Assembly (NCBI RefSeq): GCF_002159335.1
Contig: NZ_NFHP01000002.1
Location: 1 to 64,000 of the forward strand
Source: Collinsella sp. An7
GTDB lineage: Bacteria > Actinomycetota > Coriobacteriia > Coriobacteriales > Coriobacteriaceae
DNA length: 64,000 nucleotides
Direction of reading: 5' to 3'
The notes under the pieces were generated by a model that saw only the letters and a list, made by a program, of their open reading frames with translations, had not been told where the DNA came from and searched no databases. Positions 1 through 64,000 of the stretch are shown piece after piece. Position numbers and translations under genes: made by a program. The stretch's first letter is position 1. Every line of letters starts with the position of its first letter.

Positions 1-47
1 GCGGAGAAGGGCTACTGGGACTGACGCCCGGTACCCGATAGGCGGAA

Positions 48-83
48 GGGCGGTACCGTCTCCCCGGAGGGTCGGTACCGCCC
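48..83. repeat. Inverted repeat beside prophage remnant
   Basis: The arms gggcggtacc (48-57) and ggtaccgccc (74-83) are perfect inverted copies around a 16-base loop, within a stretch where the ggtac motif recurs four times. There is no T run, so it is not a standard terminator. It follows the truncated capsid gene and could mark the junction where the prophage was cut. Its role is unknown. Confidence 0.4.
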
Positions 84-112
84 CCGAGGAACGCCGGTAC
101 TAAAAACGCGTG

Positions 113-364
113 CTAGACACCTCGGTCGTAGTTGAAGGTCTTCGTCTCGAACCCGCATGTGATGGCGCCCGTCTTGTACCCCACGTTGCGGGCGTAGCCC
201 CCGAGACCGGTCACCTCAATCTTCGGAATCATGATCTCCTTGGCGTTGCGCCCGGCGCGTACCATGCGACGGGGGCTGCTCAGGCAGCCCGAGACGGCCG
301 CACGCCTGTAGGCCTCGTCAATCACCGCTGTGTAGTTGCGTGTGAACTCGATGCTGTTCGGCAT
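113..364 (-). pseudogene. Major capsid protein, N-terminal fragment (prophage remnant)
   Basis: This 83-residue reading frame starts MPNSIEFTRNYTAVIDEAYR and continues through RAGRNAKEIMIPKIEVTGLG, GYKTGAITCGFETKTFNYDRGV. It resembles the first quarter of tailed-phage major capsid proteins, which normally run to about 300 residues. A TAG stop (113-115) ends it just after the FNYDRGV motif, where such proteins normally continue. It lies 3 bases downstream of the scaffold gene on the same strand, the usual scaffold-capsid order. The truncation makes it a non-functional leftover. The family call is from remembered sequence likeness and has not been searched. Confidence 0.6.
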
Positions 365-367
365 GGC

Positions 368-908
368 TTACTCCTCCTTGTCTCCGTCGTCCAGCCCGGC
401 GATCTTCCGCCAGCGCTTGAGCGTCGCTCCCGCGTCCGTCGCCGCCCCCGCGTTCGGCCGCCCCGTCGCACCTGTCGGCGTGGGAGCAGATGCCGAGAAG
501 AGCCACGGCTCGGCTTCCTTCAACTTGTCGATGTCGTTGCCGTAATCAGGCAGTAGCGCCATCGCGGCCTTGACGTTCCTCGCCCCGGCCATGGTCAGCT
601 CGAAGGACACGCGCTGCTCCTCGCCCCGGCTGCGCAGCTCGTCCATCTCGGCGCGCAGCTTCTCGGCGGACTCCGCGGTCTTGGCCGTCTCGGCGATCTG
701 CCCCTCCAGCTCCGCGATCCGCGCGTCACGCTCGGCGAGCGCCGCCTCGTAGTCTTTGCGCGCTCTCTGCGATGCCATCGGCAGCGGTCGCCGCGATACC
801 GTCGGCATTGCCGCCCGTTACCTGCTGCGCCTGCGCCGCCTGCTGCTGCACGCCCTGCTGCGCCGCGCCTTCCTCGCCGAGCCCCGCGCTTTCCTGCAAG
901 CCATTCAT
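368..908 (-). pseudogene. Phage scaffold protein (DUF4355/GP20-like), frameshifted
   Basis: Two overlapping minus-strand frames together look like one phage capsid scaffold protein. The first (908 to 726) begins with ATG behind an AGAGGA ribosome site and is Ala/Gln-rich, as scaffold N termini often are. The second (808 to 368) carries the charged coiled-coil segment (YEAALAERDARIAELEGQI, then KLRAEMDELRSRGEEQ) and the conserved-looking ARNVKAAMALLPDYGNDIDK region. The joined length of about 180 residues fits the family, whereas neither half alone does. I infer a one-base frameshift near 740-780. It sits directly upstream of the truncated capsid gene. Confidence 0.5.
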
Positions 909-935
909 CTGCCCATCCTCTCAGTCAGGCGGGCA

Positions 936-971
936 AGAAAAAAGCCCGCACCCATCAAATGGGTACAGGCT
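936..971 (-). terminator. Rho-independent terminator, minus strand
   Basis: On the minus strand, an agcctgtaccca stem pairs with tgggtgcgggct around a short loop and is followed by a run of six T. It lies between the end of the exopolysaccharide cluster (1184) and the prophage scaffold fragment (908), so it can stop transcripts leaving the flippase gene. Bases 972-1183 hold no gene that I recognise. Confidence 0.6.
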
Positions 972-1183
972 ATGAGGTGGTCACAAGTAAATAATACAAG
1001 CAGAGCTTCGAACCATCCGTCCACCCGCGACATACCCGGAGCGCGCCAAGAAAGCCAAGCAACTAGCTACGAAGATCTCAGTCGATAAGATTGGATAGCG
1101 GGAACGCCCTCCCAACGATTCATCTACATAACTGAACTGCGCATCGCTAACCTCTCACTTCAATTAAAAACCTAACTTAAGAA

Positions 1184-2623
1184 CTACTGCCTTTTATCAG
1201 ACAGCCTTAATATCGCCGTCTTTACAAGAGGGACAATCCTTATCCCCTGCAGCAAAACAACGATTCCGAGGAATACTCCAGAAATGCATTGCCAACCATT
1301 AATACGAAGAGCCGTAACGGCCGATTGAGCAATCAGGATCAGGATTGTCGGCACAAGGGCCGACCAGCCTGCGTCAAAGTTGATGTACTTACGGGAGTCA
1401 TACGCTCGCATAATAAATACTGAACCTTGGCCAATCGCAGATGCGACGCAGGCGCCATAGGTCCCCATAATGGGGATGAGCAGCGGAGTGAAAACAACAC
1501 AGGAAATCGCTCCCAAGACAGTGCTCTTCATCACATAGCTTGTGTGCATAGTCGAGGTATACACAGTGCCGAAAAAAGAATTGAATACATTCATCAAGTT
1601 GGCAACAAGAAGGATGGAGATCATGGGCCAGGCATCAAAGGTTTCCCCTTGGAGCATAATTGATGCAATCCAAGGAGCGAGAAGCGACAATAAAGCGCAG
1701 AGCGTCGTCAGCAGAGCTGAAACCAAACGAAAGACGGTCGCATAGAACTTTGCAATGTCCCCATTCCTAGATTCTTGAAATGCCGAGAGCTGCCAAGCTT
1801 TTAAAAAAATACTGTATAGCGTATTCAGTAATCCAGGAATCTTTCCTGCGGCAGCAAATAAGCCTGACGCGGAGATACCGAGCATGCCGGTGATAAACAG
1901 CCGATTAATCGATGTGCCGATCCACCAAAACAGCGAGTTTGGAATCAAAGGAAAGGCATAGCGAACCATAGGAAGTATCGTATTTTTTATTAACACAACA
2001 CCGCCTGATTTCAGCTCGCAAACGCCTTTTGCCGTCATTGAGCAAATCCCACCCACGGTGAGATAGACTGCAATCGAGATAATTGCACCTGCAAGAACGG
2101 AAGCGAAGTAACCAACGATTCCCATGTCCATAGATGCGATTAAGATAATCGCACAAATCAGCGTTGTTGCGGAAGATATTCCCGCGCAAATTGGAATAAG
2201 TTTCACTTCTCCTGCGGCACGGGCGACCTCACCGCACAGTGTCGAGAAGGCGGTTGCCGCATAGACTGAGATGAACCATCCTTTGTAATCGCCCAATCCT
2301 CCAAATGCTGCGAGATTAAATAGGGGCGTAAGGATTGCAACGAACAGCACAGACGCAAACGTAACCACAACGGAAACAGCAACATACCTCTCCTTGTTGA
2401 CCCTGTCTCCCACGATGTAGCGAACAGCAGCTTCCGACATATCGAGAGTCGCGAGCGGCAAAATCAATGAAATGACGGTGTTCGCCATATCCGTCAAACC
2501 GTATTCACCGGCAGACATGTAGGCAGTATAGAGCGGGACAAGAAAAAAAGATATCAGTTTGGTGACAACCGAGTTAAGCGCAAACAAACCGAGATTGAGC
2601 ACAAGCTCCTTGTATTTTCCCAT
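1184..2623 (-). CDS. Polysaccharide flippase (Wzx/MOP family)
   Basis: This 479-residue protein is almost entirely hydrophobic, with about 12-14 membrane segments, and starts MGKYKELVLNLGLFALNSVV. That is typical of oligosaccharide-repeat-unit flippases of the MATE/MOP superfamily, which move undecaprenyl-linked sugar units across the membrane. Segments such as YAFPLIPNSLFWWIGTSINRLFI match the family by eye. It is the last gene of a minus-strand exopolysaccharide cluster, 5 bases after the pyruvyl-transferase-like gene. Its base composition is visibly AT-richer than genes beyond 6200, which suggests recent transfer together with the adjacent genes. The substrate cannot be read from the sequence. 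Confidence 0.85.
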   Translation of the reverse strand: MGKYKELVLNLGLFALNSVVTKLISFFLVPLYTAYMSAGEYGLTDMANTVISLILPLATLDMSEAAVRYIVGDRVNKERYVAVSVVVTFASVLFVAILTPLFNLAAFGGLGDYKGWFISVYAATAFSTLCGEVARAAGEVKLIPICAGISSATTLICAIILIASMDMGIVGYFASVLAGAIISIAVYLTVGGICSMTAKGVCELKSGGVVLIKNTILPMVRYAFPLIPNSLFWWIGTSINRLFITGMLGISASGLFAAAGKIPGLLNTLYSIFLKAWQLSAFQESRNGDIAKFYATVFRLVSALLTTLCALLSLLAPWIASIMLQGETFDAWPMISILLVANLMNVFNSFFGTVYTSTMHTSYVMKSTVLGAISCVVFTPLLIPIMGTYGACVASAIGQGSVFIMRAYDSRKYINFDAGWSALVPTILILIAQSAVTALRINGWQCISGVFLGIVVLLQGIRIVPLVKTAILRLSDKRQ

Positions 2624-2628
2624 GTCAA

Positions 2629-3789
2629 CTACCGCCCAATTAAGAATCGATCAAGTATCCGGAAATGGCCTTCAGCGCTCGTCTTCAAGCTATCGACGGA
2701 AAGAGGGCAAGACGCTTCAACTCTCGCGCAGAATGACATATCATCAGACGATACGACCGAAACATCAACAACATTATCCATGCTGAAACCAATGTCGTTA
2801 AGCACGTTAACGGTTTTCATGCTATATGGAACTGGCAGCACTCGCGCACAGGAAACAATGCCGAGAACCATTGCGTGAAAACGCGTTGCAACAACGACCT
2901 CGCATTCAGAAATCGTATAAAGCGCCTTCTCAACATCTCCTCGATAGAGGTGCTTTTCACAAGAAACCCCGCGTTTTGAAAGCCTTGAAGCCAAAAGATT
3001 GACCGCATCTTCGTCGCCCTCCCGTTCGCAAAACGAAGAGAGAACTATTGCATACCCACGTTGGTGCAGCCATTCGGCCGCGTTCGTCATCCAAGTGAAG
3101 TACGTATCAGCCCAACGGGATATTTCCCCAAATTTGTCTTTTCTAGATAAATCAACTACAGAGAACAAGGCTGAACGTCGCTTCTCTACAACAGGAAGGC
3201 GTAAAGAGAATAGAATGTCGGGCGCGTAGCGCACGTTCGGTAAATCCTTGAACAACTCATAAGAAGCAGTGTCTCGAAAACAGATATCGTCGATAACGCG
3301 GCGAAACAGGTTCTTGAACGCTGTATAAAAAAATCTATGCCTACACGGCCCCCAATTCGCGCCGAGAACGAAAGCATGGGGAGCGGAAGAGTAGAGGTGT
3401 TTTCTACGAGCAATCATTCTTACCGTGCGATAGAAGCCAAGTACCCCAGGACCATTTGGCTCGATAAATATCGAACCACCAATTTGGCACAAACAATCAA
3501 CGTCTATATCGCTTTCCTTGTCGTCTACACCAGGCCCCATAATCTCTAAATTATTCCTTGTGGCACCGGGGAGTAGGCTACGGTCATCAGCGCGAAGTAG
3601 AAATCTGATGTTTGGGTATCTATCGATCAGGGTGAGAAGAAAAAGGTCGTCACCCAAGTTTTTGGCTGCATAAAAATGAATCAGCACAGTAGGATCTCTT
3701 GAGACTGCATCACCGCCTTGTGTCGTGTCGAATCCGCATCGTTGCGATGCGGATTCTGTAGCGTTGAAGAAATCTCTTGAGGTCATCAT
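2629..3789 (-). CDS. Polysaccharide pyruvyl transferase family protein
   Basis: This 386-residue protein has the N-terminal FYAAKNLGDDLFLLTL segment and the C-terminal CEVVVATRFHAMVLGI motif typical of the PS_pyruv_trans family (CsaB-like). Known members add pyruvate ketals to cell-surface sugars. Cytoplasmic location is expected, since no signal peptide or membrane segment is seen. It lies between a GT2 glycosyltransferase and the flippase. The GxGD-like start and the RFHAM motif support the family, but many members have no proven activity, so the reaction is inferred. It is the second member of this family in the cluster (see 7379-8500) and belongs to the AT-rich distal segment. Confidence 0.75.
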   Translation of the reverse strand: MMTSRDFFNATESASQRCGFDTTQGGDAVSRDPTVLIHFYAAKNLGDDLFLLTLIDRYPNIRFLLRADDRSLLPGATRNNLEIMGPGVDDKESDIDVDCLCQIGGSIFIEPNGPGVLGFYRTVRMIARRKHLYSSAPHAFVLGANWGPCRHRFFYTAFKNLFRRVIDDICFRDTASYELFKDLPNVRYAPDILFSLRLPVVEKRRSALFSVVDLSRKDKFGEISRWADTYFTWMTNAAEWLHQRGYAIVLSSFCEREGDEDAVNLLASRLSKRGVSCEKHLYRGDVEKALYTISECEVVVATRFHAMVLGIVSCARVLPVPYSMKTVNVLNDIGFSMDNVVDVSVVSSDDMSFCARVEASCPLSVDSLKTSAEGHFRILDRFLIGR

Positions 3790-3883
3790 TCACATTCTCT
3801 TTCAAATCGTCTATAAAATGCTTGCCGCTTAATATTTGGATAGCTAGTCTGGTCAACTTCGATAGCTTCAGTGATACTTCTCC

Positions 3884-4939
3884 TCATTGCGTCGTCTTCG
3901 AGCGCAGACTGCAGAGAGCACTATGCGACCTTGAAGCCGCACAAACGAGTGACAAAAGTCCTTTCGTCAATGACGTACAACCTAACGCTAACAGTCTGGA
4001 TACCAGCCGCCTGTCAATTCGCAGCTTGCGGATGGCTACGTGATTACTGTCGGCTCTTTGAAATATCTCAGCAGAGATGACAATTCCTACAGCTTGCTTA
4101 TATTCAGAACGACTTCCATTTCTTACCGCAGATGTCAGATAGCGACAAGTTGACAGGAGGACGTAAGCGTCGAAATCGTCATCCGTCAGGCTAAACCCTG
4201 GCAGTGTCTTCCATTTTTGAAGAAACTGCGCGAAGTACTTCGCCTTTGCCTGGAAATCAAAGTAGTCATTGAGCCGAAAGGTGCTTGTTGTGCCGCTTGA
4301 GGTGTCGCGATAATAATAAAGGGCATCCATCAGGTAATATGCTTTGTCCGCTCGGTCGAGTAGGAAGAGAGATTGGAGATGGTCTTCTCCGGAGATAAGG
4401 TGCTGAGCATCCGAAGGATAAGACATGCTCAAAAGAAGCTCTGCTTTGACCGCCTTCGAACACATGCTGTGAAGACAGTAAGTATCGAGGGCGAGATTGA
4501 GATACTGCGCCTTCTCCTCAGACCCGAACGGCCGCGAATCGCTAAAAGGGAACCTCTTGTCCATGGAAGAATAATCCAGACTAGGGGAGAATTCAAAGAA
4601 GATTATGTCGTAGCCACCTGATTCAGCAAGCGGTTTCAAAGTCTCGAGCGCATCCACCCTCAGGCAGTCGTCGGCATCGACATGCAGCACATAGTCTCCC
4701 GATATCGAAGGGTATGCAGCCATGCGAGCGGAAAAGGGACCGCCGTTCTCTTGGTGGATGACCTTCATGCGGGCATCTTTCTCCGCATAAGAGTTGCAGA
4801 TCTTCAGTGTTTCGTCGGTTGACCCATCGTCGACCACGATGAGTTCAAGACTTCCGTATGTTTGATTGAGGATCGATTCGATGCACTGGCCAACAAAGCG
4901 CTCGCAATTGTATGCTGGAACTACAACTGAGTATTTCAT
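3884..4939 (-). CDS. Family 2 glycosyltransferase
   Basis: This 351-residue protein begins MKYSVVVPAYNCERFVGQCI and carries the GT2 (GT-A fold) hallmarks: VVDDGSTDETLKIC near residue 37, ENGGPFSARM, and the DXD-type metal/nucleotide motif HVDADDCLR near residue 90. It should transfer a sugar from a nucleotide donor to a lipid-linked repeat unit on the cytoplasmic face. The start follows an agaagaagg ribosome site. The donor and linkage are not predictable from sequence. It is AT-rich like its neighbours. Confidence 0.85.
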   Translation of the reverse strand: MKYSVVVPAYNCERFVGQCIESILNQTYGSLELIVVDDGSTDETLKICNSYAEKDARMKVIHQENGGPFSARMAAYPSISGDYVLHVDADDCLRVDALETLKPLAESGGYDIIFFEFSPSLDYSSMDKRFPFSDSRPFGSEEKAQYLNLALDTYCLHSMCSKAVKAELLLSMSYPSDAQHLISGEDHLQSLFLLDRADKAYYLMDALYYYRDTSSGTTSTFRLNDYFDFQAKAKYFAQFLQKWKTLPGFSLTDDDFDAYVLLSTCRYLTSAVRNGSRSEYKQAVGIVISAEIFQRADSNHVAIRKLRIDRRLVSRLLALGCTSLTKGLLSLVCAASRSHSALCSLRSKTTQ

Positions 4940-4977
4940 AAAGCCCTTCTTCTCGGATAGATGACGTAAGACAATTG

Positions 4978-6120
4978 CTAGCTCCAGAAGGCAAGGTATG
5001 GAACGGTCTCACTGCTGCCCATAAGGGCATAGAAATAAGTCCAGTAAATCAAGGCATAAACAATCAGGACAGATTCGATTACAAGCTTCGTCGCATCATC
5101 GTTTTGATATGTGCGCAGGAGTGCAGGGGGAAGGGCGAGGGTGAACATATCGAAATATAAGCCAATCCTGCCGCCATGGTCACTCAGTGAGGTCAACTGC
5201 GAAAGCAGAACACCTACGATTGTCATGCAAAGCAAAAAAGCAGTGAAAGGGTCTTGCCGTTCGGTTCGTCTGAAAGCGAGAAGTGCGATAAAGATCAAGG
5301 GGAGCCGTATGATTATCTGGTTGGGCATAATGCCCACCGACTGATTGCCCAAGTATCCCGCGACATAGGAGCCAAATCCAAAAGACGTGAGCAGCGAGGC
5401 AACCGGTCCTATGAAGAGGATGGCCACCAGCGCTATGCCGCAGACAAGTGCGACCTTTCTCAACTGACTTCCAGCATTCGAGTCAATATACGCTCTGATG
5501 GCGAAAATGACAAATCCGAGAACCGCAGAGGTATGGAACGATACGCCGATCAATATCGGAACAATTCCGGCGATATGATCCTTGGCCTTCCCGTTCTTCT
5601 TGTACAAGCCCAAGATGCCCATAAAGACAAACGCCATCGCGATCCACTGACGCATCATATTCAAGGATTGATTGAAATAAAGAAACAGGAAAAGACACAT
5701 ACCCGTGGCAAGGGTCTCCTTGTTTCCCCTGCGCGACAGGGTCCAGTAAATCGGAACGATAACAAGCAGCTGCGTCAGAAACAACAGCCCCTGAACAGAG
5801 TCGAACAATCTTGAGGATACCCAAACGAGGGCAAGGTAGCCGATTTCAAATTCTGAAACATCAGCACGCGACCAATATTGAATCAATCCAGATCCATAGA
5901 ACTCTCCGAATGAACTGCTGGAATGCGCGACGTCAAAGAGCGGCTTGGCGTAGACCGCGACATCGGTGCCGATGCTGTCCGCGCGCATACCGGCAAGAAG
6001 GCATGGGATCAGCACCGCGACGATGGACCAGAATATGTAGCCCACGCTGTTGCGGGACCATGACTGTATGATCGCCAATATCAACAAGGTGGCGCAAAAT
6101 GAAACAAAATACGGCAGCAA
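4978..6120 (-). CDS. EpsG-like membrane protein, probable repeat-unit polymerase
   Basis: This 380-residue multi-span protein has roughly ten hydrophobic segments. The short motif LLAGMRADSIGTDVAVYAK near residue 40 is characteristic of the EpsG family (R.D..GTD..Y). EpsG-like proteins act as Wzy-type polymerases of exopolysaccharide repeats. The start is a TTG at 6120 behind gggggttagg. Within the cluster it supplies the polymerase that would otherwise be missing, between the flippase and the glycosyltransferases. The polymerase role is inferred from family and context. Confidence 0.7.
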   Translation of the reverse strand: MLPYFVSFCATLLILAIIQSWSRNSVGYIFWSIVAVLIPCLLAGMRADSIGTDVAVYAKPLFDVAHSSSSFGEFYGSGLIQYWSRADVSEFEIGYLALVWVSSRLFDSVQGLLFLTQLLVIVPIYWTLSRRGNKETLATGMCLFLFLYFNQSLNMMRQWIAMAFVFMGILGLYKKNGKAKDHIAGIVPILIGVSFHTSAVLGFVIFAIRAYIDSNAGSQLRKVALVCGIALVAILFIGPVASLLTSFGFGSYVAGYLGNQSVGIMPNQIIIRLPLIFIALLAFRRTERQDPFTAFLLCMTIVGVLLSQLTSLSDHGGRIGLYFDMFTLALPPALLRTYQNDDATKLVIESVLIVYALIYWTYFYALMGSSETVPYLAFWS

Positions 6121-6230
6121 CTGCCTAACCCCCGTCCGATCTCAACGTTATGCGACGACAGCGCACTTTCTGGCCCGAATCGTTGTCGACTCCGCCTATA
6201 CAACTGGCGAAAGATGCTCATCTGGACTAC

Positions 6231-7385
6231 CTATCCATGGAATTCGAGGATGCTGGTTTCATAGAGCCCCCCCCCCGACGGCTTCCAGAGGCGCAGACGG
6301 ATCAGCGCGCGCTTGATATCCTGCCTGCGACACCGCTTGGGCAGAGCCTTCTGTACAGCACGTTCGAACGGCATTCCAGAATTAAGATTTCGCAGGAACT
6401 GCTCTCGCGCAGCAGGTCGCTCCATAGGCCGATTGAGCTGCTTGTTATTGGCAGCCGCGAGATTCTCGTCGACAGGAAGAACCTTAAGCTTCGCCATCCG
6501 CAGCAGCTCTTTACCCTTCTCCGTCTGGCAGAGAGCGAGGGAGATTCCGCCGCCCGCCTCATCCTCGAGCTCGGAGCCCCATGAGTCGCCGAGGGTGAGG
6601 TCGGACACGCGCTCCCTCCTCGCGTAGGCGCACGAGTAACAGTTCTCGGTATAATCGAGACCCTCTAGGAACGCAATGAGGTAGCGGTCGACAACGCCCG
6701 GTGTATCGATCGCAGCGGAACCGTCGCGCAGCTGGAAGCTCGCCTTGCGGCGGAAGGCGATGTAAGCGATTTCGCCCAGCTTATAGCCGCGCTCCTCGAG
6801 GAACATCTCGAGGAGCTGCGGGGACGGCGTGCCGTGGCAGATGAGGTCGATCGTGTACAGGCGCCCCCCAAGGCGCTCGCCGACGAAGTTGCGCATGGCG
6901 GACACCTGGCACGGAAGTCCGATGAACAGGACCTTCCGGCCGGCCTTGAGCAGGCTCCTCACCTGCCTGTACGCACCCGACGGATCGCTCTTCACGTACT
7001 TGGAGCCCCTGAACCGGTCGACATCGCCCGGGTCGCCCACGACCTGGAAGCCGAAACGGCCCTCCGAGAACGCGCAAGCGCACACCGCGCCGCCCGACTC
7101 CGCGAAGGCGCGCGAGATCGCTGAGGCGAATCCCCCGGACGAGGACGCCCCGCGCTCGGAAGGGTCCTCCGCCCAGCCCTGCCACCATTCGGCGGGCTCC
7201 CTGAGCCCGGCGGGATGAAGTTGCTGGCACACATTTCTACAGCGCCCGCAGTCGATGCACTTGTCCTGGTCGATGACGGGACGGTAGCGGTCGATGCCCG
7301 GCTCAATCGCGACAGCTCCCGTGGGGCATATGTCGACGCAGGCCATGCAGCCGGCGCACATCCCCTCATCACAGATGGTTAGCAT
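6231..7385 (-). CDS. FrhB-like iron-sulfur protein of polysaccharide clusters
   Basis: This 384-residue protein starts with two 4Fe-4S ferredoxin motifs: CAGCMACVDICP near residues 11-22 and CIDCGRCRNVCQ near residues 43-54. A coenzyme-F420 hydrogenase beta-subunit-like domain follows (FIGLPCQVSAMRNF, ICHGTPSPQLLEMFL, CYSCAYARRERVSDLTLGDSWG). Such proteins often sit beside pyruvyl-transferase-family genes in gut bacterial polysaccharide loci, and their reaction is not established to my knowledge. The gene overlaps the upstream pyruvyl-transferase-like gene by 7 bases, which implies translational coupling. A redox modification of a sugar or lipid carrier is plausible but unproven. Confidence 0.75.
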   Translation of the reverse strand: MLTICDEGMCAGCMACVDICPTGAVAIEPGIDRYRPVIDQDKCIDCGRCRNVCQQLHPAGLREPAEWWQGWAEDPSERGASSSGGFASAISRAFAESGGAVCACAFSEGRFGFQVVGDPGDVDRFRGSKYVKSDPSGAYRQVRSLLKAGRKVLFIGLPCQVSAMRNFVGERLGGRLYTIDLICHGTPSPQLLEMFLEERGYKLGEIAYIAFRRKASFQLRDGSAAIDTPGVVDRYLIAFLEGLDYTENCYSCAYARRERVSDLTLGDSWGSELEDEAGGGISLALCQTEKGKELLRMAKLKVLPVDENLAAANNKQLNRPMERPAAREQFLRNLNSGMPFERAVQKALPKRCRRQDIKRALIRLRLWKPSGGGLYETSILEFHG

Positions 7386-8500
7386 CCCTCGATCAGCCCT
7401 TTCATCACGCTGAGTGAGCGCACTCGATGCTCTACCAAGATGCGATTGGCTTTCCCGAAATCCACCGTGGCTCCCGCAAGGGCGACATCATCCGGGTCCG
7501 CTAGTACGCGGTCCTGCAGTCCCGTCATCCGGAGGAGACTCATCGCGCGCCCAGTCGTGCCGGTGTTGGGAAGGACCTCCACGAACGGGACGTTGAAGCT
7601 GATGGCGAATGCCGTACCATGGAATGAGTCCGTGATTAGGCACGAGGCGTTCGCAAGCAGGTCAATAAAGCTCCCCGCGCTCGGAAGGAAGCGAAGCTTG
7701 CCGGAACGGCTGATCTGGTGGAGGTAGGGCGAGACCCTGACGAGCGGTAAACCCAGATACTCGGCAGCCCTCTCTGCATAGCTAGAGAGCAGCCGGTCGT
7801 TGTGGATTTGGTATATGAGTGCATACGGCGAGCCGCTGCCCGACGAATCACCTGATTCCATGGACAGAGCACGCCACTCGTCCGCGCTCAGAAGGAGCGT
7901 CGGGTCGAGCACCTGCTCGGACGGAATGCCCCATTTCCGCAGCTGCTCGACGGCAATGTCTTCACGAACCGATATTGCGTCGAACGAAGCGAGGCGCTCG
8001 CGCATTGCCCATGCAACATCGTCATCCAGACGGTTCTTCCCGAAGCTCGCGGCATATGCCACCTTATGGGCGCCCTCCGGAGCGAAGCCGAGCATGTAGG
8101 CGGGATCGTACACGCCCCCTGCGACCGGCCCCCAAACCTGGTCGCTCCCTGTCATAAAGACGTCGGCCTCGGGAGGATCGCCAACAAGATCATCGTAGGA
8201 GGAGTAGCGGCGCGTCAGAGACAGGTAGCGCTCCCTTTCTGCCTTGAAGCGCTTCCCGGCGATGACGCTCGACGGCTGTCTCATCGCAAGGTAGAGGAAG
8301 CGCTTGAGCGCGGAACCGTTCCATTCCGGCTTCGATTCGAGAAGCGTCTTCTCGATGGTCCAGATATCCTCGTCCGTCCGAACGTAATCTATGACGGAGC
8401 ATTCGTGCCCGAGCGACTCAATGGAGCGCTGAGTGGCTATGGTCTGCAGCAAAGAGCCATAGTTGATGGCTGCATGCCTGGTTATAAGTGATACTTTCAC
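7379..8500 (-). CDS. Polysaccharide pyruvyl transferase family protein
   Basis: This 373-residue protein starts MKVSLITRHAAINYGSLLQT. The NYGSLLQ segment and the later GSDQVWGP (near 118), SVREDIAVEQLRKWGI and LITDSFHGTAFAI motifs mark the PS_pyruv_trans family subtype found next to FrhB-like proteins. The frame overlaps the FrhB-like gene, as is common for this pair. No signal peptide is seen. It probably modifies a lipid-linked sugar in the cytoplasm. Whether the donor is phosphoenolpyruvate, as in CsaB, cannot be told from sequence. Confidence 0.75.
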   Translation of the reverse strand: MKVSLITRHAAINYGSLLQTIATQRSIESLGHECSVIDYVRTDEDIWTIEKTLLESKPEWNGSALKRFLYLAMRQPSSVIAGKRFKAERERYLSLTRRYSSYDDLVGDPPEADVFMTGSDQVWGPVAGGVYDPAYMLGFAPEGAHKVAYAASFGKNRLDDDVAWAMRERLASFDAISVREDIAVEQLRKWGIPSEQVLDPTLLLSADEWRALSMESGDSSGSGSPYALIYQIHNDRLLSSYAERAAEYLGLPLVRVSPYLHQISRSGKLRFLPSAGSFIDLLANASCLITDSFHGTAFAISFNVPFVEVLPNTGTTGRAMSLLRMTGLQDRVLADPDDVALAGATVDFGKANRILVEHRVRSLSVMKGLIEGC

Positions 8501-8535
8501 AGTTGCCTTTCATGTCCTAGGAGCAGCACTACTGG

Positions 8536-9657
8536 TTAGTCGGGTCGCCATACGTAGAGTGAAAGAGTTCTGCACACAACAGAATCCCAATCGCACTCGG
8601 ACTCAATGCGCACACGGGCCAAATCTCCTAGCCTGGTAGCGCGGGCATAATCGCTGAGTAAAAGCCGAAGTGCCCTGCACAGATCTCCCGCATCGCCATT
8701 CCGAAAGGTAATCCCAGCATTTTCGATGACATCGGTACATTCAGGGATATCGCTCGTCACACAGCAGCAGCCATGCGCCATGGCCTCCAACAGGCTCATG
8801 GGCATGCCCTCCACGTCGGACGGGAGCACGTAGAGGTAGGCGTTGGAGTAGAGCTCCTCCAACGTTCGGCCCTCGACAAACCCCGCCATGATGACGCGAG
8901 GGTCGCGCGCGGCGAGGGCGCGGACCTCCTCGTAAAACCCCGTCGTGTCGGACGAGCCCCCCGCTATCACCAGGCGCTTGTCGGTATCCAACTGTCGGAA
9001 CGCCTCCAACAGCAGTTCGGGGCGCTTCTCCGGCACGATGCGGCCGAGGTAGAGGAGGTACGAGCCCTCCGAAAGGCCCCATCGCTCCGTGATGAGTTCG
9101 GCGGGGACGCGCTTGGCGACGTCCACGCCGTTGGGTATGAAACGGGCCCCACGGCCGTACGTGTTTTGGAAATAGTCCTGCACGGACCTCGACAGCACGA
9201 TGAGCGCATCGGCATTCTTGACCGCCACGCGCTCGCCGCGCTTGATAACGCGGGAGGCGATGCCGCCCCACTTGGCGCGCCGCCAGTCGAGCCCGTGGAT
9301 GGTCGCCACGGTGCGGATGCCCGCATGGGAAGCGAGCGCCAGCGCGTTGCAGGGCCCCTCGGCGTGGTAGTGGATGACATCCGGACGGTCCTTTACGGCT
9401 ACCCGCGTGGCAGCGTAGGCCGACGTGAGGGCCGCGAGGCCCTTGATATTCACCGTGCGTACCGGCACGACGCGCACGCCCTCGTACTCGTAGGGCTCAA
9501 TCGGCGTAGGCTCGCCGTTCACATCGGTGCCGGAGCGGTCGTAGCAGGTCACCTCGTGGCCGAGAGCCGCCATGCGGGTTGCCAGCTCGGTCACGACGAC
9601 CTCGATCCCGCCCTCGCGCGAGCCCGTCCGCTTCTGCCCGATCATCGCTATGCGCAC
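8536..9657 (-). CDS. Family 4 glycosyltransferase
   Basis: The chosen start is GTG at 9657, giving VRIAMIGQKRTGSREGGIE. It lies behind a ggggggaa ribosome site and overlaps the upstream gene by 10 bases; a longer frame to 9816 would run through the neighbour. The 373-residue product is a GT-B enzyme of family 4: the N-terminal GGIEVVVTELATRMAALGHEV loop, HYHAEGPCNAL, IPNGVD near the middle, LYLGRIVPEKRPELLLEAF, and the nucleotide-sugar end VLPSDVEGMPMSLLEAMAHG with its EX7E-type glutamates. Donor and acceptor are unknown. Confidence 0.85.
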   Translation of the reverse strand: MRIAMIGQKRTGSREGGIEVVVTELATRMAALGHEVTCYDRSGTDVNGEPTPIEPYEYEGVRVVPVRTVNIKGLAALTSAYAATRVAVKDRPDVIHYHAEGPCNALALASHAGIRTVATIHGLDWRRAKWGGIASRVIKRGERVAVKNADALIVLSRSVQDYFQNTYGRGARFIPNGVDVAKRVPAELITERWGLSEGSYLLYLGRIVPEKRPELLLEAFRQLDTDKRLVIAGGSSDTTGFYEEVRALAARDPRVIMAGFVEGRTLEELYSNAYLYVLPSDVEGMPMSLLEAMAHGCCCVTSDIPECTDVIENAGITFRNGDAGDLCRALRLLLSDYARATRLGDLARVRIESECDWDSVVCRTLSLYVWRPD

Positions 9658-10790
9658 GGCTTCCCCCCGTCCTTCTCGGCGTCGCCGTAGAGCGAGAGAT
9701 AGGCATCCGCGAGCCCCCTCGCGGCGCGATGAATCTCGTAGCCGGCGTCGGAGAGGATGCCGATCGACCCCGCGAGGCGGCTCTCGCACAAAAGACGGGA
9801 CGCGGCGTCCGCCCACGTCCCGATGGGGGCGTCGAGCGGCAGGGCCTCCGCCGTCGGGAGGAGCAGCGACTCGCCGGACACCGAGTCGGACGCAAGGATG
9901 GGCAGCCCGTTCGCCTGCGCCTCTATGAGCGCCAACGGGATTCCCTCGTGGGTACTGGGGAACACGACGGCGTCGAACGCGTTGACAACGCGCGCGACGT
10001 CGCCCCTGACGCCCAGGAAGCGGACGCAGCCGGAGAGACCCGCGCTCTCGGCCGCCCGCTCGACCTCCGGGCGGAGCTCCCCGTCACCGACGAGGACGAG
10101 GACGGCGTCCTCGCCCCTCGAGCGAAGCTCACCGAGGAGTCTGACGAGAAGCGCCTGGTTCTTGGCCATGGAGAAGCGGCCGACGTGACCGATCGCCTTC
10201 TGGCCCGGTTCGATCCCGACCTCGGAGCGGACCTCCCCGCGGACAACGGCGTCGAAGCGGTACGCCTCGAGGTCGATGGCGTTCCTCACGACGCGAATCT
10301 CGCCCCGGCGCGACTCGCCGAACAGGTAGATGCCGGACGCCATGCTGCAGGCCCAGTAGCGGTTCGCGACCTTCGGCAGCCTCCGGCGCGCCAGCTCCTT
10401 GACGGGGTACTTGAGGTCGCGGTCCACCGACTCGTTGTGCGAGTGGGCGATCCTCACCGGCACGCCGCACGACTTCGCCATCGCCAGGGGGAACGCCGAC
10501 ATGGAATCGATATGGGAATGCACAACCGGGTAGCGGTGCTCCGCAAAGAAGCGACGCATGAACTTCCGGTATGCTGGCCAGTGCTGCGGGTAGAGCCTCG
10601 GGGCGCGGTATATCCTGCCGCCAAGCGACTCGATCTCGTCATCATAGTCCCCACGCCAGTCCCGGTGGGTGAGGAAGTCGAGCTGGACGCTGTCCCGGTC
10701 GAACTCCCGGTAGTAGTTCATGAGCATCGTCTCGAGACCGGCGCGGTCCATCGCGTTCACGACCTCCAGGATGCGTATCGGCTCCGCCAT
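9648..10790 (-). CDS. Family 4 glycosyltransferase (EpsF-like)
   Basis: This 380-residue GT-B glycosyltransferase starts MAEPIRILEVVNAMDRAGLE. The N-terminal glycine/glutamate loop (AGLETMLMNYYRE) and AHSHNESVDRD resemble EpsF-type enzymes. The C-terminal half has IGHVGRFSMAKNQALLVRLL and VVFPSTHEGIPLALIEAQANGLP, the family-4 donor site. It overlaps the sugar-transferase gene start region by one base (10790) and the next glycosyltransferase by 10, so translation is coupled. It is predicted to extend the lipid-linked first sugar. Confidence 0.85.
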   Translation of the reverse strand: MAEPIRILEVVNAMDRAGLETMLMNYYREFDRDSVQLDFLTHRDWRGDYDDEIESLGGRIYRAPRLYPQHWPAYRKFMRRFFAEHRYPVVHSHIDSMSAFPLAMAKSCGVPVRIAHSHNESVDRDLKYPVKELARRRLPKVANRYWACSMASGIYLFGESRRGEIRVVRNAIDLEAYRFDAVVRGEVRSEVGIEPGQKAIGHVGRFSMAKNQALLVRLLGELRSRGEDAVLVLVGDGELRPEVERAAESAGLSGCVRFLGVRGDVARVVNAFDAVVFPSTHEGIPLALIEAQANGLPILASDSVSGESLLLPTAEALPLDAPIGTWADAASRLLCESRLAGSIGILSDAGYEIHRAARGLADAYLSLYGDAEKDGGKPCA

Positions 10791-11698
10791 CAGTACGCCC
10801 CCTTCCCGTCGAGCATGGAGCGCAGCGTTCCGAAGACGAGCGCGAGGTCGTGTCGGAACGAGCTCGTCTCTATGTAGTCGAGGTCGGCGTCGACCATCCC
10901 CTCGAACGTCGAGTCGGAGCGCTCGCCCGCCTGCCAGGCCCCGCCGCAGCCGGGCTTGACGGCGAGCCTTCGCATGGCACGCCCGTCGTACTGCATAACC
11001 TCGCTGGGCAGCGCGGGGCGAGGCCCGATGAGCGACATCTGCCCGGCGAAGACGTTCAGCAACTGCGGTAGCTCATCAATCGAATGCCTGCGGATGAACT
11101 TTCCAATGCCGGGAATAACACGCGGGTCGTCCTTGATTTTGAACATGGGGCCGTCGGCCTCGTTCAAATCCTTCAGTTCGTCGAGCAGCTTGTCGGCATG
11201 TGGGACCATGGAGCGGAACTTCCACATGCGAAAGAGGTAAAACGTGCCGTCACGACGTACCCGCCCCACGCGCAACTGGCTATAGAGCGGACCGGCGCCG
11301 GGCGAAGCTATGCAGATCGCCGCAGATAAAACAACGCTGGGGACCAGCAGCACAACAATGACAGCGCCCGATGCCACGATATCGATAATACGTTTGACCG
11401 TGCGGTACGCGTGCCGATCGAGGAGAGGCTGCACTCCGGAGTCGGCACCGTACAGCATATGCGCCGCCTCAGAATCGGTAACATCCGCGCGAGTCCAAGA
11501 TCCATGCACCTCGCCAGCAGAAGCCGCTGACGAATCATGGTTTTGAGCTGAGCCAGTCCCTGCCTGCAGTTCGGCCACAGACACCTGCAACGCTGGCTTT
11601 TCCGCAGCAGCCATCACGCACGCCCCCGCGGCGCTATCCCGAGCATCGAGTGCCCCCGCCGCCGCATGTGCGGAGTTATGTCCTGCGATTCGTTCCAT
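10790..11698 (-). CDS. Initiating sugar transferase (undecaprenyl-phosphate sugar phosphotransferase)
   Basis: This 302-residue protein has a poorly conserved, probably cytoplasmic N-terminal segment of about 105 residues. One membrane segment follows (IIDIVASGAVIVVLLVPSVV), then the catalytic bacterial sugar transferase domain: QLRVGRVRRDGTFYLFRMWKF, RRHSIDELPQLLNVFAGQMS, LIGPRPALPSEV, VKPGCGGAWQ. This domain transfers a sugar-1-phosphate onto undecaprenyl phosphate, the first step of repeat-unit assembly. It is the first enzyme gene after the antiterminator. The start used follows a ggggtggg site; an internal ATG near residue 29 is possible. Confidence 0.85.
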   Translation of the reverse strand: MERIAGHNSAHAAAGALDARDSAAGACVMAAAEKPALQVSVAELQAGTGSAQNHDSSAASAGEVHGSWTRADVTDSEAAHMLYGADSGVQPLLDRHAYRTVKRIIDIVASGAVIVVLLVPSVVLSAAICIASPGAGPLYSQLRVGRVRRDGTFYLFRMWKFRSMVPHADKLLDELKDLNEADGPMFKIKDDPRVIPGIGKFIRRHSIDELPQLLNVFAGQMSLIGPRPALPSEVMQYDGRAMRRLAVKPGCGGAWQAGERSDSTFEGMVDADLDYIETSSFRHDLALVFGTLRSMLDGKGAY

Positions 11699-11741
11699 CC
11701 CACCCCGTCACCGGTCCCCAAAAATCAGCGCGTTGGCGCCG

Positions 11742-12350
11742 TTAGCTCTTACTCGGAACGCTGAGCGGCACGCTCTCCACAAAGCCGCCGTCCGCGTCCG
11801 CCACACGCACGCGGCAGAAGCGCTTGTGGCGGTTGAGCCCGCTCAGCCGGTCCTCTTGGCCCACGAGCGGCCCCTCCTCAACGTGGAGCGCGCCGTCCGC
11901 GATCACCGCCGTAGAGCTGCGGATCACGTGTCGCTCGTCCATCGCGGCGACAAACCAGTCCCGTGCCTCGTCGGCAAGCGGAGCCCACGAGCGCTCGTCG
12001 GCAGCGGCGGGACGCACCGGGAGCGTAAGCGTGCCGAGTGCCTTGGAAAGCGCCGCGGCGTCTCCTGTCACCGCAAAGATGAATCCCGGATACATCACGC
12101 ATTCCTGCGTAAACCACTCACCCGAGCGCTTCATCCAGCGCTCGCGCATGATGACAAAGGCATCGGCCAGAACGTCGCGCGGTACCAACCGGAGCACGTC
12201 CCCGCAAAGCGACCGCTCGCGGCCTTCCGGCACCTGGATGAGATACCAGCGCAAACGCCCCCGTGGCGAGCGACGTCCGCGCGGCAACCCATCTGCCAAA
12301 CGCACACCGCGCCGACCAGACGCAGCGGAAACCCTCTCCGCAACCGGCAT
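11742..12350 (-). CDS. loaP: NusG-like specialised antiterminator (LoaP/RfaH type)
   Basis: The start at 12350 (ATGCCGGTTGCG) follows a strong ggggaggg ribosome site, so I prefer it to the longer frame from 12422. The 202-residue product has the NusG N-terminal domain beginning LRWYLIQVPEGRERSLCGDV and continuing KRSGEWFTQECVMYPGFIFAV, then a short C-terminal region. Specialised NusG paralogues of this kind lead long polysaccharide operons and let RNA polymerase read through terminators. Its place as first gene of an 11-gene minus-strand cluster fits that job. The exact paralogue (LoaP rather than another NusG-SP) is inferred from lineage and context. Confidence 0.7.
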   Translation of the reverse strand: MPVAERVSAASGRRGVRLADGLPRGRRSPRGRLRWYLIQVPEGRERSLCGDVLRLVPRDVLADAFVIMRERWMKRSGEWFTQECVMYPGFIFAVTGDAAALSKALGTLTLPVRPAAADERSWAPLADEARDWFVAAMDERHVIRSSTAVIADGALHVEEGPLVGQEDRLSGLNRHKRFCRVRVADADGGFVESVPLSVPSKS

Positions 12351-12940
12351 CCCAGCCCTCCCCTCGGCCACGCACGCTCCGCAAAGCGCAGAAAGATACA
12401 CCTTTCTAACCCCTAAAAACATGCCAATTATATACGTCCCCTACCATAAGGCAAACGCAAAGACCCAACTCCACAACTCAGCCAACGACCCCGCGTTTCG
12501 ATAGGCCGATTGCGTAAAAGGTGTACCTTTTTACGCCTATCTACCTGCTTATTCTTGCGATTTATGGGAATCTTAGGAGGCGCCTCTCCCCTTCTGCGCC
12601 ACTGCGGTGCAGCACCTTTGCGGCCCGCGCGTGCTTAGGTATCCCCCTCACGTTTTCTCTGCGCTGTGCGCCGCATCGCGGGCGCTCCCCGCACGCGCTC
12701 CCTGCGCAACCAGCACGGATGACGCATCGCACGCGGACGCACCGCCTCACCCTCGCAACAACGGCAAGAGGCATGTCATGATTTCGTAAAGAAACGCGGG
12801 CTCTCGGACGCTCTGCCTATCGGATGCTCTGCCCATCGAGCGCGCTGGCCCTCGGACTCCCTTGCACCCCGGCCCTCTGGAAGTTTGGTCCTCCGGCGCC
12901 TAAGCCCTCTGGCACCCCGTCCCTCCGGCGCCTCTGAATC
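12351..12940. other. Gene-free upstream region of the exopolysaccharide cluster
   Basis: I see no convincing gene here. The part next to the antiterminator should hold the cluster promoter and leader. A palindrome at 12501-12540 is listed separately. Bases 12800-12940 are low-complexity, with repeated variants of ccctcggcgcc/ccctctggcacc, immediately before the left end of the IS element. Confidence 0.5.
12501..12540. promoter_or_regulatory. Palindrome upstream of the exopolysaccharide cluster
   Basis: The arms gcgtaaaaggt (12512-12522) and acctttttacgc (12525-12536) pair with a single extra T around a 2-base centre. Outer ataggc/gcctat bases extend the symmetry. It lies about 150 bases upstream of the antiterminator start. 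It could be a repressor operator or a leader hairpin, but no matching regulator is identifiable. Confidence 0.45.
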
Positions 12941-13016
12941 TGAATCTGCCCCATTCCCGTTGACACACGGAGTTCCGTCTCGGCATGATGCCGTGAACGG
13001 GGAAGGGGGGCATGGG

Positions 13017-13304
13017 GTGGGACATCCGCCGCCCGAGTATTCGGCCGAGTTCAAGCGGCAGGCGGTGAGGCCGTACGGGGAGCGGGGCGGCACCTACGCC
13101 GAGACCGCGCGGGAGCTCGGGGTCGACGCCGGCAGCATATCGGACTGGGTCAGGAGGGCCGACACCGCCCAGGCGCCGCCCGAGGACAACCCCTTCAAGG
13201 TGGCCGAGGAGAACCGGCGCCTGTGCAGGGAGGTCGAACGGCTGGGGCGCGAGAACGAGGTGCTTTTGAAAGCGAGCGCCCTCTTCGCCGGCAGGCAGCT
13301 GTAG
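13017..13304 (+). CDS. IS3-family transposase OrfA
   Basis: The proposed GTG start at 13017 follows a ggaagggggg site, giving 95 residues: YSAEFKRQAVRPYGERGG, then a helix-turn-helix (YAETARELGVDAGSISDWVRR) and a leucine-zipper-like tail (EENRRLCREVERLGRENEVL). This is the DNA-binding half of the transposase. A longer frame starts at 12885 but would run through the left inverted repeat. OrfB is in the -1 frame relative to it, as expected for IS3 elements made by ribosomal frameshifting. Confidence 0.8.
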   Translation: MGHPPPEYSAEFKRQAVRPYGERGGTYAETARELGVDAGSISDWVRRADTAQAPPEDNPFKVAEENRRLCREVERLGRENEVLLKASALFAGRQL

Positions 13305-14215
13305 GGGCCCGGGCGGAGAGGGCGAAGCTCGCTTTCATATTGCTCAACGAAGGAGCCTGGAGCGTGTCCGAGACGTGCCGCGCGCCCCATGTCGCCCGCC
13401 AGGGCTACTGCGCGTGGAGGAAGAGGCGGCCGAGCGCGCGCGACGGGAGGGACGCCGAGCTCGCCGGGAAGATCTCCGAGATATACGGGGCGAGCCGGGG
13501 AAGCTACGGGGCGCCGAAGGTCTTCGCCGAGCTCAAGAGGGCCGGCGAGCGGACCTCGCGCAAGCGCGTCGCGCGCCTCATGCGCGACAACGGCATGGTC
13601 GGAGCGACGCGCGGCTGCGCCAGGAGGCCGAAGGGCGCGGCCAAACCGGCCGCGCCGCAGGCGAACGCGGCTCCCGACCCGGTCAAGCGAGACTTCTCGG
13701 CGGACGGGCCGAACCGCGCATGGTTCGCGGACATCACCTACGTGCGCACGCACCGGGGATGGCCCTGCCTCGCCGTGGTCATGGACATATGGTCGAGGAT
13801 GATAGTCGGTTGGTCGATGCCCCCGCACATGACGGCCGACCTTGCCGACGACGCGCTCAAGATGGCGATAGCGAGACGGAGCCCGAAGAGGGGGTGCGTC
13901 CACCACAGCGACCACGGCTCCCAGTACGTGTCGCTGCTGCCGGGCAAGACGATGCGCGAAGCCGGCATCAGGCCCTCGATGGGGTCGGCCTCGTCCCCGT
14001 GGGACAACGCCGCGATGGAGTCGCTGATGGGGCCCATCAAGTCCGAGTGCGCACACGACCGCACGTTCGAGACGCGCGAGCAGGCAGCCCTCGAAATCTT
14101 CGAGTACATCGAGTGCTTCTACAACCGGGTGCGGACCCACTCGGCGCTGGGGCACCTCAGCCCCGAGGAGTTCGAGGCGAGGCATATGGAGGGCGCCGCC
14201 AAAACGGCGGCGTAA
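13223..14215 (+). CDS. IS3-family transposase OrfB (DDE)
   Basis: This is the catalytic half. A HTH_21-like segment (ISEIYGASRGSYGAPKVFAEL) is followed by the rve integrase core with the DDE residues in FADITYVRTHRGW, CVHHSDHGSQY and SPWDNAAMESLMGPIKSE. It ends VRTHSALGHLSPEEFEARH. The first roughly 30 codons overlap OrfA in the -1 frame, and the run cttttgaaag near 13264 is a candidate slip site for making the OrfAB fusion. The frame is intact, so the element may be active. Confidence 0.85.
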   Translation: MQGGRTAGARERGAFESERPLRRQAAVGARAERAKLAFILLNEGAWSVSETCRAPHVARQGYCAWRKRRPSARDGRDAELAGKISEIYGASRGSYGAPKVFAELKRAGERTSRKRVARLMRDNGMVGATRGCARRPKGAAKPAAPQANAAPDPVKRDFSADGPNRAWFADITYVRTHRGWPCLAVVMDIWSRMIVGWSMPPHMTADLADDALKMAIARRSPKRGCVHHSDHGSQYVSLLPGKTMREAGIRPSMGSASSPWDNAAMESLMGPIKSECAHDRTFETREQAALEIFEYIECFYNRVRTHSALGHLSPEEFEARHMEGAAKTAA

Positions 14216-14400
14216 GGATGTAAACGGAATCGGGGCAAATTCATCTCCGGCGACGACCATCTCGTCCCCGGCAAGCACGGGAGGCTGAGCAGGTCCGGTC
14301 TCAGGCACGTCGTCGAGAGCCATTCGGCGGCGGCGCGCTCGGCCGGCGCGGACGTCCCCGCGCGGCGACGCGCTGACGGGGCAAGGCGAACCCGATCGCA

Positions 14401-15423
14401 TCACCTCAATCCGAGCGCCGGGGCCATCACGTTAAGCAGAGCGCGCGCGTGCGCTGCCGACGCACCGAGGCAGGGCACGTAGGCAAAAGCGTCGTCAGGA
14501 GCCCCCGGGCGGTTGCGGAAAAACGCAGCGCGCAAGACCTGCTCAACGTCGTAACGCGTCTCAAGGCAATCGATCGAGAAGCCCGGGCAGCACACCACGA
14601 GGTTTCGCGTGCCGTCCCGCGCGACCTTCTCGACCGCCGCCGTTGCAAAGGGGCCGGTCCACTTGCGGCCGTCCTCAAAGCGCGACTGGAAGGCGCACGC
14701 CCACGCGCCCTCAGGAGCGCCAAGCTCGCGGACAATCCCGGCAACGGAGCGATCGACCTGCTCGGGATAGGTGTCGCCCCTGCGCACGTCTGCGAGCGGC
14801 ACCGCATGGAAGGATAGGAGCAGGCAGTCGCGGCGCGCGTCAAACCCCGCGGCGCGCACCGTGTCCGCTATCGCCCGCTGCCAGCCGCCGTCGTCGCCAT
14901 AGCCCTCCACGGTTACCAGCGGCGGATGCCAGCCCACCTCGTCCTGCGCCGCCCGCAGCGCCTGGAGGGCGGCCCCCGTTGTGGAGCGCGCGGTTTGCGG
15001 ATAGAGGGGCACGACGAGGACGCGCTCGCACCCCTGCGCGCGAAGCTCGGACAACGACGCCGCAAGCGAGGGCAGGCCGTACATCATGCCGGCGCGCACT
15101 GCCACGCGCCCCGCGCCGAACCGCGCGGCGGCCTCGCGCTCCACGGCGGCGGCGAGGCGCCGGCACCCGTTCACCAGCGGCGAGCCGTCCTCCCAGATGG
15201 AGCGGTACCGAGACGCGCTGACCGGCGCGCGGCGCGGCAGGATCGCGTGGTTGAGCACGAGGCGCCACAGCGGCTTGGGCAGGGGGCGAATCATGTCGTC
15301 CATGAGGAACTCGGAGAGATACGCGCGGACTGCCGCCTCGGTGGGGGCGTCGGGCGACCCCGTATTGACGAGCAGCACGCCCACGCGCGCGGAATCAGCA
15401 GGCAGGTCGCAGCCGGCATCCAT
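14401..15423 (-). CDS. hemH: Ferrochelatase family protein (HemH/CpfC)
   Basis: The start at 15423 (MDAGCDLPADSARVGVLLVN) is chosen because an AAGGGGG site lies 6 bases upstream. The 340-residue product has ferrochelatase landmarks: VLLVNTGSPDAP at the N terminus, MMYGLPSLAASL, LLSFHAVPLADVRRGDTYP with the catalytic His, FQSRFEDGRKWTGP, and CPGFSIDCLETRYDVE. In Gram-positive bacteria this family inserts iron into coproporphyrin. No other haem-synthesis gene is in the window. It is downstream of two ABC half-transporter genes on the same strand, which may hint at tetrapyrrole or iron handling. Confidence 0.85.
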   Translation of the reverse strand: MDAGCDLPADSARVGVLLVNTGSPDAPTEAAVRAYLSEFLMDDMIRPLPKPLWRLVLNHAILPRRAPVSASRYRSIWEDGSPLVNGCRRLAAAVEREAAARFGAGRVAVRAGMMYGLPSLAASLSELRAQGCERVLVVPLYPQTARSTTGAALQALRAAQDEVGWHPPLVTVEGYGDDGGWQRAIADTVRAAGFDARRDCLLLSFHAVPLADVRRGDTYPEQVDRSVAGIVRELGAPEGAWACAFQSRFEDGRKWTGPFATAAVEKVARDGTRNLVVCCPGFSIDCLETRYDVEQVLRAAFFRNRPGAPDDAFAYVPCLGASAAHARALLNVMAPALGLR

Positions 15424-15571
15424 GAGAGCCCCCTTGTCAGCAGCAATGCGCAAAACGAGGACATGGTACCACGCATGGAGGCGGGGGCGCCGCAGCGCCC
15501 CCGTCCGGTACCATGAGCTCGCACCCAAGCAGGGCAAGCCCCTGCCCAGCCCATCCCGCTGCAGGGCCACG

Positions 15572-17347
15572 CTACAGGGTCCAATCCTCGCTCTCGGTCT
15601 GCAGGCGCACCATGCGGGCAAACAGGCCGCCTGCCGCCATGAGCTCGGCCGGCGTGCCCTGTTCCGCCACGCTGCCGCCCTCCAGCACCACGATCTGGTC
15701 GGCCGCCTGCACGGTCCGCATGCGGTGCGCGATCACGATGACGGTCTTGCCCGCGAGCAGCCGCGAGAGCGCCTCCTGCACCTGCGTCTCGTTCTCGACG
15801 TCCAAGCTCGCCGTGGCCTCGTCCAGCAGCACGATGGGTGCGTCTTTGAGCAGCGCGCGGGCGATCGAGATGCGCTGGCGCTCGCCACCGGAGAGGCGGG
15901 CGCCGTTCTCGCCGATCATCGTGGCGTAGCCTTGCGGCATGCGGCCCACGAACTCGTCGCAGTTGGCCGCGCGCGCCGCTGCCAGCACCTCCTCGTCGGT
16001 GGCGCCACGCCGCCCCAGGCGGATGTTCTCCATCACGGTGTCGTCAAAGAGCGTCACGTCCTGGAAGACCACGGAGAAGTCGCCGAGAAGCACCTCGGGG
16101 TCCACGGTGGAGACGTCCACGCCGCCCACGGTCACGCGCCCGGAGCTCGCGTCCCAGAGCCGGCAGGCAAGCCGCGCGCAGGTGGACTTGCCGCTCCCGC
16201 TCGGCCCCACGAGCGCCGTGACCTCGCCCGCGTGCGCGGTGAAGCTCACGTCCTCGAGCACCTTCTCGCCGTCCTTCTCGTACGAGAAGCCTACGTGCTC
16301 AAACGCCACGTCGTGGCCGGCGGGCGCGTACGCCTCGCCACCCGCCGCCAGCGGCTCGTCGAAGAAGCTCCGCATGCGGGCGGAGGCCGTGCGGGCCGAG
16401 AACAGCTCGGCGATGAGCATGAGCGCCTGATCGAAGGGCGCGTAGATGCGGCTCACCACCAAAAGGAAGCAGAAGAGCGTGAGGAAGTCGCAGGCGCCCT
16501 CGAGCACGAGGGAGGCGCCGGCCAGCAGCGTGGTGGCGAACCCCAGGCGCAGCACCACCTGGGCGCCGTTGACGCACACGCCGCATGCCAGCTCGCTGCG
16601 CACAGCGGAGCGCTCGGCCGCGTCCACGCTCTCGTACACGCGCTCAAGGTAGCGCTCCTCCTGGTTGGTGGCGCGCACCTCGCGCACGCACTCCAGCGCC
16701 TCCTGGACAAGCTCGGAGGTCTTGAGCCCCGCCAGGCGCGTCGCGCGCATGAGCGGCTGGAGCTTTGAGCGCACGCCGAACAGCAGAAGCAGCGCCACCG
16801 GGCCCGACCACATCGAGGCCACGGCGAGCCGCCAGTCAAAGGCGGCGAGGCCCACGAAGGCGATGGCCATGGTGGCGTAGGCGCCGTAGAGCTCGGGCAG
16901 CACGTGGCTGTAGGCGTGCTCGGTGGTCTTGACGTCGGTCATGAGCGTCTCGGTGAGGTCGGCGAGGTCGCGCCGGCCGAAAAACGACAGCGGCAGCCTC
17001 CGCAGGCGCTCGGCGAGGGCGATGCGCTGCCGGCCGCTCTCCTTGTAGATGACGCCGTACTGGTAGTAGTACTGAAACCGTTCGCACACGAAGAGCACGA
17101 CGAGGTACGCGGCCAGCACCGCCACCCACCCCGCAACGGGCACGGCAAGCGGATCGAAGCCGAGCGCGCCCCACGGCCTCAGCGCAACCGCGCCGCCCGT
17201 GAGCCGCGCCACCAGCGCGCTCATGACCGCGAACACGAACCCCACCCCCGCGAAGACCACGAGGTTGGTGACGGTGGTCCACACCGCGCCCAACAGCACG
17301 TTCCGCGCGCCCTCGTCCGTGAGGGCGTACTTCTCTTTTACCGACAT
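15572..17347 (-). CDS. ABC half-transporter, exporter fold (second of pair)
   Basis: This 591-residue protein has an N-terminal six-helix membrane domain and a C-terminal ATPase. ATPase motifs: Walker A GPSGSGKST near residue 381, signature LSGGERQR, Walker B IVLLDEATASLD and the switch His in VIAHRMRTV. Its start is separated from the stop of the upstream half-transporter by no spacer bases, so the two are co-translated and probably form a heterodimer. Exporter-fold pairs beside an AraC regulator include the siderophore importers YbtP/YbtQ, so import of an iron complex is one option and drug or peptide export another. Confidence 0.8.
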   Translation of the reverse strand: MSVKEKYALTDEGARNVLLGAVWTTVTNLVVFAGVGFVFAVMSALVARLTGGAVALRPWGALGFDPLAVPVAGWVAVLAAYLVVLFVCERFQYYYQYGVIYKESGRQRIALAERLRRLPLSFFGRRDLADLTETLMTDVKTTEHAYSHVLPELYGAYATMAIAFVGLAAFDWRLAVASMWSGPVALLLLFGVRSKLQPLMRATRLAGLKTSELVQEALECVREVRATNQEERYLERVYESVDAAERSAVRSELACGVCVNGAQVVLRLGFATTLLAGASLVLEGACDFLTLFCFLLVVSRIYAPFDQALMLIAELFSARTASARMRSFFDEPLAAGGEAYAPAGHDVAFEHVGFSYEKDGEKVLEDVSFTAHAGEVTALVGPSGSGKSTCARLACRLWDASSGRVTVGGVDVSTVDPEVLLGDFSVVFQDVTLFDDTVMENIRLGRRGATDEEVLAAARAANCDEFVGRMPQGYATMIGENGARLSGGERQRISIARALLKDAPIVLLDEATASLDVENETQVQEALSRLLAGKTVIVIAHRMRTVQAADQIVVLEGGSVAEQGTPAELMAAGGLFARMVRLQTESEDWTL

Positions 17348-19198
17348 CTATGCCACGCCCCTTTCGGCGCTCGAGATCCTCCAGCTGACCGCCCGCTCGT
17401 AGTCGGCCCACATGCGCGCGTAGAGGCCGCCCGCGCGCACGAGCTCGTCGTGCGTGCCCTGCTCCACCGCGCGCCCGCGGTCGAGCACCACGATCTTGTC
17501 GGCCGCGCGCACGGTGGAGAGCCGGTGCGCCACCATGAGCACGGTGCGGGGCGCGCCGTCGCGCCCGCGCGCGAGCCGCTTGAAGGCGGCCTGGATCTTG
17601 GCCTCGTTCTCGGGGTCGGCAAAGGCGGTGGCCTCGTCGAGCACCACGATGGGGGCGTCCTTCAAGATGGCGCGCGCGATCATGAGCCGCTGCACCTCGC
17701 CGCCGGAGAGGTGGACGCCCTCCGCGCCGTACACGGTGTCCACGCCCTCCGGCAGCTTGGCGAGAATGTCGTCGCACTGGGCGGCGGAAAGGGCCGCCAA
17801 TACCTCCTCGCGCGTGGCCGCCGGACGCGCCGCGCGCACGTTCTCCAAGATGGATTGCGAGAACAGCCGGTTGGCCTGGAACACGAAAGCCACGCGGTCC
17901 ATGAGGTCGTGGGGGTCCATCTGGCGCACGTCCACGCCGCCCACGGCCACGCGCCCGGAGTCCGCATCCCAGAAGCGGGGCACAAGCGAGGCCGCCGTGG
18001 TCTTGCCGCCGCCCGAGGGCCCCACGAGCGCCACGGTGGCGCCGGCCGGCACCGAGAAGCTCACGTGGTCGAGCGCCGGCTCGTCTGCCCCCTCGTAGGT
18101 AAAGCTCACGTCCTCGAGCGTCACGGAGTTGTCGCGCGGAGCCTTGGGCGCGGCGGGCGCCTCGACCACGGGAGCGGCGATGGCCTCCTCCACGCGGGAG
18201 ACAGCGTCCGCCGCCGACTGGAACGCCTCGGACATGAACATCACGCGCGTCATGGCCGTGGGGATGACGGCGGAGAAGATGGCATAGAAGGCGAAGTTCG
18301 TCGCGAGACGCGCAACGTCCGCCTCGCCCGGCGCGATGAGAGCGACCACCGGCACGAGAAATACCGCCGCCGCGCTGATGAACGTGAGCGAGAGCGCCTG
18401 CGGCGTCTGGCACCACTTCACGGCATAGTCCTGCGCGAGCACCGTGAACTCCTCGATGGCGTCGTGGAAGGCGCGGAACGACCGCACCGTCTGCTGAAAC
18501 ACCTTGAGCACCGGAATGCCGCGCACGTACTCGGTGCCGGTCTTGTTCATCTTGACGAGCGACTCCATGTAGCGCGTCATGAAGCCCATGCCGCGCCCAC
18601 TCATCATGTGGAACATGCAGGCGAGGCTCACCGCCACCGGCACGAGGCACGCCGCGCCCAGGCGCCAGTCGAACACGAAGAACAGCACGAGCATGCCTAC
18701 GATCATGGCGATGGAGCCCGCCGTGTCGGGCAGCTTGTGGGCGAGAAGCCCCTCGGTCTCGGCCGCGCAGCCGTCCACCACGCGGCGCAGGGCGCCCGAG
18801 GCGTGCGTGTCGAAGTAGCCCAGGCTCGCGTGCATGAGGTGTGCCGTGGCGCGCTTGCGCATGTTGGAGGCGCAGCGGAACGCCGCCAGATGCGTGCACA
18901 TGAGGCCCGTGAAATAGAGCGCGATGCTCGCCACCGCAAACCCGAGCGCCCACCAGCCGTACGCGGCTATGCCGGTGGCCGCTGGCCAGTTAGGCGCCAC
19001 GGCGATGAGGTCGCGCGCCGCGAACCAGATGCAGATATAGGGACCGAAGCTCACGAGCATCGACACCGCCGAGAGCGCGCAGCCCAGGTACGTGAGCGCG
19101 CGCCGGGGTCCGGCGAAGGCGAGCAGGCGGCCGACGGCGCCGGACTGCCGCGGTTCTCCGCCAGCGGAAACCCCTCCCGTCTGTTGCGCGTCAGACAT
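17348..19198 (-). CDS. ABC half-transporter, exporter fold (first of pair; YbtP/IrtA-like ATPase)
   Basis: This 616-residue protein has membrane segments up to about residue 320 and then an ATPase with Walker A GPSGGGKTT near residue 393. The signature is LSGGEVQR rather than LSGGQQR, and Walker B is IVVLDEATAFADPENE. As I recall, the ATAFADPE variant is typical of the YbtP/YbtQ-IrtAB group that imports siderophores although built like exporters. It is the first gene after the divergent AraC regulator and forms an operon with the second half-transporter. The substrate is unknown and the iron link is an inference. Confidence 0.8.
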   Translation of the reverse strand: MSDAQQTGGVSAGGEPRQSGAVGRLLAFAGPRRALTYLGCALSAVSMLVSFGPYICIWFAARDLIAVAPNWPAATGIAAYGWWALGFAVASIALYFTGLMCTHLAAFRCASNMRKRATAHLMHASLGYFDTHASGALRRVVDGCAAETEGLLAHKLPDTAGSIAMIVGMLVLFFVFDWRLGAACLVPVAVSLACMFHMMSGRGMGFMTRYMESLVKMNKTGTEYVRGIPVLKVFQQTVRSFRAFHDAIEEFTVLAQDYAVKWCQTPQALSLTFISAAAVFLVPVVALIAPGEADVARLATNFAFYAIFSAVIPTAMTRVMFMSEAFQSAADAVSRVEEAIAAPVVEAPAAPKAPRDNSVTLEDVSFTYEGADEPALDHVSFSVPAGATVALVGPSGGGKTTAASLVPRFWDADSGRVAVGGVDVRQMDPHDLMDRVAFVFQANRLFSQSILENVRAARPAATREEVLAALSAAQCDDILAKLPEGVDTVYGAEGVHLSGGEVQRLMIARAILKDAPIVVLDEATAFADPENEAKIQAAFKRLARGRDGAPRTVLMVAHRLSTVRAADKIVVLDRGRAVEQGTHDELVRAGGLYARMWADYERAVSWRISSAERGVA

Positions 19199-19325
19199 GA
19201 TGTCCTCCTAACGTATCGCATTCTTGATTGACGTTCCGAGGCACGGTATCATGCGGAGCTAGAAATGTTTGCTTAAACTAACTTGTATGGGACGCAACGG
19301 CAAAAAGGAGGGACGGTTCTTCAAC

Positions 19326-20345
19326 ATGGCAGGCAACGCCGGCATATCCGCCGACCTCCTCGCGCTTTGCCTTCCCCAGGCCGAGCAGCTCGGCATCAGG
19401 CTTGAGCGCCGCGGGTGGTTCTGGGCGGGCGCCGCAACGGGTTCCGTCGCCAAGGGAACGATGTGGTTCTCGTCGCCCTCCCCGGGGTGCCTCGTGCTCT
19501 ATCACGACGTGGTCCCGCGCGCCGACATGCGTCTTCGGGAAGAGTCGCGCGGGCCGTACGCCTGCGCGTGCATGCTGAAAGACGCGGCGCTTGTCTGCTC
19601 GCAAAGCTGCGGGTTGGCGCTGAGGCCCGCCGGCGAGAGGCACGGGGTCGAGCACACCAAGTTGGCGACGTTCGTCGAACGCGAACCGCGCACGCTCACC
19701 AGCCCCTTGCACACGGGGCAACGCTACCGCTCGAGCTCCATCATCCTGCTGCCCGAGTTCTTTGCCGGGCTTGAGCGGAGCTACCCCGGTGAGTTTCGCG
19801 ACATGCCCGGCCTGTTCGACACGCATCTGGGAGCACGCGCGGGATGGGAGATCGGGCACGCGCTCAGCCGGATCTCCTCCCGTCCGCCAACCGGGTCGGG
19901 CGGGGCGCTCGCCCTGCGCGCCGCCGTAGACGGTCTCATGGCGTCGCTTGCGGCGGGCAGGGACACCTCGACGCGAGACGAGGAGGGTGCCGTCGAGCTG
20001 GTACGCCAGGCAAAGGACCTCGTCGCGCAAGCGCTCGACGAGGGAGCGGCGCCGCCCACGGTGGATGGGCTCGCAAAAGCGCTCTACGTAAGCCGCTCCC
20101 GGCTCTGCGCCGCATTCCAGCGCGAGACCGCGCAGAGCCCCGGGCTGTACGTGCGCCGGACGCGCATCGAGCGCGCGTGCGAGCTGCTGGGCAACCGCGA
20201 CCTCACGGTGGCCGACGTCGCCGCCCGGCTTGGCTACCCCGGCCTCTCGGCGTTCGACCACGCCTTCACCAGGGCAACGGGCCTCTCCCCGCACGCCTGG
20301 CGCACCCAAAGAAAGTGCGCCTCGCCGCAGCCGAGGACGCCCTGA
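19326..20345 (+). CDS. AraC-family transcriptional regulator
   Basis: I prefer the ATG at 19326 (MAGNAGISADLLALC), downstream of an aaggagg site; 19287 is an alternative. The protein has about 339 residues. The C-terminal AraC domain shows two helix-turn-helix units (VDGLAKALYVSRSRLCAAFQ and LTVADVAARLGYPGLSAFDHAF) and the end TGLSPHAWR. The N-terminal ligand part resembles no well-known sensor but is similar in layout to siderophore-responsive members such as YbtA. It is divergent from the ABC pair, about 130 bases apart, so it probably activates it. Confidence 0.8.
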   Translation: MAGNAGISADLLALCLPQAEQLGIRLERRGWFWAGAATGSVAKGTMWFSSPSPGCLVLYHDVVPRADMRLREESRGPYACACMLKDAALVCSQSCGLALRPAGERHGVEHTKLATFVEREPRTLTSPLHTGQRYRSSSIILLPEFFAGLERSYPGEFRDMPGLFDTHLGARAGWEIGHALSRISSRPPTGSGGALALRAAVDGLMASLAAGRDTSTRDEEGAVELVRQAKDLVAQALDEGAAPPTVDGLAKALYVSRSRLCAAFQRETAQSPGLYVRRTRIERACELLGNRDLTVADVAARLGYPGLSAFDHAFTRATGLSPHAWRTQRKCASPQPRTP

Positions 20346-20422
20346 GCAAGCCAAAGAGGAATGAGACGAACCCGTTCCCAACCAGCCCATGGGCAACAAG
20401 TTTGTCGACGGTATAAGACGGA

Positions 20423-20594
20423 ATGTCGGTACTTTTGTCGAGTATAGAAGACGGGCAAAAGTTGGAGCATGACACCGCCATCGCGTACCTGGGCTACGCC
20501 CGGGAGGCTTACCTGCTGTTCGACATCACCAACGCAACGGCCAAGTTCGTGGAGCGGGAGGGCGAGGCAAATCCGCTCCGTGTTCTCAAGCCAC
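20423..20594 (+). pseudogene. Fragment of an AAA/DUF4143-type ATPase gene
   Basis: A short frame reads EDGQKLEHDTAIAYLGYAR, then EAYLLFDITNATAKF. This is like the C-terminal half of DUF4143-containing ATPases (the pattern KT...YL.YLE.AYL.F). It breaks off into sequence that reads as the opposite-strand permease remnant. It is far too short to be functional. The assignment is by short-motif likeness only. Confidence 0.35.
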
Positions 20595-21371
20595 CTGGTG
20601 GTGGCGGAGCGAGACGGCTGCGACCGGCGTCGCGACGAGCGCGAGCACGAGGTAGATCACCGTGACTATGCCGATCAGGTCAATCACCTCAGGCCCCAGC
20701 GCATAGGACTCGAGCGCCGAGAACAGCATGTTGAAGTTCGCGAAGTTGAGTGGGAACAGCGCGAGCACTCACTCGAGGATGCCGATGCCGCCCGCCGGGA
20801 TAAAGCCGGTAAAGAGCGCGAGCACCACGTCGACCAGGAAGACGGCGAGCGTCGACCGGGTGCGCGAGGACAGTGCGAGTGTGAGGCACGCAAAGCCTAG
20901 GCACGCAACGTACATGAGACCCACCGAAATGAGCGCAGCCTGACCCGCCGTGAGCGGATACGGCGAGGAGAGCCCCAGCGCCGGCACCGAAAGATCGAAC
21001 CCATCCGCCCCGCGGAAGGCGACCGAGAACCCCATGACCACTGATGCGCACAGCACGAAGTAGAACGTGGCGTACAGAAGCGCAGCGATAATCTTTGCCG
21101 CAACGAGCTGGGAGCGGCCACGCTTCGTCGCGAGCACCACCGCGTCGGCGCCCGACTGGTACTCGAGCGAGAACACCGGCGCGAGCGTCACGCACACGGC
21201 CAGAATCGAGAAGACAAGAAACGCCGCGCAACTGATGATGTTCGCCCAGCCGCCCGCATAGCCATACGTGATGGGCTCGGCCACGGACGCCTGTGCGGTC
21301 GTGGTTATAAAAACCTGATGGTCTGCGGTAAGCGAAATGACGCCGGCTTTCCCAGCGGATGCCGGCCGGCC
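20586..21371 (-). pseudogene. ABC-2 type permease, 5'-truncated with in-frame stop
   Basis: On the minus strand a membrane protein reads from about 21370 (ADHQVFITTTAQASVAEPI) through several hydrophobic helices to GFIPAGGIGILE. There a TGA (20769-20771) interrupts the frame, which then continues unchanged as LALFPLNFANFNMLFSALE to a stop at 20586. The pattern SLEYQSGADAVVLATKRGRS is typical of ABC-2 family permeases. The start is missing because the gene is cut at the palindromic repeat at 21372. I call it a decayed gene; a sequencing error at the TGA would not repair the missing 5' part. Confidence 0.6.
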
Positions 21372-21406
21372 ATGACTCAAAACAACCCCGTCCCCAAATG
21401 AGCCAT
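21372..21406. repeat. Dispersed palindromic element, copy 1
   Basis: The arms atgactca and tgagccat flank a core reading aaacaaccccgtccccaaa. Related copies are at 22940, 24234, 33042 and 35591. This copy touches the stop codon of the esterase gene and lies exactly where the permease remnant is cut off. Confidence 0.65.
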
Positions 21407-22122
21407 CAGGTGAGGTGCACGTCGAGCGCCGCCAAGCCGGCAGCGAGGCGCTCGGTGTGATGCTGCATGTGGTTGCCCGGGCCGATGACGAGGTCCACCT
21501 CGCATCCGCGCTCGCGCAGGATGGCCACGCACGTCTCCAGCTTGTCTTGAACGGTCCGCATGATGGGCGCTCCGGCGCGGCGCTCCTTCTTCCCGATGGA
21601 GAGAAACGCGTAGCGGCCCATGCCGTCCGGACAAGCGCGCCGGAGGTAATCGACCCAGTCTTCATACCAAACCGAGCCCGAGAGACACGCGCAGGCCGAG
21701 AAGGACGAGCGCTCGCGCGTGAACGCATAGAGCGCAAAGAGCCCGCCAAGCGAGTAGCCGCAGATCGCGCGCCGTGCCGGGGCAAGGCCGTGCGCGGCTT
21801 CTACCGCGGGAACGGTCGCCTTCACCAGCTCGGTCAGCGTCTCGGCCGCGTGCCCGCCAAAGTCAGGCGCGCCCGGGCGTAGACCCGCCGCAGGCCAAGG
21901 CGTCAAGCTGTCGTTCCAGCTGCGCACGGGCACGCGCACCACCGTGGCACGAATGCCCGATGCGGCCATCGCCACATCGAAGGGGTGCTCCGGCGAGTCG
22001 ATCACGTAGATAACGGGCGCCTCGGGTCCGGACGCCACGAGTGCGCACGCCTCGGGTCCGAGTGCTCCGGGCCGACCTTTCCCCGCAAAGACCTCGCACC
22101 CGGTTGCATCAACATATCCCAT
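21406..22122 (-). CDS. Alpha/beta-hydrolase, putative esterase (IroE/Fes-like family)
   Basis: ATG at 22122 follows a gaggggtgg site; a GTG three codons earlier is possible. The 238-residue protein has the nucleophile elbow CGYSLGGLFALYAF (Ser near residue 130), a CLSGSVWYEDWVDYL segment and the late His in GPGNHMQHH, matching the putative-esterase family (PF00756). That family includes siderophore esterases and feruloyl esterases. The protein has no signal peptide. A role in hydrolysing a ferric siderophore would suit the YbtPQ-like transporter 2 kb away, but this is speculative. Confidence 0.7.
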   Translation of the reverse strand: MGYVDATGCEVFAGKGRPGALGPEACALVASGPEAPVIYVIDSPEHPFDVAMAASGIRATVVRVPVRSWNDSLTPWPAAGLRPGAPDFGGHAAETLTELVKATVPAVEAAHGLAPARRAICGYSLGGLFALYAFTRERSSFSACACLSGSVWYEDWVDYLRRACPDGMGRYAFLSIGKKERRAGAPIMRTVQDKLETCVAILRERGCEVDLVIGPGNHMQHHTERLAAGLAALDVHLT

Positions 22123-22303
22123 GCGCACCACCCCTCATCCCCAGCCTTGCCAGCATACGATAGCAAACCGCTTTGCCCAGGCACTGCGCCACTCGCCGAT
22201 GTTGACGATTCGACTGAATCGTATCGCCATAAACCAGCAGCTCACAGAGCCCAATGGCACCGTACTATACTCGGCAAGGAATAAGACCTTGGAGGCTTAA
22301 CCC

Positions 22304-22921
22304 ATGAGCAGCACAAGGACTTGGTCGGATGTCTGTGGCATCGTTGCCGGCGCACTGGCGCTATCTGGTTCCGTCGGCATATTCGGCATCGAGCTACCGC
22401 TTGCCACCATGTCGCACGCCGCGGGCAGGCTGGCAGACACCCTGCTGCAGGTCTCCGATTCCTTCGGGGACTTTCCGGGAGCGTCAGGGCGCCTCTCGCA
22501 AATCATCTCATTTCTGCAGAGCTCCTCACAGGGTATGCTCGCGTATCTCGCCCTTGCGCTCAGCGCCATCCACATCGCCGTCTGCGCTGGCGCCATCATC
22601 TTGGCATGCCTGAACCTCTTGCGCGAACATCGCACGTGGCGCGCCGTACTCGCCGGCGCGCTCGTAATGGCGGATGCAGGTTCCATCATGCTGCTCTGCT
22701 CGGTTATAAGCTGGCAACTCTTCCTCATCGTCCGTTCCACCGCGCGCGGCAATCCCTGGGCGGTGGGACGCGGTATCGCCGGGCTCGACCCTACGCTCTC
22801 CCCCAGCCTCGGGCTCATCGCGGCGGCGATTGCGGGCATCGCCACGATCATCCTCGCCCTCGCGGCGCGACGCGCCAAAACGCGTACCCCTCAGGCGCGC
22901 CCCGATGAGCCGACTGTTTAG
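22304..22921 (+). CDS. Membrane protein of unknown function
   Basis: This 205-residue protein has about four membrane helices: residues 10-30, 78-105, 112-135 and 168-190. It has a charged, proline-rich tail (RRAKTRTPQARPDEPTV). The ATG follows a ttggaggct site. I recognise no family. It stands alone on the plus strand between two minus-strand genes and is bracketed by palindromic repeats at 21372 and 22940, so it could be part of an inserted segment. Confidence 0.6.
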   Translation: MSSTRTWSDVCGIVAGALALSGSVGIFGIELPLATMSHAAGRLADTLLQVSDSFGDFPGASGRLSQIISFLQSSSQGMLAYLALALSAIHIAVCAGAIILACLNLLREHRTWRAVLAGALVMADAGSIMLLCSVISWQLFLIVRSTARGNPWAVGRGIAGLDPTLSPSLGLIAAAIAGIATIILALAARRAKTRTPQARPDEPTV

Positions 22922-22939
22922 ACATGGCCATATCGCCAT

Positions 22940-22970
22940 GGTGCAAAACGACCCCGTCCCCAAATGCACC
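22940..22970. repeat. Dispersed palindromic element, copy 2
   Basis: The arms ggtgca and tgcacc surround the core accccgtccccaaa. The core matches copy 1, but both arms have changed together so that pairing is kept, which argues that the hairpin itself is conserved. It lies between the 3' ends of convergent genes (22921 and 22975). Confidence 0.6.
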
Positions 22971-22974
22971 GGTC

Positions 22975-23400
22975 CTACGCTGTCTGCGCTGCGCGGTGCG
23001 CACGGCCGAAGTTGCGGCCGAAGAGCAACCCTGCCAGCAGAAGCGCAGCGCCCAGCCCGGTGTAGAACACCGCGATGAACCGCTCGGGCGCGATGCCGCT
23101 CGCCCTGAGCCAGATGCCGCCCGTCATCATCACCGCCATGATGATGAACGACTTGACGTCAAAGAATTTGAGGAAGAACTGTCGCTCGTCCCGGTACCCG
23201 CCGATGCGCGCGCTGTGCTTGCGCACCAGCTTTCTAAAGACGAAGAGCTGAAAGATGCAGAACACCACAAGCGAGAGCACGATGTTGAGCACGCCGAGGT
23301 ACGCCGGGTAGGCCGCCAGGCCGATCCGCAGGATGTTGACCCCCGCGATGCTCCATACCGCGCACGCGATGAGCAGCAGCGTGGCAGGCTTGACCTTCAT
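22975..23400 (-). CDS. Small membrane protein of unknown function
   Basis: This 141-residue protein starts at ATG 23400 behind ggaaaggag. It has four hydrophobic helices (residues 5-27, 38-54, 86-100 and 110-128) and a basic loop FRKLVRKHSARIGGYRDERQF between the second and third. No family is recognised. It follows a TetR regulator by 80 bases on the same strand and is probably in the regulated operon; TetR proteins often control an adjacent membrane protein. Confidence 0.65.
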   Translation of the reverse strand: MKVKPATLLLIACAVWSIAGVNILRIGLAAYPAYLGVLNIVLSLVVFCIFQLFVFRKLVRKHSARIGGYRDERQFFLKFFDVKSFIIMAVMMTGGIWLRASGIAPERFIAVFYTGLGAALLLAGLLFGRNFGRAHRAAQTA

Positions 23401-23480
23401 GATGCGTCTCCTTTCCGTCGCCTCGCCCGCCTCCGGCCGGCCTCGCTGGCCAAGCGGCAGACGGGCAGGCGGCGCAGCGG

Positions 23481-24038
23481 CTAATACAGGGTCCTGCGGA
23501 CGATCTCGAGCGCGGCCGCAGGGTCGAAGTCGCCACGCAGCATGGCGGCCAGCATGAGCGAGAAGAGGGCGTCGGCGAAGCGCTCGGCGGTAAAGGCTTC
23601 GGTAAACGCACCGGGCCTCACGCGCGCATCGCGCTCCAGCACGGCCCGCAGCATGGCGAGGATGTGCCGCCACGCGCCATCCATCCGCCGCCTGCCGCCC
23701 TCTTTCTCCTCGCCCATGAAGCCCAGGGAATGCAGGGTAAAGAACCCGGGATACCGCTCGTGCCCGTATGCCAGGCGCTCGTACACCCACGTTACGCACG
23801 CCTCCGTGCTGCGGAAGGCGGCGGGTTCATCCTGGCGATGGAATATCTCGCGCCAGACGCTCTCGACCGTGGCGCCCACCAGATCCGCCTTGGAGTCCAC
23901 GTAGTTGTAGATGCACCCGACCGACACCCCGCATGCCGCCGCCACGGAGCGGATGCTGACCGCGGACCAGCCGCTTTGCCGCACGAGCTCGCGGCTCTTT
24001 GCCAGGATCTCATCCTTCGAGGTCGCAGCGCTGTTCAT
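23481..24038 (-). CDS. TetR/AcrR-family transcriptional regulator
   Basis: The start at 24038 (MNSAATSKDEILAKSRELVR) follows a ggggagg site. The 185-residue protein has the TetR helix-turn-helix (GWSAVSIRSVAAACGVSVGCIYNYVDSKADL, residues about 21-50) and an all-helical ligand domain. A perfect 10-bp-arm palindrome 35 bases upstream is the likely operator, so it should repress itself and the small membrane protein downstream. The inducer is unknown. Confidence 0.85.
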   Translation of the reverse strand: MNSAATSKDEILAKSRELVRQSGWSAVSIRSVAAACGVSVGCIYNYVDSKADLVGATVESVWREIFHRQDEPAAFRSTEACVTWVYERLAYGHERYPGFFTLHSLGFMGEEKEGGRRRMDGAWRHILAMLRAVLERDARVRPGAFTEAFTAERFADALFSLMLAAMLRGDFDPAAALEIVRRTLY

Positions 24039-24072
24039 GCGATATGCCTCCCCTCGGACCCGTGTGAACTTC

Positions 24073-24093
24073 AACATGAACAGTGTTCATGTT
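24073..24093. promoter_or_regulatory. TetR-type operator
   Basis: The sequence is a 21-base perfect palindrome with arms aacatgaaca and tgttcatgtt around a central G. The inner tgaacaNtgttca pattern is typical of TetR-family sites. It lies just upstream of the TetR gene start, where binding would block its promoter. Confidence 0.75.
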
Positions 24094-24233
24094 AGCGAAG
24101 GGAGCAGCCGACCATAGAAAATGCATCTATTGATGACAGGGTTGGGGATGGTGGAGTTGGGGATAATCGGTCGCCAGGTGTCGAGCGCTGGATGTCAGGC
24201 ACGGAGTGGGCGCTCGGGCTCAGTGCCGTGGAC

Positions 24234-24267
24234 ATGACTCATTTTGACCCCGTCCCAGAATGAGTCA
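24234..24267. repeat. Dispersed palindromic element, copy 3
   Basis: The arms atgactcatt and aatgagtca flank the core ttgaccccgtcccag. It overlaps the end of the pilus accessory gene, whose last codons (THSGTGSK plus TGA) are read from the element. Confidence 0.7.
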
Positions 24268-25057
24268 GGAGCCAGGCGATGATTGCGCTGAGGAGCGCTG
24301 CAGCAGCGATGACCAGCACGATTGCGAGCTGGGCGTCGCCGAGGGCCGGGAGGCCGAACGCGTGTAGCAGCTGGTCGAGCGCGCTCTCCGGCTCCTGCGG
24401 CTCGGTCGTGGGCCCCTCAGGCATCTCACCAGCCGCATCGCCTGAGCTCTCAAACTTGGGGGCAACCGAGACATCGAACACCCAGGAGCCATCCTCCAAA
24501 AGGGGCACGCCCACCAGTACGGGGTCACAGGTCAGGGTCTGGTTGCCACTCGCCACGCCGTCACGCACCAGAAGATACAGACCGGGCGCCAGATTGCGGA
24601 ACACCGCGCGCCCGGCCGCGTCCGTCACAGCCGAGCCGTCGGTCAAAAGACCGTGCCCCTGAGCGTAGGTACCGAGCTCGCGCGCCGCCCTGCGCTCCCC
24701 AGAGGCGCCGAGTGACGCCCAATCGCAATCGAACGAATCGAAGGCGCTGGTTGTGGAGTACACAGGAGCGCCGTCGGCAGAGAGCTCCGCCGAGGCGACC
24801 TGCGCCAGACGCCACGTGTCGCCGAAGACCGGGGCCGCCTCCTCCCCCTGTCTATAGCTGGCAGTGACGGTAATCGACCCCAGTGTCTCCGCGCCCACGG
24901 CAACGGGCCGCACAACCAGGGAAGCCAGCGCCATCGCCACAACCATCAGGACGCACGCGCCCACCCTGCGCACCAGCTCGATATGCCTCGGCGCATGCCG
25001 ACGACAGAGGGCGGCCCGCCGGCCACGGGGCAACATGCCATAAGAATCAGCCGTCAC
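24239..25057 (-). CDS. Pilus-operon accessory surface protein (SpaA-like domain)
   Basis: The start is GTG at 25057 behind gaaaggac, overlapping the sortase gene by 11 bases; the longer frame to 25171 lies inside that gene. The 272-residue product has a membrane-spanning signal (VRRVGACVLMVVAMALASLVV), an extracellular part with one prealbumin/SpaA-like strand pattern (AAGRAVFRNLAPGLYLLVRDG), an acidic linker, then GLPALGDAQ and a C-terminal hydrophobic helix. LPALG resembles a sortase motif but lacks the Thr. The tail THSGTGSK comes from a palindromic repeat, so the original C terminus may have been replaced. Probably a minor pilus component. Confidence 0.6.
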   Translation of the reverse strand: MTADSYGMLPRGRRAALCRRHAPRHIELVRRVGACVLMVVAMALASLVVRPVAVGAETLGSITVTASYRQGEEAAPVFGDTWRLAQVASAELSADGAPVYSTTSAFDSFDCDWASLGASGERRAARELGTYAQGHGLLTDGSAVTDAAGRAVFRNLAPGLYLLVRDGVASGNQTLTCDPVLVGVPLLEDGSWVFDVSVAPKFESSGDAAGEMPEGPTTEPQEPESALDQLLHAFGLPALGDAQLAIVLVIAAAALLSAIIAWLLTHSGTGSK

Positions 25058-26027
25058 GCGAACCGTCCTTTCTCTGAAACCGTCCCCTCTTCGCAACCCC
25101 CGATGGCCCGTCGCCAGAATGACCGGCCGCAGCAGCCCCATCGTCCGTTGCAGCCCCGCCCTCCGACGCACCTCGCCGACCGGACCAAACGCGCAACGTT
25201 ACAAGCGCCACCGCAATCGCCACGAGCCCGATGATGAGCATGAGGTACGGCAGCGGAATGTTGATAAAGTTTCCGGTCCGCCCCACCTCGCTTTCCATCT
25301 CCGCCGTATACGGAATGGCGTGGGCGTGCACAAGCAGCCGGTGCGAGTTGATGCCGTAGGGCGTGCAGGTGACGAGCGTCACGCGGTCCTCCCCCGGCAC
25401 GATGGCGAGCGACTCCGTCTCGTCGGGGAGCACGGTCTCGATGCCGTCCACCTGGTATGCGTGCACCTCCTCGAGCACGCGGATGTAGAAGACGTCGCCC
25501 ACCTGCATCTCGTCAAGATCGGTAAAGAGCTTCGCCGAGGGCAGCCCCCGGTGCCCGGAGAGCACCGCATGGGCCGATGAGCCACCGACGGGCAGCGACG
25601 TCCCCTCCACGTGCCCGACCGCCTGCTGCAACACCCGCTCCTCGACGCCGTGGTAGATGGGCAGCGTCACGTCGATGCGCGGGATGGAGATATAGCCCAT
25701 GAGGCCGTTGCCGTCGAGGTTGAGCACCTCGTCGTAACCGGCGAGCACCTGCTCCCGCTCCTCCGGGGAGGCGGTTTGCGCTCCATCCGCCTCCCCGGAG
25801 GTCACGCCCTCCCTCTGGGCGAGCGCCGCGTTATAGGCGCGCGCCGCGTCGAGGATCTCCCGGCGCTCCTCGTCGGACATCACCTCGACCGCCTCGCCGT
25901 AGCGCTGGACCACGTGCGACGCGTTTTGCTCGATGATGAGGTTCGAGACGGTCGGGTACAGCAGGAGCGCGATGCCCGCGAGCACCACCAGCAGCGGGGC
26001 GAATCTGCTCAGCCACCCCCTCGCCAT
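25047..26027 (-). CDS. srtC: Class C (pilus) sortase
   Basis: This 326-residue protein has an N-terminal membrane helix (residues 10-30), the sortase fold with active-site His (AVLSGHRGLP, H159), Cys (TLVTCTPYG, C221) and Arg (INSHRLLV, R230), and a second membrane helix near residue 275. The two helices and the TLVTCTPYG sequence mark class C, the pilin polymerases that join major pilin subunits covalently. It lies 3 bases after the pilin gene and overlaps the accessory gene. Confidence 0.9.
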   Translation of the reverse strand: MARGWLSRFAPLLVVLAGIALLLYPTVSNLIIEQNASHVVQRYGEAVEVMSDEERREILDAARAYNAALAQREGVTSGEADGAQTASPEEREQVLAGYDEVLNLDGNGLMGYISIPRIDVTLPIYHGVEERVLQQAVGHVEGTSLPVGGSSAHAVLSGHRGLPSAKLFTDLDEMQVGDVFYIRVLEEVHAYQVDGIETVLPDETESLAIVPGEDRVTLVTCTPYGINSHRLLVHAHAIPYTAEMESEVGRTGNFINIPLPYLMLIIGLVAIAVALVTLRVWSGRRGASEGGAATDDGAAAAGHSGDGPSGVAKRGRFQRKDGSRDG

Positions 26028-26030
26028 GCG

Positions 26031-35590: not shown

Positions 35591-35625
35591 ATGACTCATT
35601 GTAACCCCGTCCCAGAATGAGTCAT
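35591..35625. repeat. Dispersed palindromic element, copy 5
   Basis: The arms atgactcatt (35591-35600) and aatgagtcat (35616-35625) are perfectly complementary, with core gtaaccccgtcccag. It sits between the 3' ends of convergent genes and ends on the base before the stop codon of the SLC13-like gene. Confidence 0.7.
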
Positions 35626-36789
35626 CTACGGCAGCAGCGCGTGAAGCACCAGCAGCACCGTGAGGAAGACCACGTTCCACACGGTAAAGAGCGCGAGGTA
35701 GCGGCCCTTGGCGCGCGGAAGCACGAGCGCGACCTGCTTGTACGAAATCAGGCTCGCCATCGAGGCGATGAGCGTGCCCAGGCCGCCCAGGTTAGTGCCC
35801 ACAATGAGCGCCTGCCAGTTGCTCGTAAAGCCAGAGAGCAGAATCGCGGCGGGCACGTTGGAGAGCACCTGGCTCGCGCCCACGGCCACGGCGAGCTCGT
35901 GCCCGTTTACAAGCCCCGCGATCACGCCGTCCACCACCTCGATGCGCCCCATGTTGCCCACAAAGACAAAGAATGCCACAAAGGTGACGAGCAGCGCATA
36001 GTCTACGTGCGCAAGCGCTCCGCGGTCCGCCACGAACCCAACCGCGATCGCAGCCACCACCGTGACCTCAAAGGGCAGCAGGCGGGCGACGGAGAGGAGC
36101 GCACAGGCAAACACCACGAGCCAGGGCAGGACGCGCGCCAGCGGCACGCGCGCGGCCGCGCTCGGGGTGCCGTCCGTGCGCTCCGGCGCGTCCCCGTCGC
36201 CAAGGCGGGCGTCGGCCACGCGGCCAAACACCCCCACCGCGACCACGAGCAGCACGAGCGCGCCCACCGTATAGGGCAGCATGAGCAGGAGGAAATCTGC
36301 AAGCGGCAGGTGCGAGGCAGAGTAGAGGTAGAGGTTCTGCGGGTTACCCACCGGGGTGAACATGCTCCCCAGGTTGGCGGCGATGGTCATCATGACCACG
36401 GTAAAACAGGTGAGACGCTCCGAACCGAGGGCGCCGAGGGCCAGGAGCGCGAGCGGCACGAAGGTGACGAGCGCCACGTCGTTGGTGATGAGCATGCTCG
36501 AGAAGAAGGCGAGGAGCGTGAGCGCAAGCGCCAGACGGCGCGGACCGCGCGCCACGGCGAGCAGGCCCCGACACGCCGCCGAGAACACCCCGAGACGCGA
36601 GAGCCCTGCCATGACCGTCATGAGGCTAAAGAGCATGCCGAGGGTGCGCAGGTCTACGTAGGAGAGGTACCCCGCGTCGGGCGGAACAACGAGGCACGAG
36701 AGCACCGCCAGCACCAGCGCCACCGCGAGCACCGGGTCCTGCCGGACCAGATCCCCCACCTGCATGCGATATCTCGCCAACATAGCCAT
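35626..36789 (-). CDS. SLC13/ArsB-like anion transporter
   Basis: ATG at 36789 follows a gggggagag site; the frame runs further upstream but has no ribosome site there. The 387-residue protein has about ten membrane helices. Family landmarks are LLAFFSSMLITNDVALVTFVPL and ANLGSMFTPVGNPQNLYLYS in the first half and SNVPAAILLSGFTSNW with VGTNLGGLGTLIASM in the second, the two inverted halves of the ion-transporter superfamily (citrate, arsenite, dicarboxylates). The substrate cannot be told apart. Confidence 0.75.
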   Translation of the reverse strand: MAMLARYRMQVGDLVRQDPVLAVALVLAVLSCLVVPPDAGYLSYVDLRTLGMLFSLMTVMAGLSRLGVFSAACRGLLAVARGPRRLALALTLLAFFSSMLITNDVALVTFVPLALLALGALGSERLTCFTVVMMTIAANLGSMFTPVGNPQNLYLYSASHLPLADFLLLMLPYTVGALVLLVVAVGVFGRVADARLGDGDAPERTDGTPSAAARVPLARVLPWLVVFACALLSVARLLPFEVTVVAAIAVGFVADRGALAHVDYALLVTFVAFFVFVGNMGRIEVVDGVIAGLVNGHELAVAVGASQVLSNVPAAILLSGFTSNWQALIVGTNLGGLGTLIASMASLISYKQVALVLPRAKGRYLALFTVWNVVFLTVLLVLHALLP

Positions 36790-37187
36790 GGCTCTCCCCC
36801 GCCGCCGTTGTCTTCCCCTGCGCCCTGCGCGCGCCGCCGGCACGTTCCGCGCCGCGCACTCAAGCGCACCAGTATAGCCGCTCGGGGCGCGGCGCGCGGG
36901 CTGCGACAGCGGGTGGCGCCAAGATGGCCGACGCCCGCACGGTACGACGCCCGCCGCACGCCGGGGCCCGGACGGGGCGGCCCGCGGTCGGAGCGACAGA
37001 GGGGCCGCATTCTCCACCCGCGCCGGCGCTCCGGGCCCGTCGCCTGCCCAAGCCGCCCCGCGCAGCGCCGCACCGCCCCGTGTCGCCCGCGCTATCATAG
37101 GGGCGCCCATTCAGCACCGTTCCGCGCGCGACGGCCGGCTTGCCGCTCCACGCCGCGCCGAACCACACCGCACCCAGGGAGATTCCC

Positions 37188-38171
37188 ATGAAGCTCTTTG
37201 CCTTTGCCCTCCGCCCCTTTGACGAGCTCGGCTACCTCGAGGCCCTCAGCCGCGAGCTCGGCTTTACCTTTGCGTGGACCGAGGACTACCCCACGCTCGA
37301 CAACGCCGAGCTTGCCGCCGGCGCCGACGCGCTCTCCATCATCACCAACCCCATGACACCCGAGCTGCTCGAGCGCTACCACCAGATGGGCATCCGCGCC
37401 ATCGCCACGCGCTCGATCGGCTACGACCACATCGACCTCGCCGCCGCGCGCCGCCTCGGCATCCGCGTGGCGCACGCCGCCTACCCGCCCGAGGGCGTAG
37501 CCGACTACACCATCATGCTCATGCTGATGGGACTCCGCCGCGCCAAGCTCGTCCTCAAGCAGGCCGAGGCACAGGACTTCTCGCTCGAGGGCAAGCTCGG
37601 CCGCACGCTCGCGTCATGCACCGTCGGCGTGGTGGGCACGGGCGCCATCGGCGCGTGCGTAATCCGTCAGCTTGCGGGCTTTGGCTGCCGCATCTTGGCG
37701 TGCGACCCGTACCCCAAAGACGCACTTCGCGACCAGGTAACCTACGTTAATCTGGAGACGCTCCTCGCCGAGTCCGACGTGGTGACGCTCCACGCGCCCG
37801 GCCTGCCCGAGAACCACCACATGATCGGCACCGGCGAGCTTGCACTCATGAAGCCCGGGGCGCTCCTCGTCAACGCGGCGCGCGGCTCGCTTGTAGACAC
37901 CGAGGCGCTCGTGGCTGCGCTCGAGTCGGGCCGCTTGGGCGGGGCGGCGCTCGACACCATCGAGAACGAGGCCGGCCTCTACTACCTCGACCGCCGGCTC
38001 GACGTGCTCCCCCATCGCGACCGCGCCGTGCTCATGGCGCTCCCCAACGTCATCGTCTCGCCGCACATGGCGTTCTACACGGCCGAGGACGTGGAGCACA
38101 TGGTGCGCTCAAGTGTGGGCGCACTCGACGCGTTCTGCCGCGGCGAGGACTCGCCGTTTGAGGTGCGGTAG
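37188..38171 (+). CDS. D-2-hydroxyacid dehydrogenase (D-lactate dehydrogenase/VanH type)
   Basis: ATG at 37188 follows agggag. The 327-residue protein has the D-isomer 2-hydroxyacid dehydrogenase layout: TRSIGYDHIDLAAARRLGI, Rossmann motif VGVVGTGAIGACVIRQL, catalytic Arg in NAARGSLVDTEAL, Glu in DTIENEAGLYY and His in VSPHMAFYT. The closest familiar enzymes are fermentative D-lactate dehydrogenase and VanH. No van ligase gene is nearby, so fermentation (NADH with pyruvate to D-lactate) is the simpler reading. Confidence 0.8.
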   Translation: MKLFAFALRPFDELGYLEALSRELGFTFAWTEDYPTLDNAELAAGADALSIITNPMTPELLERYHQMGIRAIATRSIGYDHIDLAAARRLGIRVAHAAYPPEGVADYTIMLMLMGLRRAKLVLKQAEAQDFSLEGKLGRTLASCTVGVVGTGAIGACVIRQLAGFGCRILACDPYPKDALRDQVTYVNLETLLAESDVVTLHAPGLPENHHMIGTGELALMKPGALLVNAARGSLVDTEALVAALESGRLGGAALDTIENEAGLYYLDRRLDVLPHRDRAVLMALPNVIVSPHMAFYTAEDVEHMVRSSVGALDAFCRGEDSPFEVR

Positions 38172-38234
38172 CTGAGGGGCGCGGAGGCCGAAGAGGGCCG
38201 CCCCTGCAGCGAACGGCTCGCGAGCCACCTCTCC

Positions 38235-38350
38235 TCTGTCGGATTCCTTCTACTAATAGGCCCTCTCCCTTGTCGGATTCTTTCTAGTAGAAGGAATCCG
38301 ACAAAAACGAGGGCTAAAGTGACTGATTCGTTCTACTAGAAGGAATCAGT
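38235..38350. repeat. Cluster of related palindromes between convergent genes
   Basis: Three related pieces lie in tandem: a half-site tgtcggattccttctacta at 38235, a palindrome at 38269-38301 with arms gtcggattctttcta / tagaaggaatccgac (one mismatch), and a second at 38318-38350 with arms actgattcgttcta / tagaaggaatcagt (one mismatch). The first palindrome is followed by aaaaacg. It may be a bidirectional terminator grown by duplication, or a small mobile palindrome. Nothing else is seen between 38172 and 38435. Confidence 0.6.
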
Positions 38351-38435
38351 CAGGCAAAGTAGCAGGATTCGGACACGCCGACCGCTGCCGACGCCTGTCG
38401 CCCGCTGGCAGCCGACACGCGGCAGGGCCCTGCCG

Positions 38436-39425
38436 TTAGGCGTCGCGGCCTCCCCTGCGCCCGCGCCGGCGCCTGCCAGGACCAAAGCTCAACCACCCCT
38501 TGCGGTGGAAGAACACCACCTCGGCCACGACGATCGCGAGGCACAGCAGCGCCGCCACCGCGTAGCCCCACGACGTGTTGATGAGCACCATGTTGGGAAA
38601 GTTCATACCGTACCAGCTCGTGATGAACGTGAGCGGCATGGCGATCGTCGCCACGACGGTGAGCCACTGCATGACGTTGTTCTGCCGTATGTCGATGCTC
38701 TCCTGGTAGAGGCTGTTGATCTGGAGGCTGTAGTCCTGCAGCGTCTCGAGGCGCGCGGAGAGACGGTCGAGCTGGCGCGCGAGCGAGCGAAAGGCGCGCT
38801 GCCCATCCTTGCCCGTCAGGGGCATGAGGGCATCGTCGCCCAGATCGTCCGCGACATCCGAGAGCCCCTGGTAGAAGGTGTCGTATCCGAGCAGCCGGCG
38901 CGAGTCGGCGACCATCTTGGCCCGGTCGACGCGCTCGCGCCCCTCGAGGATGCGCTCCTCGATGAGCTCGAGGTCATCGCGGACGCGCGAGAGGGCCTCG
39001 GGATGGTCGCGGAGGAGAAGACGCAGCAGCACGGCAAGGACGGCAGCCGCGCCGGCGACGGGTTGGCGCTCATCTGCCAGGTGGGCGAGCACCGGCTCGC
39101 AGACGCCGTCGCTGTCCGCCAGGAGCAGCCGGCCGGGCTCGAGCACAAAGGCAAAGCGCCGCGCATCCGCAGAGCGCCCCTCGCCCGCCGGCAGCACCAC
39201 CACGCCCGCGGCGCGGCGCTCCCCAAACTCAGCGAACGGGAGCGCCGCGTGGGCCATAGTGCCGAGCACCCCGCACGCGAGCGGATCGGTGAGCTGCTCG
39301 GTGGCGCGGCAGACGCTCATGAGGGTGATGTGCGGCGCCGCATCGGCATCCTCAGCCCTGACCGCAGCTGCCTGCCCGGGCTCCTCCGCCACGAGGCGTC
39401 CGCCCTCGATCGTCCATCGACGCAT
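38436..39425 (-). CDS. corA: CorA-family divalent metal ion channel
   Basis: ATG at 39425 follows ggggagg. The 329-residue protein has the large soluble N-terminal domain, a long helix region (ARLETLQDYSLQINSLYQES) and two C-terminal membrane helices. The selectivity motif YGMN (GMN at 273-275) is at the end of the first. CorA proteins form pentameric Mg2+ (or Co2+/Ni2+) channels. The highly basic tail (RRRRGRRGGRDA) is unusual in length. It is a single gene, convergent with the dehydrogenase. Confidence 0.85.
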   Translation of the reverse strand: MRRWTIEGGRLVAEEPGQAAAVRAEDADAAPHITLMSVCRATEQLTDPLACGVLGTMAHAALPFAEFGERRAAGVVVLPAGEGRSADARRFAFVLEPGRLLLADSDGVCEPVLAHLADERQPVAGAAAVLAVLLRLLLRDHPEALSRVRDDLELIEERILEGRERVDRAKMVADSRRLLGYDTFYQGLSDVADDLGDDALMPLTGKDGQRAFRSLARQLDRLSARLETLQDYSLQINSLYQESIDIRQNNVMQWLTVVATIAMPLTFITSWYGMNFPNMVLINTSWGYAVAALLCLAIVVAEVVFFHRKGWLSFGPGRRRRGRRGGRDA

Positions 39426-39627
39426 AAGACCTCCCCTGCCGTCGCCGCCGGACAGGTGCTGCGGCAAACCGTTAGCCACCCCGACACCTTGACCCCATTA
39501 TGCCCGTCGCGGCGCAGGGCCGCGGTGGACGGTCCGCGCAGGGCCCGGGCGGCGCTGTACCAAAACGCCCCATCGGCACCGCGCGCTCCGCCCAGGGCAG
39601 CGCGTCCGCCCCGCATCGCCCCGGCGC

Positions 39628-40002
<375 letters not shown>

Positions 40003-40105
40003 GGGCCACCTCCTCTCGCTTGACCTCGTTGCCCACAACCTCGTCGCCCTATACTATCCCGCAAGTCCCGCATGGGGCAACGTGCGCCAAGAACAGGAGG
40101 GCATC

Positions 40106-40615
40106 ATGGCAACTATCGAGGTCTGCGCCGCGCGCCCGGAAGATGCCGAGGCGGTGTTGAGCGTTCTACGCATCACCCAAACCGAGACCGACAACCTCGC
40201 ACGCGATGCCCATGCGCCCCTGCCCAGCGTCGCCGAGGAGCGGACCTTCCTCGCCGAAACCCTTGCTTCGCCCCGCAACACGTTTCTTGCGGCGTTTCTC
40301 GATGGCGAGCTTGTTGGAACCGCCAATCTCGTCGGCTCATCCCGGCCGCGGCTCGCGCACCGCGCCGGTATTGGCATCGCTGTCGAGAAGCACGCATGGG
40401 GTCACGGCATCGGGACCGCGTTGATGCGCGAGCTCATCTCCTTTGCCCGCAACGCTGGTGTTGAGACCATAGACCTCGAGGTGCGGAGCGACAACGAGCG
40501 CGCCATCCATCTCTACCAAAACCTGGGCTTTACCCGCTACGCACGCTACGAGGGATTCTTCGAAATCGACGGCGAGCCCATAGCCTGCGACCTAATGCGC
40601 CTCGACCTGGCATAG
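40106..40615 (+). CDS. GNAT-family N-acetyltransferase
   Basis: ATG at 40106 follows aggagg. The 169-residue protein has the GNAT fold: start IEVCAARPEDAEAVL, acetyl-CoA loop IGIAVEKHAWGHGIGTALM (V.....G.GIG) and the end ERAIHLYQNLGFTRYARYEG. Members acetylate amines, proteins or small molecules; the subgroup resembles RimI-like or phosphinothricin-type enzymes, but the substrate is not predictable. Confidence 0.8.
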   Translation: MATIEVCAARPEDAEAVLSVLRITQTETDNLARDAHAPLPSVAEERTFLAETLASPRNTFLAAFLDGELVGTANLVGSSRPRLAHRAGIGIAVEKHAWGHGIGTALMRELISFARNAGVETIDLEVRSDNERAIHLYQNLGFTRYARYEGFFEIDGEPIACDLMRLDLA

Positions 40616-40658
40616 AAACGATGCGGCCTAGAAACCTCCGCAAAATGCACCGTAGCGC

Positions 40659-40692
40659 AAACGGGCCCCGGCAGTTGTTTGCCAGGGCCCGC
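40659..40692 (-). terminator. Terminator after the uracil/xanthine permease gene
   Basis: On the minus strand, cgggccctggca pairs with tgccggggcccg around a short loop and is followed by ttt. It is placed 10 bases or so after the permease stop codon. Confidence 0.6.
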
Positions 40693-40698
40693 GCTTCG

Positions 40699-41982
40699 TT
40701 ACTCGGTGACGTCTGCCTGAGGCTCCGCCTTACCGCCCGGCAAAATGAGGTTGAGCAAGATGCCCGCCAGCGCCGAGGTCGCCATGCCGGGGAGCGTGTA
40801 GTCGCCGATGGGGATCGAGATGCCGCTCGTCTCCATGCCCACGCCCACGATGATAACGACCGACGCGATCATGAGGTTGCGGTTGACGTCGAAGTCCACC
40901 TTGTTGGACACGAGCATGCGCAGGCCGTTGGAGGCGATGAGGCCAAAGAGCAGCAGGCACACGCCGCCCATCACCGGTCCGGGGATGGACTGGATGAGCG
41001 CCGCGAGCTTGGGGCAGAAGCCGCCGATCACGAGCGCGAAGCCGCCCGCGTACCAGAAGATCTGCGTGGAGTAGACGCGCGTGACGCTCATGACGCCGAT
41101 GTTCTCGGCGTAGGTGGTGGTGGGAGGACCGCCCAGGAAGCCCGAGATCATGGTCGAGATACCGTCGCCGGCGAGCGAGCGCGGCAGCATGGAGCGGTAG
41201 TCCTTGCCCACGATCTCGCCCACGGCGAGCAGATGGCCGATGTGCTCGATCACCACGACCACGGCCACAGGCGCGATGAGCGCGATGGCGCCCGCGTCAA
41301 AGCGCGGTGCGGAGATGTTGGGCAGGCCGATCCAGGCCGCCTCCGCCACGGGCGCAAAGTCCACGAGCCCGAGCGGCACCGACACGAGGTAGCCCACGAT
41401 GATGGCGAGCAGTACGGGGATCGTCCCGATGATGCCGCCCATGCTCGAGAACACCACGGCCGCCACGAGCGTGATCGCCGCGACGATGGCGCCGAGCCCG
41501 TAGAACACCGAGGAACCGTCCGAAAGGTCCTGCATAAAGGCCATGTCGACCGCCGTGGCGGAGAGCCCCACGCCGATCACGACCATCACCGAGGCCACGA
41601 GCACCGGCGGGAGCAGCCGGTCGAGCCAGCCGGTGCCGACAAGCCTGATGATGCCCGCCACCGCGAGGAACACCATGCCCGCCACCACCACGCCCGACAT
41701 GGCGGCATCGAGCCCCTGCGTGGCCCCGACCGCGATGATGGGGCTGATGAACGCAAACGAGCTCCCGAGGTAGCTCGGAATCTTGTTGCCCGTAACGAGC
41801 AGGTAGCAGATGGTGCCGATGCCCGAGCACATGATGGCGACGTTGGGGTCGAGCCCCGTGAGCACCGGCACGAGCACCGTCGAGCCGAACATGCTCATCA
41901 TGTGCTGGATGCCCAGCGGGATGGCGCGCCCGACCGACACCCGGTCGTCAACGCCGATAACCTCTCGCTCGTGTCTTGCCAT
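40699..41982 (-). CDS. uraA: Uracil/xanthine permease (NCS2 family)
   Basis: ATG at 41982 follows gaggggag; the longer frame to 42189 lacks a site. The 427-residue protein has about 14 membrane segments. NCS2 landmarks are IQHMMSMFGSTVLVPVLTG near residue 25, VVVVIEHIGHLLAVGEIVGKD with the substrate-binding Glu, and GDGISTMISGFLGGPPTTTYAENIGV near residue 270, including the NCS2 motif. It is predicted to import uracil by proton symport; UraA-type and xanthine-type members are hard to separate by eye. Confidence 0.85.
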   Translation of the reverse strand: MARHEREVIGVDDRVSVGRAIPLGIQHMMSMFGSTVLVPVLTGLDPNVAIMCSGIGTICYLLVTGNKIPSYLGSSFAFISPIIAVGATQGLDAAMSGVVVAGMVFLAVAGIIRLVGTGWLDRLLPPVLVASVMVVIGVGLSATAVDMAFMQDLSDGSSVFYGLGAIVAAITLVAAVVFSSMGGIIGTIPVLLAIIVGYLVSVPLGLVDFAPVAEAAWIGLPNISAPRFDAGAIALIAPVAVVVVIEHIGHLLAVGEIVGKDYRSMLPRSLAGDGISTMISGFLGGPPTTTYAENIGVMSVTRVYSTQIFWYAGGFALVIGGFCPKLAALIQSIPGPVMGGVCLLLFGLIASNGLRMLVSNKVDFDVNRNLMIASVVIIVGVGMETSGISIPIGDYTLPGMATSALAGILLNLILPGGKAEPQADVTE

Positions 41983-42392
41983 GGAGACTCCCCTCTTCCC
42001 AGGCTGCCGCACCTGACGCTCGGCAGCGGTTGGGCCCATTGTCGCACAACGCGGGGATGCGGGCGCCGGCGGCGGTGTCCGCCAGCACCCGTCGACGTAC
42101 AGCAGGATAGAGCAGGACGAGAAGCGGCGCATCGGATGCGGGCGATTCGATACGGGCGGGAGAGCCCTCGCCAGAACGCGTGAGATCATCGTCGGTGGTC
42201 AAAATATCGCGTAGGGGTAACTGTAAACCCCCTATTGAGAGGCTTTTGCAGCCACGGACGCCAAAACCCGCAGGATTCGCATCGCTCTTGTCGCGCATCG
42301 CGCCCAAATGATGGGTTATTCATTACCCCTACGCGATATTATGGCCAGTCAGCGACCGATCGACCGAGCGATGCGCCGCCGCAACGCCCGCC
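41983..42392. other. Gene-free region upstream of the permease gene
   Basis: No gene is seen. It should contain the permease promoter. I looked for a pyrimidine attenuator or purine riboswitch and found no convincing one. Bases 42196-42347 hold a MITE-like element, listed separately. Confidence 0.5.
42196..42347. mobile_element. MITE-like element with long terminal inverted repeats
   Basis: The sequence aatatcgcgtaggggtaa (42203-42220) is exactly complementary to 42323-42340. The match extends outward to about 25 bp with two mismatches (tggtcaa versus tggccat). The interior of about 100 bp has no reading frame of note. Size, perfect ends and lack of coding capacity fit a miniature inverted-repeat element mobilised in trans. 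No clear target duplication is visible. Confidence 0.6.
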
Positions 42393-42962
42393 CTACGCGA
42401 GTGCCGCCTCGAGCTCCTCGACCGTCATGAGCGCCGAGCCGTAGCACTTCTCACAGTGCTCGAGCGCGCCCTCCTGCGTGCCGCAGAGAAAGGTCATGGT
42501 CGCGTCGGTCACCACCGTCGAGCCGTACCCCAAGAAGTACGCGTCGGCGAGCGTGTGGAGCACGCAGATGTTGGTGTCCGCCCCAACGGCAATGACCTCG
42601 CGCACGCCCAGCTCGCGCAGGGTGAGGTCAAGATCGGTCTGGAAGAAGCCCGAGTAGCGCCGCTTGGGGATGATGCGGTCGCCCGGCTCGACGACAATCT
42701 GGGGAAAGATGCGGCTCTCCCCCGCGATGCCGTGCTCGCCCCAGAGCTCAAGCTCGCGGTCGAGCCCCCGCACGTGGGCGTCGTTGCAAAAGATCACGGG
42801 CACGCCGGCGGCGTGGCACGCGTCAACGGCTCGCGCGACGGCAGCGCGGTAAGCAGCGGTAGCGGCATCGGGGTCGTAGAGCGTGTCGTCACCTGTTGCC
42901 TCGATGGCATCGATAACGAGCAGCGCGGTAGCGTTCTTGGCGAAGGTCTTGTTGCAGGGCAT
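42393..42962 (-). CDS. Isochorismatase-family cysteine hydrolase
   Basis: ATG at 42962 follows tggagg. The 189-residue protein has the family triad: Asp in ALLVIDAIEATG, Lys in IIPKRRYSGFFQTDLD and the nucleophile Cys in VGADTNICVLHTLADAYFLGY. The family includes nicotinamidase (PncA), ureidoacrylate hydrolases and other amidases. The CNDAHV segment could bind a metal as in nicotinamidase. The exact amide substrate is uncertain. Confidence 0.8.
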   Translation of the reverse strand: MPCNKTFAKNATALLVIDAIEATGDDTLYDPDAATAAYRAAVARAVDACHAAGVPVIFCNDAHVRGLDRELELWGEHGIAGESRIFPQIVVEPGDRIIPKRRYSGFFQTDLDLTLRELGVREVIAVGADTNICVLHTLADAYFLGYGSTVVTDATMTFLCGTQEGALEHCEKCYGSALMTVEELEAALA

Positions 42963-43120
42963 GCGAACCTCCACATCGTGCGGGCGGAACGGAACAGCCC
43001 CACGGTACCACAGTGCTGCGCCGGCCGGGTTGCCGACCGCGCGAGCGTCGAGCGTCAACTCGAGCGTCAACGCGCTGGCGAGTGGTCAGAACGTCCAGCC
43101 CGCGTCAGCTCGCCCACCCT

Positions 43121-44566
43121 TTACGCCGCGCGCTTCTGGCGACGTTTGAGCACCATGGCCGCCGCGGTGAGCACAGCACCTACAAGCACCCCGGCCACCA
43201 GCACATTAAAGGCAAAGCTAAAGCCCGCGAGGAAGAGCTCGGGCTCGCCGGGCACGTACGCCGTGACGGCGCGCCCCGCGAGCGCGCTCATGTGGCCATA
43301 GAGCAGCGTGGTGCCGCCCGTCACCCCCGCCGACATGCCCATATAGCGCACGAGCGAGACCATGCTGCCCGCAAACCCGAGCTGCCCGGTGCCGACGGAC
43401 CCCATAACAAGCGAGTTGTTCGGCGACTGAAAGAGCCCCGTGCCCGCAGCCATAAGCGCCATGAGCCCCACGATCTGCGCAAGCGGCGCCGTTGCGGGCA
43501 GGGCGCCCACAAGCACGATGCCCACCGCATAGACCGTGAGCCCCACGAGGCACGGCCACGCGCACCCGATGCGGTCGGAAAGCGCGCCGCCCGCCGGGCC
43601 AACCACCGCCATGGCAAGCGGGATGGCCGTAAGCGCAAGACCCGCCACGCTCGACGAGAAGCCGCAGGCATCCTGCAGGTAAAACGGCAGCAGAAGCTCC
43701 GTGCCGCCCACAGCGATAAAGCAAAGGAGCATCGTGAGGAGGTTCAGCGAGAAGAGACCGTTGCGGAAGATGCCGAGCTGGATGAGCGGCGAGGAGACGC
43801 GCAGCTCCACCGCCACGAACGCCGCAAGGAGCACAGCCCCCACCCCAAGGAGCACGAGCATGGCCGGCGTCACGCCGCTGGCGAGGCTGGTGAGGGCAAA
43901 GAAGAGCGTGAGCAGCGCCGGGGCGATGAGCACGGCGCCCGCGAGATCGAAGCGCTCGCGCTCGACGGGACGCGCGTCGCGCGGGAGCGTCTTGAGGCCC
44001 ACGGCAAACGCCACAATGCCCACCGGCACGTTGATGAGGAAGATCGACTCCCACGGGTAAATGGCAACAAGCATGCCGCCGATGGTGGGGCCGCACATCA
44101 TGCCGAGCGAGACGAAAGTCGAGACGATCCCGAGCGCGCGGCCTCGCTGCTCCACCGGAAAGGCCTCGGTGACGATGCCCATGTTGTTGGCCGTGGCGCA
44201 TGCCGCGCCGAGGCTCTGGACCACACGCGCACCGATGAGCGCGGGGAGCGAGGCCGAAAGGCCGCACAGAAGCGAGCCGAGGGTAAAGAGCGCCACCCCC
44301 GCCTGGAAGAGCCGGACCTTGCCAAAGAGGTCGCCCAGCCGGCCGAAGACGAGCACGGCGGCGCAGCAAACCAGCAGATAGACGCTCGAGACCCACTGGA
44401 TATCGGCCGCGCCAACGCCGAGCTCGCGCTGCATAGCGGGCAGGGCAACGTTGACGATGCTACTGTCGAGCGTGGACATAAAGGTCATGAGCACCACGGT
44501 GAGAAGCACGATCCACTTGTTGGGACGTGCGGACGGCGTGGTTGCAGACGAGATGGCGCGGGGCAT
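43121..44566 (-). CDS. MFS multidrug transporter (DHA2/EmrB-QacA type)
   Basis: ATG at 44566 follows gggagga. The 481-residue protein has 14 predicted membrane helices. It starts NKWIVLLTVVLMTFMSTLDS with the DHA2 motif D1 (TLDSSIVNVALPAMQRELG), then GRLGDLFGKVRLF (motif A) and VVQSLGAACATANNMGIV (motif C region). DHA2 transporters export drugs or toxic metabolites by proton antiport. It is a single gene with no regulator adjacent. Confidence 0.85.
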   Translation of the reverse strand: MPRAISSATTPSARPNKWIVLLTVVLMTFMSTLDSSIVNVALPAMQRELGVGAADIQWVSSVYLLVCCAAVLVFGRLGDLFGKVRLFQAGVALFTLGSLLCGLSASLPALIGARVVQSLGAACATANNMGIVTEAFPVEQRGRALGIVSTFVSLGMMCGPTIGGMLVAIYPWESIFLINVPVGIVAFAVGLKTLPRDARPVERERFDLAGAVLIAPALLTLFFALTSLASGVTPAMLVLLGVGAVLLAAFVAVELRVSSPLIQLGIFRNGLFSLNLLTMLLCFIAVGGTELLLPFYLQDACGFSSSVAGLALTAIPLAMAVVGPAGGALSDRIGCAWPCLVGLTVYAVGIVLVGALPATAPLAQIVGLMALMAAGTGLFQSPNNSLVMGSVGTGQLGFAGSMVSLVRYMGMSAGVTGGTTLLYGHMSALAGRAVTAYVPGEPELFLAGFSFAFNVLVAGVLVGAVLTAAAMVLKRRQKRAA

Positions 44567-44911
44567 AGTGTTCCTCCCAGACGTTGCCGCGGATATCTCC
44601 ACGCGCCTGAGAACGCGCCTCTCCGGCATGCTGCCGGACGCTTTTGCGCGCTGGTACGGGTTGGTTTGGGCTGTCGCACCGCCGCAAACGGCACGCCCAT
44701 GATACGGCACGGCGGCGCAAAACGGGGCCGCCGCGTAGGAGCTTCACATGCGACGAGGAGGGAGAGGGGGTGACGGAGGCAGGTCGGGCGGGGTAAAACC
44801 AGCGAGGCAAAACCAAGCCAGGCGGACTGCGGCCGGGAACCCGGTTGCTCGCGCGCCTTCCTCAGCTTCGCACCACCTCGGGTTCGAATCCCCCGATAGG
44901 GGCCCAAACAG

Positions 44912-44937
44912 AAAAGACCCCGCAGGCGCAGGGTCTT
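44912..44937 (-). terminator. Duplicate copy of the tRNA-Val terminator
   Basis: Identical hairpin (aagaccctgcg pairing with cgcaggggtctt, then tttt on the minus strand) inside the truncated repeat copy. It would catch transcription passing the first terminator. Confidence 0.6.
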
Positions 44938-45100
44938 CATATCCTATGGTGGGCGATGAGGGATTCCGCGCGCGGCTGCGCCGCCCGCGCCCGCTGCGGG
45001 CGCTCCGCGCCCTTGCGGCTCATGGTGGCAAAGACGCTCACGCGCTTTGCGCACCATGAGACTCTCTCGGGTTCGAATCCCCTGATAGGGGCCCAAACAG

Positions 45101-45126
45101 AAAAGACCCCGCAGGCGCAGGGTCTT
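45101..45126 (-). terminator. Terminator of tRNA-Val
   Basis: On the minus strand aagaccctgcg pairs with cgcaggggtctt and is followed by ttttctgttt. It lies 10 bases after the tRNA 3' end. Confidence 0.8.
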
Positions 45127-45135
45127 CATATCCTA

Positions 45136-45211
45136 TGGTGGGCGATGAGGGATTCGAACCCCCAGCCTTGTGCGTGTAAAGCACCTGCGCTAACCGTTGC
45201 GCCAATCGCCC
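45136..45211 (-). tRNA. tRNA-Val (anticodon UAC)
   Basis: The minus strand folds as a 76-base tRNA including an encoded CCA: acceptor stem gggcgat/atcgccc, D stem gcgc/gcgc, anticodon loop tttacac with anticodon tac, and T arm ggggg-ttcgaat-ccctc. The terminator follows. Confidence 0.9.
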
Positions 45212-45292
45212 GCAGGGGAAGTATAGCGTAAACGCGGCGTATCAGGGAACGTCTGCATCGCAAATCCTAACCCGACCCCACTGCCATGCGTG

Positions 45293-46294
45293 CTACGCCA
45301 GCCGCGACAGGTCCGGCGTCCAGCCCACGGCCGGCTGCTCGTCCGCCAGCACCTCGCCTATCGTAGAGGCGGCACCGGCGAGCAGGCTGTTCTCGCTCAC
45401 CGTGAGGCTGTCGTACCCGCCGGCACGCATGAGCTCGCGAATCACCACGGCGCCCGCGAGCATCACCGGCGCGCGCTTAGGCTGAATCCCCGGCAGCTCC
45501 GCAATAGCGGCGGCCGGCAGCTTGCGCATCCGGTCGATGGCGCGCTCTACCTCGAGCGCGCTCAGGGAGCGCAAGTGCACAAACGACGAATCATACGGCA
45601 CGAGCTCGTGCGTGAGCGCAACGAGCGTGGTCACGGTCCCGCCCACGGCAACCAACCGCTCGGGCCGGTCCGGCAGGTCGCACCAGTACGCCTCAAACTG
45701 CTCGGCCGCCCACCGCCCCGCGCGCAGAATGTCGGCCCCGCACGGCGGATCGCCCGCCAAAAAGCGGTCCGTTACGCGGCGGCAGCCGATGTCGAGCGAC
45801 TGCACCCGCTCGAGCTCCAGCACGCCCGACTCGGGCAGGTAGCTCCCCACCGCGATCTCCGTCGAGCCGCCGCCCGAATCCGCCACGGCGATGCGCTCGC
45901 CGGGAAAATCGTGCGCAACTCCGTAGAACGTGAGCCGGGCCTCCACCTCACCGGGAATAACCTGTGGGATGAGCCCCAGCTCGCGGAGAGGACCGAGCAG
46001 CTCCTCGGCATTGGCGGCATCGCGCGCGGCACTCGTGAGCGTGGTCGAGACCGCCTCGGCGCCAAAGGCGCGCGCCTCGCCTACAAACACGCGGCAGGCC
46101 TCCACCACACGGGCGACGGCATCGGCGGCAAAGCGACCTGTGGCGTCGACCCCCTGCCCCAAGTCGGTAATCTCGGTGTGCTTGCGCGCGGCGAGCACCC
46201 GCCCGCCCGCAACCTCGGCAAGCGAGAGCCGCGACGAGACCGTACCGATATCGATCGCAGCGACCCGATGGCGCGGCTGGTCCGCATCGTTCAT
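45293..46294 (-). CDS. Ppx/GppA-family exopolyphosphatase/pppGpp phosphatase
   Basis: ATG at 46294 follows aaaggaa. The 333-residue protein has the actin-like (ASKHA) phosphatase motifs: VAAIDIGTVSSRLSLAEV (phosphate 1), ADSGGGSTEIAVG (phosphate 2) and LVAVGGTVTTLVAL. It lacks the C-terminal HD domain of long GppA proteins. It hydrolyses polyphosphate or pppGpp. Its stop-to-start neighbour upstream is the DivIC/FtsB-like gene 53 bases away, so the pair may be one operon. Confidence 0.8.
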   Translation of the reverse strand: MNDADQPRHRVAAIDIGTVSSRLSLAEVAGGRVLAARKHTEITDLGQGVDATGRFAADAVARVVEACRVFVGEARAFGAEAVSTTLTSAARDAANAEELLGPLRELGLIPQVIPGEVEARLTFYGVAHDFPGERIAVADSGGGSTEIAVGSYLPESGVLELERVQSLDIGCRRVTDRFLAGDPPCGADILRAGRWAAEQFEAYWCDLPDRPERLVAVGGTVTTLVALTHELVPYDSSFVHLRSLSALEVERAIDRMRKLPAAAIAELPGIQPKRAPVMLAGAVVIRELMRAGGYDSLTVSENSLLAGAASTIGEVLADEQPAVGWTPDLSRLA

Positions 46295-46347
46295 AGCCGT
46301 ATTCCTTTCTTTTGTGCACGTGCGCAAGCGCCGCGCGGGGCAACACC

Positions 46348-47313
46348 CTACGACGACGTGCCCGTGGAGGCGACCTTCTGTCCGTTCACCCCGGTATAGC
46401 AGAAGAACGTATCGAGCATATGGACGTACCAGGGGGCATCGGCGGCCACGGCCTCCTCGGCGGCAAGGGCCTCCGCGCTCGTGGTGGGCTCGGCGTTCTC
46501 TTCAGCCTCGTCGTTTGCCACGCTGGCAGACGCGGCATCCGCAGACTCGCCCGCATCCGCACCGTCCTCGTTCGCCGTCTGGGCGTCTCCCTCGGCGGCG
46601 TCGGCCTGCGCAGCATCAGCCCCGTCCGTAGTTGCGGCCGCATCGGAACCATCCGCCGCATCACCCGCAGATGCGTCTTCCGCATCGTCGAGCCCCACGA
46701 CGTTGATCGCCGTCTCGCCGGGCTTTACGAGGCCGAGGTTCTGCCGAGCAGTGTCCTCGATACCCTCGGTGGAAAGCAGCTTGTCTACATCACTTTGAAC
46801 CTTGTTGTTGTACGCCTCGCGGATGGCGAGCTGCGCGCGCAGGATCTCACCGGTGCGGTGCGCGGTGTAGAGGTCGCGCACCGGGAAGTAGAGGCTGATG
46901 CCTACCACCGCGATCACCGCAAGATAGAAGGCTAAGCGGAACGGACCCGCCGTGATGGTGTAGAGCGCGCGAACCACGCGGTTGTCGCTCGCGTAGCGCA
47001 TGAGCGGCCCGCGACGGGTGGAGGCGCGGCCGGAGCCCGAGCGGCTGGCTCGGCCAGATCGGTATGCGGCATCTGCGTTTACCACACCGCGGCGCTGCCC
47101 TCGGGACGAGCCCTGGGAGGCACGGCTCCCCCGCTCTGCCGGCGCGGCAGACGACGCGCTCCGCCGGCGCGGCGCCGACGAGGCTCCGGCGCGCGGGGCG
47201 CGGGCGTTTGCGATGCGCGCGGCCTGCGAAAGGTCGCCCGTTGCCTGGAGGTCAGACGGAACGGTGCGACGAGTCGAGCCCGAGCGGGATGCGTTGTTGC
47301 CAAAGATGTTCAT
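46348..47313 (-). CDS. Septum formation initiator protein (DivIC/FtsB-like)
   Basis: This 321-residue protein has a disordered basic Arg/Ser/Ala-rich N-terminal part (to about residue 105), one membrane helix (FRLAFYLAVIAVVGISLYFPV), then a coiled-coil-like DivIC/FtsB region (GEILRAQLAIREAYNNKVQSD, followed by LLSTEGIEDTARQNLGLVKPGE). The tail is a long acidic Ala/Asp/Glu-rich extension. The short conserved domain places it in the divisome near FtsL/FtsQ. Both low-complexity extensions are much longer than in model bacteria. The usual order eno-divIC-ppx is seen here (on the minus strand). Confidence 0.75.
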   Translation of the reverse strand: MNIFGNNASRSGSTRRTVPSDLQATGDLSQAARIANARAPRAGASSAPRRRSASSAAPAERGSRASQGSSRGQRRGVVNADAAYRSGRASRSGSGRASTRRGPLMRYASDNRVVRALYTITAGPFRLAFYLAVIAVVGISLYFPVRDLYTAHRTGEILRAQLAIREAYNNKVQSDVDKLLSTEGIEDTARQNLGLVKPGETAINVVGLDDAEDASAGDAADGSDAAATTDGADAAQADAAEGDAQTANEDGADAGESADAASASVANDEAEENAEPTTSAEALAAEEAVAADAPWYVHMLDTFFCYTGVNGQKVASTGTSS

Positions 47314-47489
47314 AGGCGCCTTGTGCGGTTGAGGTGTATGTGCGCACACCCATTATGCCACGCGTGCCGGCGCCGAGGGACACGCGATTTTCTTCTTACA
47401 ATCAATCGGCACGCGCTGGGGAGTCCGTTGCGTCCGGGCCTATCAAAGAGCGCCGAACAAAGCGAGCGTCGCGCCCAGCCTTGATACGC

Positions 47490-47533
47490 GATGGTCCACG
47501 ATGGACCGCATAATCGGCCTATCGTGGACCATC
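47490..47533. promoter_or_regulatory. Long hairpin between eno and the divIC-like gene
   Basis: The arms gatggtccacgat (47490-47502) and atcgtggaccatc (47521-47533) are perfect over 13 bp with an 18-base loop, and nearby bases extend pairing (cgc/gcg). It lies 64 bases past the enolase stop. It could end enolase transcripts, although there is no T run, or act as an operator or leader of the next gene. Confidence 0.5.
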
Positions 47534-47596
47534 ACGCATCGGTAACATAGGGGTCGAACTTTCCGCGCGCAGTGCAGCGCTTGGATCAGCGTCTCC

Positions 47597-48916
<1,320 letters not shown>

Positions 48917-49024
48917 CTAAGGTTAGCCTGACTAAACTTTTATCAGTATGCCCGAATTTCCCCACCCGATGCGGGAGATTCCGGATTTTTGCACGAGGCG
49001 GACCCGGGGATGCCTACGGGATGC

Positions 49025-49894
49025 CTACGCCGCGCCCGCGCCCTCAGAGCGCTCGGCCTCCTTCACAGCGTCCCACATGGCGTTCAGCTGCTCGGTAGTG
49101 AGGTTCTCGACGGGGATGCCCGCGGCAAACGCGGCCTCCTCGATGGCGGCCCACCGCCGACGGAACTTGGCCGTCGAGGCCCGGAGCGCGCGCTCGGCAT
49201 CGATGCCCTCTTTGCGCGCCACGTTTACCAAGGCAAACAGCATGTCGCCGAACTCCAGCTCGCGCGCGGCGCTGCCCGGCTCCTCAGCCTCGAACTCGGC
49301 GCGCTCGGAAGCGACCTCGTCCCATACGGCATCGACGGAATCCCATTCGAACCCCACTTTCGCCGCGCGCTTGGAGATCTTCTGCGCCTGCATAAGCGCC
49401 GGAAAGGCCTTGGGTACGCTGTCGAGTAGTCCCGCCGGCCGAGTGCCGCCGTCGCCCGCGCGCTCGTCGCGCTTTACCCTGTCCCAGATGTCGAGCACCT
49501 CGTCGGCATCGTCCGCGGCGGCGTGCGCGCCAAAGACGTGCGGGTGGCGGCGGATGAGCTTCTCGTTGAGCTCGCCCACCACATCCGCGATGGTAAAGGC
49601 GCCGGCGTCCGCCGCGATCTGCGCGTGGAGCATGACCTGCATGAGCACGTCGCCGAGCTCCTCGCGCAGATGCGCGGCGTCACCCGCCTCGATGCAGTCG
49701 ACGGCCTCGTAGGCCTCCTCGATCATGTTCTGCGCGATGCTCTGATGCGTCTGCTCCCGGTCCCACGGGCATCCGTCCGGTTGACGCAGGCGCCAGATGG
49801 TCTCGGTCAGCGCGTCGAATGCGTCGCGGGCGTCGGCGCGAGTCGAGAGATCGCGCTGCGGTGCGCGAACTGTACCGCCAAAGGGATCGAGCAT
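49025..49894 (-). CDS. mazG: MazG-family nucleoside triphosphate pyrophosphohydrolase
   Basis: This 289-residue protein has MazG features: LRQPDGCPWDREQTHQSIAQ, the metal site EEAYEAVDCIEAGDAAHLRE then ELGDVL, and a second, partly degenerate MazG unit (ELEFGDMLFALVNVARKEGI). It hydrolyses NTPs/dNTPs to monophosphates and clears damaged or excess nucleotides. The start at 49894 is 3 bases after the stop of the phosphoesterase gene, so both are co-transcribed. Confidence 0.9.
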   Translation of the reverse strand: MLDPFGGTVRAPQRDLSTRADARDAFDALTETIWRLRQPDGCPWDREQTHQSIAQNMIEEAYEAVDCIEAGDAAHLREELGDVLMQVMLHAQIAADAGAFTIADVVGELNEKLIRRHPHVFGAHAAADDADEVLDIWDRVKRDERAGDGGTRPAGLLDSVPKAFPALMQAQKISKRAAKVGFEWDSVDAVWDEVASERAEFEAEEPGSAARELEFGDMLFALVNVARKEGIDAERALRASTAKFRRRWAAIEEAAFAAGIPVENLTTEQLNAMWDAVKEAERSEGAGAA

Positions 49895-49897
49895 CGC

Positions 49898-50467
49898 CTA
49901 CGCCTCCTCAAGCACCGCGTGACGGAACGCCTCCGCCACCGGACGTCCGCTCTCGTAGATGCCGTAGCTGTTGCTTCCGTCCTTAGGGATCGAGACGCTG
50001 CCGGGATTAAACGCCCAGACGGTGGGCTGATCGGGCACGGGCTCGCTCACCTTCACGTGCGTGTGGCCGTACAGAATGGCGCTGCCCGCCGGAAGCGCGG
50101 GCAGGTTCTCGACGCTGTTGTGGAACCCCGCGCCGTACACGTGCCCGTGCGTGAGGAAGAGCGTGCGGCCCTCCTCGTCCACCAGCTCGGCGTAATCGGC
50201 CATGCAGGGAAAGTCGAGCACCATCTGGTCGACCTCGGCGTCGCAGTTGCCGCGCACAGCGATAAGCGCGCCCTCCTCCGCCATGCGGTTGAGGATGGGG
50301 ATGACCCGCTTGGGGGCATAGTCGCGCGGAAGATCGTTGCGCGGGCCGTGGTAGAGCAGGTCGCCCAACAGCACGATACGGTCCGGCTGCTCGCGCTCGA
50401 CCGCCCGGACGAGGTGCTCCGCCCAATAGGCGGAACCGTGGATATCGGAAGCGATGAGAACCTTCAT
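49898..50467 (-). CDS. YfcE/MJ0936-type metallophosphoesterase
   Basis: ATG at 50467 follows gaggaagg. The 189-residue protein has calcineurin-like metal motifs: VLIASDIHGSAYW, VLLGDLLYHGPRN, AVRGNCDAEVD, LTHGHVYG and YGHTHVKVSE. Small members of this family hydrolyse phosphodiesters; the physiological substrate is unknown. It is coupled to mazG. Confidence 0.85.
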   Translation of the reverse strand: MKVLIASDIHGSAYWAEHLVRAVEREQPDRIVLLGDLLYHGPRNDLPRDYAPKRVIPILNRMAEEGALIAVRGNCDAEVDQMVLDFPCMADYAELVDEEGRTLFLTHGHVYGAGFHNSVENLPALPAGSAILYGHTHVKVSEPVPDQPTVWAFNPGSVSIPKDGSNSYGIYESGRPVAEAFRHAVLEEA

Positions 50468-50645
50468 GGGAAGCCTTCCTCTAGCGATGCGCTCACCACC
50501 GCAGCTGGCGCTATGCCGCTGCGGATGCGGTGCCAAACGCCGCTATTGTACCCGCAACGGCCCCGCACGGGCGCAGGTGCCGGAGCCTCAGGCGCACTGC
50601 CGGCGAAAGGAGGTTCCCCACCATAGCGCAATCGAACTTGCGCCG

Positions 50646-50672
50646 AAAAAGGCCCGGTCATGCGACCGGGCC
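50646..50672 (-). terminator. Rho-independent terminator
   Basis: On the minus strand ggcccggtc and gaccgggcc form a perfect stem around gcat, followed by five T. It serves the small membrane protein gene ending at 50699. Confidence 0.85.
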
Positions 50673-50698
50673 TCATCAGTAGCTCGTAAAGACAATCG

Positions 50699-51076
50699 CT
50701 AATCGAGCGCCTCTTGGCGGACGTTTCTGGCGTAGAAGAAGTACGCCGCCACGATGATGGCGTTTACGATGGGCGCCCAGGGGAAGCCGCCGATAAGCAC
50801 CGTGACCACCACCGCGACCACGTTGAGCACAAGCGCCAGCCAGTTGAGCCCCACAAACGGCGTCTCGACGCTGCGCGCCGGCTTGTTGGCGGCGCCGATG
50901 CCCCATACGCCGAGCGCGGCGTCCAAGAAGCATTGGACGATGACGCAGATAGCGAGCAGAAGGCCCGGTGAGGTGTTCGCAAACGCGATGGACATCGCCG
51001 CATACGCCGCCATGCCAAAGGCCGCGATCAACGTGATGAAGCTCATGATCTTGAGCATCTTCTGGTTCTGGGACAT
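50699..51076 (-). CDS. Small membrane protein of unknown function
   Basis: ATG at 51076 follows gaaggga. The 125-residue protein has four hydrophobic helices (residues 8-30, 37-58, 73-95 and 97-113). No family is recognised. It has its own terminator and probably its own promoter in 51077-51235, so it is likely a single-gene unit. Confidence 0.65.
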   Translation of the reverse strand: MSQNQKMLKIMSFITLIAAFGMAAYAAMSIAFANTSPGLLLAICVIVQCFLDAALGVWGIGAANKPARSVETPFVGLNWLALVLNVVAVVVTVLIGGFPWAPIVNAIIVAAYFFYARNVRQEALD

Positions 51077-51235
51077 ATCCCGCTCCCTTCGCTCATTCGC
51101 CGCGCTCATACATCCCCCGCAGCGCCTGGTGTATCGCTTCAGGCCTTATACCCAAGGTGACCGCGCGAACGCAACGCGAACCCGGTCTGTCTGGCAAACG
51201 GCTGCCCCGCAGGAGCCGCAGGAGCCGGTAGCGCA

Positions 51236-52699
51236 CTAGACAGTCGATGCCGCGGCGACAACCCGTTCGACCACCTCGCGGAGCGCCACGCCCTCCGTCC
51301 GGGCGATGCGGGCGCAGTCTGCAAACTCCGGCTTGACGCGGCTCGTGCCGTCCGGCAGCGTCGCGCGCTTAGCGCGCACCGGACCCCACGGGCTCGTAAC
51401 CTCGATGTCCTCGCGTGCAAGCACCGTCCGGGCGCACGTCCAGCGACGGATGCCGATGGTGGTCGTATGGGTGAAGATGGCCCGCTCGACCGCGCCGAGC
51501 TCAGGTGTCGCCACGACGACCTGCAACTGCCACGCGGGGCGCTCCTTCTTGGCGAACACGGGTACCCAGTGGACCTCGCGTGCCCCCGCCTCGCGGATGC
51601 GCTCGGCGGCGAAGGCGAGCTCCTCCCCCGTCGCATCGTCGATATCGCTTTCGAGGCGCACGACCTCCGCGGGCGCATCGGCGCCGAGGGTGGGCTCGGC
51701 TGCGGGGTCGCCCGCAAACGCGCCGTGGGTGGCCGCAGCGGCGGGCGCGCCGTCAGGCGCGAGCTCTTCGATCACCATGGCGCGCAGGATGCTCGGACGC
51801 TCGTAGGTGCGCTTGCCGGCGCCGAGGCCCGTGCGCACAACGCGGAACCGCCCCGGCAGCCGCCTCTCCGCCCCCGTCGCCGCGACGATGGCCGCACCCG
51901 TAGGAGTCACGAGCTCGCCCTCGACATCGCCGATCGAGAGCGGCAGCCCGTGCGCCTCCACGATATTGAGCGTGGCGGGGACGGGGACGGGGATGATGCC
52001 GTGCTGGCAGCGAATCGTACCCGTTCCGTCGACGAGGCGCGGCACGATGACGCGGGTTACGTCGAGGTCGTCGAGGCACACGGCGACCGCCACGATATCG
52101 ACGATGGAATCGACGGCCCCCACCTCGTGGAAGTGCACCTCATCGAGCGGGACGGCGTGCGCCTTGGCCTCGGCATGCGCGATGACGTCCACCATGCGGT
52201 GGGCGAGCTCGCGCGCCCGCGGCGCCAGCTGGCCGGCATCGATGATGGCGTCGATGTCCGCGGGGCCGCGGTGCTCGTGATGATGGTGGTGATGGCCGTG
52301 CTCGTGAGCATGGTCGTGACCGTGGTCACAGGTGCGCCCCTCATGGCAGTGCCCATGGTCGTGGTGGTGGGCGTGCTCGTGGTCATGGGCGCCACCATGG
52401 TCGTGGTGGTCGCAGGCGTGGTCATGCCCGTGGCAGTGACCATGGTCGTGGTCGCGCCCATGGAGGTACGCCATATCGTGGTCGTGGTTCCCATGCGCCT
52501 CATCGAGCACCACATCGAAGTCGCAGCAGTCGATACCCGCCTTCTTGACGCGGCTTATGCGCACCTCGTAGCCATCCAACGGCAGGCTCGCGAGCGCATC
52601 GCGCAGGCGCGCCTCGTTGGCGCCCGCATCGAGCAGCGCCGCGACGGTCATATCGCCGCTGATGCCGTTCGTGCAATCCAGATAGAGCGTCTTTCCCAT
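51236..52699 (-). CDS. larC: LarC, nickel-pincer cofactor nickel insertion enzyme
   Basis: This 487-residue protein matches LarC: start MGKTLYLDCTNGISGDMTVA, HFHEVGAVDSIVDIVAVAV, TPTGAAIVA and a C-terminal LESDIDDATGEELAFAAERI region. LarC is the CTP-dependent cyclometallase that puts nickel into the pincer cofactor used by LarA. Residues about 69-143 are a very His-rich insert (over 30 His), longer than usual, probably nickel-storing. In several bacteria larC is split and joined by frameshifting; here it is one uninterrupted frame. LarB and LarE are not in the window. It lies downstream of the LarA-like gene on the same strand. Confidence 0.9.
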   Translation of the reverse strand: MGKTLYLDCTNGISGDMTVAALLDAGANEARLRDALASLPLDGYEVRISRVKKAGIDCCDFDVVLDEAHGNHDHDMAYLHGRDHDHGHCHGHDHACDHHDHGGAHDHEHAHHHDHGHCHEGRTCDHGHDHAHEHGHHHHHHEHRGPADIDAIIDAGQLAPRARELAHRMVDVIAHAEAKAHAVPLDEVHFHEVGAVDSIVDIVAVAVCLDDLDVTRVIVPRLVDGTGTIRCQHGIIPVPVPATLNIVEAHGLPLSIGDVEGELVTPTGAAIVAATGAERRLPGRFRVVRTGLGAGKRTYERPSILRAMVIEELAPDGAPAAAATHGAFAGDPAAEPTLGADAPAEVVRLESDIDDATGEELAFAAERIREAGAREVHWVPVFAKKERPAWQLQVVVATPELGAVERAIFTHTTTIGIRRWTCARTVLAREDIEVTSPWGPVRAKRATLPDGTSRVKPEFADCARIARTEGVALREVVERVVAAASTV

Positions 52700-52873
52700 T
52701 CGTTTCCCTTCCTACCGCCCCTTGAGGCGGGTCGCCGACCCATGCGCCGCCGCCCGCCGTGCATAGGCGGCAAGCGTAGCCCCTGAAGCCGGCTCTAAGC
52801 CAAGCGGGGCGCTCGCACGCCCCGCCATGCGATGCCTTTCGCATCGAGCTGAGTTGTACCCTCGCGACAAACC

Positions 52874-53176
52874 CTAGGCGCCGAGCTCCTGGTTGATCTG
52901 CGCGATGATGGCCTCGGTATCGAGGCTGGTGAACGCAGCGGCGTCGATGACGCCGATCTTCTTGTCGGGATAGGTGAGCTTGACCAGATCGAGCTTGAAC
53001 TCGACCTGCGGGGTGAGCAGCAGCAGGTCGGCGTCCTTGCAGGACTCGTCGGAGCCCGCGACCGGGCCCGCCGTGACGCTCATCTCGAGACCGAGCTTAT
53101 CGGCCGTCTCCTGAACCTTGGCAGCGAGCACCTGCGTAGAGGTGCCGGCGGCGCACAGCAGCTTGACGTTCTTCAT
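52874..53176 (-). CDS. PTS lactose/cellobiose-type EIIB component
   Basis: This 100-residue protein starts MKNVKLLCAAGTSTQVLAAK. The Cys in LLCAAGTST is the phosphorylated residue of the LicB/CelB-type IIB fold, and TPQVEFKLDLVKLTYPDKKIG completes the domain. No IIA or IIC gene is in the window, so it either partners with components elsewhere or works as a phosphorylation sensor. It lies 16 bases after the PGI-like gene in the LacI locus. Confidence 0.85.
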   Translation of the reverse strand: MKNVKLLCAAGTSTQVLAAKVQETADKLGLEMSVTAGPVAGSDESCKDADLLLLTPQVEFKLDLVKLTYPDKKIGVIDAAAFTSLDTEAIIAQINQELGA

Positions 53177-53192
53177 TCAAACGGTCCTTTCT

Positions 53193-54455
53193 CTATTTCC
53201 CCAACGCCTCGAACATAAGGCGCTTGTAGGTCTCCACACCGGGCTGATCGAAGGGATTCACGCCCAGCAGACTGCCAGAAGCATAACATGCAAAGGCGAA
53301 CCAGTAGAACAGCATGCCGAAGCGCTCCTCGTCGATACGGTCGATCTCGAGCGTGAGCACGGGCAGCACCTCGGCGTGCGCGGCGCGCGTGGCGTTAAAG
53401 CTCGCCTTGTTGATATCCCAGAAGTCCTTGCCGTCGAGATAGCCGAAGGCGTCCGCCACATCGGTGCCGCCGAGCACGAGGCTGTCGCCCGCACCGGGCT
53501 CCATAAGGTCGATGAAGGTCTCGAACAGCTGGTGCGTACCGTCCTGCGCGTACTGGCCCAGGCTGTGCATCTCCTCGGAGCACTCGAGCGCCGCCGGGAA
53601 GATGCCCTTGCCGTCCTTGCCCTCGCTCTCCGCATAGAGCTGCTCCCACCATTTGGAGAACCAGCGGAACCGCGGCTCGAAGAAGCCGAGGAGCTCGACG
53701 CGGTACCCGCGGTCCCACAGGATGTTGCGCAGGCACGCGTAGCGCCATGCGGAGTTCTCGAGACCATCTGTCTTCCGGAGCTGCTCCTGCATTCGCTTGG
53801 CACCCGCCGCAAGCGCCCGGATGTCCGCACCCGCCACCGCGAGCGGTAGCAGATGCACCTCGGTGAGCGCCGTGTAGCGACCGCCCACATTGGTCGCGAA
53901 GGGGACGAAGGTGTAGCCCTCGGCTCGACACAGCTCCTCGAGCGAAGACCCGATGGTGCCCGTGCAAACGATGCGGCGGGCAGCCTCCTCCTTGCCGTAG
54001 CGGCCGACGAGGTATTGACGGAGCAAGCGGAACGACGAGCCCGGCTCGAGCGTCTCGAAGTTCTTGGCGATGCAGTCGATAACCACATCGTGCCCCTCGA
54101 GCTCGGCGAGTACGCCGTTGAGCTCGTGGGCAGAGAGCGTGTTGCCGGCGTACACGATGCGCGCGCCGTTGGGGCGCAGCGCCTTGATGACGGCGCGGGC
54201 GGAGTTGTTCGAACCGCCGACGCCGATGATCACGAAGGTATCGGCGATGGCGCGCAGCTCCGCCGCAAGGCGCTCCGTGCGGTCGAGCACCGCGGGACCG
54301 GCCCACTCGTCGACCTCGAGCCAGCCCTGCGAGTCGGCGTAGCGCTCCTCTCCCGCCTGGCAGCGCGCGAGCACGTGCGCATGCGCCTCGGCGTAGGCGG
54401 CGAGCTCGCCGGACGCAACGAACTTCTCCGTATAGGTGGTGTTCAAATCGAGCAT
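53193..54455 (-). CDS. Phosphoglucose isomerase-like sugar isomerase (divergent)
   Basis: This 420-residue protein has SIS-fold PGI features: VIIGVGGSNNSARAVIKAL at residue about 74, GSSLEELCRAEG, FVPFATNVGGRYTALTEVHLLP, and C-terminal FNATRAAHAEVLPVLTLE and GVNPFDQPGVETYKRLM. The phosphate-binding SKSGTTxE loop of true PGI is replaced here by IAKNFETLEPG, and the first loop reads GGSNNSAR instead of GGSxLGxR. The frame is intact, so this looks like a change of substrate rather than decay. It may isomerise a non-phosphorylated or differently charged aldose. It could still be this organism's PGI. Confidence 0.75.
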   Translation of the reverse strand: MLDLNTTYTEKFVASGELAAYAEAHAHVLARCQAGEERYADSQGWLEVDEWAGPAVLDRTERLAAELRAIADTFVIIGVGGSNNSARAVIKALRPNGARIVYAGNTLSAHELNGVLAELEGHDVVIDCIAKNFETLEPGSSFRLLRQYLVGRYGKEEAARRIVCTGTIGSSLEELCRAEGYTFVPFATNVGGRYTALTEVHLLPLAVAGADIRALAAGAKRMQEQLRKTDGLENSAWRYACLRNILWDRGYRVELLGFFEPRFRWFSKWWEQLYAESEGKDGKGIFPAALECSEEMHSLGQYAQDGTHQLFETFIDLMEPGAGDSLVLGGTDVADAFGYLDGKDFWDINKASFNATRAAHAEVLPVLTLEIDRIDEERFGMLFYWFAFACYASGSLLGVNPFDQPGVETYKRLMFEALGK

Positions 54456-54608
54456 GTGGCGCTCCTAACGATGGGAGAAGGGCGAGGGGCAGCCGTCGCC
54501 ATCCGCGGCGTGGCGGTGGCGCCGGGACGCTGCGCCCCGGCGCCGCCCGTCCTGCGGCGAGGTCGTCCGGACTCGAGAACCTCGCGCCCGGACGGCGCCG
54601 AAGCGGTA

Positions 54609-56105
54609 CTAGCAGCCGCAGGGATGCGCCGGGGCGTCGTCCCTGAACGTGCTGTTCTGCGACGGGTCCTTCATGCAGAGATGCGGCACGGCGCGGTTGT
54701 ACGCATGCGGCAGTGCCAGGATGTTGGGGTTGCCGTCGGTGTACTTGCGCGTGGCGTCGGCGATGGCCTCCTCGAAGGTCGGGCGGGTCTTGAGGCCCAT
54801 GGTACGGGCGATGCCGGGCTTCTGAGCGCCCACGATGTAGGTGGCGGAGAGGTACTTCTCAGCCAGGTTGCCGCAGGTCATCATGCTGAAGCCGTGGAAC
54901 GGGTGGAACGCATGGGCGAAGCGGTACTTGCGGATGTACTCCTCGTTGGTGGCGAAGTACTCGCCGTACTCGATCATCTCATCGAGCGTGTTCATCTTAT
55001 CGGACTGCCAGAGCTCCCACTGCTCGCGCAGGTACGGCCAGCGCTCGTCGTGGAACCACCCGTTGCAGTAGCTCGCGATCACAAACACGCAGTGATCGGA
55101 GAGGATGCGCTTGTGGCGGATGACCTGCGCGGAGACCGCCTGCATCATCTGGATGGGGTTCGTGCCCATGCCGTCGCCGTAGTGGAAGTTCGTCGGCATG
55201 CCCATGACCACGATGTCGTACTTCTTCTCCGCCCAGTGCACGTACGTGCGCTTGTCGGCGAGCGCCCAGGAGATGGGCTGCATCTCTGCCGCATACCCGG
55301 AGAAGATGGCGATCTGGCGACTCCAGGTATCGAGCACCGCGTCGACGCAGAAGAACTTCTTGCCCATCTTCTCTTCCATGAACATACCCTGCTGGTCGAA
55401 CTTGTCGCGCATGAGCGAGCTCGTCGACACGGGCACGAAGTCGGGACGGCTCATGACGCGCGGCACGTGGTGCGCGCTGATCGAGCGCCAGTGGGTGATG
55501 CCGGTGGCGCAGTGCTTGTAACCGCCCGAGTAGCCGCCGTAGGGATTGCCCTGCGTATGGCCGATGAGGATGGCGATGTCCGCATCGTAGACGTACTTGT
55601 TCATGATGACGTGGTCGCCCTGGGGCGTGAAGCCGAGGTCGACGAGGTGATCATAGTCCTCGGAGTCATGGCTCGTGATCTGGCCCGTGCCCTCGAACTC
55701 GTTGTAGAGGTCGAGGCCCAAGATCAGCTTCGCCTCGGCCGTCGAGGTGCGCGGATGCAGGCCGTTGGAGAAGAGCAGGAGCACGTCGTCGTGCTTGACG
55801 CCCTGCGCGAAGAGCTCGTCCAGGCAGGCGCGGATGGCGACCTTGCGGTGCGCCGTCGGCTGCGTGCCGCCCTTCACGATGTCGGGGATGACGATGACGA
55901 CCTTCTTGCCCGGTCCGGCGTAGGAGGCGAGCGGCTCCATGCCGATGGGGTTGCGGATGGACTCGAGCGTCGCGTTGTAGAGGCTGTCCCAATCCTGCGG
56001 CAGGCACTCGGGGTCCTTCACGGTCTCGCCGGTGACGAAGACGTCCGTCGTATCGGGGAGCTCCGCCCCCAGCATGCCGTTGCCGTACTCGAAATCAAGA
56101 TGCAT
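54609..56105 (-). CDS. LarA-like nickel-pincer racemase/epimerase (DUF2088)
   Basis: This 498-residue protein belongs to the lactate racemase family: VVIVIPDIVKGGTQPTAHRK, SNGLHPRTSTAEAK (H117 aligned with the first catalytic His) and GGYSGGYKHCATG. K197 matches the Lys that anchors the pincer cofactor. The second catalytic His (10 residues before that Lys) is Asn187 here. LarA homologues include racemases and epimerases of lactate, malate, 2-hydroxyglutarate and gluconate. Placed between TIM-like and PGI-like genes with larC downstream, it probably flips a hydroxyl of a sugar-derived acid. Confidence 0.8.
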   Translation of the reverse strand: MHLDFEYGNGMLGAELPDTTDVFVTGETVKDPECLPQDWDSLYNATLESIRNPIGMEPLASYAGPGKKVVIVIPDIVKGGTQPTAHRKVAIRACLDELFAQGVKHDDVLLLFSNGLHPRTSTAEAKLILGLDLYNEFEGTGQITSHDSEDYDHLVDLGFTPQGDHVIMNKYVYDADIAILIGHTQGNPYGGYSGGYKHCATGITHWRSISAHHVPRVMSRPDFVPVSTSSLMRDKFDQQGMFMEEKMGKKFFCVDAVLDTWSRQIAIFSGYAAEMQPISWALADKRTYVHWAEKKYDIVVMGMPTNFHYGDGMGTNPIQMMQAVSAQVIRHKRILSDHCVFVIASYCNGWFHDERWPYLREQWELWQSDKMNTLDEMIEYGEYFATNEEYIRKYRFAHAFHPFHGFSMMTCGNLAEKYLSATYIVGAQKPGIARTMGLKTRPTFEEAIADATRKYTDGNPNILALPHAYNRAVPHLCMKDPSQNSTFRDDAPAHPCGC

Positions 56106-56135
56106 GGTCGGTCCTTTCGGTTAGGGTCGCAGGGT

Positions 56136-56975
56136 CTAGCAGGCGTTCATGTACAGATCGACGATCTCGGCGTACTCCTCGGGATAGAAGCCGATCTCCC
56201 CCGTGAAGCGCGTGAGGGCGATGAGACCGCCGTCGATCTCGGGGATACCGGCGAGCATCTCGGCGTTATCCGCCTTGAGGCCGCCGCCGTAGACGACGTC
56301 CACGCCGGGAACGGTCTCCTTGATGAGGCGGGCGACCTTCTGGATATAGGGCGCGTCCGCCGGCGTCTTGCCGGGGCCGATGCTCCACACGGGCTCGTAG
56401 GCGACACGCACGCAGGAGAGGTCCACACCCTCGAGGCCCTCGCGCACCTGCGTGGCGAGCACCTCGTCCCAGCGGTCGACCTCCTCCTCGCGCTCGCCCA
56501 TGCAGAAGAGCACCTTCAACCCCGCGGCCTGGGCGGCCTTGACCTCACGGTTGAGGATGCGGTTCACGGCGGCCTCCACCGCCGCGGCGTCGGCACCCGC
56601 CTCGCCCATGATGGCGCGCAGGTTCATGCGCTCCTCGCAGTGGCCGATGAGCGCCCAGGTGCAGCCGAGCTGAGAGACGGCGTTGCCCGTGCGCAGCGTC
56701 GTGAACGCGCCGAAGTTGCCGCCCGGGGCGGTATCGGCCGTGTGCACGCCCTGGCACCCCACGCCGAGGGGCGACCCCGCCGCGCCGGCGACGGCGCCGA
56801 TGAGGTGCGCCTCCGGCACAAAGGCGGCAAACTCCGCATCGGCGTAGCGCGCAGAGACGTCCTTGATAGACGACGTCACCGCCTCGCCCCAGGCGTCGGG
56901 GGAAGCCAAGCGGTTCACGCCTCCGTGCTCGGGCGTGATGTCAAAGCGCTTGAGATTCAAAAAGATGTGTTTCAT
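56136..56975 (-). CDS. Triosephosphate isomerase-like protein (divergent)
   Basis: This 279-residue TIM-barrel protein keeps the framework of TpiA, with the catalytic His in LIGHCEERMN (usual IGHSERR), the catalytic Glu in AYEPVWSIGPGKTPADAPYI, and VVYGGGLKADNAEML (usual YGGSVKPEN). The N-terminal lysine motif reads FLNLKRF instead of NWKMN. Length exceeds the usual 250. The catalytic residues are present, so it should isomerise an aldo/keto phosphate; TIM paralogues that act on tetrose phosphates are known. A true TpiA with drift is the alternative. Confidence 0.75.
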   Translation of the reverse strand: MKHIFLNLKRFDITPEHGGVNRLASPDAWGEAVTSSIKDVSARYADAEFAAFVPEAHLIGAVAGAAGSPLGVGCQGVHTADTAPGGNFGAFTTLRTGNAVSQLGCTWALIGHCEERMNLRAIMGEAGADAAAVEAAVNRILNREVKAAQAAGLKVLFCMGEREEEVDRWDEVLATQVREGLEGVDLSCVRVAYEPVWSIGPGKTPADAPYIQKVARLIKETVPGVDVVYGGGLKADNAEMLAGIPEIDGGLIALTRFTGEIGFYPEEYAEIVDLYMNAC

Positions 56976-57033
56976 ACACGCTCCTTCAGATGGAGGGGCG
57001 GCCCCTATACCGGGCCCGCCCCCACCGGTATCG

Positions 57034-58194
57034 TTACAGGAAGCTCACGAAGCTCGGCAGCTCGCCCACGAGCGGGGCCGCCCACTCCGTGAACGCCGAG
57101 GTGACGCCGTTGCCGGCCTCGTTGATGAAGGCGTCGGGCAGGCAGCGCTCGATGAGGCGCACGCGCTCCACGTCGATGAGGTTCGTCTCGATGGCATACG
57201 CATCGCCCGGAACGCGCTGGATGCCGACCATCTTCGCCGTCTCCCCCGCAAGTGCGGCGCGCACGGCGGCGCGACCGACCTCCTCCGCCTCGTCGACGTC
57301 CACCTGGCTGCGCAGCGCCACCGAGGCGCGGCCGAGAAGACCCGGCTTCTCGGAGCGCGCCTTGTAGCCGAGCTTCGCCACGATGAGGTTAGCGAGATGT
57401 GAGGACACGTCACCGAAGTAGGTCTCGCGCTCGACCTCCATGATGGGGTCGACGATGGGGTTGCCCTCGGCGTCGTGCAGGCCCTCGCTCGCCACGATGA
57501 CGCCGCCGCGCTTGGTGTCGATCACGCGCTGGCAATCCGCCAGGAACGCCTCCTCGTCAAAGGGGCGCTCGGGCATGTAGATGAGGTCGGGGCCGCCCTG
57601 GCCGCAGGAGGCGGCAAGCGAGCTCGCCGCCGCGACCCAACCGGCGGACCGGCCCATGACCTCGACCACCACCAGGTGGATGGGCATGCTGTGCACGTCG
57701 GCGCACACCTCGCCCACGCTTTGCGCCACATAGCGGGCGGCGCTGCCGTAACCCGGGGCGTGGTCGATCTCGGCGATGTCGTTGTCCATGGTCTTGGGCA
57801 CGCCGATGACCTGGATGTCGGCGCCGGCCTCGTTCACGGCCTCCTGCAAGAGGGCGCAGGTGTTCATGGTGCCGTTGCCGCCCGTGGGCATGACGATGTC
57901 GATGTTGTTCTTGATGAGGAGCTCCACCATGGCCGGATAGTGGCCGGCGAGCGCGTCGCGGCCCGTGCCGATGGCGGAACCCGGTGCGTCGCGCAGGCGC
58001 ACGAGCTCGCTATCGGGCATGGCGCCCAGATCGATGAGGGAGCCGTTCACAAGACCCGAGGGGCCGCCGTGCGCACCGTAGATGTGGGCGATCTCGGCAT
58101 GCTGCTTGCCCTCGGCCACGATACCGTAAAGCGAGGCGTTGATGACCGCGGTCGGGCCGCCGCCGTGCATGACGAGGATGTTCTTACCTGCCAT
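57034..58194 (-). CDS. Phosphofructokinase-like sugar kinase (atypical nucleotide site)
   Basis: This 386-residue PFK family protein has VMHGGGPTAVINASLYGIV at the N terminus, TGGNGTMNTC (105-112) and VPKTMDNDI (132-140, catalytic Asp137). In ATP enzymes these read GGDGS and PGTIDND; in pyrophosphate enzymes GGDDT and PKTIDND. Here G108 is ATP-like and K134 pyrophosphate-like, while the Mg-binding Asp is Asn107. Donor choice is therefore unclear. It lies 3 bases after the aldolase-like gene in the LacI locus. Substrates other than fructose 6-phosphate are possible. Confidence 0.8.
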   Translation of the reverse strand: MAGKNILVMHGGGPTAVINASLYGIVAEGKQHAEIAHIYGAHGGPSGLVNGSLIDLGAMPDSELVRLRDAPGSAIGTGRDALAGHYPAMVELLIKNNIDIVMPTGGNGTMNTCALLQEAVNEAGADIQVIGVPKTMDNDIAEIDHAPGYGSAARYVAQSVGEVCADVHSMPIHLVVVEVMGRSAGWVAAASSLAASCGQGGPDLIYMPERPFDEEAFLADCQRVIDTKRGGVIVASEGLHDAEGNPIVDPIMEVERETYFGDVSSHLANLIVAKLGYKARSEKPGLLGRASVALRSQVDVDEAEEVGRAAVRAALAGETAKMVGIQRVPGDAYAIETNLIDVERVRLIERCLPDAFINEAGNGVTSAFTEWAAPLVGELPSFVSFL

Positions 58195-58197
58195 AAG

Positions 58198-59352
58198 CTA
58201 CCGTCCTTCCTTCGCGTAGCGCTCCGCCATCTCGTCGAGCGTGGCGACCTTGACCAGAGGAGCCTTGCCGTAGCTGCCAAACTGCACGATGAGCGTACCG
58301 ACGGCCTCCTTGACACCCGCCTCGATGGCGGCCACGAGCTTTTCCTGCGCCTCGTCGGCGACGGTACCGTACATGACGAGGTCGTACACCGGCGGCAGGA
58401 AGGCGCGCGGGTCAATCTGGTCGCGCTTCTCATCGAGCAGCTGCCACACGCCCGCAAGCGAGCTCCCCTTGAGCTCGGGCTCGCGCTCGAAGAGCTCACG
58501 CATGTTGCGCGTGACGGCGAGGCGGATGTCCGTATCGACGTTGATCTTGTTGATGCCGGCGGGGATGGCCTCCAGAAGCTCGGCGATGGGGATGCCGTGC
58601 GCCTCGCCGATTTTGCCGCCGAGCTCGTTGATCTCGCGCACGATGTACTGCGGGACCGTGGAGGAGCCGTGGCTCACGAGCGCGCAGTCGAGGTCCTCGT
58701 GCGCCAGACACTCGCGGATGGCGATGGGGATCTCGCGGCGGAGCTTGACGTCTTTGCCCTTGGAGGCGCCGTGCATGGTGCCGTAGGAGATGGCGAGCGC
58801 GTCGACGCCGGTGTCGCGCACGAACTCCACCGCCGAGAGCGGGTTGGTGTAGGTGCTCGATGCGGCGAAGACGTGGTCCTCCACGCCCGCCAGCACGCCG
58901 AGCTCACCCTCCACGGAGACGCCGCGGGCGTGCGCGTACTTCACGACCTCGCGCGTGAGCTCCTTGTTCTCGTCAAACGGCAACGACGAGCCGTCGATCA
59001 TGACCGATGTGTAGCCGCCCGCGATGGCCGCCTTCACGCTCTCCATGTCGCGGCCGTGGTCGAGATGCAGCACCACCGGCACCGGGGAGTTCTCGCCGAA
59101 GCGCTTGACGGCCTCGCCGATGTTCTTGGCGCCGCGGATCTTGTCCTCGACCGTTCCGTTGGCAAAGTCGGCGCGGCCGCCCATGAAGGCGTTGGCGAGG
59201 TCCGCCCCCTGCAGGATCGCCGGGCTGCGGAACATCTCGTGCACCTCGATGACGGCTTTCGCCTGACAGACCGCGTTGACGTTGAACGCGCCCTGGGCGT
59301 AGCCGCCGCGCCGGGCGGCATCGAGTACGGGTTTGAGCGGAACGAGAGGCAT
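58198..59352 (-). CDS. Class II fructose-bisphosphate aldolase-like protein
   Basis: This 384-residue protein has zinc-aldolase motifs: GAFNVNAVCQAKAVIEVHE, VVLHLDHGRDMESVKAAI (zinc His), SVMIDGSSLPFDEN, VSVEGELGVLAGVED, ALVSHGSSTVPQYIVREIN and INKINVDTDIRLAVTRN. It resembles the longer class II subtype with an inserted loop after the QGADLANAFMGG segment. It splits a ketose bisphosphate (or analogue) into DHAP and an aldehyde. It directly follows the lacI-type gene and precedes the PFK-like gene. Confidence 0.85.
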   Translation of the reverse strand: MPLVPLKPVLDAARRGGYAQGAFNVNAVCQAKAVIEVHEMFRSPAILQGADLANAFMGGRADFANGTVEDKIRGAKNIGEAVKRFGENSPVPVVLHLDHGRDMESVKAAIAGGYTSVMIDGSSLPFDENKELTREVVKYAHARGVSVEGELGVLAGVEDHVFAASSTYTNPLSAVEFVRDTGVDALAISYGTMHGASKGKDVKLRREIPIAIRECLAHEDLDCALVSHGSSTVPQYIVREINELGGKIGEAHGIPIAELLEAIPAGINKINVDTDIRLAVTRNMRELFEREPELKGSSLAGVWQLLDEKRDQIDPRAFLPPVYDLVMYGTVADEAQEKLVAAIEAGVKEAVGTLIVQFGSYGKAPLVKVATLDEMAERYAKEGR

Positions 59353-59400
59353 GTGATCACAGCTCCTTCGTCTTGTGCCGGATCCGGTCCGGCGCCGGCG

Positions 59401-60471
59401 TTACCGCGGTTCGGCCCCGTAGACGCCCCGCGTTCCGTCGAGCACACTCGTGAGGTGCAGGACGCGGGCGCTCGTGGGTTTGCCCTCGATGAGCGAGAGC
59501 AGCTCGTCGGCGCAGGCGACGCCCGCGTCGAAGTTGGGTAGGCGCACATACAGATCGGGGTAGAAGCTGCTCTCCCCGTTGTTGGCGAGCTCGGCGGTCA
59601 AGATCCCCCGCTCGCGGCAGCGATAGCGGATGGGCTCGGTCCACCCCGACCAGCTGGCAACCGCGGCGTCGCCCGCCTCGAGCGTGTCGACGGCGTCGCG
59701 CAGCTGGGCGGCAAACCGCGCCGAGAGCTCATCGCCCTCGGGGGTGTTCCCCACCGAGTAACGCAGGTCCCACGTATCGAGGTTGTCGAGGGTGATGGGG
59801 GTCACCAGGGTCACCAGCTCGGTTTCGGGATGCGACTCGAGCGCCTCGGCGAGCCCCTCGGCGCGATCGCGCTCCTGCGGGGTGTCGATATCGGGCCTGA
59901 TGTAGAGCAGGCGGCGCGGAGAGCGCTCGAGCACGCGCTCGGCGAGCTGGCGCGCACCGCCGCGGTAGTCGAAGTCCACCGTGCTGTAGACGCTCGCCCC
60001 CTCGCAGCAGTCGAAAGCCACGAGCGGTACGTGGTCGCGTTCGATGACCTCGACGCTCTCGGGGCCGGGACCCACATTGTCCTTGCCGAGGAAGATCACC
60101 CCGTCGACACGCCCCTCCAGATAGGCGAGGAGATAGTCGCTCAAGCCGGCGGTCTTGATGGTATTGGTGCACAGCAAGAGGTTGTATCCAAGGTCCTCGA
60201 GCCTGCTCTGGATGCCCCGGATGGTCTGCGAAAAGCGCGGGACGGCCACGTTCTTCTTGGCGACCACGCCCACGCAGCGCGAGCGGCGCGCCCTGAGCGC
60301 GCGGGCGGCGCTGTTGGGAACGTAGTTGAGCTCGCGGGCGGCCATGAGCACGCGCTCGCGCGTCTCGGGCGCGATCTTCTGTCCCGGGGTGTTGTTGATG
60401 ACATAGGAGACGGTGGCGGTGGTGACACCGGCGGCTTCTGCAATATCCCGTAGCGTTACGCGCTTGCCCAT
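59401..60471 (-). CDS. LacI-family transcriptional regulator
   Basis: This 356-residue protein has the LacI helix-turn-helix and hinge at the N terminus (VTLRDIAEAAGVTTATVSYV, then NYVPNSAARALRARRS) and a periplasmic-binding-protein-like sensor domain. It starts 82 bases from an operator at 60553-60570 and is first in the minus-strand catabolic operon. It should repress itself, the catabolic genes and the divergent importer until a sugar-like inducer binds. Confidence 0.9.
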   Translation of the reverse strand: MGKRVTLRDIAEAAGVTTATVSYVINNTPGQKIAPETRERVLMAARELNYVPNSAARALRARRSRCVGVVAKKNVAVPRFSQTIRGIQSRLEDLGYNLLLCTNTIKTAGLSDYLLAYLEGRVDGVIFLGKDNVGPGPESVEVIERDHVPLVAFDCCEGASVYSTVDFDYRGGARQLAERVLERSPRRLLYIRPDIDTPQERDRAEGLAEALESHPETELVTLVTPITLDNLDTWDLRYSVGNTPEGDELSARFAAQLRDAVDTLEAGDAAVASWSGWTEPIRYRCRERGILTAELANNGESSFYPDLYVRLPNFDAGVACADELLSLIEGKPTSARVLHLTSVLDGTRGVYGAEPR

Positions 60472-60552
60472 GTCCCTCCACCTCGCTTTCCGCCCCGTCT
60501 GCGCGGGACCCTGGCACCGTCCACCGTGGGATGCAGGCGGACATAGTGCCTC

Positions 60553-60570
60553 AACTTATACGTTTAAGTT
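60553..60570. promoter_or_regulatory. LacI-type operator 1 (catabolic operon side)
   Basis: The sequence aacttatacgtttaagtt is a palindrome except for one position and has the central CG step typical of LacI sites. It lies 82 bases before the lacI-type start codon. The inner 16 bases recur at 60811. Confidence 0.8.
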
Positions 60571-60810
60571 ACCACGAAGTACAGCGCGGTGGATGCACAT
60601 CTTCGAAAGCGCTCTTAATTGACCGCTAGGGGTCAAAAAACTACCGTTCGGAGATTTGCGAAGGAGCGCGCACAGTGCTGTTTTTGGCGTGTTTTACCTG
60701 CTAGTTTAATACTTCTGAAACGCATCTTGCCAAAACTTGACGAATCACTTCCCTCTTGTTCTTGTGGGCACTTCGCGCGTACTATTCTGGGTGTGCACGC
60801 CCTATCGTCT

Positions 60811-60826
60811 ACTTATACGTTTAAGT
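60811..60826. promoter_or_regulatory. LacI-type operator 2 (importer side)
   Basis: The sequence acttatacgtttaagt is identical to the inner part of operator 1. It lies 55 bases before the permease start codon. Two identical sites 258 bases apart could also allow DNA looping. Confidence 0.8.
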
Positions 60827-60880
60827 GACGAAGGATCAACCGAGAAACCGGTCCACCCGCGGAGAAAGGAGCCCTTCGCA

Positions 60881-61660
60881 ATGCAGGACAAGAACAAACC
60901 GATCTGGGCGAAGATACCCAACTGGGTGTGGGTACTTATCTCATTCGCCTGCGCCATCGCGCTGTGGCTCTTCGCATCGAGCCAGCTGCCCGCGGTCTTC
61001 GCGCCCCCCACTGAGGTCTGGGCGGCCTTCGTGAGCAAGATCGAGAGCGGCATCCTCCTCGAGCACGTCTGGGCCTCGCTGTCGCGCGTGCTCATCGGCT
61101 TCGGCCTCGCCTTTATCACGGCGATCCCGGTCGCCTTCCTCATGGCTTGGTACGACCCGATCCGCCACATCGTGGAGCCGTGGATCCAGTTCGTGCGCAA
61201 CATCCCGCCGCTGGCCTACGTGTTCCTGCTCATCGCTTGGCTGGGCATCGGCAACGAGAGCAAGATCGCGGTTATCTTCATCGCGGCCTTCCTCGTGCAG
61301 GTCGTCACCATCTACCAGGGCGTCAAGGGCGTCGACACCACGCTCATCAAGGCGGCGCGCGTGCTGGGCGCCAAGCAGACGGACATCTTCTTCAAGGTGA
61401 CCATCCCGGCGACCACGCCCTTTATCCTCGTCGCGGCACGCCTCGGCCTGTCCACCTCGCTCACCACGCTCATGGCCTCCGAGATCGTCGGCGGCGACCG
61501 CGGCCTGGGCATGATGATCCAGCAGGCAAGCGGTTACTACCAGATGGACACGGTGCTGCTCGGCATCATCATGCTCGGCATCATCGGCATCTGCTTCGAG
61601 AAGATCGTTCGCTTCCTTGAAAGGAGGTTCACCGGATGGCAGGAAACGGTTCAGCAGTAA
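60881..61660 (+). CDS. ABC importer permease (SsuC/TauC/NrtB family)
   Basis: ATG at 60881 follows gaaaggag. The 259-residue protein has six membrane helices and the BPD-type coupling loop (KAARVLGAKQTDIFFKVTIP ATTPFI). WIQFVRNIPPLAYVFLLIAW and ASEIVGGDRGLGMMIQQASG are typical of the taurine/aliphatic sulfonate/nitrate branch. It is first of the plus-strand operon under operator 2 and overlaps the ATPase gene by 25 bases. Confidence 0.85.
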   Translation: MQDKNKPIWAKIPNWVWVLISFACAIALWLFASSQLPAVFAPPTEVWAAFVSKIESGILLEHVWASLSRVLIGFGLAFITAIPVAFLMAWYDPIRHIVEPWIQFVRNIPPLAYVFLLIAWLGIGNESKIAVIFIAAFLVQVVTIYQGVKGVDTTLIKAARVLGAKQTDIFFKVTIPATTPFILVAARLGLSTSLTTLMASEIVGGDRGLGMMIQQASGYYQMDTVLLGIIMLGIIGICFEKIVRFLERRFTGWQETVQQ

Positions 61661-62427
61661 AGGTCCACGTCGACCATGTGGTGAAGAAGTTCCAGACGCG
61701 CAAGGGTGAGATGACGGCTCTGAACGGCGTCGACCTCGATATCCACGAGAACGAGTTCATCACGGTCGTCGGTCCGTCCGGCTGCGGCAAATCCACGCTT
61801 CTGAACATCATCGGCGGCCTCGAGACCCCCACCGACGGCCAGGTGCTCGTCGACGGCAAGCCCGTCAACGGCCCGAGCCCCGAGCGCGGCATCGTCTTCC
61901 AGCAGTACGCGCTCTTCCCGTGGCTCACGGTGATCAAGAACGTCATGTTCGGCCTCAAACTGCAAGGAAAGTCCAACCAGGAGGCCGAGGAGATCGCCCG
62001 CAAGTACCTCAAGATGGTCGACCTCGAGGAGTTCGCCAACCACTACCCCAAGGAGCTGTCGGGCGGCATGAAGCAGCGCGTCGCCATCGCTCGCGCTTAC
62101 GCCACCAACCCGCAGGTCCTGCTCATGGACGAACCCTTCGGCGCGCTCGATGCGCAGACCCGCACCCAGCTCCAGCAGGAGCTCATCGAGACGTGGGAGA
62201 AGGAGCGCAAGACCTGCTTCTTCATCACCCACGATGTCGAGGAGGCCATCATCTTGGGCAACCGCTGCGTGATCATGAGCGCCCGCCCCGGCCGCGTGAA
62301 GGACATCATCGATATCGATATCCCCTACCCGCGCGACCAGGCCACCAAGATGAGCCCGCGCTTCCTTGAGCTCAAGAACGAGATCTGGAGCCAGGTCTAC
62401 CAGGAGTACCTGTCCGTGCGCAAGTAG
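61636..62427 (+). CDS. ABC importer ATPase (SsuB/TauB/NrtD family)
   Basis: This 263-residue ATPase has Walker A GPSGCGKST, Q-loop VFQQYALFPWLTVIKNV, signature LSGGMKQR, Walker B VLLMDEPFGALDAQTR and switch His FFITHDVEEAI. The C terminus ARPGRVKDIIDIDIPYPRD matches the sulfonate/nitrate branch. Its start lies inside the permease gene, so translation is coupled. A hairpin at 62441-62473 follows, before the binding-protein gene. Confidence 0.9.
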   Translation: MAGNGSAVKVHVDHVVKKFQTRKGEMTALNGVDLDIHENEFITVVGPSGCGKSTLLNIIGGLETPTDGQVLVDGKPVNGPSPERGIVFQQYALFPWLTVIKNVMFGLKLQGKSNQEAEEIARKYLKMVDLEEFANHYPKELSGGMKQRVAIARAYATNPQVLLMDEPFGALDAQTRTQLQQELIETWEKERKTCFFITHDVEEAIILGNRCVIMSARPGRVKDIIDIDIPYPRDQATKMSPRFLELKNEIWSQVYQEYLSVRK

Positions 62428-62440
62428 CGCACAGGGCGCC

Positions 62441-62473
62441 CGGGTCGCTCGGCATTCCCGCGCGAGCGACCCG
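62441..62473. other. Intercistronic hairpin before the binding-protein gene
   Basis: The arms cgggtcgctcg and cgagcgacccg are perfect over 11 bp. Together with a gcaccgcatgcggtgc palindrome at 62501-62516 it lies between the ATPase and binding-protein genes. Such hairpins commonly protect or attenuate mRNA so that the binding protein is made in different amounts. Confidence 0.5.
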
Positions 62474-62543
62474 GCTCCATCACCGCCATCCGGCCAAAGC
62501 GCACCGCATGCGGTGCGAGGTTCTACCAGAGAAGGAGAACGCC

Positions 62544-63617
62544 ATGTCCAACCTGAACGACTTCGTCCTCAGCCGTCGCAGCATGCTCGCCGGTCTCGGC
62601 GGGCTCGGCCTCGCGGTCGCCGGCCTCGCCGGCTGCACCGGCACCACTGCGCCGTCCGGCAGCACCGCCGGCAGTGCCTCCACGGGCGGCAGCGATTACG
62701 AGCCCGTGACCCTGCGCGTGGCCTTCATGCCCAACCTCGGCTCCGCCGGCACCCTCTTCGCCGCCATCGATCAGGGCTACTTCGATGAGGTCGGCATCAC
62801 CGTCGAGCCCGCGCAGTTCCAGGGCGGCCCGGCCGAGATCACGGCTATGCAGTCCGGCGACATCGACATCGCCCAGATCGGCCACGGTGCCCATACCCTG
62901 TGCATCTCCGGCGACGCGACCGTCTTCGCCTTCGACCAGCTCTCTCAGGCCGACGCCGTCGTCGTCGACAAGAGCAAGGTACCCACGGCTGCCGACCTCA
63001 AGGGCAAGACGGTGGGCGTCTCCACCGGCACCTCGTCCGAAATCATCCTCGGCCTCGTGCTTCGTGACGCCGGCCTCACCGAGAGCGACATCAACAAGGT
63101 CGAGATGGACGTCTCCGGCATGACGACCGCCCTCATCTCCGGCCAGATCGACGCCGCCGCCACCTGGTCGCCCAACACCGTGACCATCGAGGAGCAGCTC
63201 GGCGACAACTACCTCGTCCTCGGCACCAACACTGACTACTCCGACGAGGTCGCCTTCCCCGGCAGCTTCGTGTGCCTGCCCTCCTACGCCGAGGAGAACC
63301 CCGAGATTCTCGCCCGCTTCGGCGCTGCGATCGCCAAGGGCCACGACTACCGCGCCGCGCACATCGACGAGGTCGCCAAGCTCCTCGCCACCGAGCTCGA
63401 CCTCCCCGAGGACACGCTCCTGCAGTCCACGGGCGAGGGCGACTGGCAGGGCGCCGTCGACTGCCAGGGCGACACCGACACCATCCTCGGGTACTACCAG
63501 GCCCAGCAGCAGGTCTTCCTCGATGCCGGCACGGTCACCGAGGAGGTCCCGGTGGAGAACTACGTCGACACCGCCGTCATGGACGAGGCCAACAAGATCT
63601 ACGAGGAGATCAAGTAG
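62544..63617 (+). CDS. Substrate-binding lipoprotein (SsuA/TauA/NMT1-like)
   Basis: ATG at 62544 follows gaaggag. The 357-residue protein has a signal peptide with lipobox LAGC (Cys31) preceded by SRRSML, a Tat-like twin-arginine motif. A Ser/Thr/Gly linker follows, then the two-lobe binding domain: LRVAFMPNLGSAGTLFAAID, GGPAEITAMQSGDIDIAQIG, LKGKTVGVSTGTSSEIILGL and GQIDAAATWSPNTV. This is the taurine/sulfonate/nitrate/thiamine-precursor branch. It delivers an unknown small, probably anionic substrate to the permease. Confidence 0.85.
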   Translation: MSNLNDFVLSRRSMLAGLGGLGLAVAGLAGCTGTTAPSGSTAGSASTGGSDYEPVTLRVAFMPNLGSAGTLFAAIDQGYFDEVGITVEPAQFQGGPAEITAMQSGDIDIAQIGHGAHTLCISGDATVFAFDQLSQADAVVVDKSKVPTAADLKGKTVGVSTGTSSEIILGLVLRDAGLTESDINKVEMDVSGMTTALISGQIDAAATWSPNTVTIEEQLGDNYLVLGTNTDYSDEVAFPGSFVCLPSYAEENPEILARFGAAIAKGHDYRAAHIDEVAKLLATELDLPEDTLLQSTGEGDWQGAVDCQGDTDTILGYYQAQQQVFLDAGTVTEEVPVENYVDTAVMDEANKIYEEIK

Positions 63618-63670
63618 CTTCCGCTGACGCGGTGTCCGCATCGCGATCGGTACCCCAACGGTTCCTCTCT

Positions 63671-63744
63671 GCAGCCGGGCATTGCACTTCGCAGCGCCCG
63701 GCTGCGCGCTATGCCCGAGAACACCGAGCCGCATGCGGCTCGGT
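63671..63744. other. Two hairpins in the gap before the last gene
   Basis: gcagccgggc (63671-63680) pairs with gcccggctgc (63696-63705). A perfect 22-base palindrome centred on gcatgc spans 63723-63744. No T run follows either. They lie in the 287-base gap between the binding-protein gene and the next plus-strand gene and may reduce read-through. No gene is seen in this gap. Confidence 0.45.
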
Positions 63745-63904
63745 CCCGCGCAACCCCTTGCGGCAGCCACAGTGCGCTTTCGCAGCCCCTGAGGCCCGCC
63801 TTCCTCCCACACCCGCAGCCCGGCGCACCTCTGCCGGCTGCCCCACCCCATCAGCCCCGCGCCCTTGAGGCGCCCGGCGCCACCCCACGCGGAAAGGACG
63901 CGAC

Positions 63905-64000
63905 ATGGCACACGACTACTATCACATTCCGGCAGACCAGCTGGGCGAGGGCGCCAAGATTCCGCTCGAGGTGCTCGGCGACTCAGGCGAGATCTTCTAC
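63905..64000 (+). CDS. Start of a further gene, possibly glucosamine-6-phosphate isomerase-like (partial)
   Basis: ATG at 63905 follows aaagga. Only 32 residues are visible, beginning MAHDYYHIPADQLGEGAKIP, before the window ends. The pattern HYIPA..L...KI.L...DSGEIFY recalls sugar-phosphate isomerases of the NagB-like group found in some gut Firmicutes. That would suit a sugar-catabolic locus, but the evidence is thin. Confidence 0.35.
   Translation, partial: MAHDYYHIPADQLGEGAKIPLEVLGDSGEIFY

Follow-up and report, generated by a model that had tools for sequence, protein, structure and literature searches.

The inverted-repeat element of the window (the whole 64,000-nucleotide stretch of Collinsella sp. 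An7 DNA analysed here) belongs to a class of small intergenic elements, apparently undescribed, in which inverted arms, resembling protein-binding sites and different in almost every lineage, surround one constant core. The architecture of variable arms, constant core and helical phasing is well supported. Full-text searches of the literature, with subscription journals and preprints outside the scope, turned up no account of these elements, nor of the core in bacteria.

The element has the order arm, spacer, core, spacer, inverted arm. The left arm (42196-42220, plus strand) and the right arm (42323-42347, minus strand) are 25 nt each and 92% complementary, with an exact stretch of 18 bp. The original prediction of exact 18-bp inverted ends, extending to about 25 bp with two mismatches, was therefore borne out, as was the non-coding interior of about 100 bp, since the 102 nt between the arms hold no plausible gene, the only reading frames being mechanical ORFs of 69 and 119 aa that overlap each other. 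The outer end of the left arm (TGGTCAAAAT) is common to several other arm families. An exact search of the window for the 17-bp arm word gave two matches, against a shuffle mean of 0.06 with up to 3 mismatches allowed, and two such matches were reached in 0 of 100 shuffles of the window. The core motif CAAAACCCGCAGGATT (42262-42277, plus strand) is centred exactly where the arms have their dyad (offset 0) and is flanked by a left spacer (42221-42261) and a right spacer (42278-42322), both unconserved in sequence between families. We consider that the bounds of the element are better set as 42194-42347, from a full-length alignment at 77% identity with a second copy at C1:14285-14439, and that they should include the conserved core, which had been left unmarked. 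An imperfect palindrome, TAGGGG...CCCCCTA, can be read from the plus strand in and just inside the left arm (42212-42234), with a near-copy in the second element.

The element is flanked by a uracil/xanthine permease family gene (40699-41982; PF00860 Xan_ur_permease, 5.3e-92), whose 5' end faces it, and by an isochorismatase-family hydrolase gene (42393-42962; PF00857 Isochorismatase, 1e-30), whose 3' end faces it. Since both genes are on the minus strand, the element is upstream of the permease, about 210 bp from its start (taken as 41982), and 3' of the hydrolase, about 45 bp from its stop (42393). The earlier placement of the element in the promoter region between the two genes is thereby corrected, in that it is upstream of the permease but not in the promoter of the hydrolase. 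The permease was matched beside the hydrolase at this locus and at 0 of 13 others, with a permease query that was frame-slipped at its start, and in relatives the hydrolase has other neighbours. Next to one hydrolase orthologue, in G012, its 3' side (L158) carries another inverted-repeat element, whose arms are different and which lacks the exact core.

The genome of An7 (2.37 Mb, 99.7% complete) holds the further copies that had been sought, namely one with the same arms, at C1:14285-14439, and at least 15 elements of the class. The two copies with these arms (family A1) have identical 17-bp arms and also share interior sequence. The second (L002:1501-1655) lies about 105 bp beyond the 3' end of a cstA-like gene and directly follows a terminator-like hairpin. 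When up to 3 mismatches were allowed, the arm 17-mer matched the four arm ends and two further places with 3 mismatches each, while the reversed control gave 4 matches. The original prediction would have been contradicted by a single copy conserved at the same site in distant species; instead, the 17-bp arm, with at most 1 mismatch, was absent from every other genome among the 65 of the family. BLAST with the whole copy (E 0.001) gave matches in 3 of 60 relatives and in 3 of 395 genomes of the order, An7 included in both, and beyond An7 these were short interior stretches only. Four exact 17-mer loci among named species genomes were dismissed as chance-like, the partner arm being missing at the right distance. 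No arm copies were found in phages, plasmids or viral contigs. A Zixiibacteriota contig (L031) with a chance match to the arm word carries a short GTAGGGGTAAAGCATGCTTTGCCCCTAC hairpin.

The lead to the core came from several of the interior-only BLAST matches, which fell within other inverted repeats with quite different arms. The core is a near-palindromic motif of 15-16 bp, CAAAACC(S)CAGGATT, and it is this internal motif, not the ends, that is the uniting conserved part of the class. The loose pattern AAACCN{1,2}CAGGA had 8 matches in the An7 genome, six of them between inverted arms: both A1 copies and, with other arms, C1:78100, C1:140927, C1:158086 (imperfect) and C5:17364. Across the family, CAAAACCN{1,2}CAGGAT gave 87 matches in 38 of 65 genomes and the reversed pattern 2. 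In the order, CAAAACCSCAGGATT was present in 68 of the 395 genomes, which represent 20 of 123 genera, with 0 for the reversed control in every row listed; almost all were in families f1 and f5, the others being two genomes of f2 and one each of f7 and f10. By an ungapped score, an enclosing inverted repeat was found at 107 of 135 core sites compared with 6 of 330 positions taken at random from these loci, and the remaining 28 core sites comprised 7 with a nearby repeat that did not enclose them and 21 with none. By a gapped score, 79 of 87 family core sites (a set that takes in three looser An7 sites and from which duplicates were dropped) reached 14 or more. The core was also found in 18 viral stretches, none of them within an inverted repeat by this score (0 of 18 at 14 or more, maximum 13). 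A null that compared the left side of one site with the right side of another under the gapped score was high because families share arms, and hence it was not used.

The arms fall into many unrelated families that are genome-specific and have little sequence in common beyond the core. When 12 genomes were searched for eleven arm types, arms were found in 11 of the 12, as inverted pairs, and none in the twelfth, among the matches listed. The An7 family A2 (GGAGAAATCAACGATT) was found at 11 loci in its own genome, among them C16:122036-122186, C12:311455-311597, C13:76543-76694 and C1:140848-140999; all are short elements, and at some of the loci a third copy of the arm is nested within. Members of a family keep a fixed length, whereas their spacers drift. 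The length was 130-132 bp in 10 elements of A2, 204-206 bp in 10 of family A3 and 130-133 bp in 10 of the G012 elements, and eight A2 copies of equal length had a pairwise identity of 89% in the arms and 29% in the spacers. The same was seen at an orthologous locus with the same flanks in three genomes, where arms were identical at 47-48 of 48 positions and the core at 15 of 15, with spacers identical at 87, 88 and 127 of 143 positions and the length unchanged. Therefore the arms, the core and the length are kept and the remainder is free.

The positions of arms and core are also in helical register. The core is centred on the arm dyad in many families (G012, G004, G078, the A1 family of An7 and others), and in the off-dyad families it lies at about 5-6, 10-11, 27, 42.5 or 47 bp from the dyad. 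For 21 off-centre offsets, one per arm family or sub-position as grouped by hand, R was 0.80 at a period of 5.25 bp (Rayleigh about 1e-6), a value reached in 0 of 20000 simulations; offsets of 17.5, 20 and 32.5 fitted more poorly. The half-turn steps can be understood because a near-palindromic core, read both ways, needs equal phase to both arms. The rule is also met in family f5, whose elements have shorter arms and in some cases two cores placed symmetrically at 42.5 bp either side of the dyad (L340, L346). The total length is phased as well, since elements of G016 measured 157, 167-169, 177-178 and 189 bp, with R=0.94 at 10.5 bp (n=16). Arms and core are therefore set at whole or half helix turns, as if the DNA were looped, and the elements resemble looping operator pairs in being helically phased paired sites. 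Helical phasing between the ends is required in short transposons, and repression loops of the GalR-HU type consist of two sites at a helically phased distance with a third protein at the apex of the loop. If the DNA is indeed looped, the elements would have in common with GalR-HU loops two helically phased sites and an apical bending site, but they occur as many dispersed copies at unrelated genes, with lineage-dependent arms and no known protein. The internal eliminated sequences of Paramecium also have a length periodicity of about 10 bp, which has been explained by looping of the duplex between the ends, but as described there they are eukaryotic, are excised each generation and are without a constant core and variable arms (PMC3464196).

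Register and arm variation together point to folded duplex DNA, not to an RNA hairpin. Strong folds are predicted, as a structured RNA or regulatory hairpin would have, and the folded strand of the window element is stabler than its shuffles (z about -4.0 and -4.6), a value expected of any inverted repeat. However, when arm variants were compared with the family consensus in four families (46 elements), the variant was confined to one arm in 76 of 91 cells, shared by both arms in 10, where independence would predict about 3, and different between them in 5. This small excess of shared variants leaves room for pairing or conversion between the arms. Such variation is unlike that of paired stems, an RNA would give no reason for the helical register, and in Rfam neither the element nor 20 related loci had a match at the gathering threshold, only weak ones, so we reject the hairpin as very improbable. 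A closer parallel is offered by REPINs mobilised by resident Y1 (RAYT) transposases. As reported for the GI-GIII types of Pseudomonas fluorescens, the spacing of REPINs is fixed, for example at 71 or 110 bp, their spacers are poorly conserved and compensatory changes occur (PMC3116915). The elements described here likewise have paired inverted units at fixed spacing around a variable spacer, intergenic dispersal and lineage-specific types, and a Y1_Tnp gene is present in 53 of 65 family genomes, with one in An7. In contrast to REPINs, they are longer, at about 130-206 bp in those f1 families for which measurement was closest, have a constant core for all arm types in helical register with the arms, and do not keep their arms complementary. 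Furthermore, none of 20 Y1_Tnp loci had arms of its own genome within about 1.4 kb, compared with 15 of 15 in the positive control, and G027 and G069 hold elements without any Y1_Tnp match. Since many of these Y1 genes also have other repeats at their flanks, mobilisation by RAYT was rejected; this reading is already largely refuted and we regard it as improbable. Enterobacterial BIMEs also combine inverted units and a linker in intergenic DNA, but their REPs are described as palindromes of 20-50 nt, preceded by GTAG and recognised as single-stranded DNA (PMC8266576).

The original prediction had proposed a MITE, and this holds in so far as the element has terminal inverted repeats on short non-coding DNA, lies between genes and recurs elsewhere in the genome as one of a dispersed set. 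A MITE in the strict sense, a short, multi-copy derivative of a classical DDE transposon, is not supported. A full-length transposon with the same ends, which had been proposed as a check, was not found, the exact arm matches in the An7 genome being confined to the two short copies, and no consistent target duplication was seen by eye in A1, A2, A3 and G030-type copies. In addition, unlike in MITEs, the interior drifts while the length is kept, and there is a conserved internal core. Copying within a genome is partly demonstrated, since six elements of G030 at several loci have homologous spacers, as does an element of G079 with an orthologue among those of G030, and since the two A1 copies of An7 have interior sequence in common. 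The G030-type copies also bear on the possibility that the elements are invertons, with arms that serve a DNA invertase in flipping a small promoter segment. In 3 of 7 copies the inner, arm-bounded segment of 135 bp is flipped relative to a conserved outer frame (L080, L081, L078 and L052 compared with L076, L095 and L257), and the inverted arms, the in-register spacing and a core that might act as a recombination enhancer would all suit an invertase. However, in four sets of orthologous loci, with 16 elements in all, no set contained more than one orientation, which makes frequent phase switching unlikely, no invertase gene was seen beside elements, and rare flips could equally arise by replication slippage between the arms, so that we consider invertons quite improbable. 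A stronger case can be made for chromosomal loops that serve the host where they stand, in an architectural or regulatory role. In these, as in the repression loops of operator pairs, a fast-evolving DNA-binding protein would bridge the arms and an architectural protein would bend the core, the spread of the elements being ancient or incidental. The purifying selection on arms, core and length at the orthologous locus, where spacers drift, argues for a function in place over mere spread, the helical register fits, and 31 of 34 intergenic elements have a gene 5' end on at least one side by a crude gene call, by which a further 3 elements overlap a called frame. On the other hand, arms and positions turn over between genomes, within a genus too. 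A comparison of 40 flanking proteins with Pfam found ordinary genes or no family, and no arm-binding protein, recombinase or autonomous element. The flanking families are ordinary and unrelated housekeeping ones (e.g. tRNA synthetases, MurB, ApbE, histidinol dehydrogenase and carbamoyl-phosphate synthase), and thus give no sign of a regulon or of a recombinase gene residing beside the elements. Across genera, elements of different arm families shared a neighbour in no more than a handful of cases, about chance by a rough estimate. A host function in place is therefore possible but, in our view, rather unlikely.

The best explanation, to which we would give an even chance, is that the elements are dispersed intergenic sequences acting as protein-folded duplex DNA. 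Putative proteins would bind both arms, and a conserved protein would bind the near-palindromic core at or near the apex of the loop. Because all sites are on matching faces of the helix, some 130-200 bp could fold into one complex. As to which enzyme is involved, what the elements do and how exactly they spread, we infer that the arms may be synapsed by a fast-changing protein akin to a recombinase or transposase, with the core as its accessory site, and that the elements may form populations similar to those of REPINs with a different enzyme. An effect on permease expression, if any, would be secondary. More specifically, we tentatively propose, at somewhat less than even odds, a previously unknown bacterial nucleoprotein system in which a conserved core-binder and fast-diversifying arm-binders fold about 130-200 bp at some 10-20 places per genome, with arms replaced wholesale between species and the core, geometry and phase fixed.

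If such a nucleoprotein system exists, it would be a mobile element of a new class or else a new way of organising the chromosome, and a fast-evolving one. Dispersed repeats are normally recognised by their conserved ends. Ordinary searches for repeats and MITEs miss this class since its ends vary by lineage and only the core and the geometry are constant. These genomes would also provide a natural experiment in helical twist, with the prediction that insertions of 5 bp break function and insertions of 10 bp are harmless. The elements would offer a direct route to the proteins involved, and they would be relevant to the question of how compact bacterial genomes come to retain small non-coding elements.

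Some further features were observed in the related genomes. On contig C1 of G086, seven A3 elements, among the matches listed, lie at 985-1562 kb, that is within 577 kb of a 2461-kb contig; the smallest-arc p of about 0.001 is post hoc, and clustering at the replication terminus, examined in the one single-contig genome with a full arm list, is suggestive only. The outer frame of the G030-type copies holds a further core-like word and a ATGCATAAAA-like word. Finally, many of the RAYT-like Y1 transposase genes (L292-L311) are flanked by inverted repeats of their own, often of the GGGGACGGGTTCATTTGACTC type, and these constitute a second dispersed-repeat system in the same genomes.
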